This document shows, in pieces, positions 1-64,000 of a stretch of 64,000 nucleotides of DNA. How positions within the stretch are numbered: position 1 is the first letter of the stretch; the number at the start of each line of letters is the position of its first letter. Origin of the DNA: Motilibacter peucedani (GTDB lineage Bacteria; Actinomycetota; Actinomycetes; Motilibacterales; Motilibacteraceae); assembly GCF_003634695.1 (NCBI RefSeq), contig NZ_RBWV01000015.1, forward strand, positions 124,001 through 188,000. Reading direction: 5' to 3'. The notes beneath the pieces are model-generated. The model made no database searches and was not told the DNA's origin. It saw nothing but the letters and a program-made list of their open reading frames with translations. Position numbers and translations under genes: made by a program.

Positions 1-2
1 GC

Positions 3-323
3 ACGGGCTACTCCTCGCTGGCCTACCTCGAGGGCATGCCGGCCGACGTGCTGAAGGTGGCCAAGGAGCTGGTCGACCCCCTCGCTGAGGGCGCCGGCGG
101 CCGGGTGGTGCAGGCGCTGGTCGGCCTGGCGCACTCCTACGGGCTCACGGTGATCGCCGAGGGCGTCGAGCAGGAGGTGCAGCGCGAGCGGCTCACCGAG
201 CTCGAGGTCGACTGGTTCCAGGGGTGGCTGTTCGGCCGCCCGGTGCCCGCCGACGCGCTGACCGCGCTGCTCGGAGCCGCCTCCCGGCGCGGTCCGGACC
301 TGGCGGCCGCCGCGGCCAACTAG
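3..323 (+). CDS. EAL-domain c-di-GMP phosphodiesterase, C-terminal end
   Basis: This is the 3' end of a gene that enters from the left edge, with 106 codons visible. The reading frame opens with TGYSSLAYL, the segment after the second metal-binding site of EAL domains. It continues through AEGVE (a catalytic Glu in the family) and WFQGWLFGRP, equivalent to the QGYLFGRP end of the domain. EAL proteins hydrolyse cyclic di-GMP to pGpG. The usual LKID motif reads LKVA here: the Lys is kept and the Asp is lost. The EAL motif itself and any N-terminal sensor or GGDEF domain lie outside the window, so activity cannot be judged. The TAG stop also forms the first half of a TAGCCT box in front of glmS. 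Confidence 0.85.
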   Translation, partial: TGYSSLAYLEGMPADVLKVAKELVDPLAEGAGGRVVQALVGLAHSYGLTVIAEGVEQEVQRERLTELEVDWFQGWLFGRPVPADALTALLGAASRRGPDLAAAAAN

Positions 324-326
324 CCT
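321..326 (+). promoter_or_regulatory. Candidate -10 box of a leaderless glmS promoter
   Basis: TAGCCT matches the actinobacterial TANNNT -10 form and ends 7 nt before the glmS ATG. The first three bases are the stop codon of the upstream EAL gene. No Shine-Dalgarno lies between, and no clear -35 is visible. Transcription would start at or next to the ATG. Confidence 0.45.
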
Positions 327-333
327 GGGGTCC

Positions 334-2181
334 ATGTGCGGAATCGTGGGCTACGTCGGCGGCAGGTCAGCTCTGGAGGTCGTGGTGGCCGGTCTGCGCC
401 GGCTGGAGTACCGCGGCTACGACTCCGCGGGCGTGGCGCTGGTCGCCGACGGCAAGCTCGCCACCCGCAAGCGGGCAGGCAAGCTGGCCAACCTCGAGGC
501 GGCGCTGGAGGAGGCGCCCATGCCGCCGAGCACCACCGGGATCGGGCACACGCGCTGGGCCACCCACGGTGCCCCCAACGACCGCAACGCCCACCCGCAC
601 CTCGACGACACGGGCAGCGTGGCGGTCATCCACAACGGCATCATCGAGAACTTCGCCGCCCTGCGCGCCGAGCTCGAGGCCCGTGGCCACGAGCTGGTCT
701 CCGAGACCGACACCGAGGTCGTCGCCCACCTGCTCGCCGACGAGTTCGAGCCCGCCGGCTCCGACCTCGCCGAGGCCCTGCGCCGGGTGTGCGGGCGGCT
801 CCAGGGCGCCTTCACCCTCGTGGTCTCGCACGCCAGCGTCCCAGACGTCGTCGTGGCGGCCCGGCGCAACAGCCCGCTGGTCGTGGGCCGCGGGGAGGGC
901 GAGAACTTCCTCGCCTCCGACGTCGCCGCCTTCATCGCCCACACCCGCAACGCCGTCGAGGTCAGCGACGGCCAGGTCGTCGAGCTGCGCCCCGACTCGA
1001 TCACGATCACCGACTTCGACGGCGTCGAGGCCACGCCGCACGAGTACCACGTCGACTGGGACGCCGCCGCGGCCGAGAAGGGCGGCTACCCCTACTTCAT
1101 GCTCAAGGAGATCGCCGAGCAGCCCAAGGCCGTGGCCGACACGCTGCTGGGCCGGCTGCAGGGCGGCTCGCTCTCGCTCGACGAGGTGCGCATCTCCGAC
1201 GACGACCTGCGCCAGGTCGACAAGGTCATCGTCATCGCCTGCGGCACGAGCTACCACGCCGGGCTGATCGCGAAGTACGCCATCGAGCACTGGACCCGCG
1301 TGCCGGTCGAGGTCGAGGTGGCGAGCGAGTTCCGCTACCGCGACCCGATCGTCGACCGCGACACGCTCGTGGTCGCGATCTCGCAGTCGGGCGAGAGCAT
1401 GGACACGCTGATGGCGGTCCGCCACGCCCGCAAGCAGAAGGCCCGGGTCGTCGCGATCACCAACAGCAACGGCTCGACGATCGCGCGCGAGTCCGACGCG
1501 GTGCTCTACACCCATGCCGGCCCCGAGGTCGGGGTCGCCGCGACCAAGACGTTCATCACCCAGGTCGTGGCGTGCTACCTGCTGGGGCTGTTCCTGGCGC
1601 GCACCCGGGGGACGATGTACGACGACGAGGTCCGCTCGGTCGTGCGCGAGCTCTCCGACATGCCCGAGCACATCGACACGGTGCTCGACACCGTCGAGCC
1701 CGTGCGCGAGCTCGCCCGCTCGCTGGCCGGGGCGCGGGCCGTGCTCTTCCTCGGCCGTCACGTCGGCTACCCGGTGGCGCTGGAGGGCGCGCTCAAGCTC
1801 AAGGAGCTCGCCTACATGCACGCCGAGGCCTTCGCCGCCGGCGAGCTCAAGCACGGCCCGATCGCGCTGATCGAGGACGGCCTGCCGGTGGTCGTGGTGG
1901 TGCCCAGCCCGCGCGGCCGCTCGGTGCTCCACGACAAGATCGTGTCCAACATCCAGGAGGTCCGGGCCCGCGGCGCGCGCACCATCGTCATCGCCGAGGA
2001 GGGCGACGAGGCCGTCGTGCCCTACGCCGACACGGTGATCCGCGTGCCCCAGACCTCGACCCTGCTGGCCCCGCTGGTGTCGACGATCCCGCTGCAGGTC
2101 TTCGCGTGCGAGCTGGCGCTGGCCAAGGGCCTCGACGTCGACCAGCCGCGCAACCTGGCCAAGTCGGTCACGGTCGAGTGA
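334..2181 (+). CDS. glmS: Glutamine--fructose-6-phosphate aminotransferase (isomerizing)
   Basis: GlmS makes glucosamine-6-phosphate from fructose-6-phosphate and glutamine, the entry step to UDP-GlcNAc and peptidoglycan. The protein has 615 residues, the usual length. It starts [10 protein letters not shown], so the N-terminal Cys2 nucleophile of the class II glutaminase domain is in place after Met removal. Two SIS sugar-isomerase domains follow (about 290-430 and 460-600), with [15 protein letters not shown] and the C-terminal NLAKSVTVE signature. It heads an operon: acpS starts inside its stop codon (GTGA overlap). Confidence 0.97.
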
Positions 2182-2537
2182 TCCTCGGGCTCGGCATCGA
2201 CGTCGTCGACGTCGCGCGGTTCATGGCCGTCCTCACGCGCACCCCTCGGCTGCGCGAGCGCGTCTTCACCCCGGCCGAGGGCCGGCTGCCGGCCTCCAGC
2301 CTGGCCGCGCGCTTCGCGGCGAAGGAGGCCCTGGCCAAGTCGCTGGGCGCGCCGGCCGGCCTGCGCTGGCTCGACGCCGAGGTCGTCAGCGACGCGGCCG
2401 GCCGCCCCTCGCTCGTGGTGACCGGCACCGTGGCCGCCTACGCCGCCCGGGTCGGCGTCACCAGCTGGCACGTGTCGCTGAGCCACGACGCGGGCATCGC
2501 CTCCGCCGTGGTGGTCGCCGAAGGAGAGCGCTCGTGA
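2178..2537 (+). CDS. acpS: Holo-[acyl-carrier-protein] synthase
   Basis: AcpS moves 4'-phosphopantetheine from CoA to the conserved serine of apo-acyl carrier protein and so activates fatty-acid synthesis. The 119-residue protein has the three family motifs: [10 protein letters not shown] near the start (with the Mg-binding Asp), [14 protein letters not shown] in the middle (with the catalytic Glu), and WHVSLSHD near the end. The GTG start at 2178 overlaps the glmS stop by four bases, and the stop overlaps the next GTG the same way, so the three genes should be translationally coupled. Upstream in-frame extensions would run through glmS and are not credible. Confidence 0.93.
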
Positions 2538-3964
2538 GGTACGCCTACGCGGTCGACGACGTACGCAGCGCCGAGGCCGCGCTCGCCGCGACCCTGCCGC
2601 CCGGGACCCTGATGGAGCGCGCCAGCGCCGGCATGGCCGCGGCCTGCCTGCGCCTGCTGCGCGACGCGCGCGGCGGTGCCTACGGCGCCCGCGCGGTCCT
2701 GCTCGTCGGCTCCGGCGACAACGGCGGCGACGCCCTGTTCGTCGGTGCGCGGCTGGCGCGCCGCGGCGTACGCGTCGCTGCCCTGCTGCTCTCCGAGCGG
2801 GTCCACGAGGCCGGCCTCGCCGCCCTGCTCGGCGCCGGGGGCCGCGTCACCGGGTCGCTGGACGAGCTCGACGCCGCCGACCTGGTGCTCGACGGCATCG
2901 TGGGCATCGGCGGGCGGGGCGGGCTGCGGCCCGAGGCGGCCCGGGTGGTGCGCCGGGCCGAGGCCGGCGGGGCGCTGCTGGTCGCGGTCGACGTGCCGAG
3001 CGGGGTGGACGCCGACACCGGCGAGGTCGCGGGCGACGCGGTGCACGCCGACCTCACCCTCTGCGCCGGCGTGCTGAAGCCCGGGCTGCTGGTCGACCCG
3101 GCGGCCGGCTGCGCCGGCCTCGTCGAGGTCGTCGGCATCGGGCTCGAGCCGCTGCTGGGTGCGCCGGCCCTCGAGGTCCTCGACGCCGCCGACGTGGGGG
3201 AGCTGCTGCCCGAGCCGGGTCGCGAGTCCGACAAGTACCGTCGCGGCGTCGTGGGCGTCTCCGCGGGCAGCGACGCCTACCCGGGCGCGGCGGTGCTGTG
3301 CGCCGGCGGCGCCGTGCGCGGCGGCGCGGGCATGGTGCGCTACCTCGGCCCCGAGCACGCCGGGCAGGCGGTGCTCGCGCGCTGGCCGGAGGTGGTCGTG
3401 GGGGACGGGCGCGTCCAGGCCCGGGTCGTCGGCCCGGGCATCGGCGAGCCCGACGACGGCGTGCGCGAGCTCGTGTCCCGGCCGGAGCCGCTGGTGCTCG
3501 ACGCGGCCTCGACCCGACTGCACGCGCTGGTCGGTGGCTCGGCGCTGCTGACTCCGCACGCTGGCGAGCTGACCGCGCTGCTGCAGGCCGACGGCGTCGA
3601 GGTTCGCCGCGAGGACGTCGAGGCCCGCCGGCTGCACTGGGCGCGGCAGGCGGCGGCCCGCACCGGCTCGACCGTGCTGCTCAAGGGATCGACGACCCTG
3701 GTGGTCTCTCCCGACGGGCGGGCCCGCGCCAACCCGACCGGCACCTCGTGGCTGGCGACCGCCGGCTCTGGCGACGTGCTGGCGGGCCTGGCGGGAGCGT
3801 TCCTGGCGCGCGGGCTCGACCCCTTCGACGCCGGCGCCTGCGCCGCCTGGGTCCACGGGCTGGCCGGGAGGCTCTCCAGCGGGGGCGCGCCCACCGACGC
3901 GGGCCGCCTGCTCGACGCGGTGCCCGAGGCGCTGCGGCGGGTCGCCGCCGGTCAGCGGAGCTAG
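2534..3964 (+). CDS. nnr: Bifunctional NAD(P)H-hydrate epimerase / ADP-dependent dehydratase
   Basis: This enzyme repairs damaged NAD(P)H hydrates. The N-terminal YjeF_N half (about residues 1-205) interconverts the R and S epimers. The C-terminal ribokinase-like half (about 220-470) dehydrates the S form using ADP. Visible motifs are [10 protein letters not shown] in the epimerase half, KPGLL at the end of it, and the NPTG...[11 protein letters not shown] phosphate-binding loop of the dehydratase. At 476 residues it has the standard fused length. It is coupled to acpS by a GTGA overlap. Its TAG stop shares the palindrome CTAG with the stop of the convergent VOC gene. Confidence 0.93.
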
Positions 3965-4359
3965 CCCTGGAGGAGCCCGGGCTCCACCTGGTCGAGGCAC
4001 ATGATGTTGCCCTCGCTGTCCTTGAACCAGGCGGCGCGTCCCATGCCCGGCATGGTGGCGATGCCGCCCGACCAGGAGACGCCCGGCATGTCGTACTGCT
4101 CGAAGGCGACGCCGCGCGAGCTGAGAGCGGCCACCTCGGCCTCGATGTCGTCGACGTGCCACTGCGCGATCGTGTGGCCGGCCAGGCCGGCGAACTCGGT
4201 CTCGTAGAGCAGGAAGGACGTGCCGCCGGAGGTCGTGTAGACGAGGCTCGGCCCGACCTCCTGCGCCGGCTCCAGACCGAGGACCTCGGAGTAGAACCTG
4301 CGGGCCCTGGCGAGGTCCGCAGCGGGGACGTTGGCGTGGACTCGGCTCTCGCTCAGCAT
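3961..4359 (-). CDS. VOC (glyoxalase/bleomycin-resistance fold) family protein
   Basis: The 132-residue protein has two beta-alpha-beta-beta-beta modules: VHANVPAADLARARRFYSEVLGLEP starts the first in the classical way, and FKDSEGNIMCLDQ closes the second. Members range from glyoxalases and dioxygenases to antibiotic-binding proteins, so the substrate cannot be named. The start is well supported by an AGGAGG (reverse complement of 4366-4371) six bases before the ATG. It is a single-gene unit convergent with nnr, and the two stop codons overlap in CTAG. Confidence 0.8.
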   Translation of the reverse strand: MLSESRVHANVPAADLARARRFYSEVLGLEPAQEVGPSLVYTTSGGTSFLLYETEFAGLAGHTIAQWHVDDIEAEVAALSSRGVAFEQYDMPGVSWSGGIATMPGMGRAAWFKDSEGNIMCLDQVEPGLLQG

Positions 4360-4520
4360 CGGGGACCTCCTGGGGGAGGGGCACGGGGCGGTGCCCCGTC
4401 CCTGACGCTAGCCCGAGTGGCGGCGCCGTCAAGAGCTCCGCTGCGCCACCCGGCTGACGACCGCGCAGGTCGGGACACCCGGCGCCGATAGGAGCCCACC
4501 GACAGTGAGGGGCACCTGCG

Positions 4521-6500
4521 ATGAGCGAGACCGGCGAGGGCGCCGCCTTCGTGGCCGTCGTCGTGAACGAGGTGACCGACTACCAGCGCCAGCTCGTCTC
4601 CGGCCTGCAGCAGGGCCTCGCCGGCGCCGGCGTGCCCGTCCTCGTCGCTGTCAGCCACCCCCGCAACGGCCACGACGGCGAGCTGCTCGAGCGGCTCATC
4701 GGCTCCGGGCGCGTGTGCGGAGTCGTGCTCACCGCCCTCGAGGACGAGGGCACCGAGGAGTCGCTGTGCCGGTCGGCTGCCCAGCACGGCGTGGCCGTCG
4801 TCACCGTGTCGCGGCGGATCGCCGGCGTGCCCAACGTCGAGTGCGACAACTCCGCGGGGATGGGCGAGCTGATGGCCCACCTGCTCGACGAGCAGGGCGT
4901 GCGCAGGCCGGTGTTCCTGCAGGGCAACGTCGACAACCCCGACGCCCAGCAGCGCGAGGCCGTCTTCCGCCGCGAGATGGCCGCCCGCGGCCTGCCGGTG
5001 CGCGAGGAGCTGGTGCTGCTCGGCGACTTCCACCGCGAGCCGGCCCACCGCGCGACGGCCCGCCTGCTCGACTCGCCGGCCTGGGCCGCGGCAGCCCCGG
5101 ACGCGGTCGTGGCCTCCAACGACGACATGGCCTACGGCGCGCTCGACGCGCTGCGGCTGCACGGCCTGCGCGTGCCCGACGACGTGCTCGTCAGCGGGTT
5201 CGACGACGTCCCCGCCTCGTCGCCCTCGGGGCACGACCTCACCAGCGTCGACCAGGACCTCGCCGCCCAGGGCCGGGCGGTGGCCACCTCGCTGCTCGAG
5301 CAGCTGGGCGGCGGTGCGGCGCCGGCGCAGCGCCGCGTACCCAGTCGGCTCGTCGTCCGCGGCTCGACCGGCGGAGCGCGCTCGCACGCGGCCGCCGCAG
5401 GAGGTGGCGTCGCCGCCGCCGTGGCGGCGCTCGACCACATCCTCGAGATGAGCCGGTCCTTCTCCGCCGCGGCCGACATCGAGGACGTCGTCGCAGAGCT
5501 CGCCGCCCACCTGCCGCGGCTGCGCCTGCGCAGCTGCTTCCTCGTGCTGGCGCAGGACGAGGTGGCCGGGGGGCCGGCTCACCACGACGTACGCGTCGCG
5601 CTCGCCTGGCTCGACGGCGCGCTGGAGCCGATCGACGGGGTGCCGGCCTTCGACCAGGCCCAGCTGCTGCCGCCCGGGCTGCTGGGACGGCTCGGCGACC
5701 GGGTGCTCGTGCAGGCGCTGTTCTCGGGCAGCCGTCAGCACGGCTACCTGGTCTACGAGCACGACGACGCGGCGGAGCGCTCGCGCATCTCCGACGTGCT
5801 GCAGATCGACCTCAGCCGCGCGCTCGACGGCCTCCACCGCGAGCGGGTGCTGCAGGAGCAGGCAAGCGAGCTCGAGCGGCTGGTGGCGCTGCGCACCGCG
5901 CAGCTCGAGCTCGAGGTTGCCACGCGCCGGGCGGCGGAGGAGGGGCTGCGCCGGGCCAACGCCGAGCTCGAGCGCGCGACGCTGCGCGACGAGCTCACCG
6001 GCATCGCCAACCGCCGAGCCTTCAACGAGGCGCTGCGCCGGCAGTGGGAGCACGCCACCCGGGCGGGCGAGCCGGTCGCGCTGGTGCTGTGCGACGTCGA
6101 CTCGTTCAAGCAGTACAACGACCGCTACGGCCACCAGGCCGGCGACGAGTGCCTGCGCCGGATCGCCGCCGCCCTCGAGGGCGCCGCGTCGCGCGCCGAC
6201 GACCTGGCCAGCCGCTACGGCGGCGAGGAGTTCGCGGTGCTCCTGCCCTCGAGCGGGCCGACGGGCGTCGCCGAGGTCGCCGAGCGGCTGCTGGCCCGCG
6301 TACGCGCGCTGGCCGTCCCGCACGCCGACTCCCCGAGCGGGGTGGTGACCGTGAGCGCCGGCTGGGCGCTCGCCCACCCGCGCCCCGGCGACCCGGCCGA
6401 CGCCCTGGTGCGCGCGGCCGACACCGCGCTCTACGCCGCCAAGCTCGCCGGCCGCGACCGGGCCGAGCGTGCTGCTGTCGAGGACCCTGCGTACAGTTAG
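4521..6500 (+). CDS. LacI-type substrate-binding domain fused to a diguanylate cyclase (GGDEF)
   Basis: The 659-residue protein is a probable cytoplasmic ligand-controlled c-di-GMP synthase. Residues 8-290 form a LacI/periplasmic-binding-protein-like sensor without the DNA-binding helix-turn-helix of LacI, with the SNDDMAYGALDAL and SGFDDVPASS signatures. About 300-440 is a less conserved middle domain. About 440-490 is a predicted coiled coil rich in Leu, Glu and Arg. From about 493 runs the GGDEF domain, beginning RDELTGIANRRAF. The active site is GGEEF (567-571), and an RxxD inhibitory site (RADD) sits five residues upstream, so the enzyme looks catalytically competent and feedback-inhibited. 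There is no signal peptide or membrane segment, so a cytosolic sugar-like ligand is inferred. Confidence 0.88.
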   Translation: MSETGEGAAFVAVVVNEVTDYQRQLVSGLQQGLAGAGVPVLVAVSHPRNGHDGELLERLIGSGRVCGVVLTALEDEGTEESLCRSAAQHGVAVVTVSRRIAGVPNVECDNSAGMGELMAHLLDEQGVRRPVFLQGNVDNPDAQQREAVFRREMAARGLPVREELVLLGDFHREPAHRATARLLDSPAWAAAAPDAVVASNDDMAYGALDALRLHGLRVPDDVLVSGFDDVPASSPSGHDLTSVDQDLAAQGRAVATSLLEQLGGGAAPAQRRVPSRLVVRGSTGGARSHAAAAGGGVAAAVAALDHILEMSRSFSAAADIEDVVAELAAHLPRLRLRSCFLVLAQDEVAGGPAHHDVRVALAWLDGALEPIDGVPAFDQAQLLPPGLLGRLGDRVLVQALFSGSRQHGYLVYEHDDAAERSRISDVLQIDLSRALDGLHRERVLQEQASELERLVALRTAQLELEVATRRAAEEGLRRANAELERATLRDELTGIANRRAFNEALRRQWEHATRAGEPVALVLCDVDSFKQYNDRYGHQAGDECLRRIAAALEGAASRADDLASRYGGEEFAVLLPSSGPTGVAEVAERLLARVRALAVPHADSPSGVVTVSAGWALAHPRPGDPADALVRAADTALYAAKLAGRDRAERAAVEDPAYS

Positions 6501-6520
6501 TTAGCATCAAGCAACGAACT
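6495..6520. promoter_or_regulatory. Candidate MarR operator before the MFS pump
   Basis: AGTTAGTT (6495-6502) and AACGAACT (6513-6520) form an inverted repeat with 7 of 8 matched bases around a 10-bp spacer. It ends 14 bases before the pump ATG and overlaps the stop of the GGDEF gene. The downstream operon ends with a MarR regulator, which would be the expected ligand-responsive repressor of this site. Confidence 0.5.
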
Positions 6521-6534
6521 GACCGGGAGCGCGC

Positions 6535-8268
6535 ATGACGGCCCTGACCCACCGCACCGCGGCCGAGCCGACCAGCCCAGGACCGTCGGACGGACGCCTC
6601 GCCTACAAGTGGGTGGCGCTCAGCAACACGACGCTGGGCATCCTGATGGCCACGGTCAACTCCTCGATCGTGCTCATCTCCCTGCCGGCGGTCTTCCGCG
6701 GCATCGGCCTCGACCCGCTCGCTGCCGGCAACGTGAGCTACCTGCTGTGGCTGCTCATGGGCTACATGCTCGTGACGGCCGTGCTGGTCGTGACGCTGGG
6801 CCGGCTGGGCGACATCTACGGCCGGGTGCGCATCTACAACGCCGGCTTCGCCGTCTTCGCGCTGTCGTCGGCCGCGCTGGCCCTCGTGCCGTTCTCCGGC
6901 GGCGGGGGAGCGCTCTGGCTCATCGGATTCCGCGTCGTGCAGGGCATCGGCGGCTCGATGCTCATGGCCAACTCGACCGCCATCCTCACCGACGCCTTCC
7001 CCGCCCACGAGCGCGGCATGGCGCTCGGCATCAACCAGGTCGCCGGCATCGCGGGCTCGTTCATCGGCCTGGTCGTCGGCGGCGTGCTCTCCGAGTGGGA
7101 CTGGCGGGCCATCTTCTGGGTCAGCGTGCCGCTCGGCGTGCTGGGCACCGTCTGGGCCTACCGCAGCCTGCGCGAGACCTCGACCCGCGGCTCCGGGCGC
7201 ATCGACTGGTGGGGCAACCTGACCTTCGGCGTCGGGCTGACCGCGCTGCTGGCCGGGATCACCTACGGCATCCAGCCCTACGGCGGGCACACCGAGGGCT
7301 GGACCAACCCCTGGGTGCTGCTCGGCATCGTGGGCGGCCTGGCGCTGCTCGTGGTGTTCGTGGCCGTCGAGCGGCGGGTCGACGACCCGATGTTCCACCT
7401 CGAGCTCTTCCGCACCAAGCCCTTCTGGACCGGCGCCACCGGCGTGCTCACCGGCGCGATCGCCCGCGGCGGCCTGCAGTTCATGCTCATCATCTGGCTG
7501 CAGGGCATCTGGCTCCCGCTGCACGGCTACGACTACGAGAGCACCCCGCTGTGGGCGGGCATCTACCTGCTGCCGCTGACGCTGGGCTTCCTCGTGGCGG
7601 GGCCCGTCTCCGGCTACCTGTCGGACCGGCACGGCGCCCTGCCCTTCACCGTCGGCGGGATGTCGCTGATGGCGCTGAGCTTCCTCGGGCTGCTCGCGCT
7701 GCCGACGGACTTCAGCTACTGGGCCTTCGCCACGCTGATCCTGCTCAACGGCGTCGGCGCCGGGCTCTACACCGCGCCCAACATGAGCGCGATCATGGGC
7801 TCCGTGCCGGCCCGCCAGCGCGGTGCGTCCGCCGGCATGGTGTCGACCTTCCAGAACTCCGGCATGGTGCTCTCGATGGGCGTGTTCTTCTCGCTGCTGA
7901 TCGCCGGGCTCGCCGGCTCGCTGCCTCACGCACTGCGTACGGGCCTGGTCGGCCAGGGCGTGTCCAGCAGCGCCGCCGACTCGGTCGCCGGGCTGCCGCC
8001 CGTCGGCACCGTCTTCGCCTCCTTCCTCGGCTACAACCCGATCGGCGCGCTGCTCACGCCCACCGGCGAGCTCGACCGGCTCCCGGCCGCCAACCGCGAC
8101 ACGCTGACCGGCACGAGCTTCTTCCCGCACCTGATCTCGGGCCCCTTCCACGACGGGCTGGTCGTGGTGTTCGTGCTGGCCGCCGTGATGGCGGCGGTCG
8201 CCGCGGTGCTGGCGTGGGTACGCGGTGACACCCGCGCGCACGTGCACGAGGAGAACCGGCCGGCGTGA
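6535..8268 (+). CDS. MFS drug-efflux transporter, DHA2 (14-TM) type
   Basis: The 577-residue integral membrane protein is a probable proton-driven drug exporter. The N-terminal half has NSSIVLISLPAV (TM1 of DHA2 pumps), GRLGDIYGRVRIYNAG (motif A between TM2 and TM3) and GFRVVQGIGGSM (motif B region). The length and hydrophobic pattern fit 14 helices. A MarR regulator starts inside its stop codon, so pump and regulator form one operon. The substrate is unknown. Confidence 0.88.
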   Translation: MTALTHRTAAEPTSPGPSDGRLAYKWVALSNTTLGILMATVNSSIVLISLPAVFRGIGLDPLAAGNVSYLLWLLMGYMLVTAVLVVTLGRLGDIYGRVRIYNAGFAVFALSSAALALVPFSGGGGALWLIGFRVVQGIGGSMLMANSTAILTDAFPAHERGMALGINQVAGIAGSFIGLVVGGVLSEWDWRAIFWVSVPLGVLGTVWAYRSLRETSTRGSGRIDWWGNLTFGVGLTALLAGITYGIQPYGGHTEGWTNPWVLLGIVGGLALLVVFVAVERRVDDPMFHLELFRTKPFWTGATGVLTGAIARGGLQFMLIIWLQGIWLPLHGYDYESTPLWAGIYLLPLTLGFLVAGPVSGYLSDRHGALPFTVGGMSLMALSFLGLLALPTDFSYWAFATLILLNGVGAGLYTAPNMSAIMGSVPARQRGASAGMVSTFQNSGMVLSMGVFFSLLIAGLAGSLPHALRTGLVGQGVSSSAADSVAGLPPVGTVFASFLGYNPIGALLTPTGELDRLPAANRDTLTGTSFFPHLISGPFHDGLVVVFVLAAVMAAVAAVLAWVRGDTRAHVHEENRPA

Positions 8269-8696
8269 CCGAGGTGCCGATGGCGGCCCGGCTGCGGCTG
8301 GTGGTCGGCCGCCTCAACCGCCGCATGCGCGCCGAGGGCGGTGCGGGGCTCTCGCACCTCCCGCTCTCGGCCCTGGTGAGCATCGAGCGGTCCGGCCCGA
8401 TCCGCCTGGGTGAGCTCGCGGCCAAGGAGGGCGTCTCGGCCCCGACCATGAGCCGTGCGCTGCTCGCGCTCGACGAGCGCGGGGCCGTGGAGCGGACGAC
8501 CGACCCGACCGACGCGCGCTCGGTGCTGCTCACGATCAGCCCGGCCGGGCGCGAGCTGCTCGCCACGGTCCGCGAGCACTACACCTCCTCGCTCGCCCGG
8601 CTGCTCTCGCGGCTCGACGGCGACCAGCTGGCCGCCGTCGAGGCGGCCCTGCCCGCGCTGGAGGCGCTCATCGGCGAGGACCCGCCCGCCGGCTGA
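8265..8696 (+). CDS. MarR-family transcriptional regulator
   Basis: The 143-residue winged-helix repressor has LGELAAKEGVSAPTMSRALLALDERG as the recognition region and DPTDARSVLLTISPAGRELL as the wing, both typical of MarR. It begins with GTG in a GTGA overlap with the MFS pump, so it probably controls that pump by binding upstream of it, where an inverted repeat is present at 6495-6520. MarR proteins usually lose DNA binding when they bind a phenolic or drug ligand. Confidence 0.9.
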   Translation: MTEVPMAARLRLVVGRLNRRMRAEGGAGLSHLPLSALVSIERSGPIRLGELAAKEGVSAPTMSRALLALDERGAVERTTDPTDARSVLLTISPAGRELLATVREHYTSSLARLLSRLDGDQLAAVEAALPALEALIGEDPPAG

Positions 8697-8718
8697 GCCG
8701 CTCTGGCACGCTGCCGGG

Positions 8719-9192
8719 GTGACTCGCTGGCTCCCTGAGGACTTCGTGCACCCCCTGCGCGTCGAGCTGCCCACCGGGCACCACCTGCGCCCGATCCGCG
8801 CTGCCGACGTCGACATCGACCTCCCGGCGGTCCTGGGCTCGCGCGAGCGGCTGTGGAGCATCTACGGCGCCGCGTGGGGCTGGCCGCCGGTCGGCATGAC
8901 GCGCCAGCAGGACCTCGACGACCTCGCTCACCACGAGGCCGAGATCGCCGCGCACGAGTCGTTCAACTACGCGCTGCTCGACGAGGGCGAGACCGAGCTG
9001 CTGGGCTGCGTCTACGTCGACCCGTCGCGCGCCCCGGACGTCGACGCCGAGGTCTCGTGGTGGGTCGTCGACCGGCTGGTCGGCACCGAGGTCGAGCGCG
9101 CGCTCGACGAGCTGGTGCCCCGGTGGATCGCCGGGGGCTGGCCGTTCGCCGCGCCGCGGCTGCTCCGCGACGACCTCGGCCCGCTGACGTGA
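8719..9192 (+). CDS. GNAT-like N-acetyltransferase domain protein
   Basis: The 157-residue protein opens with a GNAT-like beta strand (HHLRPIRAADVDIDL) and has a central strand pair, NYALLDEGETELLGCVYVD, like the acetyl-CoA side of the fold. The usual Q/RxxGxG/A loop is not evident and the C-terminal part (VSWWVVDRLVG...) is atypical. It may be a non-catalytic or diverged member. The GTG start lies just after the MarR gene, and an earlier start would overlap MarR. Confidence 0.6.
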   Translation: MTRWLPEDFVHPLRVELPTGHHLRPIRAADVDIDLPAVLGSRERLWSIYGAAWGWPPVGMTRQQDLDDLAHHEAEIAAHESFNYALLDEGETELLGCVYVDPSRAPDVDAEVSWWVVDRLVGTEVERALDELVPRWIAGGWPFAAPRLLRDDLGPLT

Positions 9193-9307
9193 GCGCGGGG
9201 ACGCACCGCGTACCCGGCTCCCGCTCCGCCAGGCCCTAGGCTTCGCAGCGTCGCCTGTCCGCCCGCCAGCTGTCCGCCGCGCAGCTCGCGCGACCGTCTG
9301 TGAGCCC

Positions 9308-10006
9308 GTGCCGAACCGACTCGCCGCCTCGCCCGCCGTGCGCCACCGCGTGCGCACGGTCCTCGAGCTCCCCCTGCTCGTGGTCGCCGCGCTGCTGATC
9401 TCGCTGGTGGTGCGCACCTTCGTCGTCGAGGCCTTCGTCATCCCGAGCGGCTCGATGGAGGACACGCTGCGGGTGGGTGACCGCATCGCGGTCGAGAAGA
9501 TCAGCTACCGCGCCCACGACGTGCACCGCGGCGACGTCGTGGTGTTCAAGGGGCCGGCCGGCTGGCCCTCGGAGTCCGAGCTCGACGGCGGGGGCAACGG
9601 CCTGCGCCGCGCCCTGCGCACCGTCGGCACCTGGATCGGGCTGCCCAAGGCGGGCGACGACGACTTCGTCAAGCGCGTCATCGGCGTGCCCGGCGACCAC
9701 GTGGCCTCCAAGGGCGCCGGCGAGCCGGTGACCGTCAACGGCGTCGCGCTGCACGAGAGCGGCTACCTCTACGCGGGCAACGACCCCTCCGGCACCGCCT
9801 TCGACGTCACCGTGCCGAAGGGCAAGCTCTGGGTGATGGGCGACCACCGCGACGACTCCGCCGACTCCCGGGCCCACCAGGACGCCCCCGACAAGGGCTT
9901 CGTGCCCGAGGACGACGTCGTGGGCAAGGCCGTCGCCGTGATCTGGCCGCTCTCCCACCACCGCACGCTCGGCACCCCGCCGACCTTCCGCCAGGTGCAC
10001 CCGTGA
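9308..10006 (+). CDS. lepB: Signal peptidase I
   Basis: LepB removes signal peptides from secreted proteins at the outer face of the membrane. The 232-residue protein has one N-terminal membrane anchor (about 19-42). It then has the catalytic motif IPSGSM with Ser49 as nucleophile, the general base Lys122 in VKRVIGVPGD, and the MGDHRDDSADSR box near the C-terminus. It starts with GTG and is coupled to alr by a GTGA overlap. The 115 bases before it contain a TAGGCT box at 9237-9242 that could be the -10 of a leadered promoter. Confidence 0.95.
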   Translation: MPNRLAASPAVRHRVRTVLELPLLVVAALLISLVVRTFVVEAFVIPSGSMEDTLRVGDRIAVEKISYRAHDVHRGDVVVFKGPAGWPSESELDGGGNGLRRALRTVGTWIGLPKAGDDDFVKRVIGVPGDHVASKGAGEPVTVNGVALHESGYLYAGNDPSGTAFDVTVPKGKLWVMGDHRDDSADSRAHQDAPDKGFVPEDDVVGKAVAVIWPLSHHRTLGTPPTFRQVHP

Positions 10007-11145
10007 CGGGCCCGCTGCGGCAGGCCCGCATCGAGCTCGGGGCGGTCCGCTCCAACGTCGCCGCCCTGTCCGAGCGCGCGGGCGACGCGCAGGTGATGGC
10101 CGTCGTCAAGGCGGACGCCTACGGACACGGTCTGGTCCCGTGCGCGCGGGCCGCGCGCGCGGGCGGGGCCGACTGGCTCGGCGTCGCGCTGCTCGAGGAG
10201 GCGATGGCGCTGCGCGCCGGGGGCGACACCGGCCGGGTGCTGGCCTGGCTCTTCGGCCCGGGCGAGCCCCGGCTCGAGCAGGCCGTCGCCACCGACGTCG
10301 ACCTCAACGCCTCCGCGCCCTGGGCCGTCGCCGAGATCGCCGCAGCCGCCCGCGCCGCCGGACGTCCCGCCCGGGTCCACCTCAAGGCCGACACCGGCCT
10401 CTCGCGCGCCGGCGCGACCGCCGACGACTGGCCCGGCCTGCTCGACGCGGCGATGCGCGCCCAGGCCGAGGGCGTCGTGCAGGTCGTCGGCGTCTGGACG
10501 CACCTCGCGTGGGCCGACGTCCCCGACCACCCGACCGTCGGCCTGCAGCTCGAGCGCTTCGCCGCCGCGGTCGCGGCCGCCGAGCGGGCCGGGGCCCGGC
10601 TCGAGGTGCGCCACGCGGCGAACAGCGCTGCCACCCTCACCCGGCCCGACGCCCGCTTCGACCTCGTGCGCCCGGGCATCGCGGTCTACGGCATCTCGCC
10701 GGTGCCCGACCTCGGCGGGCCGGCCGACTACGGCCTGCGCCCCGCCATGACGCTGAGCGCGCGGCTCGCGCTGGTCAAGCGCATCCCCGCGGGCAGCGGC
10801 GTCTCCTACGGGCACGAGTACGTCACGGAGCGCGAGACGACGGTCGGGCTGGTGCCGCTCGGCTACGCCGACGGCATCCCGCGCTCCGCGAGCGGCCGCG
10901 GGCCGCTGCTGGCTGCGGGCGCGCTGCGCACGGTCGCGGGCCGGGTGTGCATGGACCAGGTCGTCGTCGACCTCGGCGACGACCCGGCGCAGGCCGGCGA
11001 CGAGGTCGTGCTCTTCGGCCCCGGCGACTCCGGCGAGCCGAGCGCCGAGGACTGGGCACGGGCGGCCGGGACCATCGCCTACGAGATCGTCACCCGGCTC
11101 GGCCCGCGGGTCGAGCGCACGTGGGTCGAGGAGGGCGACCGGTGA
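10003..11145 (+). CDS. alr: Alanine racemase
   Basis: This PLP enzyme converts L-alanine to D-alanine for peptidoglycan. The protein has 380 residues. The N-terminal barrel has MAVVKADAYGHG with the PLP lysine at about residue 36, and the C-terminal domain has VSYGHEY with the catalytic Tyr and PLGYADGIPR. It is coupled by GTGA overlaps to lepB upstream and the uracil-DNA glycosylase downstream. Confidence 0.96.
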   Translation: MTGPLRQARIELGAVRSNVAALSERAGDAQVMAVVKADAYGHGLVPCARAARAGGADWLGVALLEEAMALRAGGDTGRVLAWLFGPGEPRLEQAVATDVDLNASAPWAVAEIAAAARAAGRPARVHLKADTGLSRAGATADDWPGLLDAAMRAQAEGVVQVVGVWTHLAWADVPDHPTVGLQLERFAAAVAAAERAGARLEVRHAANSAATLTRPDARFDLVRPGIAVYGISPVPDLGGPADYGLRPAMTLSARLALVKRIPAGSGVSYGHEYVTERETTVGLVPLGYADGIPRSASGRGPLLAAGALRTVAGRVCMDQVVVDLGDDPAQAGDEVVLFGPGDSGEPSAEDWARAAGTIAYEIVTRLGPRVERTWVEEGDR

Positions 11146-11747
11146 GCCTGCCGCTGCTCGAGGCCCCCCGCCAGCGCACCTGGGACGAGCTGTCGGAGGC
11201 GGCGCGCGGCTGCACCGCCTGCGCCGAGCTGGCGGAGACCCGCACCCAGGTCGTGCCGGGCGAGGCGCCGCCCGGTGCCGAGCTGCTGCTGGTCGGCGAG
11301 GCGCCGGGGGCGCAGGAGGACGAGTCGGGCCGCCCGTTCGTCGGCAAGGCCGGCCAGCTGCTCACGGCGCTGCTCGGCGAGGCCGGCATCGCCCGCGAGT
11401 CCGTCGCGGTCGCGAACGTGCTCAAGTGCCGGCCGCCGAAGAACCGCAAGCCCCGCCGCGCCGAGGTCGGCAACTGCCGGCCGTGGCTGGCGCGCCAGAT
11501 TGAGCTGGTCGACCCCCTGCTCGTCGTCACCCTCGGCGGCACCGCGGCCGAGTGGGTCGTCGGCCCGGGCGCCCGCATCGCGTCGCTGCGCCAGGCCGAC
11601 GTCGAGTACGCCGGTCGCCGGGTCCTCTGCACCTACCACCCGTCGGCCGCCGTCCGCTTCGGACCGGCCGGGGAGCCGATGGCCGCGCTGCGCGCGGACC
11701 TGGCACGCGCGGCCGCGTGCCTCGACGAGCTGAGGAGGCCGGCATGA
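11142..11747 (+). CDS. Type-4 (iron-sulfur) uracil-DNA glycosylase
   Basis: This enzyme removes uracil from DNA, which matters in GC-rich genomes prone to cytosine deamination. The 201-residue protein has the four Cys of a [4Fe-4S] family 4/5 enzyme: C24 and C27 in GCTACAEL, one in NVLKCRPP and one in GNCRPW. It also has the active-site strand GEAPGAQEDESGRPFVGKAG and the TYHPSA loop near the end. The GTG start overlaps the alr stop and the stop overlaps tsaE. Clustering with alr and tsaE is an operon of convenience seen in other actinobacteria. Confidence 0.92.
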   Translation: MSLPLLEAPRQRTWDELSEAARGCTACAELAETRTQVVPGEAPPGAELLLVGEAPGAQEDESGRPFVGKAGQLLTALLGEAGIARESVAVANVLKCRPPKNRKPRRAEVGNCRPWLARQIELVDPLLVVTLGGTAAEWVVGPGARIASLRQADVEYAGRRVLCTYHPSAAVRFGPAGEPMAALRADLARAAACLDELRRPA

Positions 11748-12208
11748 CCCGGGTCGTCGAGTCGGGCGAGGCGATGCAGGCGGCGGGCCGCGAGCTGGCC
11801 GGGCTGCTGCGCGCCGGCGACCTCGTCGTGCTGCGCGGCGGCCTCGGCGCCGGCAAGACCACGCTGACGCAGGGCATCGGCGCCGGGCTGGGCGTGCGCG
11901 GCGCGATCACCTCCCCGACCTTCGTCATCGCGCGGGTGCACCCCTCCCTCACCGGCGGACCGGCGCTCGTGCACGTCGACGCCTACCGGCTGCGCTCGCT
12001 CGACGAGGTCGACGACCTCGACCTCGACGCCTCGCTCGCCGACTCGGTCACGGTGGTCGAGTGGGGGACCGGGCTGGTCGAGGGGCTCGCCGAGGACCGG
12101 CTCGAGGTGGAGGTCGAGCGCTCGGTCGGCCTCGAGGGCGCCGGCGAGGCACGTACGCTGCGGCTGGCCGGCGTCGGCCCGCGCTGGGCGGGCGTCGCGC
12201 TGCCCTGA
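11744..12208 (+). CDS. tsaE: tRNA t6A synthesis ATPase TsaE
   Basis: TsaE is the P-loop ATPase that works with TsaB and TsaD to add threonylcarbamoyl to A37 of ANN-decoding tRNAs. The 154-residue protein has GGLGAGKTTL (Walker A), SPTFVIA, HVDAYRL and VVEWG, all family signatures. The ATG overlaps the glycosylase stop (ATGA). The C-terminal 30 residues are variable. tsaB follows after a short gap with its own candidate promoter. Confidence 0.94.
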   Translation: MTRVVESGEAMQAAGRELAGLLRAGDLVVLRGGLGAGKTTLTQGIGAGLGVRGAITSPTFVIARVHPSLTGGPALVHVDAYRLRSLDEVDDLDLDASLADSVTVVEWGTGLVEGLAEDRLEVEVERSVGLEGAGEARTLRLAGVGPRWAGVALP

Positions 12209-12238
12209 GGGGAGTTCCAGGTCTCCCGGCCCGCCGGA

Positions 12239-12244
12239 TAGCCT
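12239..12244 (+). promoter_or_regulatory. Candidate -10 box of a leaderless tsaB promoter
   Basis: TAGCCT ends 6 nt before the tsaB GTG at 12251, with no Shine-Dalgarno between. It fits TANNNT spacing for a transcript that starts at the initiation codon. Confidence 0.45.
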
Positions 12245-12250
12245 TCCCCG

Positions 12251-12877
12251 GTGCTGCTCCTGGCCCTCGACACCGCCACCTCCAGCGTGAGCGTGGCCGT
12301 CGCGCGCGACGGCGAGGTCCTCGCGTCGCACGCGGCGCCCGAGTCGCGCCGCCACGCCGAGCTCGTCGCCCCGATGGTCGAGCGCTCGCTCGCCGACGCC
12401 GGCGTCGACCGCCGCGACCTCGAGGCCGTCGCGGTGGGCGTGGGTCCTGGGCCCTTCACCGGCCTGCGGGTCGGCATCGTCACCGCGCGCACGCTCGGCG
12501 CGGTCCTCGGCATCCCGGTGCTGGGCGTCTGCTCGCTCGACGCGGTGGCGCTGGGCTCCGGGCTGAGCGGGGCCTTCCGGGTGGCGACCGACGCGCGGCG
12601 CAAGGAGGTCTACTGGGCGGCCTACGAGTCGGTCGACGGGCTGCCGCGCCGGGTCGAGGGCCCCTCGGTCGACCGCCCGTTCCACGTGGAGGGCCCGGTC
12701 GCCGGCGAGGGCGCCCGGCTCTACCCCCTCGGCGAGCCGCACGGACCGCTCACCCCGTCGGCCGCCGACATCTGCGGGTGGGTCGCTGCTGGGCTGCCCA
12801 CCCTCGAGCCGGTGCCGCTCTACCTGCGCCGCCCCGACGCCGTCGAGCCGGGCAAGCCCAAGGCCGTGCTGTCGTGA
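12251..12877 (+). CDS. tsaB: tRNA t6A synthesis protein TsaB
   Basis: TsaB is the scaffold partner of TsaD in t6A synthesis. The 208-residue ASKHA-fold protein begins LLLALDTATSSVSVAV and has GVGPGPFTGLRVGIVTARTL, the TsaB/TsaD shared motif. It lacks the metal-binding HxxxH of TsaD, as expected. Its last codons and stop (12866-12877) are one copy of a tandem duplication whose second copy carries the rimI start. Confidence 0.94.
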   Translation: MLLLALDTATSSVSVAVARDGEVLASHAAPESRRHAELVAPMVERSLADAGVDRRDLEAVAVGVGPGPFTGLRVGIVTARTLGAVLGIPVLGVCSLDAVALGSGLSGAFRVATDARRKEVYWAAYESVDGLPRRVEGPSVDRPFHVEGPVAGEGARLYPLGEPHGPLTPSAADICGWVAAGLPTLEPVPLYLRRPDAVEPGKPKAVLS

Positions 12878-12899
12878 GGAGCGTGCTGTCGTGACCGCG
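12866..12899 (+). repeat. 17-bp tandem duplication of the tsaB/rimI junction with a 6-codon minigene
   Basis: GTGCTGTCGTGA occurs at 12866-12877 and again at 12883-12894, a period of 17. The first copy holds the tsaB stop (12875-12877) overlapping a GTG at 12874. That GTG opens a six-codon frame (M-R-S-V-L-S) ending at TGA 12892-12894, which overlaps the rimI GTG at 12891. A GAGGAG at 12876-12881 sits nine bases before the rimI start. The sequence facts are direct; that ribosomes step through the minigene is inference. Confidence 0.9.
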
Positions 12900-13340
12900 A
12901 CGCTGCGCCGCATGCGCTGGTGGGACCTCGACGACGTGCTCGAGCTGGAGCAGCGGCTGTTCCCCGACGACCCCTGGACCGCGGGGCTGTTCTGGTCCGA
13001 GCTCGCCGGGTGGCCGGCGACGCGCCACTACGTCGTGGCCGAGCGCGACGGGCGCCTCGTGGGCTACGCCGGCCTGCTGGCCACCGCCGACGCCGACGTG
13101 CAGACCCTCGCCGTCGACCCCGCGGCCCAGCGCTCCGGCGTCGCCCGGCTGCTCCTCGACGACCTGCTCGCCGAGGCGCGGCGCCGGCGGGCGGGAGCCG
13201 TGCTGCTCGAGGTGCGCGCCGACAACGAGCGGGCGAGGCAGGTCTACGCCGCGGCCGGCTTCGAGCAGGTCTCGACGCGGCGCGGCTACTACGACGGCGG
13301 GCGCGTCGACGCCGCCGTGATGCGGAAGGTGCTGCGATGA
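12891..13340 (+). CDS. rimI: RimI-type protein N-acetyltransferase
   Basis: The 149-residue GNAT enzyme is expected to acetylate the N-terminus of ribosomal protein S18 or other proteins. It has the acetyl-CoA loop [40 protein letters not shown] (typical RimI core) and RRGYYDGG. It sits between tsaB and tsaD, the usual bacterial context. The GTG start is set by a GAGGAG nine bases upstream and by overlap with the stop of the small upstream minigene. Its own stop overlaps the tsaD ATG. Confidence 0.93.
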
Positions 13341-14383
13341 CTGACGAGCCCCTGGTCCTCGGCATCGAGACCAGCTGCGACGAGACCGGCGTCGGGCTGG
13401 TGCGGGGGCGCACCCTGCTGGCCGACGCGATCGCCTCGAGCGTCGACGAGCACGCCCGCTTCGGCGGCGTCGTGCCCGAGGTCGCCAGCCGGGCCCACCT
13501 CGAGGCGATGGTGCCGACGATCGAGCGCTCCTGCGAGAAGGCCGGCGTGCGCCTGGCCGACGTCGACGCGGTCGCCGTCACCACCGGGCCGGGCCTCGCC
13601 GGCGCGCTGATGGTCGGCGTCGCCGCCGCCAAGGCGCTGGCCCTCGCCCTCGGGAAGCCGGTCTACGGCGTCAACCACCTCGCCGCCCACGTCGCGGTCG
13701 ACGTGCTCGAGCACGGGCCGCTGCCCTCGCCGACGGCGGCGCTGCTGGTCAGCGGCGGGCACTCCTCGCTGCTGCTCGTGCCCGACGTGACCGCCGAGGT
13801 GGTGCCGCTCGGCTCGACCGTCGACGACGCCGCCGGCGAGGCCTTCGACAAGGTCGCGCGGCTGCTGGGGCTCGGGTTCCCGGGCGGTCCCTACGTCGAC
13901 CGGGCGGCCCGGAACGGCGACCCGGCCTACGTCAGCTTCCCGCGCGGGCTCACCGCCCCCCACGACATGCGCGAGCACCGCTTCGACTTCTCGTTCTCGG
14001 GGCTGAAGACCGCCGTGGCCCGCTGGGTCGAGCAGCGCCAGGCCGAAGGCACGCCGGTGCCGGTCGACGACGTCGCCGCCGCGTTCCAGGAGGCGGTGGT
14101 CGACGTCCTGACCCGCAAGGCCGTGCTGGCCTGCAGCGAGAACGGCGTCGACTCCCTGCTGGTCGGGGGAGGGGTCGCGGCCAACTCCCGGCTGCGGGCG
14201 CTGGCGCAGGAGCGCTGCGACGCCGCCGGCATCACGCTGCGCGTGCCGCGTCCAGGGCTCTGCACCGACAACGGGGCCATGGTCGCCGCCCTCGGGGCCG
14301 AGCTGGTGATGGCCGGGCGCGCGCCGTCGCCGCTCGAGTTCGCCGCCGACTCCTCGCTGCCGATCACCACCGTCACCGTCTGA
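13337..14383 (+). CDS. tsaD: tRNA N6-adenosine threonylcarbamoyltransferase
   Basis: TsaD is the catalytic subunit that transfers threonylcarbamoyl from its AMP ester to tRNA A37. The 348-residue protein begins with [13 protein letters not shown] and has the metal-binding NHLAAHV (HxxxH) at about 112-117, [10 protein letters not shown], the nucleotide-binding [11 protein letters not shown] and [13 protein letters not shown], and the CTDNGAM motif with the metal Asp. An ATGA overlap ties it to rimI. Confidence 0.97.
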
Positions 14384-14391
14384 GGCGGCGC

Positions 14392-14421
14392 TCGCCGGGC
14401 TGTCGCGTTCGCCGGGCTGTC
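14392..14421 (+). repeat. Direct repeat, 17-bp period, after tsaD
   Basis: TCGCCGGGCTGTC occurs at 14392-14404 and 14409-14421. The 17-bp spacing equals that of the duplication at tsaB/rimI and the one after guaB. The repeat fills most of the gap between tsaD and the phosphatase gene. No coding or operator role is visible. Confidence 0.8.
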
Positions 14422-14479
14422 ACCTGCCCGACGCGCGAGCGACGTGTCCCGTCCGTCGGCCCGGGGAAGGCTGGGCGCT

Positions 14480-14971
14480 GTGAGCGACGAGAACCCGGTC
14501 CAGCCCCCCACCGAGATCCTGCCCGGCCTGTGGCAGGCCGGCCTGCCCCTCGACTGGTCGTGGGTGCACCGCACCGGCGTCGAGACCGTGGTCGACGTGG
14601 CCGACCCCGACCAGCTCGACGACCCCGCCGAGCTCGAGGGCATCCACTACGTCAAGCAGGCGCTGGTCGACGGCGAGCTGCCCGACCTCGACCTGCTGGG
14701 CGACCTCGTCGACGGTGTCGTCCTCTCGGTCCAGGCAGGCCGCACCACCCTGGTCCACTGCGGCTTCGGCAAGAACCGCTCAGGTCTGGTCGTCGCCCTC
14801 GCGGCGCGCGAGCTGCTCGGCGTGAGCGGCGCCGAGGCGCTGGCCCACGTGCGCTCCGTGCGCGACCGCGCCGTCAACAACGAGGAGTTCGCGGCCTACG
14901 TCGAGAGCCTGCCCGCTCAGCACCAGCGCGCGAGCGCGGACGCGACCCAGCTGGTGTCCTCGAGCCGCTGA
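14480..14971 (+). CDS. Dual-specificity/tyrosine phosphatase-like protein
   Basis: The 163-residue protein carries the CX5R phosphatase loop HCGFGKNRSG with the nucleophilic Cys and the phosphate-binding Arg, preceded by an invariant-type VDVADPDQL strand. It is likely a small cytosolic protein phosphatase, though the substrate is unknown. The GTG at 14480 is chosen because a GGGGAAGG lies ten bases upstream. The C-terminal 55 bases overlap the end of the convergent kinase-like gene, so one of the two C-termini is under double coding constraint. Confidence 0.8.
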   Translation: MSDENPVQPPTEILPGLWQAGLPLDWSWVHRTGVETVVDVADPDQLDDPAELEGIHYVKQALVDGELPDLDLLGDLVDGVVLSVQAGRTTLVHCGFGKNRSGLVVALAARELLGVSGAEALAHVRSVRDRAVNNEEFAAYVESLPAQHQRASADATQLVSSSR

Positions 14972-15840
14972 GCGGCGCACCACATGCCGAAGGTGACCGC
15001 ACCGAGGCTGCAGATCTCCTCGACCAGCCCGAGGCCGTCCCACTGGCGCACGTCGTAGCCGTAGGCCGAGCAGAACTCGAGGTAGTCGGCCTCGTCGATC
15101 TCGCCGCGCTCGCGACGCAGCGCGGCGGACACCAGGTCGTACTCCCGCGGCCCGGCAGCGACGAAGTCCCCGTCGATCAGGACCGGCCGCCCGTCGCGGC
15201 GCATGACGTTCGAGGGCGACAGGTCGCCGTGCACCGCCCCGACGCCCAGCCCCGAGCGGAGCTCGGCGACGCGCGCGAGAAGGATGCGACGCGTACGCAG
15301 CGCCAGCTCCGCCAGCTCGGCGTCGGCGCCCGGCGCGGCGCGGTAGGCGGCGACCTGGTCGGGCACCCGGACCAGCGGCGTCCAGCGGGGCAGCTGCGCC
15401 AGGTCGACCGGGACGTCGTGCCAGCGGCGCAGCAGCGCGCCGATCTCGCCCCAGCCGACCGGCGGCGACTGCTCGAGCCACGGGTAGGCGGTCACCGTCC
15501 CGCTGGCGGTGACCACCGGCCCCGCCACCTGCGCCGCCCAGACCTCGCCGGCCGCCGGCAGCACCCGGGCGACGGCCTGCAGCCGGGCGGCGTCGACGTC
15601 GCCGGGGTAGACCTTGACCGCGAGCCGGCCGGCGCCGCCCGCCACCTCGAAGACCACGGTGGAGAGCACCTGCACGACCCGGGCCGCCGCGGCGTCGCCG
15701 GGCGCCAGGCCCAGCGCCGGTGCGGCCTGGGCCAGCGCCGCGCGGGCGGTGGCGAGGGTCTGCTCCGCGCCGGTGGCCGCGGCAGCAGCAGGGGCGGCGG
15801 CGAGGGCGGGACGGGTCGGGAGGGTCGCGCGCGAGGACAT
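14917..15840 (-). CDS. Aminoglycoside phosphotransferase (APH)-fold kinase-like protein
   Basis: The 307-residue protein has an Ala-rich N-terminal tail (about 1-45) and then a protein-kinase-like fold. It shows LAVKVYPG (with the ATP-binding Lys), the catalytic loop GAVHGDLSPSNVMRRDG and the metal-binding LIDGDFVAAGPREYDL. Such proteins phosphorylate small molecules such as antibiotics, choline or sugars, and neighbours give no hint of the substrate. It overlaps the phosphatase gene tail-to-tail by 55 bp. A phosphatase beside a kinase-like gene is suggestive but not evidence of a shared target. Confidence 0.78.
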   Translation of the reverse strand: MSSRATLPTRPALAAAPAAAAATGAEQTLATARAALAQAAPALGLAPGDAAAARVVQVLSTVVFEVAGGAGRLAVKVYPGDVDAARLQAVARVLPAAGEVWAAQVAGPVVTASGTVTAYPWLEQSPPVGWGEIGALLRRWHDVPVDLAQLPRWTPLVRVPDQVAAYRAAPGADAELAELALRTRRILLARVAELRSGLGVGAVHGDLSPSNVMRRDGRPVLIDGDFVAAGPREYDLVSAALRRERGEIDEADYLEFCSAYGYDVRQWDGLGLVEEICSLGAVTFGMWCAAQRLEDTSWVASALARWC

Positions 15841-15965
15841 GGCCGGACTCCGGGACGGGGCAGCAGCGGTGCTGTGCAGCAGGTGGGAAGCGGGTGGGCA
15901 GCAGGACGTTCCGGGGAGCCGGTGACGGGAGTGTAGGTCGTCACGAGACGCCCTGTGCTGAAGTC

Positions 15966-17159
15966 CTAGACCTTCTCCACCAGGAGCGCGCTCTGCTGGC
16001 CCATCACCCGGGTCAGCACGACGGTGGCGGTGGGTCCGGAGCCGCGTGCCGGCAGGCCTGGCAGCACCTGCGCGCGGAAGCTCTCGGGCACCACGGCGGT
16101 GCCCCGCTTCTTGACGACGAGGTCGCCGAAACCGCCTGCCCGCAACAGGTCCCGCACCCGGCGCAGCGAGAACGGCACGCCGTCGAGCACCGCGTACGCC
16201 GTCATCAGCGGGGTGCTGAGCAGCCGGTCGGCGGTGACGTAGGCGATGGTCGGGTCGAGCAGCGTGCCGTCGACCAGCTCGGCCGCCTCGGCGACCAGAC
16301 CGGCCCGGATGACCGCGCCGTCCGGCTCGTAGAGCCAGGTACGCGGCGCCCCCGCGCGCGGCGGCGGAACGTCGCGCGCGTCGAGCGTCTCGCCCGAGGG
16401 CAGCAGGACCGCCGACCGGGCCGCAGGCCGCGCCAGCCGGCCGAACCACACCGCCGCCTCGACGACGTCGCCGTCGACCGACACCCACTCGGTGCTCGCC
16501 CCGGCGGGCGGCAGCGAGTGCGGGATCCCCGGCGCGAGCTTCGCCACGACCGCGCCGACCCGCTCGGCGGTCCGCAGCACGTGCGACCACGGGGGTGACC
16601 AGTCCTCGGGGTCGCGGGTGCGGCGCCCCTCGCCGCGGCGCGCGGGGTCGAGGTAGGCCGCGGCGACCCCGGAGAGGTCGACCGCGGTCGCGTCGGCGGT
16701 GCGCACCTCGACGGCGTCCGCGAGGCCGAGGGCGCGCACGTTCGCCTCGGCCAGCGCCGCGGTCACCGGGTCGCGCTCGACCGCCAGCACCCGCAGGCCC
16801 GCCCGCGCGAGGGCGACGGCGTCGGCGCCGATGCCGCACCCGAGGTCGGCCACGTGCGCGCCCGGGGGCAGGGCCGCCGCGAGCAGCGCCGCGCGCCGGT
16901 CGGCCACCGCCGCGCGGGTCGCCTGCTCGAGCCCGTCGACGGTGAAGAGCATGCGCCGGGCGTCCGGCCCGAGCTTGGCGGTCGCCCGCTCGCGCAGCCG
17001 GGCCTGGGTCATCGCGGCGGCCGCGAAGTCGGCGTCGAGCCCCTCGCGGCGCAGCCGCTCGCCCAGCGCGAGGGCCGAGGACTCGTCGTAGGCCGGCAGC
17101 GACGCCAGCAGCGCCCGCCCGGCCAGGGAGGCCAGGGCCTGCACGTCCTCGATCCGCAT
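15966..17159 (-). CDS. Class I SAM-dependent methyltransferase with THUMP-like C-terminal domain
   Basis: The 397-residue protein has a methyltransferase core with motif I ADLGCGIGADAVALARAG, AVERDP as the end of strand 2 and a motif IV-like AYLDPARR (DPAR/DPPR). The C-terminal region (about 300-397, FGDLVVKKRGTAV) resembles the THUMP-like domain of actinobacterial proteins annotated as RNA methyltransferases. An RNA substrate is inferred. The ATG at 17159 is chosen because it begins the conserved region; an in-frame extension of 19 codons lacks a ribosome-binding site. Confidence 0.83.
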   Translation of the reverse strand: MRIEDVQALASLAGRALLASLPAYDESSALALGERLRREGLDADFAAAAMTQARLRERATAKLGPDARRMLFTVDGLEQATRAAVADRRAALLAAALPPGAHVADLGCGIGADAVALARAGLRVLAVERDPVTAALAEANVRALGLADAVEVRTADATAVDLSGVAAAYLDPARRGEGRRTRDPEDWSPPWSHVLRTAERVGAVVAKLAPGIPHSLPPAGASTEWVSVDGDVVEAAVWFGRLARPAARSAVLLPSGETLDARDVPPPRAGAPRTWLYEPDGAVIRAGLVAEAAELVDGTLLDPTIAYVTADRLLSTPLMTAYAVLDGVPFSLRRVRDLLRAGGFGDLVVKKRGTAVVPESFRAQVLPGLPARGSGPTATVVLTRVMGQQSALLVEKV

Positions 17160-17233
17160 GACCCAAGGGAACCGCAGGCCTCGCGGCCGCGTCACAGCAC
17201 CACCCTGTTGCCGCACCTGCCCCGGAGGTCGTC

Positions 17234-17968
17234 GTGACCGCTGCTCCCGCCCAGCGCCGCGCGTGGCTGGCCGTGCTCGTCCTGGCCGCCCTGGCGCTCG
17301 CCCTGCTGACCCTCGCCCCCGGTGGTCGCTCCGAGGCGGCGACCCCGTCCGACCCCGAGGGCGTCACCGTGAGCGCGACCGGGCGCTCGAGCGCGCCGCC
17401 CGACGTCGTCCGCCTGTCGCTGGCCGCGGAGGCGGGGGCCGCGAAGTCCGGCGACGCCCTGGCAGCAGCGTCCACGGCGTCGCGACGGATCCTCGCCGCG
17501 CTGCGCGCGTCGGGGGTCGCGGCGGCCGACGTGCAGACCACCGGCCTGCAGGTCCAGCCGCGCTACACCGGCAGCCGGGTCACCGGCTACACCGCGCGCC
17601 AGAGCGTGGGCGCCCTGGTCCGCGACGTCGCGCGCGCCGGCGGCGTCGTCGACGCCGCCGCAGCCGCCGGCGGCGCCGCCTTCCGGGTCGACGGGCTGTC
17701 CTACGGGCTCGAGGACGACGAGGCCGCGCTGACCTCCGCGCGCAAGGCGGCCTTCGCGCTCGCGACCGAGCGCGCCCGCACGTACGCCGCTGCCGCCGGC
17801 CGCAGCCTGGGCGCCGTCCTCGAGGTGGTCGAGGGCTCTCCGGCCCAGCCGTACGCCAGCGCCGCGGCCGCGTCGTCGGGCGGGGGAGGGGCGTTCGACG
17901 CCCCGAGCCTGGCGCCCGGCTCGCTCGACGCCGCGGTCACCGTCACGGTCCGCTTCGCGCTGGGGTGA
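17234..17968 (+). CDS. SIMPL (DUF541) domain secreted or membrane-anchored protein
   Basis: The 244-residue protein has an N-terminal hydrophobic segment (about 10-28) after a basic start, compatible with a signal peptide or anchor. A SIMPL domain follows: VTVSATGRSSAPPDVVRLSLA at its start, the VQTTGLQVQPRYT strand in the middle, and VTVTVRFALG at the end. Members are oligomeric envelope proteins whose role is mostly unknown. A GGAGG at 17223-17227 precedes the GTG. A short hairpin after the stop separates it from groES. Confidence 0.85.
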   Translation: MTAAPAQRRAWLAVLVLAALALALLTLAPGGRSEAATPSDPEGVTVSATGRSSAPPDVVRLSLAAEAGAAKSGDALAAASTASRRILAALRASGVAAADVQTTGLQVQPRYTGSRVTGYTARQSVGALVRDVARAGGVVDAAAAAGGAAFRVDGLSYGLEDDEAALTSARKAAFALATERARTYAAAAGRSLGAVLEVVEGSPAQPYASAAAASSGGGGAFDAPSLAPGSLDAAVTVTVRFALG

Positions 17969-17971
17969 CCC

Positions 17972-17990
17972 GCCCGGCACTTACCCGGGC
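17972..17990 (+). terminator. Hairpin after the SIMPL gene
   Basis: GCCCGG and CCGGGC form a perfect six-base stem around a 7-nt loop four bases after the stop. There is no T-run, as is usual in actinobacteria. It separates this gene from the heat-shock promoter of groES. Confidence 0.5.
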
Positions 17991-17997
17991 ACCTGGT

Positions 17998-18024
17998 CTG
18001 GCACTCGCCTTGACCGAGTGCCAG
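17998..18024. promoter_or_regulatory. CIRCE element 1 (HrcA operator)
   Basis: CTGGCACTC, nine bases, then GAGTGCCAG: a perfect inverted repeat matching the CIRCE layout bound by HrcA. The candidate -35 TTGACC (18010-18015) lies inside the spacer, so repressor and RNA polymerase would compete directly. Confidence 0.92.
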
Positions 18025-18039
18025 GGATGCTCCTAGTGT
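18010..18039 (+). promoter_or_regulatory. groESL promoter
   Basis: TTGACC (18010-18015) and TAGTGT (18034-18039) are separated by 18 bp. The pair is framed by the two CIRCE elements, giving a 5' leader of roughly 110 nt before groES. Confidence 0.7.
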
Positions 18040-18044
18040 GGGCG

Positions 18045-18071
18045 TTGGCACTCTCCCCCGGAGTGTGCCAA
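18045..18071. promoter_or_regulatory. CIRCE element 2
   Basis: TTGGCACTC, nine bases, then GTGTGCCAA: eight of nine arm positions match. It lies just downstream of the -10 box, probably covering the transcription start, so HrcA could block at two sites. Confidence 0.88.
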
Positions 18072-18159
18072 TGCTGGAGGAGCGTCCGACCCCCGCGACG
18101 GCGGCCGCACCCGAAGCTCCCCACCTGTGCTCGAGTCCGCACCGCAACGGAGGTCGCGA

Positions 18160-18474
18160 ATGACGACGACTGCTTCCAAGGTCACCATCAAGCCGCTCGA
18201 GGACCGCATCCTCGTGCAGGCGCTCGAGGCGGAGCAGACCACTGCCTCCGGCCTCGTGATCCCGGACACCGCCAAGGAGAAGCCGCAGGAGGGCACCGTC
18301 CTCGCGGTCGGCCCCGGCCGCTTCGACGAGGCCGGCACCAACCGGCTCCCGCTCGACGTCAAGGTCGGCGACGTGGTGCTCTACAGCAAGTACGGCGGCA
18401 CCGAGGTCAAGTACAACGGCGAGGAGTACCTCGTGCTCAACGCCCGCGACGTGCTCGCGGTCATCGAGAAGTAG
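18160..18474 (+). CDS. groES: Co-chaperonin GroES
   Basis: GroES caps the GroEL chamber. The 104-residue protein begins [19 protein letters not shown] and has the mobile-loop region [21 protein letters not shown] and the C-terminal [15 protein letters not shown]. The ATG at 18160 is preceded by ACGGAGGT seven bases upstream; an earlier in-frame start would add an unrelated N-terminus. It is controlled by two CIRCE boxes, so HrcA repression is expected, and it is cotranscribed with groEL across a 126-bp spacer. Confidence 0.97.
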
Positions 18475-18579
18475 GACTCCTCCTCCCCGGCGGCGGTCGA
18501 GCGGTGCGCGAGCACGGCCGGCCGCCGTCGGCGGTTGTCCCGCCCCACCTGCCAGACGCACCACCACGCCACACCCTGA

Positions 18580-20226
<1,647 letters not shown>

Positions 20227-20244
20227 TCGCCCGACGCACCCCGC

Positions 20245-20292
20245 GCTCCGGCCGGGTCGCGCCCCCGAGAGGGGGAGCGGCCCGGCCGGAGC
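20245..20292 (+). terminator. Strong hairpin terminator after groEL
   Basis: GCTCCGGCCGGG pairs perfectly with CCCGGCCGGAGC. Inside lies a second CCCCC/GGGGG stem with a GAGA loop. It starts 19 bases after the groEL stop and lacks a T-run. Confidence 0.8.
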
Positions 20293-20434
20293 CGTTCGGG
20301 GACGAGGCCGGGGTGTCCGCCGTGCCACAGGACTGACAGGTTCCTCCCAGGGAACGCGCGTAGCGTCTGGTCTGTTGGACACAGGGTTGCCTGAGGCCGA
20401 GAGGCCGGTGTCGATCTCGAGGAGGGTGCGCAGC

Positions 20435-21904
20435 GTGGGTGCAGCGAGGCTCTGGGTACGCGTGGGTGCGCTCGCCGCGAGCGGCGCGCTCAGCCTGGCC
20501 CTGACCGCCCCCGCCCGTGCCGCGAGCCCGGCCCTGACGCCCTCAGCACCGGGGGCCGTGGCCTCCGACACCCCGAGCTCGGCCCCCGCGCCGACCGCGG
20601 GCGGCGGCGCGGGCGACGTGGCCGGGGACCCCGCCACCCCGGCCGGGACGGCGACGCCGAGCCCGACCGCCAGCCCCACCGCCAGCCCGGGTCCGGGCGG
20701 CACCGCGTCGAGCTCTCCCTCGCCCGGCACCCCCTCGCCGGGCTCCACGGGCGCGCCCACGCCCTCGGGGACCTCGTCGCCCGGCTCCTCACCGACACCG
20801 AGCGCCTCCCCGACGCTGAGCCCGGAGCAGGCGGCGGCCCTCGCGGCGGCGGTGCGCGCCGGGACCGCCTCGCTCCAGCAGGCGACCGCCGAGCTGGCCG
20901 TGCTGCGGGCCGCCGCGTCGAAGGCGCTCGAGGCCCACTCGGTCGCGAAGCGCAAGGCCGACGCAGCCACTCTCGCGGCCAAGGCCGCGAAGGAGCTGGC
21001 TGCGGCCGACGAGGAGGCGGCCGCCCAGGCCCAGGGCTCGCTCAACCGGCTCGCCGCCAACGCCTACCGCGGCGGCCCGCTCGGCTCGAGCAGCGCGAGC
21101 ATCACCGCCCTGCTGGGGGCGAGCGACCCCGCCGACTTCCTGCGCCGGGCCCACGACGTGCGGGCCATGGCCGCCGAGCGCGCCGCCACGCTGCACGTCG
21201 CGCGAGCGGCGGTGGAGAAGCACCAGGACGCCGCCGCCGCGGCCCAGGTCGCGGCCGACAGGGCGGCGGCGGCCGAGCGCGGCGTCCGCGCCACCCAGGC
21301 CCGGAGCACCACGCTGGTCACGTCGGCGAGCCGGCTGGTGGCCGCGCTGGCGACGAACCTGTCGGCGAAGGACTCCTCGGCCAAGCTGGCACAGGCGACC
21401 TCGGTGGCCGAGCAGCGGGCGGTCGAGAACGCTCTGGTCAAGGCGCGGGCCCAGGCCCGCGGCGAGCCGGTGCTGGGCGTCGGCGGCTGCGCCGGCACCG
21501 ACGTGTCGGCCTACCCCAACGGCCAGCTGCCGACCGCGGCGCTCTGCCCGCTGTGGGGGGCTCCGGGGCACCTGCTCCGTGCGGACGCCGCTGCGAGCTT
21601 CAACGCGATGAGCAAGGCCTACGCCGAGACGTTCGGGACGCCGATCTGCGCCACCGACTCCTACCGCGACCTCGCGATGCAGCAGGACCTCTTCGTGCGC
21701 AAGCCCACGCTGGCCGCGGTACCCGGCACCTCGAACCACGGCTGGGGCCTGGCGGTCGACCTGTGCGACGGGGTCGAGAGCTTCGGCACGCCGCAGCACG
21801 AGTGGCTCGACGCGAACTCGTTCAGGTGGGGCTGGTTCCACCCGGGCTGGGCCGAGCCGACCGGCAGCCGGCCCGAGCCCTGGCACTGGGAGTTCAGCGG
21901 CTGA
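20435..21904 (+). CDS. Secreted M15-family D,D-carboxypeptidase (VanY-like) with coiled coil
   Basis: The protein (about 489 residues) has a signal peptide ending near TAPARA, a Pro/Ser/Thr-rich linker (about 25-130), and an Ala/Lys-rich coiled coil (about 130-335) like those of cell-wall hydrolases. The C-terminal zinc peptidase domain has TDSYRDLAMQQ, SNHGWGLAVDLCDG (HxxxxxxD zinc motif) and EPWHWEF. It likely trims peptidoglycan stem peptides, with the coiled coil as a regulatory arm. GTG 20435 is preceded by GAGGAGG nine bases upstream; GTG 20426 and 20408 are in-frame alternatives. Confidence 0.85.
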   Translation: MGAARLWVRVGALAASGALSLALTAPARAASPALTPSAPGAVASDTPSSAPAPTAGGGAGDVAGDPATPAGTATPSPTASPTASPGPGGTASSSPSPGTPSPGSTGAPTPSGTSSPGSSPTPSASPTLSPEQAAALAAAVRAGTASLQQATAELAVLRAAASKALEAHSVAKRKADAATLAAKAAKELAAADEEAAAQAQGSLNRLAANAYRGGPLGSSSASITALLGASDPADFLRRAHDVRAMAAERAATLHVARAAVEKHQDAAAAAQVAADRAAAAERGVRATQARSTTLVTSASRLVAALATNLSAKDSSAKLAQATSVAEQRAVENALVKARAQARGEPVLGVGGCAGTDVSAYPNGQLPTAALCPLWGAPGHLLRADAAASFNAMSKAYAETFGTPICATDSYRDLAMQQDLFVRKPTLAAVPGTSNHGWGLAVDLCDGVESFGTPQHEWLDANSFRWGWFHPGWAEPTGSRPEPWHWEFSG

Positions 21905-21926
21905 CGCCGCTGGAGCGCGGGTGGGG

Positions 21927-22223
21927 TCAGGCCACGAGCGAGGTGCCGGAGGCGGCCGCGTACGCCGCCTCGCGGTCGTCCTCGGACATCCCGCCCCACA
22001 CGCCGTAGGGCTCGCGCACCGCGAGCGCGTGTCGGGCGCACTCGGCCAGCACCGGGCAGGTCGCGCAGACCGCCTTGGCGGCCTCCTCGCGAGCACGCCG
22101 GCGCGGGCCGCGCTCGCCGTCGGGGTGGAAGAACGTGTCGGGGTCGGCGCCTCGGCAGGCGCCGAGCAGCTGCCAGTCCCACAGGTCCGCGTTGGGTCCG
22201 GGAAGCCGGGAGAGCTCGGCCAT
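21927..22223 (-). CDS. whiD: WhiB-family iron-sulfur regulator, WhiD/WhiB3 type
   Basis: The 98-residue protein holds four [4Fe-4S] cysteines (C23, C53, C56, C62) in ACRG and VCATCPVLAEC, and the sigma-factor-contacting GVWGGM turn. Its start, SRLPGPNADLWDWQLL, closely resembles Streptomyces WhiD as I recall it, rather than WhiB1 or WhiB2. WhiD is needed for late spore maturation in Streptomyces, and WhiB3 of mycobacteria senses redox state. These proteins bind domain 4 of the primary sigma factor. A GGAGG (reverse complement) six bases before the ATG sets the start. It sits divergently from a MerR-type regulator, with bldM next. Confidence 0.93.
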   Translation of the reverse strand: MAELSRLPGPNADLWDWQLLGACRGADPDTFFHPDGERGPRRRAREEAAKAVCATCPVLAECARHALAVREPYGVWGGMSEDDREAAYAAASGTSLVA

Positions 22224-22340
22224 GCGGATCGCCTCCTTGCGTCGTTGTGAGGACGGTATAACCGCGCCATAAGTTGTTCAACCCTCCATCGCTGAGACGT
22301 GGCGCACACGCCCCCGCTGGCGGGAGCCCTCCGGCCGCGG

Positions 22341-22346
22341 GACGAT
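22341..22346 (+). promoter_or_regulatory. Candidate -10 of the MerR-type gene
   Basis: GACGAT ends five bases before the GTG at 22352 and no Shine-Dalgarno is present, suggesting a leaderless message. The match to TANNNT is partial. Confidence 0.3.
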
Positions 22347-22351
22347 GCAGT

Positions 22352-23260
22352 GTGGACTCCGAGGCCGTGCTGTCCGTCGCGGCCGTCGCCCGTCGGCTGG
22401 GCGTCGCACCCGCCACGCTCCGGACGTGGGACCGCCGCTACGACCTCGGCCCCTCCGGGCACACCGCGGGCTCGCACCGCCGCTACACCGCCCACGACCT
22501 CGAGCGGCTCACGCTGATGCGCAGGCTGACGCTCGAGGGCGTGCCGCCGGCCGAGGCCGCGCGCGTCGCTCTGGCCGCCGAGGACGTCACGCCCCAGCCG
22601 GCCACCCCGGTCGGCGGTGGGCGGGTGCTGGCCATGCCGGGCGGCAGCGCGGCGACCCGTGGGCTGGCGCGGGCCGCCATGGCGCTGGACGACCACGCCT
22701 GCAGGCAGATCATCCGCACCACCCTCGACGCCATCGGCGTGGTGGCGACCTGGGACCAGCTGCTCCGGCCGGTGCTCGCCGGCGTGGGGGAGCGCTGGGC
22801 GCAGACGGGGGAGGGGGTCGAGGTCGAGCACCTCCTCAGCGAGGTCTCGGCGAGCGTCTTCCGCACGGGCGCCGAGGTCGCCAACCCGCTCAACGGGCGC
22901 CCGGTGCTGCTCGCCGGTGCTCCGCAGGAGCTCCACATCCTGCCGCTGCACGTGCTGGCCGCGGCCCTCGCCGAGCGCCAGGTCGCCAGCCGGGTGCTCG
23001 GCGCCCAGCTGCCGGCGCGCGCGCTGGTCGACGCAGTGACCCGCAGCGGTCCCGCCGCCGTCGTGCTCTGGGCGCAGCGCACGGCCAGTGCCGACGTCTC
23101 CGGGCTCGCCTCGCTGCCGGGCCAGCGCCCGGCGCCGGCGGTGTTCGCCGGCGGGCCCGGCTGGGACGCCGTGGAGCTGCCGGAGGGCGCGCGGCGCCTC
23201 GAGTCGCTGGGCGACGCGGTCGAGACGATGGTGGGGCTGGTCACGGCGCGTCGCGCCTGA
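22352..23260 (+). CDS. MerR-family regulator with cobalamin-binding-type C-terminus (CarH/LitR-like)
   Basis: The 302-residue protein has an N-terminal MerR helix-turn-helix (about 6-75, SVAAVARRLGVAPATLRTWDRRY). A four-helix B12-cap-like domain and a Rossmann-like domain follow. Residues W149, E159 and H160 reproduce the W-x9-EH motif of light-sensing CarH proteins, where these residues line the adenosylcobalamin. H195 in QELHILPLHVLAAAL sits where the lower-axial cobalt ligand (ExH or DxH) is expected. A B12-dependent light or cofactor sensor is therefore possible. The GTG at 22352 is chosen because it begins the HTH. It is flanked by whiD (divergent) and bldM (same strand). Confidence 0.75.
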   Translation: MDSEAVLSVAAVARRLGVAPATLRTWDRRYDLGPSGHTAGSHRRYTAHDLERLTLMRRLTLEGVPPAEAARVALAAEDVTPQPATPVGGGRVLAMPGGSAATRGLARAAMALDDHACRQIIRTTLDAIGVVATWDQLLRPVLAGVGERWAQTGEGVEVEHLLSEVSASVFRTGAEVANPLNGRPVLLAGAPQELHILPLHVLAAALAERQVASRVLGAQLPARALVDAVTRSGPAAVVLWAQRTASADVSGLASLPGQRPAPAVFAGGPGWDAVELPEGARRLESLGDAVETMVGLVTARRA

Positions 23261-23377
23261 CCCTCCGCTCCGCGCCGGCCGCTGACGGCGACCGGTCACC
23301 GTGCGTACGCGTTGTCGCGATTGCCCCGGGCTCAGGACTCCAGCCCCGCGGGTCGCCTGCCGAAAGCACTGGTGTCA

Positions 23378-23414
23378 GCGGGCAGAGAGCCCGCGCGGCG
23401 CGCACAGCGCGCCG
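23378..23414 (+). promoter_or_regulatory. Two adjacent perfect hairpins in front of bldM
   Basis: GCGGGC-AGAGA-GCCCGC (23378-23394) is followed one base later by CGGCGCGC-ACA-GCGCGCCG (23396-23414), ending 22 bases before the bldM ATG. They may terminate the MerR transcript, or fold in the bldM leader. A GGAAGAGG ribosome-binding region follows the second stem. Confidence 0.6.
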
Positions 23415-23436
23415 GGACGAGCGGAAGAGGTGGCGG

Positions 23437-24042
23437 ATGCCCACGGTCCTGGTCTGCGATGACTCGCCGATGGCGCGCGAGGCGCTCCGGCGCGGCGTGG
23501 CGGCTGTGCCGGGTATCGAGCGGGTGGTCGTCGCCGGCTCCGGCGAGGAGGCCGTCGCCCGCTGGGGCCACGACCGCCCCGACCTGGTGCTCATCGACGT
23601 GCGCATGCCCGGCCTCGGCGGGATCGAGGCGGCTCGCCGCATCCTCGCCCAGGACCCGACAGCCAGCGTCATCATGCTCACGATGGCCGAGGACGTCGAC
23701 GGCGTCGCCCGTGCGGTGGCCTCCGGCGTGCGCGGCTACCTCGTCAAGGACGCGACCCGCGAGGAGATCGCAGCGACCGTGACCTCGGCGCTGGGCGACT
23801 CGAGCCTGCGCCGCGCCGCGGTGCCCGTGGCCCGGGCCGGCGACGCGCCGACGCTCACCGAGCGCGAGATGCAGGTGCTCGACGGCATGAGCCGCGGGCG
23901 CAGCAACGCCGAGATCGGGCGTGAGCTCTACCTGTCCGAGGACACGGTGAAGACCCACGCCCGACGGCTGTTCCGCAAGCTCGGCGCTGCTGACCGGGCG
24001 CACGCGGTGGCGCTCGGCTTCCGCCTCGGGCTCGTCCGCTAG
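23437..24042 (+). CDS. bldM: Response regulator BldM
   Basis: The 201-residue NarL/FixJ-type regulator has receiver acidic residues at D8/D9, the phospho-acceptor position D54 in LIDVRMPGLGG, and a C-terminal LuxR helix-turn-helix, TLTEREMQVLDGMSRGRSNAEIG. The linker and the end (SEDTVKTHARRLF, DRAHAVALGFRLGLVR) match Streptomyces BldM almost word for word as I remember it. BldM drives aerial growth genes as a homodimer and late genes as a heterodimer with WhiI. Its position beside whiD and upstream of guaB copies the Streptomyces order. The stop shares CTAG with the convergent glucosidase. Confidence 0.93.
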   Translation: MPTVLVCDDSPMAREALRRGVAAVPGIERVVVAGSGEEAVARWGHDRPDLVLIDVRMPGLGGIEAARRILAQDPTASVIMLTMAEDVDGVARAVASGVRGYLVKDATREEIAATVTSALGDSSLRRAAVPVARAGDAPTLTEREMQVLDGMSRGRSNAEIGRELYLSEDTVKTHARRLFRKLGAADRAHAVALGFRLGLVR

Positions 24043-25688
24043 GACAGCCACACCCCAGCGTCCGGGGGCAGGTGCCCGTCGACGAGCTCAGCGCTCGCGA
24101 CGCGCGCCTGCCCCCACTGCTGGGGCAACTGGTACGCAGTGGTGCCAGTGTTGACCACGCAGACCATCGCGCCGCGGCGGAAGGCCAGCACCGCCTGGTC
24201 ACCGGTGTCGAGCCACTCGAGCTCGCCGGACGCGTACGTCCTCCGGGCGCGCAGCGCGGCGCGGTAGAGCGCGAGGGTCGAGCTGGCGTCCTGCTCCTGC
24301 GCGCTCACCGCGTACTTGCCGAAGAGGTCCGGCTGCGGCATCCAGGGGTCGACGTCCGCGTCGCCGGAGAAGCCGAACGTCGGCCGGTCCTCGGTCCACG
24401 GCATCGGGATGCGGCACCCGTCGCGGCCCACCTCCTCGCCGCCGGAGCGGAAGAAGATGGGGTCCTGCCGCGCCTCGTCGGGCAGGTCGTAGACCTCGGG
24501 CAGCCCGAGCTCCTCACCCTGGTAGAGGTAGACCGACCCCGGCAGGGCCAGCAGCATCAGGATCGCAGCCCGTGCCCGGCGCGTGCCGCTCTCGAGGTCG
24601 ACCTCGCCGCGCGTGCGCGCCGAGGCGATCGGGTCGCCGTTGGACGCCGCCTGCGGGTCGCGCGTCGTGCCGTAGCGCGTGACGGTGCGTGGTACGTCGT
24701 GGTTCGACAGGGTCCACGTGGCCGGCGTGCCCGTGGCCGACGACTGCTCGACGCCCCGCGTGATCGCGCCGCGGATCGACGTGCCGTCCCACTGCTGCAG
24801 CAGCAGGTCGAAGAAGAACGCCTGGTGCAGCTCGTCGGGGCGGAGGTACTCCGCGAGGTGCGACACCTCGGGCACCCAGACCTCGCCCACGAACATGAGC
24901 TCGCGCTCCGGCGCGTAGGAGTCGGCGAGCGCGCGCCAGCGGCGGTAGATGTCGTGCACGCCCGGCTGGTTCCACATGTGGGCGTTGTAGTCCGACGTGC
25001 CGTCCTCGCGGCAGGGCCAGTCGGGCAGCTCGGGGTGCTTGGCCATGCCGTGGGCCACGTCGACGCGGAAGCCGTCGACGCCCTGGTCGAACCAGAAGCG
25101 CAGGACGTCCTCGAACATCTGGGCCACCTCGAGATGGCTCCAGTCGAAGTCGGGCTGCGAGGGGTCGAAGATGTGCAGGTACCACTGGCCGGGCCGGCCG
25201 TCCGCGTCGGTCGTGCGGGTCCAGGCGGGACCGCCGAAGATCGAGCTCCAGTTGTTGGGCGGGAGCTCGCCGTCGGCGCCGCGGCCGTCGCAGAAGTGGA
25301 AGCGCGCCCGCTCCGGCGAGCCGGGCGCCGCGGCGAGGGCCGCGCGGAACCACTCGTGGTCCTGCGAGCAGTGGTTGGCGACGAGGTCGAGCAGCACCTT
25401 GAGGCCGCGCTCGTGCGCGTCGCGGACCAGCCCGCGGAAGTCCTCGAGGGTGCCGTAGGCCGGCTCGACCGCGAAGTAGTCGGCGATGTCGTAGCCGTGG
25501 TCGCGCTGCGGCGAGGCGTAGTGGGGGTTGAGCCAGATGCCGTCCGCACCGAGTGCGGCGACGTGGTCGAGGTGGGCGCGCAGGCCGGCGAGGTCGCCGA
25601 TGCCGTCGCCGTCGCCGTCGGCGAAGGAGCGCACGTAGACCTGGTAGACCACGGCGTCCTGCCACCAGCGGGTGGGGGAAGTGTTCAT
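24039..25688 (-). CDS. GH13 alpha-glucosidase / oligo-1,6-glucosidase
   Basis: This cytosolic glycoside hydrolase of 549 residues likely releases glucose from short malto- or isomalto-oligosaccharides. The (beta/alpha)8 barrel starts WWQDAVVYQVYVRSFADGDGDGIGDL. The catalytic residues are Asp210 in GFRVDVAHG (nucleophile), Glu269 in FVGEVW (acid/base) and Asp331 in SNHDVPR. The calcium-like DGDGDG loop is present. It appears alone, with no transport genes beside it. A perfect inverted repeat 41 bases upstream is probably the binding site of a LacI-type sugar repressor. From memory, the Streptomyces locus has a sigma factor gene between bldM and guaB where this gene sits. Confidence 0.92.
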   Translation of the reverse strand: MNTSPTRWWQDAVVYQVYVRSFADGDGDGIGDLAGLRAHLDHVAALGADGIWLNPHYASPQRDHGYDIADYFAVEPAYGTLEDFRGLVRDAHERGLKVLLDLVANHCSQDHEWFRAALAAAPGSPERARFHFCDGRGADGELPPNNWSSIFGGPAWTRTTDADGRPGQWYLHIFDPSQPDFDWSHLEVAQMFEDVLRFWFDQGVDGFRVDVAHGMAKHPELPDWPCREDGTSDYNAHMWNQPGVHDIYRRWRALADSYAPERELMFVGEVWVPEVSHLAEYLRPDELHQAFFFDLLLQQWDGTSIRGAITRGVEQSSATGTPATWTLSNHDVPRTVTRYGTTRDPQAASNGDPIASARTRGEVDLESGTRRARAAILMLLALPGSVYLYQGEELGLPEVYDLPDEARQDPIFFRSGGEEVGRDGCRIPMPWTEDRPTFGFSGDADVDPWMPQPDLFGKYAVSAQEQDASSTLALYRAALRARRTYASGELEWLDTGDQAVLAFRRGAMVCVVNTGTTAYQLPQQWGQARVASAELVDGHLPPDAGVWLS

Positions 25689-25729
25689 GGGGTGTTCCTC
25701 GTTCGGGACGTGACGGGCCCACTGTGCAC

Positions 25730-25754
25730 GGTTCTTGCAACGGCAGCAAGAACC
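25730..25754. promoter_or_regulatory. Perfect 9-bp inverted repeat, LacI-type sugar operator
   Basis: GGTTCTTGC, seven bases, GCAAGAACC. The TTCTTGC/GCAAGAA core resembles operators of actinobacterial maltose/alpha-glucoside repressors. It lies between the divergent glucosidase (start 25688) and guaB (start 25812), and the glucosidase is the natural target. Confidence 0.75.
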
Positions 25755-25757
25755 TGA

Positions 25758-27328
<1,571 letters not shown>

Positions 27329-27339
27329 GAGGCAGCACG

Positions 27340-28461
27340 TTGGCTGAGGTCGAGATCGGGCGCGGCAAGCGCGGCATGCAGGGCTACCCCTTCGACGACA
27401 TCGCGATCGTCCCGAGCCGGCGCACCCGCGACCCCGAGGAGGTCTCGGTCACCTGGCAGATCGACGCCTACCGCTTCGAGATGCCGGTGATGGCCGCGCC
27501 GATGGACTCGGCGATGTCGCCGGCCACCGCGATCGCGATGGGCAAGCTCGGCGGTCTCGGCGTGCTCGACCTCGAGGGGCTCTGGACGCGCTACGCCGAC
27601 CCGGCGCCGCTGCTCGCGGAGATCCCGACGCTCGACCCGCGGATCGCCAACAAGCGGCTGCAGGAGCTCTACTCGGCACCCATCCAGCCCGAGCTCGTGG
27701 CGCAGCGCCTCGCCGAGGTCCGCGCGGGCGGCGTCACGGTGGCCGGCTCCCTCTCGCCCCAGCGCACCCAGCAGCTCTGGAAGACCGTCGTCGACGCGGG
27801 CGTCGACGTGTTCGTCATCCGCGGCACCACGGTCTCCGCCGAGCACGTCTCCGGCCGCGCGGAGCCGCTCAACCTCAAGCAGTTCATCTACGAGCTCGAC
27901 GTCCCGGTCGTCGTCGGCGGCTGCGCGACCTACCAGGCGGCGCTGCACCTCATGCGCACCGGCGCGGCCGGCGTGCTGGTCGGGTTCGGCGGCGGGGCGG
28001 CGCACACGACCCGCACCGTGCTCGGCGTCGCGGTGCCGATGGCCTCCGCGGTCGCCGACGTCGCGGCCGCGCGCCGCGACTACATGGACGAGTCCGGCGG
28101 GCGCTACGTGCACGTCATCGCCGACGGGGGAGTGGGCCGTTCGGGCGACCTCACCAAGGCGATCGCCTGCGGTGCCGACGCCGTGATGATGGGCTCGCCG
28201 CTGGCGAAGGCGGTCGAGGCCCCCGGCATGGGCTGGCACTGGGGCTCGGAGGCCCACCACCCCGAGCTGCCGCGCGGGCTGCGCGTCGAGGTCGGCACCG
28301 TCGGCACCCTGCAGGAGGTCCTGCTCGGGCCGTCGAGCAGCGCTGACGGCTCGCTGAACTTCATCGGCGCGCTGCGCCGCGCGATGGCGACGACCGGCTA
28401 CTCCGACCTCAAGGAGTTCCAGCGGGTCGAGGTCGCCGTCGCGCCCTACGCGCCGCGCTGA
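27340..28461 (+). CDS. GuaB3-family IMP dehydrogenase-related protein
   Basis: The 373-residue barrel protein belongs to the actinobacterial GuaB3 group, which lies directly downstream of guaB. It lacks CBS domains and has MDSAMSPATAIAMGKLGG, the loop VFVIRGTTVSAEHVSG where the IMPDH Cys loop would be, and VIADGGVGRSGDLTKAIACGADAVMMGSPLA. The catalytic Cys is not at the canonical GSxC position, so guaB-like chemistry is doubtful. Some members have been reported as GMP reductases; which reaction applies here is not settled. It starts with TTG after GAGAGG, 28 bases from guaB. Confidence 0.9.
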   Translation: MAEVEIGRGKRGMQGYPFDDIAIVPSRRTRDPEEVSVTWQIDAYRFEMPVMAAPMDSAMSPATAIAMGKLGGLGVLDLEGLWTRYADPAPLLAEIPTLDPRIANKRLQELYSAPIQPELVAQRLAEVRAGGVTVAGSLSPQRTQQLWKTVVDAGVDVFVIRGTTVSAEHVSGRAEPLNLKQFIYELDVPVVVGGCATYQAALHLMRTGAAGVLVGFGGGAAHTTRTVLGVAVPMASAVADVAAARRDYMDESGGRYVHVIADGGVGRSGDLTKAIACGADAVMMGSPLAKAVEAPGMGWHWGSEAHHPELPRGLRVEVGTVGTLQEVLLGPSSSADGSLNFIGALRRAMATTGYSDLKEFQRVEVAVAPYAPR

Positions 28462-28468
28462 GCGGCGG

Positions 28469-29407
28469 ATGACGGCGTACGCCCCTCCTCCTCCCGACGA
28501 CTGGACGCCGCCGCGTCGGCGGCCGCCGGTCCTGCCGGTCGTCGCGACCGTCGTCGTGGCGGCCCTGGTCGCCGTGCTGGCGGTCACGGCCGTCCAGCTG
28601 CGCTCGACCCGCCGCGACGTCGACGCGCTGAGCGCCGCGGTCGCCGAGGCGCAGGCGTCCTCCGCGGCGCAGGCGAGGGCGCAGGCCAGGGCGCTCGCCG
28701 TGCAGCGCAAGGCGCTCGACGGCGTGACCGGCCGCCTCGACCGCAACGAGAAGCAGCTCGCCGAGGACGAGGCGCAGCTCGCGCTGACCAAGAAGGCGCT
28801 GCCGCCGGACGTCACCTCGCTGGCGCAGCGGGTGCGGCCCTCGGTCGTCGTGGTGCGGTGCTCGGGGCAGTTCGACGGGTCGGGCTTCGCCTACGACATC
28901 CCACCGCGGCCCGGCTACGGCAGCGCGGTCGTCACGGCGGCGCACGTGGTGCAGGACTGCCAGGAGTCGCAGGGCGAGCTCACCGTGTCGCAGGACACCC
29001 GGGTGCTCGCGGCCAGTGCGCGCAGCGCGATGGGCGACCCCGGCGGCGACACCGACATCGCGGTGCTCGACGTCAAGGGCTCGATCCCCGCCCTGCAGGC
29101 AGCGAAGACCCTGGCCAGCGGCGGCTTCGTCATGTCGGTCGGCACGCCGCTGCAGGAGGACTTCGAGGGCGCGGTGTCCACGGGCGTCATCTCCAAGGTC
29201 TCGGCGCTGACCTTCCTGCACACCGCGCCCATCAGCAACGGCAACTCGGGCGGCCCGCTGCTCGACCGGGACGGCCGCGTGCTGGGCGTCACCGAGGGCG
29301 CCTTCGCGCCCACCGCCGAGCAGCCGGTCGCCGAGAGCGTCAACCAGGCCGTCCGCCTGGTGGCGCTGTGCGGGACGGTCCTGCCCGCCGACGGGTGCGA
29401 CCAGTGA
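28469..29407 (+). CDS. Membrane-anchored trypsin-like serine protease
   Basis: The 312-residue protein has a Pro-rich cytosolic start, one membrane helix (about 22-42), an Ala/Gln-rich coiled coil (about 48-105), then an extracellular chymotrypsin-fold domain. The triad is visible as VVTAAHVVQ (His), DTDIAVLDV (Asp) and SNGNSGGPLLD (Ser). There is no PDZ domain, unlike HtrA. It lies seven bases after the GuaB3 gene. A role in surface proteolysis is inferred; the coiled coil might promote oligomerisation. Confidence 0.86.
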   Translation: MTAYAPPPPDDWTPPRRRPPVLPVVATVVVAALVAVLAVTAVQLRSTRRDVDALSAAVAEAQASSAAQARAQARALAVQRKALDGVTGRLDRNEKQLAEDEAQLALTKKALPPDVTSLAQRVRPSVVVVRCSGQFDGSGFAYDIPPRPGYGSAVVTAAHVVQDCQESQGELTVSQDTRVLAASARSAMGDPGGDTDIAVLDVKGSIPALQAAKTLASGGFVMSVGTPLQEDFEGAVSTGVISKVSALTFLHTAPISNGNSGGPLLDRDGRVLGVTEGAFAPTAEQPVAESVNQAVRLVALCGTVLPADGCDQ

Positions 29408-29420
29408 GCCGGCGGCTGGC

Positions 29421-29426
29421 TAGGCT
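29421..29426 (+). promoter_or_regulatory. Candidate -10 of a leaderless guaA promoter
   Basis: TAGGCT ends six bases before the guaA GTG at 29433, with no Shine-Dalgarno between. It lies 14 bases after the protease stop. Confidence 0.45.
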
Positions 29427-29432
29427 CTCCGC

Positions 29433-31569
<2,137 letters not shown>

Positions 31570-31576
<7 letters not shown>

Positions 31577-33168
31577 ACGAAGCGGTCCACGTGCGACGTG
31601 AGCTCGGCGGCCCTGGTCGCCAGCTCGGCGACGACGCTCGTCGAGGACGCCAGGGCCTGCGTCGTGTCCCCGGCTGCACCCGTCACGCCGGCGATGTTCG
31701 CGGCGATGTCCGTCGTGGCGGCTGCCGCCGCGCTCGCGGACCGCGACATCGCCTCCGTGGTCACCGTCTGCTCCTCGACTGCGGCGGCGATCGTCGTCTG
31801 GTAGTCGCTGATCCGCTCGATGACCTCGCCGATCTCCGCGATGGCGGCGATCGCGAGGCTCGTGTCGGCCTGCGAGCCCTCCACCCGGCGGGCGATGTCC
31901 TCGGTGGCGCGCGCGGTCTCCTGCGCGAGCTCCTTGACCTCGTTGGCGACGACCGCGAAGCCCTTGCCGGCCTCGCCTGCGCGGGCCGCCTCGATGGTGG
32001 CGTTGAGGGCGAGCAGGTTGGTCTGCTCGGCGATGCTGGTGATGACCTTGACGACGTCGCCGATCTCGCGCGACGAGTGTCCCAGCTTGACCACGGTGTC
32101 GTTCGCGGCGGCCGAGGTGGTCACGGCGGCCTGGGCCATGCGGGTCGCCTCGCTCGTGCCCTGCGCGATCTGCAAGATGGCCGAGCCGAGCTCCTGCGCA
32201 CCGGCGGCGACGGTGGCGACGCTGGCCGACACGTCGTCGGCGGCCTGCGAGACGCGGCCGGACTGGGCGCTCGTCTCCGCGGCGGAGGAGGCGATGCGGG
32301 CCGACGAGCCCGACAGCTCCTCGGACGAGGTCGTCACCGCACCGGCGCTCGAGGCCACCGCGGCCAGGACCGAGCGCAGGCTCGTGAGCGCGTCGTCCAG
32401 AGCCTTGGCCATGGTGCCGATCTCGTCGCGGCCGGCCAGTCCGGCGGTGCGCGTCAGGTCGCCTGCGGCCAGCGCGGTCACCACGCCCTGCACCCGGTGG
32501 ACGCTGCGGGAGATGCCGCGTGCGACCAGGAGCCCGATCGCGAGCGCGAGCAGGGCGCCTCCGACGAGGAGCCCGATCAGGACGGTGCGGGTGCGTGAGT
32601 AGGTGTCGCCGGCCGCGGTGTTCTGGGCGTGCGCCGCGGCGTCCTCCGCCTCGAGCAGGGCGTCCATCGGTTCGCCCATGGCCTCGTCGACGTCGGTCAT
32701 CTCGCCCTGGACCAGGGCGTGCGCGGCGGCCACGTCACCGGAGTCGACGGTCGGCAGCACCTTGGCGTCGCGCACCTGGCGGAACGCCGCGAGACGGTGC
32801 GCGAAGTCCTCCATGAGCGCCGTGCGCCCGCCGAGCAGCGCCGGCCCCTGCGCCAGGTAGGTGGCGATGTCGTCGTCGAGCTGGGCGTCGGTCGCGGTGA
32901 TCTCCTCGCGGATGGAGGAGCGCTCGTCGGCGTCGGAGGCCAGCAGGTAGTCGCGGACCAGCCAGCGGCTGTCGCCCTCCATGTCGCGGAGGTCGGCCAG
33001 CGTGCCGTAGGGCCGCACCCCGTGGGTGTAGAGGTCGTCCGCGCGGCCGTCCACCGAGCCGAGGGAGCGCAGTCCGTCCACCCCGACCAGGACCATGACC
33101 AGGACGGCGAAGACGACCGCGGACTGCACCTTGACGGCGATCGGTCGATCGCGCAGCCAGGACCTCAT
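31570..33168 (-). CDS. Methyl-accepting chemotaxis protein
   Basis: The 532-residue transmembrane receptor has TM1 at about 14-32, a helical-bundle extracellular sensor (about 33-212), TM2 (about 213-236), a HAMP domain (about 237-290) and a long coiled-coil signalling domain. The hairpin tip [37 protein letters not shown] is typical and intact. The ligand is unknown. The ATG has a GGGAG (reverse complement) nearby. No che genes are in the window, so it is an orphan receptor here, implying a chemosensory system elsewhere. Confidence 0.94.
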
Positions 33169-33188
33169 CAGGAACTCCCTCTCTACGT

Positions 33189-33204
33189 GGAGCCACGAGG
33201 CTCC
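33189..33204. repeat. Perfect short hairpin between the chemoreceptor and the oxidoreductase
   Basis: GGAGCC-ACGA-GGCTCC lies 21 bases before the chemoreceptor start (on the other strand). The flanking ACGTGGAGCC is repeated at 33250-33259. It might be a leader hairpin or an operator; no assignment is possible. Confidence 0.4.
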
Positions 33205-33319
33205 GCGCCTCTCCCATCGGCAGGCGGGCCGCTCACTTGATCCGTTGCACGTGGAGCCGGTGACGCGCGTCTCCGTGCGCCGACCAGTCCGCGCCCGCGG
33301 CGGCCTACGAACCAGGGGG

Positions 33320-34828
33320 GTGAAGAACAAGCTGCTCGGCGCCCTGGCGGGTCTCCTCTCGGCGCTGCTGGCCCTGGGCGCGGCCGAGCTGGTGGCCGCG
33401 CTGCTCGACCGCCCCTCGTCGCCGGTGGTGTCCGTCGGCGGCGCCTTCGTCGACCGGACGCCGCGCTGGCTCAAGGAGTTCGCGATCCGGCACTTCGGCG
33501 AGAACGACAAGGACGTGCTGCTGACCGGCGTGGTGGCGACCGTGCTCGTGCTCTCGCTCGCCCTCGGTGCGCTCGCCGTCCGGCACCTGCGCGTCGCGGT
33601 CGGCGTCGTGGTCGCGGTCGGCGTCGGTGCGGCGCTGGTCGCGCTCACGCGGCCGACGGCCTCCGGGGTCGACGTCCTGCCCTCGCTCGCGGCTGGAGCC
33701 GTCGGCGCAGCTGGCCTCGCGGCGCTGGTGCGCAGCACGCCGCGCGCGGCGGAGGACGGGTCACGGCGTACGTTCCTGCTGGCCGCGGGCGGCACCGCGG
33801 TGCTCGCGGCGGGTACGGGTGGGCTGGGTCGCCTGGTCTTCGGCCGCCACGACGTGGCGTCGTCGCGGGCTGCGGTCGTGCTGCCGCCGCCGCTGAGCCC
33901 GGCACCGGCGGCACCCGCGGGCTACACGCTCGGCGTGCCAGGGATCACCCCGTTCTACACGAGTCCCAGGGACTTCTACCGGGTCGACACCGCGCTCGTG
34001 GTGCCGCAGCTCTCGACCGACGAGTGGCGCCTGCGCGTGCACGGCGAGGTCGAGGAGCCGTTCACGCTCGAGTGGCGCGACCTGCTAGCCCTGCCCATGA
34101 TGGAGAGGGACATCACGCTGACGTGCGTCTCCAACGAGGTGGGCGGCAAGCTCGCCGGGACCGCGCGCTGGCAGGGCGTCCCCGTCCGCTCGCTGCTCGA
34201 CCGTGCCAAGCCGCGCAAGGGTGCGGACCAGGTCGTGACGCGCTCGGTCGACGGCATGACGATCGGCACGCCGACGGCTGCCCTGCTGGACGGGCGCGAC
34301 GCGATGCTGGCCGTGTCCATGAACGGTGCACCGCTCCGGCCCGAGCACGGCTTTCCCGTGCGCATGGTGGTTCCTGGTCTCTACGGCTACGTGTCAGCCA
34401 CGAAGTGGCTGGTGGACATGGAGGTCACGACCTTCGACGCCTACGACCCGTACTGGGTCAAGCGCGGCTGGGACGCGCGCGCGGCCATCAAGACGGCGTC
34501 GCGCATCGACACACCCAAGCCGCTGTCGACCAGCCGGCCAGGCACTGTGGCCGTCGGTGGTGTCGCGTGGGCTCAGGAGCGCGGCATCTCCAAGGTCGAG
34601 GTCCGCGTCGACGGAGGCCAGTGGCAGCAGGCACGTCTGTCTGCGCCGGTGGGCAAGGACACCTGGCGCCAGTGGTCGTGGGACTGGCAGGTCGACGCGG
34701 TCGGGAACCACAAGCTCGAGGTCCGGGCCACCGACGGCACGGGCGCCGTCCAGCCCCAGGACCGCACCGCACCGTTCCCCGGCGGCAGCCAGGGCTGGCA
34801 CTCGATCCTCGTGCAGATCGGTCGATGA
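33320..34828 (+). CDS. Membrane-anchored molybdopterin oxidoreductase (sulfite-oxidase fold)
   Basis: The 502-residue protein has about four N-terminal membrane helices (10-30, 68-85, 90-108, 120-136). It then has an internal Tat-like segment, [18 protein letters not shown] with R149/R150, acting as the last helix. The exported sulfite-oxidase-fold domain follows, with [12 protein letters not shown] (Cys269, molybdenum ligand) and [21 protein letters not shown], and a C-terminal Mo-Co dimerisation domain. The substrate is unknown. The GTG start lies inside GGGGGG, which can serve as ribosome-binding site. A fasciclin lipoprotein gene follows directly. Confidence 0.88.
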
Positions 34829-34896
34829 CCGGACCAGTCCACCCCTGTCGCAGCTTCGAAGAACCTATGAACAACCCACCACACAAGGAGATCGAC

Positions 34897-35622
34897 ATGC
34901 GCATCCGCAACGGGAACCTTCTCCTCGCAGGGACCGTCACGACGCTCGCCCTCGGTCTGTCGGCCTGCGGCAGCAGCGGCGCCGAGGCCGGCGACAGCGG
35001 CGCCGCCGCGGCCCCCGCCGCCAGCGCCATGAGCTCCTCCGGGTCGATGGCCTCGTCCAGCGCGATGAGCTCCGAGGCGCCGATGGCGAGCGACACCCCG
35101 ATGGCCAGCGACGGCGCGATGGCCGCGTCGTCAGCACTGGTAGGCAGTGGTTGTGCCGACTACGCGAAGGCCGTGCCCAGCGGCGCCGGCTCCGTCGAAG
35201 GCATGGCCCAGGACCCGGTGGCCGTCGCAGCCTCGAACAACCCGCTGCTCAAGACCCTGGTCGCCGCCGTCTCGGGCAAGCTGAACCCGAAGGTCAACCT
35301 GGTCGACACCCTCGACAGCGGCGAGTTCACCGTCTTCGCCCCCGTCGACGCGGCGTTCGCCAAGGTGCCCGCCGCTACGGTCAAGAAGCTCGGCACCGAC
35401 GACGCGCTGCTCACCAAGGTCCTGACCTACCACGTGGTCGCCGGCCAGCTCGCGCCCGACGCCGTCGTCGGCTCGCAGAAGACCGTCGAGGGCGGCACCG
35501 TCAAGGTGACCGGCAGTGGCGACAACCTCAAGGTCAACGGCGCCAACGTGATCTGCGGCGGCGTGAAGACGGCCAACGCGACCGTCTACCTCATCGACAG
35601 CGTCCTGATGCCGACCAGCTGA
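34897..35622 (+). CDS. Fasciclin-domain lipoprotein
   Basis: The 241-residue secreted lipoprotein has a signal peptide with lipobox LSAC (Cys at 24). A Met/Ser/Ala-rich low-complexity linker (about 25-85) follows, then one FAS1 domain: [22 protein letters not shown] is its first box and [15 protein letters not shown] its second. FAS1 domains mediate adhesion. The ATG at 34897 is preceded by AAGGAG six bases upstream; an ATG ten codons earlier lacks one. Placement after a molybdenum oxidoreductase is a recurring actinobacterial pair as I recall, suggesting a shared envelope role. Confidence 0.9.
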
Positions 35623-35634
35623 GCGGCTCCGAGT

Positions 35635-35668
35635 GGTGCGCCGGTCGCCAGGTGGCGGCCGGCGCACC
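35635..35668 (+). terminator. Long hairpin terminator after the fasciclin gene
   Basis: GGTGCGCCGG pairs perfectly with CCGGCGCACC, and inside it CGCC-AGGT-GGCG forms a second stem with one mismatch between. It starts 13 bases after the stop. Confidence 0.8.
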
Positions 35669-35680
35669 TCGTGCGTCATC

Positions 35681-35686
35681 TAGCGT
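35681..35686 (+). promoter_or_regulatory. Candidate -10 of the sucrase/ferredoxin-like gene
   Basis: TAGCGT ends seven bases before GTG 35694. It lies right after the terminator of the previous operon. Confidence 0.4.
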
Positions 35687-35693
35687 GGGGACG

Positions 35694-36617
35694 GTGACGA
35701 CCGTGCCGGACCGCAGGTGCTCCACCGCCTCGCGGGACTCCGGCGAAGACGTGCTCGGCACGGCCGCCCCGGTGCGCCGGTGGCTCCTGCTCGAGCGGCC
35801 CGGCGCCTGGTCGCAGGCGGCGCTCGCCGAGACCCTGGCAGCGGTCTTCTCGCCCGACCAGCGCCGTCGGCTCCACGCGCTGGCGCGCGACGAGGGCCTG
35901 CGTACGCTGCTGGTGCGCCGTCCAGGTCGCGACACCGGGACCGGACCGGTGCTCGTGCACGTCGGCTCCGCGGCCGCGCCCGGTGCGCCGGCGTGGATGG
36001 AGCGGCTCGAGGTGCCGCAGCTCCAGGACGTCGGCAGAGTTGCCGTCGACCGGCTCCTGCAGCCCGGCCTGGGCGAGCCGGTGGCCGACCCGCTGCTGCT
36101 CGTGTGCACCCACGGGTCGAAGGACATGTGCTGCGCGGTCGAGGGGCGTCCGCTCGCCCGGGCGCTGGCGGCGGTGCACGGCGAGCAGGTGTGGGAGTGC
36201 AGCCACGTCGGCGGTGACCGCTTCGCCGGCAACCTGGTGGTGGCTCCTCACGGCGAGTACTACGGCCGCCTGGAGGTTGCCGACGCCCTGCGCGTCGGGG
36301 AGGCCGCCACCCGCGGGGAGGTCCTGGCCGAGACCGGCTTCCGCGGGCGGTCGACCTACGACGGCTGGCAGCAGGTGGCCGAGGCGGTCGTGCGCCGGCG
36401 CGAGGGGCTGCGCGGCCGCGGCGACGTCGTGTGCGGCCCGAGCCGGTCGCTCGGCCTCGGCGCCGCGGTCGAGGTCACCACCGCCCGCGCCACCCTGACC
36501 GTGCGCATGCTGCGCCGTCCGGGCGTCACGGTCACCCCGAGCCGCTGCCGAGGTGGGCTGACCTCCCTGGACCACCAGGTGGTCGGCGTCGACGTCGTGC
36601 CGCACCCCGCGTGGTAG
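35694..36617 (+). CDS. Sucrase/ferredoxin-like (thioredoxin-fold [2Fe-2S]) protein
   Basis: The 307-residue protein has the family's paired motifs: LLVCTHGSKDMCCAVEGRPLA (Cys cluster) and VWECSHVGGDRFAGNLVVAP (Cys and His region). These are thought to hold a [2Fe-2S] cluster in a thioredoxin-like fold. An N-terminal extension (about 1-100) contains RRWLLLERPGAWSQ, common to bacterial members. The name sucrase is historical and no sucrose activity is implied. An electron-transfer or iron-sulfur role is inferred. Confidence 0.83.
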   Translation: MTTVPDRRCSTASRDSGEDVLGTAAPVRRWLLLERPGAWSQAALAETLAAVFSPDQRRRLHALARDEGLRTLLVRRPGRDTGTGPVLVHVGSAAAPGAPAWMERLEVPQLQDVGRVAVDRLLQPGLGEPVADPLLLVCTHGSKDMCCAVEGRPLARALAAVHGEQVWECSHVGGDRFAGNLVVAPHGEYYGRLEVADALRVGEAATRGEVLAETGFRGRSTYDGWQQVAEAVVRRREGLRGRGDVVCGPSRSLGLGAAVEVTTARATLTVRMLRRPGVTVTPSRCRGGLTSLDHQVVGVDVVPHPAW

Positions 36618-36620
36618 GAC
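36615..36620 (+). promoter_or_regulatory. Candidate -10 overlapping the upstream stop codon
   Basis: TAGGAC contains the TAG stop of the ferredoxin-like gene and ends seven bases before the GTG of the next gene, again with no ribosome-binding site. Confidence 0.35.
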
Positions 36621-36627
36621 TTCTCGC

Positions 36628-37620
36628 GTGACGACCGACGTGCGGTGGGGCTTCCTCGGTGCCGGCGCGATGGCCCGCACGATCGCGCCGTGCGTGCACG
36701 CCGCCGGCGGCGCGCGGCTGCAGGCGGTCGCGGCGCGCGACGTGGAGCGGGCCCGCCGGCTCGGGCCGCACGGCGCGGCCTACGACAGCTATGACGCGGT
36801 CCTGGCCGACGACTCGGTCGACGCGGTCTACGTCGCGCTCGCCAACGACGCGCACGCCCCGTGGGTGCTGCGCGCCGTCGAGGCCGGCAAGCACGTCCTG
36901 TGCGAGAAGCCGATCGGGCTCGACGTCGCCGAGGTGCGGGCGATGGCCGAGGCGGCGGCCGCGCACGACCGGCTGGTCGTCGAGGCGTCGTGGTACCGCT
37001 GGGCGCCGCGCACCGTACGCGCCGAGGCCCTCGTGCGCGCCGGCGCGCTGGGCGAGGTGCGCCGTGCCTCCTCCGCCTTCACCGGCGGCGGGGGCGACGA
37101 GTCGAACTACCGCTTCGACCCGCACCGCGGCGGCGGCGCGCTCTACGACGTCGGCTGCTACAGCGTGTCGGCCGTGCTGTGGGCCGCCGGCTGGGCGCCG
37201 CTGACCTGGACCGAGGCGTCGCTCGAGCGCACCGACGAGGGAGTCGACGTGCGCGGGCGGGCGCAGCTCACCCTGGGCGGCGTGCAGGCCGAGGTCCGCT
37301 TCGGCATGCGCGACGAGCCCGCCCAGACGGTGCTCGTCGAGGGCGACGAGGCGCGTCTCGAGTTCGTCGGGGACGCCTTCGTCTCGCGCTTCGAGGTCGC
37401 CGAGCTCGCCGTGGGCGACACCGTCGAGCGCTTCGCGCCCTGCGACCCCTACCAGCTGATGTTCGAGGCCGTCTCGCGGCGCATCGGCGGCGACCAGACC
37501 GCCCGCGTCGTCGGCCTGGACGAGTCGTTGCGCGTGGCCGAGGCCATCGACGCGGTGTTCGCAGCAGACCCCCACCCGGCTGGCGCCGGACCCGACCGAC
37601 CCGAGAGGCTGCCGTCGTGA
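36628..37620 (+). CDS. Gfo/Idh/MocA-family NAD(P)-dependent oxidoreductase
   Basis: The 330-residue protein has an N-terminal Rossmann fold (GFLGAGAMARTIAP) and the family EKP motif in HVLCEKPIGLDVAEV, whose Lys is catalytic in relatives. The C-terminal alpha/beta domain has the GGGALYDVGCYSV signature. The likely substrate is a sugar, sugar acid or cyclitol. It overlaps the following epimerase gene by GTGA, so the two should act on related sugars. Confidence 0.9.
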   Translation: MTTDVRWGFLGAGAMARTIAPCVHAAGGARLQAVAARDVERARRLGPHGAAYDSYDAVLADDSVDAVYVALANDAHAPWVLRAVEAGKHVLCEKPIGLDVAEVRAMAEAAAAHDRLVVEASWYRWAPRTVRAEALVRAGALGEVRRASSAFTGGGGDESNYRFDPHRGGGALYDVGCYSVSAVLWAAGWAPLTWTEASLERTDEGVDVRGRAQLTLGGVQAEVRFGMRDEPAQTVLVEGDEARLEFVGDAFVSRFEVAELAVGDTVERFAPCDPYQLMFEAVSRRIGGDQTARVVGLDESLRVAEAIDAVFAADPHPAGAGPDRPERLPS

Positions 37621-38828
37621 GCGTCCCGTTCCTGCGTACTCCCGAGCACCGCGCCGAGCTCGCCGCCGAGGCCGACCGCCTGCTCGAGTTCGCCGCGCAC
37701 TCGGTCCACCCCGACGGCGGCTTCGGCTGGCTCGGCGACGACGGCGCCCTGCTCCTCGAGCGTCCGGTCGAGCTGTGGGTCACCTGCCGCATGACGCACG
37801 TGGCGGCACTCGGCCTGCTGATGGGGCACGTGGCGTGCGCCGAGCTGGTCGACGTGGGCGTCGCCGCCCTCACCGGGCGCCTGCGCGACGCCGAGCACGG
37901 CGGGTGGTTCGCCTCGGTCGGCCCGGACGGCCCGGTCAAGACCGACAAGGAGTCCTACGGGCACGCCTTCGTCCTGCTGGCCGCGTCGTCGGCGCTCGCC
38001 GCCGGCCGCCCCGGCGCGCAGGAGCTGCTGACCGACGCGATCGAGGTGCACGACGCCCACTTCTGGGACGCGGCCGAGGGGCTCGTCGTCGACGTGTGGA
38101 ACCGTGACTGGACCGAGCTCGAGCCCTACCGCGGCGTCAACGCCAACATGCACACCGTCGAGGCGTTCCTGGCGGTCGCCGACGTGACGGGCGACGCGGC
38201 CTACCGCGAGCGCGCTGCACGCATCACGACCCGCGTGCTCGGCTGGGCCGCGGGCAACGGCTGGCGGATCCCCGAGCACTTCGACCCCGAGTGGCACCCG
38301 GTGCCTGACTACAACCGCGACTCGCCGGCACACCCCTTCCGCCCGTTCGGCGCGACGATCGGGCACGCGCTCGAGTGGTCCCGCCTGGCCCTGCACGTCG
38401 ACGCCGGCCTGGTCGCGAGCGCGCAGGCGCTCTTCGACGGCGCCGTCGCCGACGGGTGGGCGGCCGACGGGGCCGACGGCTTCGTCTACACCACCGACTG
38501 GGAGGGCCGCCCGGTCGTGCGCCAGCGGCTGCACTGGGTCGTGGCCGAGGGGCTGGCCGCCGCCGCGGCGCTCTACTCGGTGACCGAGGACGACCGCTGC
38601 TCCGACCTCTACGCGCAGTGGTGGGAGTACGCGCGCACGCACCTCATCGACCTCGAGCACGGGTCGTGGCGCCACGAGCTCGACGAGCACAACGCGCCCG
38701 CCTCGACGGTGTGGGAGGGCAAGCCCGACGTCTACCACGCGTTCCAGGCCGTGCTGGTGCCCCGGCTGCCGATCACCCCCACCTTCGCCGCCGCGGTGCG
38801 CGACGGGTTCCTCGAGCAGGTGCGCTAG
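37617..38828 (+). CDS. N-acylglucosamine 2-epimerase (AGE) family sugar isomerase
   Basis: The 403-residue (alpha/alpha)6-barrel enzyme has the conserved VELWVTCRMTHVAALG, GVNANMHTVEAFLAV (first catalytic-type His), the HPFRPFGATIGHALEWSRL segment, and KPDVYHAFQA at the end. The pattern resembles YihS-type aldose-ketose isomerases (mannose, glucose or sulfoquinovose) more than true GlcNAc epimerases. The substrate is undecided. It is translationally coupled to the Gfo/Idh oxidoreductase. Its stop shares CTAG with the convergent TetR gene. Confidence 0.86.
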   Translation: MSVPFLRTPEHRAELAAEADRLLEFAAHSVHPDGGFGWLGDDGALLLERPVELWVTCRMTHVAALGLLMGHVACAELVDVGVAALTGRLRDAEHGGWFASVGPDGPVKTDKESYGHAFVLLAASSALAAGRPGAQELLTDAIEVHDAHFWDAAEGLVVDVWNRDWTELEPYRGVNANMHTVEAFLAVADVTGDAAYRERAARITTRVLGWAAGNGWRIPEHFDPEWHPVPDYNRDSPAHPFRPFGATIGHALEWSRLALHVDAGLVASAQALFDGAVADGWAADGADGFVYTTDWEGRPVVRQRLHWVVAEGLAAAAALYSVTEDDRCSDLYAQWWEYARTHLIDLEHGSWRHELDEHNAPASTVWEGKPDVYHAFQAVLVPRLPITPTFAAAVRDGFLEQVR

Positions 38829-39541
38829 CCCGCCGGGCGGTCCGGGTCGCCGGCGGGCAGCCCGATGTAGGTCGCCATGCCGCGGATCAGCCCTTCGTAG
38901 AGGTCGTCGCTCGCCTCGGCCGGCAGCCAGTGCAGGTGGCCGAACGCCTCCAGCGTGACGAAGCCGTGGATGCCTGCCCACGAGTGCAGCATCGCCTGCA
39001 TCGCCTGCGGCGGCAGCGAGGCGCTCTTCGCCGGCTGGCAGAGCACCTCGGCGAGCGGCCCGGTCACCGGCGGCCCGAGCGGGCGGACGTCGAGGCCGGC
39101 GGCCAGGGCGTTGGCGGCCGTGGCGGCCATGCACCCGAAGGCCCGGTCGGCGGCCTCGGAGTGCGGGCCCTGCTCGGGGGCGTCGTAGCCCGGGACGGGC
39201 ACGCCGAACACCAGCGCGTAGCGGGTCGGGTCCTCGCGCCCCCACGACCGGTAGGAGCGGCACACCGCCAGGAAGGCGGTCGTCGGGTCGGCGGAGCCCT
39301 CGTCGGCCAGGGCCTTCTCGAGTGCTTCGGCGAGCGAGGTGAAGGCGTCCTCGAGCAGCGCGGTCAGCAGCTCGTCGCGTCCGGAGAAGTAGCGGTAGAG
39401 CGCCGGCGCCGTCATGCTCATCTCGCGCGCGATGTCGGCGAAGCGCACGTCGCTCGAGCCCTGCTCGCGCATCAGGCGCAGCGCGGTCGCCTTGATCTCC
39501 GCCACCGTCGCCGCGCGGGTGATCTCGCGTCGGGTGCTCAC
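38825..39541 (-). CDS. TetR/AcrR-family regulator
   Basis: The 238-residue repressor has an N-terminal helix-turn-helix, RFADIAREMSMTAPALYRYFSGRDELL, and a C-terminal ligand domain of the TetR_C_13-like type (WAGIHGFVTLEAFGHLHWL). It is divergent from the MMPL transporter and two inverted repeats lie between them, so it likely represses that transporter. The GTG at 39541 is set by GGAGGAG (reverse complement) ten bases upstream; a 54-codon in-frame extension has no support. Confidence 0.9.
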   Translation of the reverse strand: MSTRREITRAATVAEIKATALRLMREQGSSDVRFADIAREMSMTAPALYRYFSGRDELLTALLEDAFTSLAEALEKALADEGSADPTTAFLAVCRSYRSWGREDPTRYALVFGVPVPGYDAPEQGPHSEAADRAFGCMAATAANALAAGLDVRPLGPPVTGPLAEVLCQPAKSASLPPQAMQAMLHSWAGIHGFVTLEAFGHLHWLPAEASDDLYEGLIRGMATYIGLPAGDPDRPAG

Positions 39542-39600
39542 CGTGCCTCGTCTCCTCCGTGCGTCGCAGGTCGTCTCCTCCTGTCGGACGAGAGGAGCGT

Positions 39601-39614
39601 CCTCCTGCAGGAGG
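39601..39614. repeat. 14-bp perfect palindrome
   Basis: CCTCCTGCAGGAGG is self-complementary throughout. It lies in the TetR/MMPL intergenic region, 59 bases before the TetR start. It may be an operator or incidental. Confidence 0.5.
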
Positions 39615-39659
39615 GACTTCCCCGTCCGACGTGCGGAACATGCCTGAACCTCGGCAAAC

Positions 39660-39707
39660 CGTCTTGACAGACGATACGCCTCGTCCCCTACGTTACGAGC
39701 CATAACG
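39660..39707 (+). promoter_or_regulatory. MMPL promoter with two flanking inverted repeats (TetR operators)
   Basis: TTGACA (39664-39669) is embedded in CGTCT-TGAC-AGACG (39660-39673). Downstream, CGTTA...TAACG (39691-39707, arms 5 of 5 with two further paired positions) covers the -10/start area (TACGTT 39689-39694, spacer 19). Two repressor sites over the -35 and -10 fit TetR control. Confidence 0.6.
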
Positions 39708-39742
39708 AAAACATCGGCACGTCACTCCAAGGGGAGCACCTC

Positions 39743-41971
39743 ATGAGCACCACCTCCGTCGAGCCGCGGGCGGGAGCGCTCGGCCGGCTGGCCGCGTACT
39801 CCTTCCGGCACCGCTGGCTCGTCCTCACTGCCTGGCTGCTGGCCGTCGTGGCGGCGTTCGGCGCCAACAAGGCGTTCGGCGGCGACTTCTCCGCCGACTA
39901 CACGGCGAAGGGGTCCGACTCGGCGGCGGCGCAGCAGCTGCTCGAGCAGCGGTTCTCCGCGCAGGCCGGTGACACGGTCGACGTGGTCTTCCGGGTGCCT
40001 TCCGGCGTGTCCGCGCAGCGCAGCGCGATCGAGGCGGTCCTCGCGAAGATCGACGCGGTGCCCCACGTGGCCGCCGTCGACGACCCGTTCACCACCCCCG
40101 GCAGCATCTCGGCCGACGGCCGCACGCTGTTGACGAAGGCCCACCTCGACGTCGTCAACCCCGAGGACATGCCCGTCGAGGACGCCAAGGCGATCATCGC
40201 CATCGCCGAGGGGGCGACCCGTGCCCCGGTCGAGATGGCCGTCGGCGGCCAGTCGATCGGCAGCGCCGAGTCGGGCTCGGTCGGCTCCGAGGGCATCGGC
40301 CTCGCGGCCGCCGCGCTGATCCTGCTCCTCGCGTTCGGCTCGGTCGTCGCCGCCGGTCTCCCGATCCTGACCGCCGTGCTGGGCCTCGGCGTCAGCAGCA
40401 GCCTGGTCGGCGTCGTGGCCGCGGCCACTGCCGTGCCCGACTGGTCGACCGCGCTGGCCTCGATGATGGGCATCGGCGTCGGCATCGACTACGTGCTGCT
40501 GCTGGTCACCCGCTACCGCGAGCAGCTCGCCGCCGGACGTGAGCCGCTGCGGGCGGTCGTGGCCACCGCCGAGACCGCGGGACGCAGCGTCATGGTCGCC
40601 GGCACCACCGTCGTCATCAGCATGCTGGGGCTGTTCGGCATGGGGCTCAGCTACATGCGGGGGGCGGCGCTGGTCACGATCCTCGCCGTGCTCGTCGTCA
40701 TGGCCTCCGCCGTCACCGCGGTGCCGGCGCTGCTCGGCGCCGTCGGCACCAAGGTCAACTCGCTGCGCCTGCCCGGCACCGGGCGGCGCCCCGTCGGGCA
40801 CGCCGGGATCTGGGTGCGCTGGAGCCGTACGGTGCAGCGCCGTCCCGTCCTGGGCACCCTCGCGGGCGTGGGGATCCTGGTGCTGCTCGCCGCGCCGCTC
40901 CTGGGCCTGCGCTTCGGCTTCCCCGACTCGGGCAACAGCGCGGACGGCACGCAGACCCGCCGCGCCTACGACCTGGCGGCGCAGGGCTTCGGCAAGGGCG
41001 CCAACGGCCCGCTGCTGCTGGCCGCCAAGCTGCCCGCCGCCGGCGACACGGCGGCGCTCGAGACGCTGAGCGGCTCGCTGCGCACGACCCCCGGCGTGGC
41101 GTCCGTGACGCCGGTCGTGCTCAGCCCCGACCGCAGCACCGCGATCATGACGGTGGTGCCGACCACCGGGCCGCAGGACGCGAAGACCGAGACGCTGGTG
41201 AAGCACCTGCGCGACTCGGTGGTGCCCGCAGCGACCGCCTCGAGCGGCACCGAGGTCCACGTCGGCGGCGTCACGGCCTCGGCCATCGACAGCACGAGCG
41301 ACGTGGTCAAGCGGCTGCCGCTGCTGGTCGGCGGCGTCGTCGGGCTCTCGATGCTCCTGCTGCTGGTGGCGTTCCGCAGCGTCGTCGTCGCGGTCAAGGC
41401 CGCGGTCATGAACCTGCTCTCGATCCTTGCCGCCTACGGAGTGGTGGCCCTGGTGCTGCAGGGCGGCTGGGCGGGCCAGCTGATCGGCATCGACACGGCG
41501 ACGCCGCTGCCGGCGTTCATCCCGGTGCTGATGTTCGCGATCCTGTTCGGGCTCTCCATGGACTACGAGGTCTTCCTCCTGAGCCGGATGCGGGAGCGCT
41601 GGATCGTCACGGGCGACAACAGCCGCGCCGTCGCCGAGGGCCTGGCCGGCACCGCCCGCGTCATCACCGCGGCCGCCGCCATCATGGTCGCCGTCTTCGC
41701 GGCCTTCGTGCCTGCTCCTGACGTCATCCTCAAGGTCATCGGCGTCGGGCTCGCCACCGCGATCTTCGTCGACGCGACCGTCGTACGCATGCTGCTCGTG
41801 CCGGCCGTGATGCAGCTGCTGGGCAGGGCGAACTGGTGGATGCCGGAGGTGCTGCACCGGCGCCTGCCGAACCTGCACATCGAGGGGCGCCCGGAGTTCC
41901 ACCTCGACGACGAGGGCGAGGCCGGCCCGGTCACGCTCCCCGGGCAGCGCACCGTGCGCGTGCCGGTCTGA
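39743..41971 (+). CDS. MMPL-family (RND) transporter
   Basis: The 742-residue integral membrane exporter has two repeats of one helix, an extracytoplasmic domain (about 45-180 and 390-530) and five helices. The RND-type motif is visible as GIGVGIDYVLLLVTRYREQL in the first half and FGLSMDYEVFLLSRMRERW in the second, both with the proton-relay Asp-Tyr. MMPL proteins export lipids, siderophores or drugs; the substrate is unknown. GGGGAG lies nine bases before the ATG. A divergent TetR regulator is the likely controller. Confidence 0.93.
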   Translation: MSTTSVEPRAGALGRLAAYSFRHRWLVLTAWLLAVVAAFGANKAFGGDFSADYTAKGSDSAAAQQLLEQRFSAQAGDTVDVVFRVPSGVSAQRSAIEAVLAKIDAVPHVAAVDDPFTTPGSISADGRTLLTKAHLDVVNPEDMPVEDAKAIIAIAEGATRAPVEMAVGGQSIGSAESGSVGSEGIGLAAAALILLLAFGSVVAAGLPILTAVLGLGVSSSLVGVVAAATAVPDWSTALASMMGIGVGIDYVLLLVTRYREQLAAGREPLRAVVATAETAGRSVMVAGTTVVISMLGLFGMGLSYMRGAALVTILAVLVVMASAVTAVPALLGAVGTKVNSLRLPGTGRRPVGHAGIWVRWSRTVQRRPVLGTLAGVGILVLLAAPLLGLRFGFPDSGNSADGTQTRRAYDLAAQGFGKGANGPLLLAAKLPAAGDTAALETLSGSLRTTPGVASVTPVVLSPDRSTAIMTVVPTTGPQDAKTETLVKHLRDSVVPAATASSGTEVHVGGVTASAIDSTSDVVKRLPLLVGGVVGLSMLLLLVAFRSVVVAVKAAVMNLLSILAAYGVVALVLQGGWAGQLIGIDTATPLPAFIPVLMFAILFGLSMDYEVFLLSRMRERWIVTGDNSRAVAEGLAGTARVITAAAAIMVAVFAAFVPAPDVILKVIGVGLATAIFVDATVVRMLLVPAVMQLLGRANWWMPEVLHRRLPNLHIEGRPEFHLDDEGEAGPVTLPGQRTVRVPV

Positions 41972-42000
41972 CCCGGGAGACCTCGCGGGCGTGACGACGG

Positions 42001-42028
42001 AGAGGCATGCAGACCACTGCATGCCTCT
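42001..42028. terminator. Perfect 12-bp stem-loop after the MMPL gene
   Basis: AGAGGCATGCAG-ACCA-CTGCATGCCTCT. It begins 30 bases after the MMPL stop and 39 bases before the methyltransferase start. It is a strong terminator candidate, though the AT content is high for this genome and the dyad could also be an operator. Confidence 0.65.
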
Positions 42029-42054
42029 TCGCACGTTCGACGCGCTTGCTGTGG

Positions 42055-42060
42055 CAGGAT
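42055..42060 (+). promoter_or_regulatory. Candidate -10 of the methyltransferase gene
   Basis: CAGGAT ends six bases before GTG 42067, with no ribosome-binding site. The match to TANNNT is partial. Confidence 0.3.
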
Positions 42061-42066
42061 CGCGTC

Positions 42067-42804
42067 GTGCGCGACCATGACTACGACGCCACCGCCCACC
42101 GCGAGAGCACGCGCGAGGCCTACGACCGGCTGGCCCGCGTGTGGTCCGGCACGACGGACGACGGGCCCTGGAACGGCGGGCTCGAGCGCCCGGCGCTGCG
42201 CAGCCTCGTGCCCCAGCCGCTTACCGGCGCGGTCGTCCTCGACGCCGGGTGCGGGTCCGGAGCACAGTGCGAGTGGTTGGCGGACCAGGGTGCCAAGCCG
42301 ATCGGCGTCGACCTCAGCCCCCGGATGGTGGAGCAGGCTGCGCGGCGGTGCGGCCGGCAGGGGGAGTTCCTCGTCGCAGACCTCGCCGAACCACTGCCGC
42401 TGGACGCGGACTCCTGCGACGGCGTCACCTGCTCGCTGGCACTGCACTACCTGCGCGACTGGACGGTGCCGCTCCGGTCGTTCGCGTCGGTGCTGCGGCC
42501 GGGCGGCTGGGTCGTCCTCTCGCTCGACCACCCCTTCGCGCCACCGCTCGAGGCCCAGCAGGGCGGCTACTTCGACACCGAGCTGGTCGCCGACACCTGG
42601 CGCAAGGCCGACGTCGAGGTGACGCAGCGCTTCTGGCGACGGCCGCTCGCCGCGTGCGTCGACGCCTTCGCCGACGCGGGCTTCGTCGTCGAGCGGGTGG
42701 TGGAGGCCCGTCCGTCCGCCGAGGCGCTGCGCCGGTGGCCGCGGGAGCTCGGACGCGAGGCGACGGTCCCGTCGTTCATCGTCTACCGCTTGCGCCTGCC
42801 GTGA
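42067..42804 (+). CDS. Class I SAM-dependent methyltransferase
   Basis: The 245-residue protein has motif I VVLDAGCGSGAQCEWLA, the acidic end of strand 2 in GVDLSP, motif IV-like CDGVTCSLALHYL and LRPGGWVVLSLDHP. It belongs to the UbiE/Methyltransf_11 group, probably acting on a small molecule. The GTG at 42067 is chosen because it follows the hairpin at 42001 and a -10-like box; an ATG 20 codons earlier would start inside the stem-loop. A GTGA overlap links the acetyltransferase gene. Confidence 0.85.
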   Translation: MRDHDYDATAHRESTREAYDRLARVWSGTTDDGPWNGGLERPALRSLVPQPLTGAVVLDAGCGSGAQCEWLADQGAKPIGVDLSPRMVEQAARRCGRQGEFLVADLAEPLPLDADSCDGVTCSLALHYLRDWTVPLRSFASVLRPGGWVVLSLDHPFAPPLEAQQGGYFDTELVADTWRKADVEVTQRFWRRPLAACVDAFADAGFVVERVVEARPSAEALRRWPRELGREATVPSFIVYRLRLP

Positions 42805-43313
42805 GCGTCCGGGCGGGTACGCCTGCGGACCTCGCCGCACTCGTACCGCTCGCCGGCTCCCACGACCGTGCGGTCGTCCGGCTGCGTGCCGCGGCCGAGG
42901 CCCGCGAGGTGCTGCTCGTCGCTGAAGTGGACGGCGCCGTCGTCGGGGCGGTCAGCGTGCGCTGGCGGAGCGACTGCGACGCGCCGCACCCGTGGCTCTA
43001 CGGCCTGCACGTCCTCCCGGAGCACCGACGCCGCGGCGTCGCGCAAGCACTCGTCCTCGCCGCGGAGGACGCGGCCCGTTCCGCCGGCGCCGAGGCGCTG
43101 AGCCTCGACGCCGACCGCGACGACATCGCAGTGCTGGGCTTCTACGAGCGCCGGGGCTACGCCCGGGTCCGGGAGCACGACCACCGCTGGCAGTCGGTCG
43201 ACCCGGTCACCGGGGCGGTGGTCGCCAGCGGGACCTCTCCGACGTGGATCCTGCGCCGGCGGCTCCACGGCGACGCCCCGCTCAGCGCCGCTGGGCCGTC
43301 TGCAGCATCGTGA
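42801..43313 (+). CDS. GNAT-family N-acetyltransferase
   Basis: The 170-residue protein has strand-rich VLLVAEVDGAVVGAVSVRW, the acetyl-CoA loop GLHVLPEHRRRGVAQALVLAAED (RxxGxA) and VLGFYERRGYARV. The acceptor is unknown. The last 32 bases overlap the end of the convergent methyltransferase gene. The C-terminal tail is Ala/Ser-rich and could be shorter. Confidence 0.87.
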   Translation: MSVRAGTPADLAALVPLAGSHDRAVVRLRAAAEAREVLLVAEVDGAVVGAVSVRWRSDCDAPHPWLYGLHVLPEHRRRGVAQALVLAAEDAARSAGAEALSLDADRDDIAVLGFYERRGYARVREHDHRWQSVDPVTGAVVASGTSPTWILRRRLHGDAPLSAAGPSAAS

Positions 43314-44088
43314 GGTAGTGCTTGCGGACCGTCCCGGAAGGGCGCGCCCCGATCAGCTCCCGCACGCCGGCGAAGACCCTGCCGCGCTGCGACTCCGAGG
43401 CGGCGATGTGTCCGGAGTACGTCGACAGGAGGGCGACGTACTCGTCGGCCGTGTAGTCCGCGCTCCAGACGTAGCGGTGCACGACCGGTGTCTCGAACCT
43501 CCCGCTCGCGACCATGGCGTCGACGTCAGGGTCGGCGACCGCCCCCGGCGGCTTCGGCCCACCCTGCCCGTCGCCCATGCCGACCTCGTCGTACAACCGC
43601 TCCATCTGGTCCAGGAACTCGTCGCCGCCCTCCGGTGACACGTGCTCGGTGGCGACGATCGCCAGGGTGCCGCCCGGTCGCAGCAGCTCTGCGGCGCGGA
43701 CGAACGCCACCTCCGGGTCGAGCCAGTGCCACGAGGTCGCGGCCAGGACGAGGTCGAAGCGCTCGTCGGCGGCCGGCTCCCAGCGCTCGAACGCGGTCTC
43801 CACCACCTCGAGCTCACCTCGTCCGGCCAGCACCCGCCGGGCGACGCGCGCCAACTCGTGACCGGGCTCGAGCGCGACCACCCGCCAGCCGCGCGCGAGC
43901 AGGCCGCGCGTCGCCTGGCCCGTGCCTGCGCCGATCTCGAGCACCCGCGCCCCGCTCGCCAGCCCGGCGACCTCGGCCAGGTCGGGGAACAGCTCGTCCG
44001 GGTAGCCGGGCCGGGCCCGTTCGTAGAGCTCGGCCGCCGTGTCGAAGGTGGTGGCGAGCCCCTCGTAGGGCGCGGACGCTCCGGTCAT
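43282..44088 (-). CDS. Class I SAM-dependent methyltransferase
   Basis: The 268-residue protein has ATTFDTAAELYERARPGYP at its start, motif I RVLEIGAGTGQATRGLL, VALEPGHELA, and TSWHWLDPEVAFVRAAELLRPGG, a pattern common in actinobacterial small-molecule methyltransferases. The substrate is unknown. It is tail-to-tail with the acetyltransferase (32-bp overlap) and divergent, by only 30 bases, from the M50-type peptidase, so their promoters must interleave. Confidence 0.88.
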   Translation of the reverse strand: MTGASAPYEGLATTFDTAAELYERARPGYPDELFPDLAEVAGLASGARVLEIGAGTGQATRGLLARGWRVVALEPGHELARVARRVLAGRGELEVVETAFERWEPAADERFDLVLAATSWHWLDPEVAFVRAAELLRPGGTLAIVATEHVSPEGGDEFLDQMERLYDEVGMGDGQGGPKPPGAVADPDVDAMVASGRFETPVVHRYVWSADYTADEYVALLSTYSGHIAASESQRGRVFAGVRELIGARPSGTVRKHYLTMLQTAQRR

Positions 44089-44118
44089 GGTCGATCCTCC
44101 GCTCGGGTGGCGCTTGCC

Positions 44119-45336
44119 GTGAGCACTCAGGATCCTCCGCCGGCCTCCGATCTGCCGCTGGTGCAGCAGCCGTCAGCGCTCCGCGGGACGGTCGCCGTCC
44201 TCACGTCGTTCACCGTGCTGTCCTGGGTGGCGCAGGTGCTGCTGGAGCTCCGGCGCGACGCCTACGCGACGCTGACAGCCGTCGACGACGACCCTTTCGC
44301 CTTCGTCGTCCGTGCGACCCACAGCTCCGGCACGGCTGGATGGGTCGCAGCAGGCGTCGTCACGGTGGGAGCAGCGGTCTCCATCGCGGTGCACGAGGCC
44401 GGCCATGCGCTGGTGGCTCGACGGGCCGGCTTCCAGGTCACCAGCGTCCGCATCGGCGGGGGCCCACGAGTGGGTACGGTGCGGCTCGCCGGCGTCCCGG
44501 TGGACTTGCACGTCGTGCCGAGCTCCGGGCAGACGGTGCACGAGGCCGCTGGGATGACCAGGGCGACGCGTCGCTCGGTCCTGCTCGCCGGACCGAGGGC
44601 CAACCTGCTCGTCGCGGCCGGCTGCGCACCCCTCGCGTGCCTGCTCCCTGCCGTGCCGGGCACCGTCGCGGCGGTGCTCGCCGTCCACGAGCTGTTCGCC
44701 TGGGCCGCGAACATGGCAGTGACCGCTCCGCGGCACGGCGGCGTCGGGAGCGACGGGTGGCAGCTGCGCCGGCTGGCGGCGGCGGTTCCCCGGCCCGACC
44801 TCCCAGCGTGCGACGTCCCTGGCCAGCACGACCTCGACCGGGCTTCGGCTCTCCTGCTGGCAGGCGACCACGACGGTGCCGTCGCGGCATTCGACGTCTC
44901 GCTCGAGCGCCTGCCGCTGACCCACCCGGCGCGCCCCTGGGCAGCGCACGCCCGGGCGGACGCCCTCCTCACGTCGGCGATCGCACGAGGCGGAACCCCG
45001 CCCTCTGCCGCCACCCTTGCCGAGGCGCACGCTGTCGTCGACGCGATCGCCGCCGACCCGGCGACGGGACCGGCCCTCGTCCACACCCGGGCGATGTGCC
45101 ACGTCCTCGAGGGACGTCCCGACGAGGCGGCCGCTCTGCTCGGGCCGCTGAAGCAGCAGCCGATGGATCCGCGCAACGCCGCGGTGGTCGACGCCACCAT
45201 GGCAGTGGCGCTCGCCCGGCTGGGCCGTCAGGCCGAGGCGCGCGTCTGGGCCGAGCAGGTGCCGAGCTCGTGCGTCCTGCACGCCGCCGCCTGGCGGGAG
45301 CTCACGGCGTACCCGGCAGGTCCTGGCCCTCGCTGA
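44119..45336 (+). CDS. M50-type membrane metalloprotease with C-terminal TPR-like region
   Basis: The 405-residue protein has TM segments near 22-42, 75-95 and 160-190. The zinc motif is H92-E-A-G-H96 in AVHEAGHALVARRAGF. A second metal element, NMAVTAPRHGGVGSDGWQL, matches the NxxP...SDG loop of actinobacterial M50 peptidases. No PDZ domain is seen. Residues about 230-400 are Ala-rich helices with repeat-like spacing (ASALLLAGDHDGAVAAFDVSL), resembling TPRs. The role could be intramembrane proteolysis of a regulator. GTG 44119 is chosen; GTG 44107 is possible. It overlaps the convergent small membrane gene by 35 bp. Confidence 0.78.
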   Translation: MSTQDPPPASDLPLVQQPSALRGTVAVLTSFTVLSWVAQVLLELRRDAYATLTAVDDDPFAFVVRATHSSGTAGWVAAGVVTVGAAVSIAVHEAGHALVARRAGFQVTSVRIGGGPRVGTVRLAGVPVDLHVVPSSGQTVHEAAGMTRATRRSVLLAGPRANLLVAAGCAPLACLLPAVPGTVAAVLAVHELFAWAANMAVTAPRHGGVGSDGWQLRRLAAAVPRPDLPACDVPGQHDLDRASALLLAGDHDGAVAAFDVSLERLPLTHPARPWAAHARADALLTSAIARGGTPPSAATLAEAHAVVDAIAADPATGPALVHTRAMCHVLEGRPDEAAALLGPLKQQPMDPRNAAVVDATMAVALARLGRQAEARVWAEQVPSSCVLHAAAWRELTAYPAGPGPR

Positions 45337-45553
45337 CCGACTCCGTCGCTCCGGACCGCCGGCGCGCCGCCCGAAGCACCGAGCGCAGGGTCGCGGCGAA
45401 GGCCAGCAGCCCGAGCCCTCCGAGCAGGGCGACGGCGACGACGCCCTCGTGGACCGGCACGTCCTGCACGTCGGCCAGGACGTAGGTGAGGCCGACGGCG
45501 ACGAACAGGGCGCCGACCAGCAGGGGCACGATGTCGAACGGGTGCCGGCTCAT
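45302..45553 (-). CDS. Small two-helix membrane protein
   Basis: The 83-residue protein has two membrane helices (about 8-27 and 36-57) and a basic, then acidic, C-terminal tail. No family is recognised with confidence. It follows the PspC-toastrack gene with an ATGA overlap, so it is part of that operon and may assist it. Its end overlaps the M50-type gene tail by 35 bp. Confidence 0.7.
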   Translation of the reverse strand: MSRHPFDIVPLLVGALFVAVGLTYVLADVQDVPVHEGVVAVALLGGLGLLAFAATLRSVLRAARRRSGATESVSEGQDLPGTP

Positions 45554-46788
45554 CGGCGTACCTCCAGGTCTCCGACGGTCAGGTCCAAGTCCATCACCAG
45601 CGTGCCGCGCGAGCCGACGGCCGGCTCGACGACGTGCTTCGACACGCTCGCGCCGTTCTCGGTGTCGCTGTCGGGCAGCCGCACCTCGCCCACCCAGTGG
45701 ACGTCGGCCTGCACGTCGAGCGACACGTCCGGGGGCACCAGCACGAGCAGCTCCCCGACCGCCTGCCGCACCCGCACGTGCACCGGCCCGCCGGTGAAGG
45801 GGACGTCGCGCAGGTCGAGGGTCACGTCGCCGGCGGCCCGCTCCACCGGCTGCTGCGCCTGCGCCACGGTCGTCGGTCGCAGGGTGACGTCGCCCCATCC
45901 GTGGGTGGGCACCTCGTCGCGCACCACGCCGGCCACGATCAGCGCGACAGCGAGCAGGGCGCCCAGCAGGGGCAGCCCGCCCGCACGCCCCCACAGCGAT
46001 GCGGCCGCGACGCCCACCCCGAGCGCCACGAGAGCGGCGCCCAGCACGAAGGTCACGCCGATCTGCGCGCCGAAGACCCAGGCCGCGATGCTCGCGGCGC
46101 ACGTCACGACCAGCATGCCGCTCAGGGTGAGCGCCGCGAGCGGCCCGGCCGGCGGCCGGGGCGGGCGCGGCTCGCGCGGCGGCGGCACGGGCCACGGGGC
46201 GACGGGCGGCGGGGGCAGCGGCGGGCCGTGGACCGGCCCGAACACCGGCCCGGTCGGCGCGTACGCGGTGGCAGCAGCTGCGTACGCCGTGCCGGCCGGT
46301 GCGTACGCGGTGCCCGCCGTGCGCCCGAAGGAGTCCTCGCGCCGCGGCTCAGCAGGGCCGCCGACCGGCACGCCGGCCGTCGGCCGGTCGCTGCGCAGCG
46401 CCACGATCGTGCCGACCACCAGGAAGGTGACGATGACGACGAAGCCCGAGGGCCCGTCGTCGAGCACGCGGCCGAACAGGGCGAGTCCCACGAGAACCCC
46501 CACGATGGGTGCGATGACCGAGGAGTCTCCCCGGCCGCGGACCAGGCGCTCGGCGCCCGACTCCTCCTCGCCCTCCTCGGGCAGCAGCAGCCAGGCGAGG
46601 CTGTAGAGCAGGACGCCCGCGCCGCCGAAGACGGCGAGCACGACGGCGACGACCCGCAGGATCAGCGGGTCGATGCGCAGGCTGCGGGCGACGCCGCCGC
46701 ACACGCCCGCGACCTTGCGGTCGAGGGCGCTGCGGCGCAGGCTCCGCAGGAAGGCCGGGGCGCTGCCCGGGCCGGAGTTCGGTGTCAT
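45550..46788 (-). CDS. PspC-domain membrane protein with toastrack-like C-terminal domain
   Basis: The 412-residue protein starts with a PspC domain (about 14-75, RKVAGVCGGVARSLRIDPLILRVVAVVLAVFGGAGVLLY). Further membrane helices follow, plus a Tyr/Pro/Ala linker with repeated TAYAP units (about 155-210) and more helices (about 225-290). The C-terminal beta-rich domain (about 300-412) has GDVTLDLRDVPFTGGPVHVRVRQAVGELLVLVPPDVS, the LiaF/DUF4097 toastrack pattern. Such proteins act in envelope stress sensing. It is divergent, by 133 bases, from a PspC histidine kinase, so it is probably the third component of that system. Confidence 0.86.
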   Translation of the reverse strand: MTPNSGPGSAPAFLRSLRRSALDRKVAGVCGGVARSLRIDPLILRVVAVVLAVFGGAGVLLYSLAWLLLPEEGEEESGAERLVRGRGDSSVIAPIVGVLVGLALFGRVLDDGPSGFVVIVTFLVVGTIVALRSDRPTAGVPVGGPAEPRREDSFGRTAGTAYAPAGTAYAAAATAYAPTGPVFGPVHGPPLPPPPVAPWPVPPPREPRPPRPPAGPLAALTLSGMLVVTCAASIAAWVFGAQIGVTFVLGAALVALGVGVAAASLWGRAGGLPLLGALLAVALIVAGVVRDEVPTHGWGDVTLRPTTVAQAQQPVERAAGDVTLDLRDVPFTGGPVHVRVRQAVGELLVLVPPDVSLDVQADVHWVGEVRLPDSDTENGASVSKHVVEPAVGSRGTLVMDLDLTVGDLEVRR

Positions 46789-46921
46789 GTCCAGCAGCGT
46801 GGCCGCCGCCGGGGCTGCCGACCATCGGGGCTTCCCCGGACCCGACCCTGACTTCCGCGGACCTGCGGGCTCGGGGACGCGCCTGATGCGCGGGCGCCCG
46901 CCCGGCTGGGACGATGCCTGG

Positions 46922-48154
46922 GTGAGCGGAACCGCGGCCTCGCCCGCGCCCGGGCAGCAGGGCTCTCCCGTCCTGCCGGTCGTGCGCGGGCAGGGGCCGG
47001 TCGCCGGCGTCGCGCGCGGCCTGGCCGACCACCTGGGCATCAGCGTCCGCGTCGTGCGCGTCGCCTTCGTCGTGCTGGCGCTGTGCGGTGGCGCCGGAGT
47101 CGCTGCCTACGCGCTGTTCTGGTGGTTCGCGCCCGTCGACCCGGCGGCGCCGGCGCCGGCGCGCGCGCGGCGCGGGTGGCGCGCGGTGCTGGCAGTCGCC
47201 TCCGTCATCGTGCTGCTGGTGCTCGGCGCGCACGTCGCGGGCGGGCTCGGCATCGACGCGGGCGGGCCCTCGCTGTGGCCTGTCTCGGTGGTGATCGCCG
47301 GTGTGGCCATCGTGTGGTGGCAGGCCGACGAGACCCAGCGCGCGCGCTGGTGGGCGACCGCGCAGGACCGTCGCAACGGGCGGGCGCGCAACGCCGCCGG
47401 TGTGCTGCTCGTCGTGGTGGGGGCCGTGGCCCTGGTCGGTACGCGTGGTGGCCTCGCCGTCACCGGTCGCGCCCTGCTCTCGACCACCGTGCTCGTGGTC
47501 GGGATCGGCCTGGTCACCGCGCCGTACTGGCTGCGCATGGCCCGCGACCTCAGCGCCGAGCGCGCGGCGCGCGTCCGAGAGCAGGAGCGTGCCGAGGTGG
47601 CCGCGCACCTGCACGACTCGGTGCTCCACACCCTGACCCTGATCCAGCGCCGCGTCGACGACCCGCGCGAGGTGGCGCGGCTCGCGCGCGCCCAGGAGCG
47701 CGAGCTCCGGGCCTGGCTCTACCGGCCCGAGACGGAGACGGCGGCGAGCTTCGCGCCGGAGCTCGGGCGCACCGTCGCGGAGGTCGAGGACACCCTCGGC
47801 GTCCCCGTCGAGCTCGTCACCGTCGGCGACGCACCGCTCGACGACGGCCTGCGCGCGCTGCTGCGCGCGGCGCGCGAGGCCACGCTCAACGCCGCCAAGC
47901 ACGGCGCCGGCTCGCCGGTCACCGTGTTCGCCGAGGTCGAGGGCGAGCGCGCCGAGGTCTTCGTGCGCGACCGGGGGCCGGGGTTCGAGCTGGCCGCGGT
48001 GCCGACCGACCGGCTGGGCGTGCGACAGTCCATCCTGGGGCGCATGGAGCGCCACGGCGGGCGGGCCACCATCCGCTCGACGCGCGGCGAAGGCACGGAG
48101 GTGGCGCTCGAGATGCCGGTCGGCACGCCCAGCACAGCCGGGGACGGCGCATGA
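46922..48154 (+). CDS. PspC-domain sensor histidine kinase
   Basis: The 410-residue protein has an N-terminal PspC domain (about 20-72, VAGVARGLADHLGISVRVVRVAFV), then further membrane helices (about 88-106, 118-133, 158-175, 186-203). The HisKA_3-type dimerisation helix has the phospho-acceptor His231 in AAHLHDSVLHTLTLI, and the HATPase domain has the N box EATLNAAKHG and a DRGPGF G1 box. It belongs to the NarL-partner class. The stop lies in a 23-bp tandem duplication that bridges to the response regulator. Confidence 0.9.
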   Translation: MSGTAASPAPGQQGSPVLPVVRGQGPVAGVARGLADHLGISVRVVRVAFVVLALCGGAGVAAYALFWWFAPVDPAAPAPARARRGWRAVLAVASVIVLLVLGAHVAGGLGIDAGGPSLWPVSVVIAGVAIVWWQADETQRARWWATAQDRRNGRARNAAGVLLVVVGAVALVGTRGGLAVTGRALLSTTVLVVGIGLVTAPYWLRMARDLSAERAARVREQERAEVAAHLHDSVLHTLTLIQRRVDDPREVARLARAQERELRAWLYRPETETAASFAPELGRTVAEVEDTLGVPVELVTVGDAPLDDGLRALLRAAREATLNAAKHGAGSPVTVFAEVEGERAEVFVRDRGPGFELAAVPTDRLGVRQSILGRMERHGGRATIRSTRGEGTEVALEMPVGTPSTAGDGA

Positions 48155-48176
48155 GCACCGGAGGGGACGGCGCATG
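48131..48176 (+). repeat. 23-bp tandem duplication at the kinase/regulator junction with an 8-codon minigene
   Basis: Positions 48131-48153 and 48154-48176 match at 20 of 23 bases. The kinase stop TGA (48152-48154) overlaps ATG 48151. That ATG opens an eight-codon frame (M-S-T-G-G-D-G-A) ending at TGA 48175-48177, which overlaps the regulator ATG at 48174. In the second copy only, the differing bases create GGAGGGG (48160-48166), a ribosome-binding site seven bases before the regulator start. Confidence 0.92.
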
Positions 48177-48839
48177 AGCGAGGACCGGACCGTACGCGTC
48201 GTGCTCGTCGACGACCACCGGATGTTCCGCACCGGCGTGCGTGCCGAGCTCGGCGCGCCCGTCGAGGTCGTCGGCGAGGCCGACGACGCGCCGTCGGCGG
48301 TCGAGCTGGTCGCCCGCCTGGCTCCCGACGTCGTCCTGCTCGACGTGCACCTGCCCGGCGGCGGGGGAGTGGCGGTGCTGCGCGCGCTCGTGCCCAAGCT
48401 GCCGGCGACGCGCTTCCTGGCGCTCTCGGTCTCGGACGCGCCCGAGGACGTCATCTCCGTCATCCGGGCGGGCGCCCGGGGGTACGTCACCAAGTCGATC
48501 ACCGGTGCCGAGCTCACCGACGCCGTCGTGCGCGTCGGCGACGACGACGTGGTGTTCTCCCCGCGCTTGGCCGGGTTCGTGCTCGACGCGTTCGCCGCGG
48601 GCGGCACCGCCGAGTCCGGCCCGGTCGAGGGAGCCGACGAGGACCTCGACCGGCTGACCGCGCGCGAGCGCGAGGTGCTGCGCCTGATCGCCCGCGGCTA
48701 CGCCTACAAGGAGATCGGCAAGCAGCTGTTCATCAGCGTCAAGACGGTCGAGACCCACGTCTCGGCGGTGCTGCGCAAGCTGCAGCTGTCCAACCGCCAC
48801 GAGCTCTCGCGGTGGGCCGCCGACCGCCGGCTGGTCTGA
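48174..48839 (+). CDS. NarL-family response regulator
   Basis: The 221-residue protein has a receiver domain with acidic DD at 13-14, phospho-acceptor D57 in VVLLDVHLPGGGG and the Lys in YVTKSITG. The LuxR helix-turn-helix follows (LTAREREVLRLIARGYAYKEIGKQLFISVKTVETHVSAV). It is the partner of the PspC kinase. The divergent PspC-toastrack operon is a likely target by analogy with related systems. The start is fixed by GGAGGGG and the preceding minigene stop. Confidence 0.94.
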   Translation: MSEDRTVRVVLVDDHRMFRTGVRAELGAPVEVVGEADDAPSAVELVARLAPDVVLLDVHLPGGGGVAVLRALVPKLPATRFLALSVSDAPEDVISVIRAGARGYVTKSITGAELTDAVVRVGDDDVVFSPRLAGFVLDAFAAGGTAESGPVEGADEDLDRLTAREREVLRLIARGYAYKEIGKQLFISVKTVETHVSAVLRKLQLSNRHELSRWAADRRLV

Positions 48840-48845
48840 GCCCGC

Positions 48846-49601
48846 TCAGGCGTGCAGCACCTGCACGCCGAGCTCGGCCAGCTCGGTCAGCGTCGGGGTG
48901 TCCTCGGGGGCGTCGGTGACGACGCCGGCCACCTCGTCGAGGTCGAGCACGCGGAACGGTGCTGCGGTGCCGAGCTTCTCGACACTGGCGAGGACGTACG
49001 TGTCGGCCGCGCGCCGCGCCAGCGCCCGCTTCATCGCGGCCTCGTCGGAGTCGCCGGTGGTGAGGCCCGCGCGCGCGTGCACGCCGGTGACGCCGAGCAG
49101 GAACAGGTCGGCGTTGACGTCGGCGGCGGCCTGCACCGCGGCAGCGCCGCACGCGACCGCCGAGTGCTTGAAGACCCGGCCTCCCAGCAGGTAGATCTCG
49201 ACGGTGGGGTGCTCGACCAGGGCGGCGGCGACGGTCGGGCTGTGGGTCACCACCGTCGCGCGCAGGTCCGGGGGCAGGGCGCGCGCCACCGCCAGCGTGG
49301 TCGTGCCGCCGTCGAGGACGACGGTGCTGCCGGGCAGCACCAGCGCTGCCGCGCGGGCGGCGACGCGCTGCTTGCTGGCGGGCTCGACGCCGGTGCGCAT
49401 CGCGTAGTCGCCCAGGGCGGGCGAGACCGGGAGCGCCCCGCCGTAGACCCGCTGGCAGAGACCTGCCGCAGCGAGCTCGCGCAGGTCGCGGCGCACGCTG
49501 TCCTCGGACACGCCGGTCTCCTCGGCGAGCTCCTTGGCCACGATGCGGCCGTCGGTGCGCAGCCGGGCGAGCAGCAGGTCGCGGCGCTGGGCAGCCAGCA
49601 T
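48846..49601 (-). CDS. DeoR-family transcriptional regulator
   Basis: The 251-residue repressor starts MLAAQRRDLLLARLRTDGRI and has the DeoR helix-turn-helix ELAEETGVSEDSVRRDLREL. The sugar-phosphate-binding domain has DGGTTTLAVARALP and LLGVTGVHARAGLTTGDSDEAAMKRAL. These usually sense phosphorylated sugars. It is divergent from a NUDIX hydrolase across 48 bases, where AGCATGC occurs at 49597-49603 and again at 49639-49645. Control of the NUDIX gene is plausible. Confidence 0.92.
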   Translation of the reverse strand: MLAAQRRDLLLARLRTDGRIVAKELAEETGVSEDSVRRDLRELAAAGLCQRVYGGALPVSPALGDYAMRTGVEPASKQRVAARAAALVLPGSTVVLDGGTTTLAVARALPPDLRATVVTHSPTVAAALVEHPTVEIYLLGGRVFKHSAVACGAAAVQAAADVNADLFLLGVTGVHARAGLTTGDSDEAAMKRALARRAADTYVLASVEKLGTAAPFRVLDLDEVAGVVTDAPEDTPTLTELAELGVQVLHA

Positions 49602-49613
49602 GCACGGTCTCCC

Positions 49614-49643
49614 TTGTTGTTGCCGACTGATGCACACTAGCAT
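49614..49643 (+). promoter_or_regulatory. Candidate NUDIX promoter
   Basis: TTGTTG (49614-49619) and TAGCAT (49638-49643) are 18 bp apart. The -10 ends six bases before the ATG at 49650, so the transcript would be leaderless. An AGCATGC overlapping the -10 is repeated at the DeoR start codon. Confidence 0.5.
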
Positions 49644-49649
49644 GCGGGC

Positions 49650-50279
49650 ATGGCACTCCACGAGGTCCTCGAGCCAGGCGTCGGGCTCGACCGCAACCCC
49701 CGCGTACGCGTCGTCGACGTCGAGCTCGTCGCCCGGGCCTGGCACGTGCTGCGCCGGACGACCTTCGACTACCAGGGCTCGTCGGGGCAGTGGGAGCGCC
49801 AGACGCGCGAGACCTACGACAGGGGCAACGGTGCGACGGTGCTGCTCTACGACCCCGACCGGCGCACGGTCCTGCTGACGCGGCAGTTCCGCTACCCGGT
49901 CTACGTCAACGGCCACCCCGACGGCATGTTCGTCGAGACCGCGGCGGGCCTGCTCGACGAGGACGACCCAGAGACCGCCGTGCGCCGCGAGGCGGCCGAG
50001 GAGACCGGCGTCGAGATCGGCCCGCTCGAGCGCGTCTTCGACCTCTGGACCAGCCCCGGCTCGGTCACCGAGCGCCTGCACTTCTACGCGGCGCCCTACA
50101 GCGCCGCCTCCCGCACCGCCGCCGGCGGCGGGCTCGCGGAGGAGGGCGAGGACATCGAGGTGCTCGAGCTCGACTTCGACGACGCGCTCGAGCGGGTGCG
50201 CAGCGGCGAGATCGCCGACGCCAAGACCGTGCTGCTGCTGCAGTGGGCGGCCCTCTCGGGGCCGTTCCGCGCCGTCTGA
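49650..50279 (+). CDS. NUDIX hydrolase, NudK/GDP-mannose pyrophosphatase-like
   Basis: The 209-residue protein has a Nudix box at GLLDEDDPETAVRREAAEETGV. The first acidic position is Asp rather than Glu, while the core REAAEE is intact. Flanking features (VLLYDPDRRTVLLTRQFRYPVY, DLWTSPGSVTERLHFY) match the NudK group, which cleaves GDP-mannose and related nucleotide sugars. The divergent DeoR-type regulator fits a sugar-linked role. A hairpin separates it from the convergent LuxR gene. Confidence 0.88.
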   Translation: MALHEVLEPGVGLDRNPRVRVVDVELVARAWHVLRRTTFDYQGSSGQWERQTRETYDRGNGATVLLYDPDRRTVLLTRQFRYPVYVNGHPDGMFVETAAGLLDEDDPETAVRREAAEETGVEIGPLERVFDLWTSPGSVTERLHFYAAPYSAASRTAAGGGLAEEGEDIEVLELDFDDALERVRSGEIADAKTVLLLQWAALSGPFRAV

Positions 50280-50300
50280 GGCGGCGGGGCCTCTGCCGCC
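50280..50300. terminator. Hairpin between convergent NUDIX and LuxR genes
   Basis: GGCGGC and GCCGCC flank a nine-base loop in the 28 bp between the two stop codons. It could serve both directions. Confidence 0.55.
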
Positions 50301-50307
50301 ACGGGGG

Positions 50308-53235
50308 TCAGGACGCCTCGGCGCCGACGAGCCCGAGCCGGTGCGCCGCTGCGGCTGCCTCGCCCCGGCTCGAGACCTGCAGCTTGCTCAGCAGGTTGGA
50401 CACGTGGACGCTGACGGTCTTGACGCTGATGAAGAGCTCGGCGCCGATGTCACGGTTGCTGCGGCCCTGCGCGACCAGCGCGAGCACCTCGCGCTCGCGC
50501 TCGGTCAGGTGGGGGCCGCCTGCGGCTGCGCGCGCGGCCGGCAGCTGCTCGCGCACGCGCAGCGCGCCGGCCAGGGCACGTGCCCGGTCGAGCAGCGGTG
50601 CGTAGCCCAGGGTGGTGGCCAGCTCGACGCAGCGCTCGAGGGACGAGCGCGCCAGCGGCGCGTCGCCCGACGCGGCCGCCGCCTCGGCCAGGCGCAGGGC
50701 GACGTAGGCGGGGGACTCGCGGTCCTCGGTGGCGGCCCACGCGCGGTCGGCCTCGAGCCAGGCGGCCGTCGCGGGTGCGGGAGCGAGCTCGGCGAGCGCC
50801 GTCGCCCGCACGGCCGGCTCGCGACCGACCGTCGCCGGCTCCTGCTCGATCCGCGCGACGAGCCGGTCGGCGGCGTCGTGGGCGCGTCGCACGAGGTCGA
50901 GGTCGCCCGCGGCGTGCCCAGCGCGAGAGAGCGCGGCGCACGCGCGGGCCGTCATGGCGAGCAGCGGCCACGCGAGCGCGGGCAGCCGGCCGGCCCCGGC
51001 GACCGCCAGGCCGTTCTCGGCCGTGGTCAGCGCCTCGGCCGGGGAGCCCAGCGCCAGCGCGGTCTCGGCCTCGAGCAGCGCCAGGGGCAGGTGGAACTGG
51101 ATGCCGCCGTAGCTGCGGGCGAGCACCCCGCGGGCGGCCCGGGCCGAGCGTGCCGCCGCATCGGTCTCGCCCTGCCGGACGTGCACGACGCCGCGGAACG
51201 TGTGCAGGCACACGGCCTGCACGCCGTGCGGCCCGAGCCCGAGCGCCTCGTCGACCAGGCGGACCGCGGCAGCGGCGTCGCCGGACTCGAGCAGCGCTGC
51301 GGCGGCGTTGCCGGTGCAGAACGCGCCGTGGGTGCGCGAGAGGCCGAAGCGGCGAGCGTGCTCGACGCCGCGCAGGCCGACCGCGGCCGCCTCGGCGAGC
51401 CGGCCGGCGATGTTGAGGGAGTCGCTGAGGTTGATCTCGGCGCGCAGCGCGACCTCGGGGTAGGCGTCGCGGTCGACCTCGTCGAGCACGCTGCGCAGCT
51501 CGCGGATGCCCTCGTCCATGCGGTCGGTGAGGTGCAGGTCGACGCCGAGGGTGATGCGCGCGCCCCACTCGAGGGCCTTGTCGCCGACGGCGACCGCGAT
51601 CTCGCGCGCCTCGCGGGCGGCGGCCATCGACGGCTCGGGCTGCGCCTGCTGCATGTGGGCCGAGGCCAGCGACTCGAGCACGCAGGCGCGCACCCGGCTC
51701 GGGCCCGGCGGCAGCAGGTCGCGGGCGGCGAGCAGGTCCTCGAGGCCGCCCGGCCTGGTCAGCTTGCGCAGCAGCCGGGCCCGGCGCTCCAGCAGCAGAG
51801 CCGCGCGCTCGGGGTCGCCCGCGCCCGGGCTGTGCTCGACGGCGGCGCGGGCCAGCGCGAGGCTGCGCGGCAGGTCGGTGCGCTCGGCCGCCTCCGCGGC
51901 GAGCTCGAGCAGGCTGAGCCGGTCGAGCCCGGCCACCGTCTCGGGGTCGGGCACGCGGTCCCACACCTCGAGCGCGCGCTCGAGCAGGCGCAGCTGCTCG
52001 GCGTAGGCGTACTGCGCCGCCGCCTGCTCCGCCGCCACCAGCAGCGAGGGCAGCGCCCGGCCCGGCTCGTGGGCGCTCTCCCAGTGGTGGGCCAGCACCG
52101 CGGCCGAGCGCTCGGGCGCGACCAGGGCGGGGTCGCGCTCGAGCTCCTCGGCGTAGCGGCGGTGCAGCCGGCCGTTCTCGCCGGGCAGCACGTCGTCGTG
52201 GACCGCCTCGCGGACGAGCGAGTGCCGGAAGGAGTAGGCCTGCGTGGCGCTGTCGACCACCAGGACGTTGGCGGACACGGCCTCGCGCACCGCCTCGAGC
52301 AGGTCGTCCTCGTCGAGGTCGCTGACGGCGGCCAGCAGGAGGTGGTCGATCACGCGTCCGCCCGCGGCCGCCAGCCTGACGACCCGCTGGGCCGCAGGGC
52401 TCAGCGCTTCGACGCGGGCGAGCAGCAGGTCGCGCAGGGACTCGGGCACCTGGTCGGGGCAGCACGAGAGCTCCTCGACGAAGAACGGGTTGCCCTCGGA
52501 GCGGTCGAAGACGGTGTCCACCGTCTGCGGCGGCACGCCGGCGGACAGGATGCCGGCGAGCTGCTCGCCGACCTCGCCGCGCGAGAGGCGGCCGAGGTCG
52601 ACGCGCAGGACGCCGCGCAGCCGGTCGACCTCTGCCAGCCAGGGCCGCAGCCGGTGCCCGCGGCGCAGCTCGTCGGTGCGGTAGGTGAGCACGAGCAGCA
52701 GCCGGCCCGCGGGCGTCATGCGCACGAGGTAGGCCAGCAGGTCGCGCGTGGACCGGTCGGCCCAGTGCAGGTCCTCGACCACCAGCAGCAGCGGCCGCTC
52801 GGCCGCGAGCCGCTCGGTGAGCGCGAGCAGACCCTCGAACAGCCGGCCCCGCCCCAGGTCGCCGGCCGTCCCGGCGACGGGCTCGTCGGCGGCGGGCCCC
52901 AGCTCCGGCAGCAGCCGGGCCAGCCAGCCGCGGTCGGGGCCGAGCAGCTCGGGGCCGGCCTGCCGGAGCAGCGCGCGCAGCGCCGCGACGACCGGCGCGA
53001 ACGCGACGCCGTCCTCGCCGAGCTCGACGCACCCGCCGGACAGCACGCGGAACCCGCGTGCCGCCGCCCTGGTCGAGACCTCCTCGACCAGCCGGCTCTT
53101 GCCGATGCCCGCCTCGCCGCTCACCAGCGCGACCCGTGGCTGCCCGGCGGCTGCGTCCGCGAGCGCCGCGTCGAGGGCCGCGAGCTCGCCCCTGCGACCG
53201 GCGAAGACGGGGCTGAGCAGGCGTCCGGGGAGCAT
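50308..53235 (-). CDS. Large LuxR-family ATP-dependent regulator (LAL type)
   Basis: The 975-residue protein has an N-terminal AAA/STAND ATPase with Walker A SGEAGIGKSRLVEE and Walker B LLLVVEDLHWADRST. A long helical TPR-like region (about 400-880) follows. The C-terminal LuxR helix-turn-helix is HLTEREREVLALVAQGRSNRDIGAELFISVKTVSVHVSNLL. LAL regulators activate transport or secondary-metabolism genes after binding a ligand. It stands alone, with no pathway genes beside it. The ATG at 53235 begins just before the conserved GRRGEL; a GTG 12 codons earlier is equally free of a ribosome-binding site. Confidence 0.9.
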   Translation of the reverse strand: MLPGRLLSPVFAGRRGELAALDAALADAAAGQPRVALVSGEAGIGKSRLVEEVSTRAAARGFRVLSGGCVELGEDGVAFAPVVAALRALLRQAGPELLGPDRGWLARLLPELGPAADEPVAGTAGDLGRGRLFEGLLALTERLAAERPLLLVVEDLHWADRSTRDLLAYLVRMTPAGRLLLVLTYRTDELRRGHRLRPWLAEVDRLRGVLRVDLGRLSRGEVGEQLAGILSAGVPPQTVDTVFDRSEGNPFFVEELSCCPDQVPESLRDLLLARVEALSPAAQRVVRLAAAGGRVIDHLLLAAVSDLDEDDLLEAVREAVSANVLVVDSATQAYSFRHSLVREAVHDDVLPGENGRLHRRYAEELERDPALVAPERSAAVLAHHWESAHEPGRALPSLLVAAEQAAAQYAYAEQLRLLERALEVWDRVPDPETVAGLDRLSLLELAAEAAERTDLPRSLALARAAVEHSPGAGDPERAALLLERRARLLRKLTRPGGLEDLLAARDLLPPGPSRVRACVLESLASAHMQQAQPEPSMAAAREAREIAVAVGDKALEWGARITLGVDLHLTDRMDEGIRELRSVLDEVDRDAYPEVALRAEINLSDSLNIAGRLAEAAAVGLRGVEHARRFGLSRTHGAFCTGNAAAALLESGDAAAAVRLVDEALGLGPHGVQAVCLHTFRGVVHVRQGETDAAARSARAARGVLARSYGGIQFHLPLALLEAETALALGSPAEALTTAENGLAVAGAGRLPALAWPLLAMTARACAALSRAGHAAGDLDLVRRAHDAADRLVARIEQEPATVGREPAVRATALAELAPAPATAAWLEADRAWAATEDRESPAYVALRLAEAAAASGDAPLARSSLERCVELATTLGYAPLLDRARALAGALRVREQLPAARAAAGGPHLTEREREVLALVAQGRSNRDIGAELFISVKTVSVHVSNLLSKLQVSSRGEAAAAAHRLGLVGAEAS

Positions 53236-53292
53236 GGCGCCGAGGATGCCACGGCCCACTGACACGCTCACAGCGAGATTCGGCGCCGCTGC

Positions 53293-53490
53293 TCAGACCG
53301 CGAGCGTCCGGCGGAACGCCGCCAGCGAGGCGCGACCGAGCCACAGCGCCTCCCGGACGGCGGCGCGCCGGTCGGCCCGGCGCTGCTCGCGGACCGCGCG
53401 GGCGACCGACCCGGCCACCCGCCGGCGCTCGGCGTCGGCCAGCAGCTCTGCGTGGCGCACCCGGCCCAGTTCTTCGACGACGTACGTCAT
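53293..53490 (-). CDS. Small hypothetical protein
   Basis: The 65-residue protein is rich in Arg and Ala and highly basic, with a helical stretch, VRHAELLADAERRRVAGSVARAV. I recognise no domain or signal peptide. GGAGG (reverse complement) six bases before the ATG supports translation; an upstream in-frame extension has no such site. It lies upstream of the LuxR-type regulator on the same strand, 57 bases away. Confidence 0.6.
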   Translation of the reverse strand: MTYVVEELGRVRHAELLADAERRRVAGSVARAVREQRRADRRAAVREALWLGRASLAAFRRTLAV

Positions 53491-53628
53491 GACGACCTCC
53501 TGCGCTTCGATCCCGACCCCTCGAGACTGCGCCTGAGGCGCAGCGCCGCGCATCGGGCGAACTCCCGATTTCGGCGGGGGCAGGTGCGCCGGGCACTCCC
53601 TAGGGAGTGGCCGCTCGGGCAGTGCGCC

Positions 53629-54357
53629 TCAGGGGCAGACCACCGTGCGGTAGGCCTCGGCCAGCCGGCCTCCCGGCAGCCCGTGCGTGGCCGCGAGCGT
53701 GCCGCCCCAGTCGCGCAGCAGCTTCTCGAGGTCGTCCATGTGCGCCGTCTGGCTCCCGTGCGCGCGCAGGGCGGCGAGCTTGCGGTCGAAGACGTCGGTG
53801 ATGTCGACGGCGTGGTCGGCGGACGGGTGGCCCATGAGCCAGAGCTCGCGCACCGTCCACGCCTCGAGCCCCTCGTCGCGCAGCAGCTCGACGTGCGTGA
53901 AGGGGTTGCGCGCGTCGGGGTAGACGGCGGCGACCGCTGCGGCCCCGGCGGCGCGGTGGTCGGGGTGCGAGGCCGGGAGCCGGTCCCAGTCGTACTCGGG
54001 GCTCTGCGTGATCACCCGCTGCGGGCGCACCTGGCGGACCACTCGGCTGATGTCGCGGCGCAGCTCGAAGCTCGCCTCGAGCCGGCCGTCGGTCCAGCCG
54101 AGGAAGCGCACGTCGGTGACCCCGACCTCCTTGGCGGCAGCGGTCTGCTCCTCGCGACGGATGCGGGGGATCTCGCTGCGCGCGACTGCGGGGTCGAAGC
54201 CGCCGGCGTCGCCGTCGGTGCAGATGCAGTAGGTCACCTCCACCCCGGCGCTCACGAGCGTCGCGACGGTGCCGGAGGCACCGAAGTCGACGTCGTCGGG
54301 GTGGGCCGTGACGACGAGGACGCGCTCGAGCTCCTCGGGGCGAAGGGTGACGGGCAC
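53629..54357 (-). CDS. PIG-L family zinc deacetylase (LmbE-like)
   Basis: The 242-residue protein has the zinc motif VVTAHPDDVDFGASGT near the N-terminus and the distal SHPDHRAAGAAAV (HxxH) segment. Family members deacetylate GlcNAc-type sugars, including the mycothiol enzymes MshB and Mca. The spacing here fits a general LmbE-like protein, and assignment to mycothiol is not possible from this alone. It is divergent from a decayed epoxide hydrolase. Confidence 0.88.
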   Translation of the reverse strand: MPVTLRPEELERVLVVTAHPDDVDFGASGTVATLVSAGVEVTYCICTDGDAGGFDPAVARSEIPRIRREEQTAAAKEVGVTDVRFLGWTDGRLEASFELRRDISRVVRQVRPQRVITQSPEYDWDRLPASHPDHRAAGAAAVAAVYPDARNPFTHVELLRDEGLEAWTVRELWLMGHPSADHAVDITDVFDRKLAALRAHGSQTAHMDDLEKLLRDWGGTLAATHGLPGGRLAEAYRTVVCP

Positions 54358-54405
54358 CCGGCGATCCTAGGGTGACACCGGAGGGCGTGACCTCCTGCAA
54401 CGGGC

Positions 54406-54995
54406 GAGGTCTCCCGCCTGCTCGAGGTCTGGACCGGCAGCTACGACTGGCGCCGCCACGAGGCCGCGGTCAACCGGCTGCCGTGGCACACCTCCCGCGT
54501 CGCGGGCACGGAGATCGCCTACCTCCGCTTCGACGCCGAGGTCCCGGGAGCGCTGCCGCCCGACCTGCCGACCCACGAGCCCTGGCACCGGCTCCTGCAC
54601 GACGAGCTCGGGTTCGAGACCTGCGGCGCGCACGGCGGCGACCTCGGGCCGGCGGCACGAGCCTGCTCGCCCAGACCCACCCGGAGGCCGTCGCGGGCAT
54701 CCACCTGCTGGCCGTCGCCGCCCCGGTGGACCTCTACCCGGCGGGCGTCACGGCCGAGGAGCAGGCCTACCTCGACGCGGTCGACGCGTGGACCGCGGAG
54801 AGCGTCACCGGTCGGGTCGCCTGCTCGTGCTGGTGGCGGACGTACGACGTGGTGCGCTACACGCGGATGCGCCGCGGCGGTCACTCCGCCGCGCACGAGG
54901 AGCCCGAGCTGCTGGCCGAGGACATCAGGCAGTTCTTCTCCGGCGCGCGCAGGGGCCTGTGGACGGACCGGGGCGTCGTCGGACCCGACGCCTAG
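54406..54995 (+). pseudogene. Decayed epoxide hydrolase (alpha/beta hydrolase)
   Basis: Remnants of an EHN-type epoxide hydrolase are readable in two frames. In frame with 54406, residues SRLLEVWTGSYDWRRHEAAVNRLPWH and GTEIAYLRFD match the N-terminal EHN domain. Around 54655 the homology moves to the frame of 54372, reading GTSLLAQTHPEAVAGIHL and, at the end, VVRYTRMRRGGHSAAHEEPELLAEDIRQFF, the family C-terminus with the catalytic His. The central part with the nucleophile and lid is mostly missing. At least one frameshift and two deletions are needed, so the open frame at 54372-54995 is not a functional gene. Confidence 0.85.
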
Positions 54996-54998
54996 ACT
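54993..54998 (+). promoter_or_regulatory. Candidate -10 of a leaderless pcrA promoter
   Basis: TAGACT ends eight bases before the pcrA ATG at 55007. There is no ribosome-binding site between and no clear -35. Confidence 0.45.
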
Positions 54999-55006
54999 CG
55001 ACGGCG

Positions 55007-57286
55007 ATGACCTCGCTGCCTGACGACCTGCTCCTGACGCTGCCGCCGGCCCCCCAGTCGACCCCCCAGCGGCGCCGCCGCGACCCCGAGGAGCTGCTCG
55101 CCGGGCTCAACCCGCAGCAGCGCGAGGCCGTGGTCGCCGAGGGCTCGCCGGTGCTCATCGTGGCCGGCGCCGGGTCGGGCAAGACCCGCGTCCTGACCAA
55201 CCGCATCGCCTACCTGCTGGGCGTGCGCGACGTGCACCCCGGCTCGATCCTCGCCATCACCTTCACCAACAAGGCCGCGGGCGAGATGAAGGAGCGCGTC
55301 GCGGCGCTGGTGGGCGGCCGGGCCAAGGTCATGTGGGTCTCGACCTTCCACGCCGCCTGCGTGCGCATCCTGCGCCGCGAGATCTCCCGCTTCGGGTTCA
55401 CCTCGAGCTTCTCGATCTACGACGCGGCCGACTCCCAGCGGCTGATGGCCCTGGTCTGCCGCGACCTCGACCTCGACGCCAAGCGCTACCCGCCGCGCTC
55501 GTTCAGCGCGCAGGTGTCCAACCTGAAGAACGAGCTGGTCGACGCCGAGGCCTTCGCCTCACGGGCCGAGACCCACCTCGAGGAGAAGCTCGCCGAGGCC
55601 TACGCGCTCTACACGCGCAGGCTGCGCGAGGCCAACGCGCTCGACTTCGACGACCTGATCATGATGACGGTCAACCTGCTCCAGGCCTTCCCCGACGCCG
55701 CCGAGCACTACCGCCGCCGCTTCCGCCACATCCTGGTCGACGAGTACCAGGACACCAACCACGCGCAGTACGTCCTGGTGCGCGAGCTCGTCGGCCGCCC
55801 GGGCGAGTCGACGCCGCCCGCCGAGCTGTGCGTCGTCGGCGACGCCGACCAGTCGATCTACGCCTTCCGCGGCGCCACGATCCGCAACATCCTCCAGTTC
55901 GAGGAGGACTACCCCGACGCCCGCACGATCCTGCTCGAGCAGAACTACCGCTCGACCCAGACGATCCTGTCGGCGGCCAACGCGGTGATCGCCCGCAACG
56001 TCGGCCGCAAGCCCAAGAACCTCTGGTCCGACGCGGGCGCCGGAGAGCAGGTCGTCGGCTACGTCGCCGACAACGAGCACGACGAGGCGGCCTTCGTCGC
56101 CAACGAGGTCGACCGGCTCACCGACACCGGCGACCACAAGCCCGGCGACGTCGCGATCTTCTACCGCACCAACGCCCAGTCGCGCGTCTTCGAGGAGGTG
56201 TTCATCCGCGTCGGGCTGCCCTACAAGGTCGTCGGCGGGGTGCGCTTCTACGAGCGGCGCGAGGTGCGCGACGCCCTCGCCTACCTGCGCACCCTCGCCA
56301 ACCCCGAGGACTCGGTGTCGCTGCGCCGCATCCTCAACGTGCCCAAGCGCGGCATCGGCGACCGGGCCGAGGCGTGCGTCGAGGCGCTGGCCTCGCGCGA
56401 CCGCACGACCTTCAACCGTGCGCTCCAGCGCCCGGAGGAGGCGCCGGGGCTGGCCACCCGCTCGCTGGCCAGCATCACCGCGTTCAACACGATGATGGAG
56501 TCGCTGCGCACGCTGGTCGAGGCCGGCACCGAGCCCGCCGAGATCCTCGAGGCCGTGCTCGACCAGACCGGCTACCTGCGCGAGCTCCAGGCCTCCGACG
56601 ACCCGCAGGACGAGACGCGCGTCGAGAACCTCCACGAGTTCGTGGCCGTGGCCCGCGAGTACTCCACCGCCAACCCCGACGGCGGGCTGACCGGCTTCCT
56701 CGAGCAGGTCTCGCTGGTGGCCGACTCCGACCAGATCCCCGACGGCGACGACGGCCAGGGCGTCGTGACGCTGATGACGCTGCACACCGCCAAGGGCCTC
56801 GAGTTCCCGGTCGTGTTCCTCACCGGCATGGAGGACGGCGTCTTCCCGCACCTGCGCGCCCTCGCCGACGACAAGGAGCTCGAGGAGGAGCGCCGGCTCG
56901 CCTACGTCGGCATCACCCGGGCCCGCGAGCGGCTCTACCTCTCCCGGGCCCTGGTGCGCAGCGCGTGGGGGGCGCCGTCCTACAACCCGGCCTCCCGCTT
57001 CCTCGACGAGGTGCCGGGCGAGCTCGTGCGCTGGGACCGCGTCGAGTCCACCCGCTCGGCGCCGCCCGCGATCGCGCAGGCGGCCGCCCGGCCCACGGCC
57101 AAGTCGCCCGGCAACCGCACCGTCGTCGCGCTGCACCCGGGCGACCGGGTCAGCCACGACGCGTTCGGGCTCGGCACGGTGGTCAGCACCGCGGGAGCCG
57201 CGGAGAAGGCCGAGGCCACCATCGACTTCGGCGCCTCGGGCACCAAGCGGCTGCTGCTGCGCTACGCGCCCGTGGAGAAGCTGTGA
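55007..57286 (+). CDS. pcrA: UvrD/PcrA-type ATP-dependent DNA helicase
   Basis: This superfamily 1A 3'-5' helicase works in repair and replication-conflict removal. The 759-residue protein has the Walker A IVAGAGSGKTRVLTNRI, TFTNKAAGEMK (Ia), HILVDEYQDTN (II), GDADQSIYAFRGA (III), LEQNYRSTQTIL (IV), TLHTAKGLEFPVVF (V) and YVGITRARERLYL (VI). The C-terminal tail (about 700-759, HPGDRVSHDAFGLGTVVS) is the Tudor-like RNA-polymerase-binding element of PcrA. The ATG at 55007 follows a TAGACT box, with no ribosome-binding site. Confidence 0.96.
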   Translation: MTSLPDDLLLTLPPAPQSTPQRRRRDPEELLAGLNPQQREAVVAEGSPVLIVAGAGSGKTRVLTNRIAYLLGVRDVHPGSILAITFTNKAAGEMKERVAALVGGRAKVMWVSTFHAACVRILRREISRFGFTSSFSIYDAADSQRLMALVCRDLDLDAKRYPPRSFSAQVSNLKNELVDAEAFASRAETHLEEKLAEAYALYTRRLREANALDFDDLIMMTVNLLQAFPDAAEHYRRRFRHILVDEYQDTNHAQYVLVRELVGRPGESTPPAELCVVGDADQSIYAFRGATIRNILQFEEDYPDARTILLEQNYRSTQTILSAANAVIARNVGRKPKNLWSDAGAGEQVVGYVADNEHDEAAFVANEVDRLTDTGDHKPGDVAIFYRTNAQSRVFEEVFIRVGLPYKVVGGVRFYERREVRDALAYLRTLANPEDSVSLRRILNVPKRGIGDRAEACVEALASRDRTTFNRALQRPEEAPGLATRSLASITAFNTMMESLRTLVEAGTEPAEILEAVLDQTGYLRELQASDDPQDETRVENLHEFVAVAREYSTANPDGGLTGFLEQVSLVADSDQIPDGDDGQGVVTLMTLHTAKGLEFPVVFLTGMEDGVFPHLRALADDKELEEERRLAYVGITRARERLYLSRALVRSAWGAPSYNPASRFLDEVPGELVRWDRVESTRSAPPAIAQAAARPTAKSPGNRTVVALHPGDRVSHDAFGLGTVVSTAGAAEKAEATIDFGASGTKRLLLRYAPVEKL

Positions 57287-57312
57287 GCGGAGGAGCTGTG
57301 CGCGGAGGACCG
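57283..57312 (+). repeat. 15-bp in-frame tandem duplication at the pcrA/DinB junction
   Basis: 57283-57297 and 57298-57312 match at 12 of 15 bases, each holding GTG and GGAGGA. The pcrA stop overlaps the first GTG; a second GTG starts the next copy and a third follows at 57313. All three are in the same frame. Confidence 0.75.
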
Positions 57313-57837
57313 GTGGACGCCGACCCGGTGGTGCCCGACCGCAAGAGCTGGACCTGGGTGCTCGAGCGCGCCTGCCCCGACTGCGGCTTCGACACCCGCA
57401 CGACCTCGGGCGCCGTCGCAGGACTCCTGCCCGGCATCGTCGAGCGCTGGGAGGCCGTGCTGCGTCGCGCCGACGTGCGCGAGCGGCCCGCCCCTGCGAC
57501 CTGGTCGCCGCTCGAGTACTCCTGCCACGTGCGCGACGCGTTCGACGTCTTCGACGGACGGCTGCACCTCATGCTCGAGCGCGACGAGCCCCGCTTCGCC
57601 GACTGGGACCAGGACGACGCCGCGCTGCGCTCGGACTACCCCGGGCAGGACCCGGCCGTCGTCTCCGCCGAGCTGGTCGCTGCGGCGGCCCGTCTCCGGG
57701 CGAGCGCGGAGTCGGTGGAGCCGGGGCAGTGGGAGCGGCGCGGGCTGCGCAGCGACGGGTCCGCCTTCACCGTCGAGACCCTGCTGCGCTACTTCGTGCA
57801 CGACCCGGTGCACCACCTGCACGACGTGCAGGGCTGA
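57283..57837 (+). CDS. DinB-like four-helix protein
   Basis: The protein (175 to 184 residues, depending on start) has a CPDCGFDTRT motif and then a DinB/YfiT-type helical bundle with His residues positioned for a metal: SPLEYSCHVRDAFDVFDG and the terminal HDPVHHLHDV. Family members include metal-dependent thiol S-transferases, but the reaction here is unknown. Three in-frame GTG codons (57283, 57298, 57313) sit in a 15-bp duplication, each with GGAGGA nearby. I take the GTGA overlap with pcrA; 57313 is close in merit. Confidence 0.75.
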   Translation: MSGGAVRGGPVDADPVVPDRKSWTWVLERACPDCGFDTRTTSGAVAGLLPGIVERWEAVLRRADVRERPAPATWSPLEYSCHVRDAFDVFDGRLHLMLERDEPRFADWDQDDAALRSDYPGQDPAVVSAELVAAAARLRASAESVEPGQWERRGLRSDGSAFTVETLLRYFVHDPVHHLHDVQG

Positions 57838-57838
57838 G

Positions 57839-58630
57839 CTAGACCCGTACGCCGTGCGCGCGGAGCCACGGCATCGGGTCGATGGCGTCGCCGCCGCCCG
57901 GCCGCACCTCGAAGTGCAGGTGGGGGCCCGTGGTGTTGCCGGTGGAGCCCACCCGGCCGATGACCTGGCCGGCCTCGACCGCGTCGCCGGGCTCGACCTG
58001 GAACGCCGACAGGTGGCAGTACCACGTCTCGGTGCCGTCGCTGTGGTGGAGGACGATCCGGTTGCCGTAGGCGCCGGCCCGCTCGGTCGACACCACGACG
58101 CCTGCACCCGCCGCCTTGACCGGCGTGCCCGTGGGCGCGGCGAAGTCCTGGCCGGTGTGGCCGTGGGACCAGAGGCCGCCGCCCTCGCCGAAGTGCGCCG
58201 TCAGCGTGTAGCGCTCGACCGGCTTGACCCACTGCGGCGCCAGGGGTGCCTCGAGCAGGTCGCCGCGCTCGCCGCCGCGGGAGGCGCGGGTCGAGCGCTT
58301 GGCCGCGCCGGCCGATCTGCCGCTGCGCGCGGCGGCCTTCGTGCGAGCCTTCGGTGTCGTGCTGGGCGTGGCCGACGGGGTCGGGGAGGCCGTGGGCGAG
58401 GGGACCGCCGCAGCGGCGCGCGCGAGGCCGAGCCCGAGAGCGGTGGTGCCCGTGCTGCCCGGGCGCTTGACGTCGCCGAGGGCCTGCGAGCTCGGGCCGG
58501 TCAGCAGCGCGGCGGCAGCAGTGGCGACGACGGCGGTGCCCAGCAGGACGGTCGGGCTGGGGGAGGTGCTCGCACGACGGTGCTTGCCCGGGCGGCGGTG
58601 CTTGCCTGCCGGACGGCGTCGTGCGCTCAC
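57839..58630 (-). CDS. Secreted M23 (LytM/lysostaphin-type) metalloendopeptidase
   Basis: The 263-residue protein has a basic N-terminus ([10 protein letters not shown]), a signal or anchor helix (about 25-45), a Thr/Pro/Ala- then Lys/Arg-rich linker (about 55-130) and a C-terminal M23 domain. The zinc motifs are [15 protein letters not shown] (HxxxD) and [14 protein letters not shown] (HLH). It probably cuts peptidoglycan cross-links or has a LytM regulatory role. GTG 58630 is chosen for its AAGGA six bases upstream; an ATG 48 codons earlier would add an LSQH-repeat tail with no support. Confidence 0.87.
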
Positions 58631-58898
58631 GGACCGTCCTTCCGGTGGGGCAGGGCTGGCGGGGGCAGCGGCGAGTGCGGGCTGGCTGGCGTGCTGGCTG
58701 AGCGTGCTGTGCTGGCTGAGCGGGGCGTGCTGGACCGAGCGGGCGTGCATGGGAACGCGCTGTGCGGGGCACACTCGGGCCCGCGCGACGTCTGGTCAGA
58801 ACCATAACGGGTGGGGGTGCCGGAGGGGAAACCCGCTGTCCACAGCCCCCGCACCCTGCGTGGGCCCCGCGCGGCGGCGACGACTACCCTGCCGTGTC
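58631..58898. other. 268-bp divergent intergenic region with short repeats
   Basis: This gap separates the M23 and sucC genes. GTGCTGGCTGAGCG occurs at 58691-58704 and 58709-58722 (period 18), with a third degenerate copy near 58727. The least GC-rich part (58797-58810, AGAACCATAACGGG) may hold the M23 promoter on the minus strand. I looked for a ydaO-type riboswitch, which can precede cell-wall hydrolases, and saw none. Confidence 0.5.
58885..58890 (+). promoter_or_regulatory. Candidate -10 of a leaderless sucC promoter
   Basis: TACCCT ends eight bases before GTG 58899. There is no ribosome-binding site in the gap. Confidence 0.4.
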
Positions 58899-60104
58899 GT
58901 GGACCTCTTCGAATACCAGGCAAGGGACCTGTTCGCCGCCCACGGCGTGCCCGTCCTCGACGGCGCGGTCGCCGAGACCCCCGAGCAGGCGCGCGACGCC
59001 GCGGAGCGCCTCGGCGCCGGGGTCGACGGCGGCCGGGTGGTCGTCAAGGCGCAGGTCAAGGCCGGCGGCCGCGGCAAGGCCGGCGGCGTCAAGCTCGCCG
59101 ACTCGCCCGAGGACGCGCAGGAGAAGGCCGCGCAGATCCTGGGCATGCAGATCAAGGGACTGACGGTGCACCGGGTCATGCTGGCGCCGGCGGCCGCGAT
59201 CGAGGAGGAGTACTACTTCTCGGTCCTGCTCGACCGCTCCAACCGCACCTTCCTGGCCATGGCCTCGGTCGAGGGCGGCATGGAGATCGAGGAGGTCGCC
59301 GCCACGAAGCCCGAGGCGCTCGCCCGGGTGCCGATCGACCCGCTGACGGGCATCGACGCGGCCAAGGCCCGCGAGATCGCGGAGCAGGCGGCGTTCCCGG
59401 CCGAGCTCGTCGACCAGATCGCTCACGTCATCGAGCGGCTGTGGGACGTCTTCGTCAGCGAGGACGCGACGCTCGTCGAGGTCAACCCGCTGGTCAAGAC
59501 GGCCGACGGCACGGTCGTCGCGCTCGACGGCAAGGTGAGCCTCGACGAGAACGCGGGCTTCCGCCACGCCGAGCACGACGCGCTGGCCGACGTCTCCGCC
59601 ACCGACCCGCTCGAGCAGCGGGCCAAGGAGAAGGGCCTCAACTACGTCAAGCTCGACGGCTCCGTCGGCATCATCGGCAACGGCGCGGGGCTCGTCATGA
59701 GCACCCTCGACGTCGTCGCCTACGCCGGCGAGGAGTTCGGCGGCGCGAAGCCGGCCAACTTCCTCGACATCGGCGGCGGCGCCTCTGCCGAGGTCATGGC
59801 CAACGGGCTCGAGATCATCCTGTCCGACGCGGACGTGCGCAGCGTCTTCGTCAACGTCTTCGGCGGCATCACCGCCTGCGACGCGGTCGCCAACGGCATC
59901 GTCAGTGCGCTGGCGCTGCTCGAGTCGCGCGGCGAGGAGGTCACCAAGCCCCTGGTCGTCCGCCTCGACGGCAACAACGCCGAGGAGGGCCGCCGGATCC
60001 TCGTCGAGGCCGCCCACCCGCTGGTCTCGCTGGTCGACACCATGGACGACGCCGCCCGCCGCGCTGCCGAGCTCGCGGCCGCCACCCCCACCCCTGGAGC
60101 CTGA
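58899..60104 (+). CDS. sucC: Succinate--CoA ligase, beta subunit
   Basis: With SucD this makes ATP or GTP from succinyl-CoA in the TCA cycle. The 401-residue protein begins [19 protein letters not shown] and has an ATP-grasp domain ([21 protein letters not shown]), [12 protein letters not shown] for metal binding, and the C-terminal ligase domain ([31 protein letters not shown]). The GTG at 58899 lies eight bases after a TACCCT box. sucD starts five bases after the stop. Confidence 0.96.
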
Positions 60105-60109
60105 CCCCG

Positions 60110-60994
<885 letters not shown>

Positions 60995-61000
60995 CGCGGC

Positions 61001-61034
61001 GTCCCGGGCGGGCCCTCGTGGCGCCGCCCGGGAC
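61001..61034 (+). terminator. Hairpin terminator after sucD
   Basis: GTCCCGGGCGG and CCGCCCGGGAC form a perfect 11-bp stem with a 12-nt loop, beginning seven bases after the sucD stop. A GACCGCTGCC direct repeat (61032-61041, 61045-61054) follows. Confidence 0.8.
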
Positions 61035-61119
61035 CGCTGCCCGCGACCGCTGCCGCGACGACACTCCGGGGGAGCCGCAATCCCGCTCGGGCGGGACGGT
61101 CTCGGGGACGATCGAGGCG

Positions 61120-62364
61120 ATGTCCACCCTGCTCGACGCCACCGCCGCACGTCCCCGCCAGGCGCGCCCCGCGCGCACCCCGTCGCGCCAGCCGCCGCTG
61201 CGCACGCAGCTGCTCGTCGGTGCGGTCGCGGCGCTGCGGGCGGCCGCCTTCGCACTGCTGCCGCTGGCCGTCGTCGTGCTGGTCGGGTGGGCCGGTGCCG
61301 GCGGCGACGGGGGCTCCAGCGCCGGCGACGCCCTGCGGGTCACCGTCTACGCGTGGCTGCTGGGCCACGGCGTCGACCTCTCGCTCGCCCACGGCACGCT
61401 GCGGCTCTCGCCGCTCGGTCTCACCGCCTTCCCGCTCGCGAGCCTGGTCGTGGCGGCCACCGCCGCCGTGCGAGCCTGCGGGGTGCGCACCCCGCGCCAG
61501 GCCGGGCCGGTGCTCGGGGCGCTGACCACCGCGTACGCCGTGCTGACCACCGCAGCGGCGGTGGCCACCCGCGGCAGCGCCGCGACCCCGTCCGTGGCGG
61601 GCGCGGTGCTCGGTGGGCTGGTCCTCGCCGCCGTCGGGGGCACCGTCGGCGCCCTGCGCGTGCTGCGCCGGCGGCCGCGGGCGCTGCCCACGATGCCCCG
61701 CGAGCCCGGGCTCGTGCTGGCCGGTGCCGTGGGCGCGCTGGCCACCGTGCTCGGCGCGGCCGGCCTGCTGCTCGCCGCCTCGCTGGCGCTGCACGCGCCC
61801 GAGGCCGCGGCCTCCGTGCGCAGCCTGCACCCCGGCCCGCTGGGCACCCTGCTGCTGTCGGGGCTCAGCGTGCTGCTCCTGCCCAACGCCGTCGTGTTCG
61901 CGGCGGCCTACGCCGTCGGGCCCGGGTTCGCGGTCGGTGCCGGCACGTCGGTGGCGCCCTCCGGCGTGGTGCTCGGCCCGCTGCCCGACCTGCCGCTGCT
62001 CGCGGCCCTGCCCTCGGCCGGTCCGGCCCCGACGCTCTCGCTGCTGGTCCTCGCGGGCCCCGCGCTGGCCGGCGCCGTCGCCGGTGCGGTGGTCGCCCGT
62101 CGCGCACCGGCCGGGCTGGGGCCGGACCGCGCCGCGGGCCTGGCTGCGCTCTCCGGGGTGGGTGGCGGCCTGGTCCTGGGGCTGCTCAGCCTGCTGGCGG
62201 GCGGTGGTGCCGGCGACCGCACGCTCGCGCACGTCGGGCCCTCCGCCGTGCAGGTGGGGCTCGCCGCGTCGGGCGAGCTCGCGCTCGTGGCTGCGGCCGT
62301 CGCGTGGCTGCTCGTGCACCGCGCCCGCTCGGCGGGCGCCGCGGAGCCGACCAGCCCCGCCTAG
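61120..62364 (+). CDS. PerM-type membrane protein (DUF6350)
   Basis: The 414-residue polytopic protein has about nine or ten helices, an Arg/Pro-rich cytosolic start, [25 protein letters not shown] and [34 protein letters not shown]. The last two are the recognisable DUF6350 blocks. In mycobacteria the homologue PerM supports cell division under stress. Its place between sucD and purN is conserved across actinobacteria as I recall. The ATG at 61120 has only a weak GAGG upstream. Confidence 0.85.
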
Positions 62365-62369
62365 CCCCG

Positions 62370-62387
62370 GCGGTCCCCCCGGACCGC
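62370..62387. terminator. Bidirectional hairpin between perM-like and DUF4190-like genes
   Basis: GCGGTCC-CCCC-GGACCGC, a perfect seven-base stem in the 25 bp between convergent stop codons. Confidence 0.65.
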
Positions 62388-62389
62388 GG

Positions 62390-62935
62390 TCACGACACCC
62401 CGCGCCAGCGCGTGCGGTGCGAGTTCGCGTCGTCGCACGCCTGCACCGCCGTGTGCGTCAGCGCGCGCGAGAGGCAGTCGCGGTAGTCGCGCTCGCTGGG
62501 CACCAGCGACACGGCCAGCCCGAGCCCGGCCAGCACCGAGACCGAGAGCCCTATCGCGAGGCCGGCGGCCGCCGAGGCGGAGACCGAGCGGGAGGCCCGG
62601 CCCTCGAACAGGCCCCAGCCGCCGAGCACGACGGCGCCGAGCCCCAGCACCAGCCCGATGACCGGGTCGCGGAACGAGAGCAGGCCCAGGACGCCGAGCA
62701 CGAGGGCCCACGTGCCGGTCGTCGACGGGCCGGCGCCGGGCGCCTCGGGGGAGCGCGCCGTCCGGGTGCGCCGTGCTGCCGGGTCCGCCGGGCGCCGAGG
62801 AGCCGAGCCCGGCCAGCCCTGCGGCGGCGCCTGCCGCGGCGGGTCCTGCCGCGGCGGCGCCTGCACCCCCTCCGGCGGCGGGGCCCACGGGTCGTGCGGG
62901 CCGGCGTCGTGCTGGTCGCGGGGCGAGTCGCTCAC
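62390..62935 (-). CDS. DUF4190-like small membrane protein
   Basis: The 181-residue protein has a Pro/Gln/Asp-rich N-terminal half (about 1-75), then two or three membrane helices ([58 protein letters not shown]). The GRAS..VS..AAAG.AIG pattern is typical of DUF4190. A short Cys-containing extracellular tail ends the protein. Function is unknown. It is divergent from purN by 19 bases and convergent with the PerM-like gene. Confidence 0.75.
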
Positions 62936-62940
62936 CTCGC

Positions 62941-62946
62941 TATGGT
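62941..62946 (+). promoter_or_regulatory. Candidate -10 of a leaderless purN promoter
   Basis: TATGGT ends eight bases before GTG 62955, within a 19-bp divergent gap. No ribosome-binding site fits. Confidence 0.45.
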
Positions 62947-62954
62947 GACCGCTC

Positions 62955-63572
62955 GTGAGAACAGTGCGGCACCCGGCACGCCTGGTGGTGCTCGTCTCCG
63001 GCTCCGGCACGCTGCTCCAGGCGCTGCTCGACGCCGGGCCCGAGGCCCTCGGCGCCGAGGTGACCGCCGTGGGCGCCGACCGCGACGGCATCGCCGGGCT
63101 GCAGCGCGCCCGCGACCGCGGCATCGCCGAGTTCGTCGTGCCGCCCGCCGACTACCCCAGCCGGCAGGCGTGGGACGTCGCGATGGGGGAGGCGACCGCC
63201 GCGTACGCTCCCGACCTCGTCGTCTCGGCGGGGTTCATGCGCATCCTGGGGCCGGCGTTCCTGTCGCGGTTCCCCGACCGGGTGGTCAACACCCACCCGG
63301 CGCTGCTCCCGGCGTTCCCCGGCGCCCACGCCGTGCGCGACGCGCTGGCCTACGGCGTGCGGGTCACCGGGTCGACGGTGCACCTGGTCGACGAGGGCGT
63401 CGACACGGGGCCGATCCTGGCCCAGGAGGCGGTCGCCGTCGAGCGCGACGACGACGAGCCCGCGCTGCACGAGCGCATCAAGGTCGTCGAGCGCAGGCTG
63501 CTCGTCGACGTCGTCGGCCGCCTCGCGCGGTCGCAGTGGTCCGTCGAGGGCCGGAAGGTGAGGATCTCGTGA
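62955..63572 (+). CDS. purN: Phosphoribosylglycinamide formyltransferase
   Basis: PurN formylates GAR in step 3 of purine synthesis using 10-formyl-THF. The 205-residue protein has [14 protein letters not shown] (phosphate loop), the catalytic Asn-His pair in [14 protein letters not shown], and [18 protein letters not shown] with the catalytic Asp. The GTG follows a TATGGT box by eight bases. purH is coupled by GTGA, keeping both purine genes together. Confidence 0.95.
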
Positions 63573-64000
63573 GCGACGCCCGCATCCCCGTACGCCGCGC
63601 GCTGGTCAGCGTCTACGACAAGACCGGGCTCGACGAGCTCGCGCGTGGCCTGCACGAGGCCGGTGTCGTCATCGTGTCGACCGGCTCGACCGCCGCGCGC
63701 ATCGCCGCCGACGGCATCCCCGTGACGGCCGTGGAGGAGGTCACCGGCTTCCCCGAGACGCTCGAGGGACGGGTCAAGACGCTGCACCCGCACGTCCACG
63801 CCGGCATCCTGGCCGACCTGCGCAAGAGCGAGCACGCCCAGCAGCTCGCCGACCTGGGCATCGCACCCTTCGAGCTCGTCGTGGTCAACCTCTACCCGTT
63901 CCGCGACACGGTGCTCTCGGGCGCGACGCCCGACGAGTGCGTCGAGCAGATCGACATCGGCGGGCCCACGATGGTCCGCGCGGCGGCCAAGAACCACCCG
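63569..64000 (+). CDS. purH: Bifunctional AICAR transformylase / IMP cyclohydrolase, N-terminal part
   Basis: The first 144 codons are present; the gene runs off the right edge. The visible IMP cyclohydrolase (MGS-like) domain starts at [17 protein letters not shown] and has [39 protein letters not shown] and [19 protein letters not shown], all diagnostic of PurH. It makes the last two steps to IMP and follows purN with a GTGA overlap. Confidence 0.95.

Follow-up and report, generated by a model that had tools for sequence, protein, structure and literature searches.

In the analyzed stretch of Motilibacter peucedani DNA (64,000 nucleotides; here called the window), a gene encoding a predicted CarH-like MerR protein with cobalamin-binding domains lies divergent to a whiD-like gene, and a conserved 22-bp element over the whiD promoter accompanies this pair of genes. 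The divergent whiD pairing of the MerR-B12 gene and the tie between element and pairing are both well supported. With moderate confidence, we take the MerR-B12 product to be a CarH-like regulator that depends on cobalamin and has whiD as its dedicated target, which it probably represses in the dark and frees in the light. The features of the window that bear on this reading are as follows.

22352 to 23260, plus strand: MerR-HTH and cobalamin-binding regulator gene (GTG start; 302 aa)
22373 to 22567, 22658 to 22861, and from about 22904: its HTH, helical B12-binding_2, and Rossmann B12-binding subregions, respectively
22796 to 22798, 22826 to 22831, and 22934 to 22936: its pocket codons for W149, E159-H160, and H195, respectively
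21927 to 22223, minus strand: whiD-like gene of the WhiB family (98 aa; PF02467, 1.4e-25), divergent, presumed target
23437 to 24042, plus strand: bldM-like response regulator gene (PF00072 plus PF00196; i.e., receiver plus LuxR/GerE)
22260 to 22281, minus strand: conserved 22-bp element TTGAACAACTTATGGCGCGGTT, proposed operator, overlapping the whiD -35
22271 to 22281 and 22260 to 22270: repeats 1 and 2 of the element, respectively
22276 to 22281, minus strand: whiD -35, TTGAAC (the first six bases of the element)
22253 to 22258, minus strand: proposed whiD -10, TACCGT, 17 bp from the -35, read from the sequence
22232 to 22238, minus strand: whiD ribosome-binding site, AAGGAGG, read from the sequence

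Pairing of the MerR-B12 gene with whiD

The divergent neighbor of the MerR-B12 gene is whiD in all 80 named loci; groEL lies on the whiD side in 71 of them, and guaB lies downstream in 75. On the basis of its WhiB domain and its groEL-side and bldM-side neighbors, the 21927-22223 product is assigned to WhiD/WhiB3. The initial annotation had placed the MerR-B12 gene between two developmental-type regulators (i.e., whiD, divergent, and bldM) and had considered a light or B12 input to whiD/bldM control conceivable. The arrangement is indeed present in the window, and its whiD half is conserved, but its bldM half is not: a bldM-like gene occurs within 500 bp in just 4 of the 80 loci and at 0.5 to 6 kb in 34, is absent between the MerR-B12 gene and guaB in 41, and could not be placed in 1 locus that was too short. 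We therefore rejected bldM as a joint conserved target. The term "developmental" is misleading for the family as well, because small-genome relatives (about 1.3 to 1.4 Mb; family f26) carry both the MerR-B12/whiD pair and the element.

The gene is present in all five genomes of the order and, at an E value of 1e-25 and with paralogs included, in 72 of 148 genomes sampled from the class. A survey of the phylum gave matches in 7 of 17 genomes inside the class and in none of 181 outside it, an apparent restriction that is qualified by the strict cutoff (E value of 1e-50). A phylogenetic tree placed the paired genes together with unlinked paralogs; since its support was weak, we do not claim a single clade of paired genes.

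Several further observations concern these loci. In family f9 (L105, L101, L106 to L108, L110, L120, and L121), the MerR-B12 gene still adjoins groEL, while whiD is missing beside it; in L120, H160 and H195 of the pocket are replaced by R and Y. Between groEL and whiD, the window encodes a long protein (20375 to 21904) that combines a Pro/Ser/Thr-rich stretch with a D-Ala-D-Ala carboxypeptidase domain of the VanY type; three relatives (L096 to L098) also encode it. The record titles of L020, L023, and L072 (Bifidobacterium breve MAGs and Rhodococcus rhodnii NRRL B-16535) seem at odds with their contents, and the whiD region of L072 is almost identical to that of Kibdelosporangium L091. An 836-aa open frame (20789 to 23299, minus strand), which runs antisense to the MerR-B12 gene and extends into its neighbors, is most likely a high-GC artifact.

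A conserved element at the whiD promoter

Alignment of 81 whiD-side intergenic regions exposed the 22-bp element TTGAMCAANNNWTGNMNCGNTT on the whiD strand. A -10 hexamer follows the -35 at 17 bp in 47 regions and at 18 bp in 25 (i.e., 72 of 81), and seven regions lack a TA-NNN-T hexamer. Several positions of the element within the promoter spacer are constant in 79 to 81 of the 81 best sites, as much as the -35 bases are, so that a promoter alone does not explain the conservation.

The element can be divided into two 11-bp units that resemble CarH-type repeats, and its self-identity peaks at a shift of 11 (0.46, versus 0.05 to 0.35 at other shifts from 5 to 15). According to excerpts of PMC9304148, CarH operators are tandem 11-bp repeats of the form nnnnTnnACAn, one of which contains the -35. 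In the window, the two units lie over the -35, the first of the TGAACA type and the second degenerate. At the variable base of unit 1, 43 of the 81 sites have A (TGAACA type) and 38 have C (TGACCA type). Repeat 2 deviates from TnnACA in most loci; three loci of family f11 (L162, L198, and L199) come close to TTGNACAASTT in both units.

As a control, we applied a weight matrix to 81 whiD genes from 78 class genomes (of the 148-genome sample), covering 300 bp upstream of each; its training set was the 73 named loci that remained once 8 with a close relative in the sample had been removed. The threshold was 4.7 bits (i.e., the maximum of shuffled sequence). Of 88 genomes with a whiD-like hit, 10 (family f17; E value of about 1e-22) were taken to carry other WhiB paralogs and were left out of the count, along with most lower-scoring WhiB paralogs and the duplicate loci L234 and L235. 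The element was found before 38 of 44 whiD genes that adjoin a MerR-B12 gene and before none of the 37 that do not, among which the best matrix score was -2.7. The Fisher value of this two-by-two table (4e-17) ignores relatedness, and a table by family is fairer: 15 families with the pair have the element, and no unpaired locus does. Within family f18, it is present in the single genome that has the pair and absent from the nine that do not. The six paired loci without the element belong to families f27 (three of three, with a distant MerR protein), f28 (one of one), f21 (one of two), and f33 (one of two). The f33 case (L151 in genome G081) has a degenerate MerR gene beside whiD in which EH and H195 are lost, and the element is missing too.

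Within its own genome, the element is unique at up to one mismatch, and the window holds one site at up to three mismatches versus 0.10 expected. A search of the genome for a wider regulon at up to three mismatches gave 11 matches, compared with 16 for the reversed control pattern (i.e., no excess). A search for the exact pattern in the 148 class genomes agreed with this control: the MerR-adjacent sites preceded whiD, and the other matches were scattered. The element might instead be the site of another factor, such as WhiD itself or a sigma factor, with the MerR protein acting elsewhere. This is improbable, given that whiD genes without the MerR neighbor lack the element, that family f18 divides along the same line, and that the repeat length equals that of CarH operators (PMC9304148, in the excerpts cited). 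From this association, we infer that the MerR-B12 protein very probably binds the 22-bp element. The input to whiD/bldM control envisaged earlier is accordingly well supported for whiD and not supported for bldM as a conserved feature.

In about two dozen loci, the element is accompanied by an inverted copy of varying quality, set at a fixed 9-bp gap and facing the MerR gene. This may reflect an autoregulated, symmetric operator arrangement in part of the family; the window has no clear second copy. Elsewhere in the M. peucedani genome (contig C17; locus L263, positions 1782 to 1803), a pair of almost perfect 11-bp repeats, TTGAACCAGTTTTGGACAACTT, lies some 60 bp ahead of an SRPBCC-like gene, with a divergent Rieske-like gene nearby (both names assigned by eye). 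It is a possible second target. We did not count it as a second site, because the search pattern was written after the site had been seen and because four relatives lack this direct-repeat site at up to three mismatches.

The predicted cobalamin pocket and the possible signal

The 22352-23260 product carries a MerR helix-turn-helix (MerR_1; 1.2e-15, residues 8 to 72), followed by B12-binding_2 (1.5e-8, residues 103 to 170) and B12-binding (PF02310; 6.9e-5, residues 185 to 270; 23.1 bits, below the Pfam cutoff of 32.1), which is the architecture of CarH/LitR. Its nearest sequence matches in the PDB are CarH (1e-17, residues 2 to 294) and the photoreceptor CtMerR (7.8e-11). The initial annotation had named structure prediction against CarH as a check on its proposal, and the outcome agrees with it. 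An AlphaFold2 model built from 70 aligned relatives has a mean pLDDT of 92.7, and Foldseek ranked full-length CarH first (4.1e-16). VIA-align superposed the model on CarH 5c8a (Z 19.4; rmsd 2.6; 190 aligned) and on photocobilin 8j2w (Z 20.8; rmsd 2.6; 198 aligned). On this basis, the protein is supported as being CarH-like in sequence and predicted fold.

Residues 99 to 293 of the model superpose on residues 81 to 274 of the CarH 5c8a chain (VIA offset, 18). By both the sequence alignment and this offset, W149, E159, H160, and H195 align one by one with W131, E141, H142, and H177 of TtCarH; H195 would take the position of the axial ligand. The pocket residues proposed at the outset are present at the stated positions. 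W149, E159, and H160 form the W-x9-EH motif of the upper ligand, H195 (within QELHILP) corresponds to the lower-ligand His, and the four are kept in 77, 72 (S in 6), 79, and 79 of the 80 named relatives, respectively. The adenosyl group is held by the W and EH residues in the photoreceptors. Across the class sample, E159, H160, and H195 scarcely vary, unlinked paralogs included; position 149 has W or F where the gene is linked to whiD and frequently Q or H where it is not. Small-genome relatives of family f5 (L111, L112, L113, L115, L117, and L119) have Phe at position 149 and retain E159, H160, H195, and the whiD element.

Other CarH features are absent. Excerpts of PMC11796333 give the light signature of B12 photoreceptors as GxxW, EH, GxxH, and GxxxP. 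Aligned with CarH, the window protein has three of these four motifs (GERW, EH, and GAQLP) and not the full signature, since QELH replaces GxxH. The GxxxP residues are conserved in 77 and 79 of the 80 named relatives, while the Gly position of GxxH is Q192 in the window protein (G in only 13 relatives) and that of HxxG is P198 (P in 68 relatives and A in 10). His132 of CarH, the second ligand of the light state and next to the Trp, is not kept; its position is A150, and E, A, Q, S, and R are commonest there among the relatives. The score against the NCBIfam CarH equivalog NF052513 is 78.3 bits, below the cutoff of 400. Given the lack of GxxH and His132 and the score below this cutoff, we do not class the protein as CarH.

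The known systems frame these differences. CarH/LitR (Thermus thermophilus; PDB 5c8d, 5c8e, and 3whp) likewise combines a MerR HTH with helical and Rossmann B12 domains, has Wx9EH and the lower-ligand His, and uses an operator of 11-bp repeats that take in the -35, as proposed for the window. It is about 30% identical to the window protein, which lacks GxxH, HxxG, and His132; there are two repeats here and three in CarH, and the neighbor here is whiD and not carotenoid genes. CtMerR (Chloracidobacterium thermophilum; PDB 8jbs and 8jbt; about 24% identity) belongs to the MerR/B12 proteins too; it shares the W, EH, and H residues, likewise lacks His132, and has A at the HxxG Gly. Unlike the window protein, it keeps GxxH. 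Photocobilin of Saccharothrix syringae gave the highest VIA score for the cobalamin part; its aligned part has no MerR HTH, and it is a two-chromophore protein (PMC11796333, as excerpted).

We consider it quite likely that the protein binds adenosylcobalamin. A regulator that retained the fold and answered to another protein or ligand would have a precedent in CarA of Myxococcus xanthus, a CarH paralogue that works without B12 (PMC9304148, in excerpt), and PF02310 does score below its cutoff. Such a B12-independent role is improbable in view of the near invariance of E159, H160, and H195 across the class, even in unlinked paralogs, and L151, a single case, has lost its pocket residues and its element together. 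As for supply, the genome has two cobalamin adenosyltransferase genes, one of each kind; since adenosyltransferase PF01923 occurs in 138 of the 148 class genomes, this hardly discriminates.

Unlinked MerR-B12 paralogs belong to the same family and class and keep E159, H160, and H195. Position 149 in these paralogs is often Q or H outside family f19 (e.g., H in L209 and Q in L220). In contrast to the whiD-linked gene, they adjoin genes for a DNA photolyase (L203, 3204 to 4574), a polyprenyl synthetase (L209, 3075 to 4190), an FAD amine oxidase-type protein (L211), and an ECF-type sigma factor (L220, 3424 to 3945). Neighbors of these kinds are company typical of light regulators and lend support from nearby. 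The neighbors tested at L204, L207, and L218 (no family, DJ-1/PfpI, and cytochrome b, respectively) gave no light-type link.

These data bear on what the protein senses. A sensor of cobalamin status, in which the adenosylcobalamin level or its ratio to other B12 forms sets whiD and light is incidental, would suit a pocket that lacks His132 as well as both Gly residues (GxxH and HxxG), and WhiD as a redox/NO-type Fe-S regulator could suit a metabolic cue (PMC6282962, in excerpt). We hold this to be rather unlikely, since the adenosyl-holding W and EH are conserved and since paralogs lie in photolyase and isoprenoid loci. Moreover, CtMerR, with A for the HxxG Gly and R for His132, is nevertheless reported as a photoreceptor (PMC11796333, excerpts). 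Release of the MerR-B12 protein from DNA by light is the likely alternative.

Proposed control of whiD and its meaning

Under the reading that we favor, the C-terminal domains of the regulator would carry a cobalamin, adenosylcobalamin being the most likely form, and the divergent whiD promoter would be its dedicated target. In the dark, the adenosylcobalamin-bound protein would assemble and bind the two tandem 11-bp repeats over the whiD -35 and spacer, blocking RNA polymerase at this promoter. Light would split the cobalt-carbon bond, or B12 shortage would leave the protein empty, and the DNA would be released; the WhiD Fe-S regulator would then be made.

The direction of this control is the less certain part, and we lean toward repression of whiD over activation. 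The simplest role for a regulator that covers the -35 and spacer of a promoter with normal spacing is repression, the case with CarH. Activation in the classical MerR style, through the promoter spacer, would accord with the conserved bases that fill the spacer. However, classical MerR activator promoters have a spacer of 19 to 20 bp, and that of whiD is 17 to 18 bp. CarH operators that overlap the -35 also repress (PMC9304148, in the portions cited), and we regard activation as unlikely.

In the open-license PMC literature, we found no report of a B12/MerR regulator linked with whiD or whiB. The kind of protein is known; that literature does not appear to describe either whiD as its target or its pairing with whiD across the class. 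More tentatively, and at somewhat less than even confidence, we suggest that a CarH-like cobalamin photoreceptor may be an old, dedicated partner of WhiD/WhiB3 across Actinomycetes, that light or loss of adenosylcobalamin would induce whiD through an operator of 11-bp repeats made up of the -35 and spacer, and that lineages with unpaired whiD, including Streptomyces-like ones, may have lost the input and the site together.

Much work has been devoted to WhiD and WhiB3, Fe-S regulators that act in sporulation, redox balance, and virulence. To our knowledge, the signals that set their transcription are poorly understood. A switch of one gene and one site at whiD, retained even in small genomes, is a concrete candidate for such an upstream signal. 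If the proposal is true, actinobacteria with the pair are predicted to alter whiD transcription under green light or B12. B12 photoreception in Actinomycetes would in that case act on a redox regulator as well as on pigments, and its known scope would widen from carotenoid to redox control.
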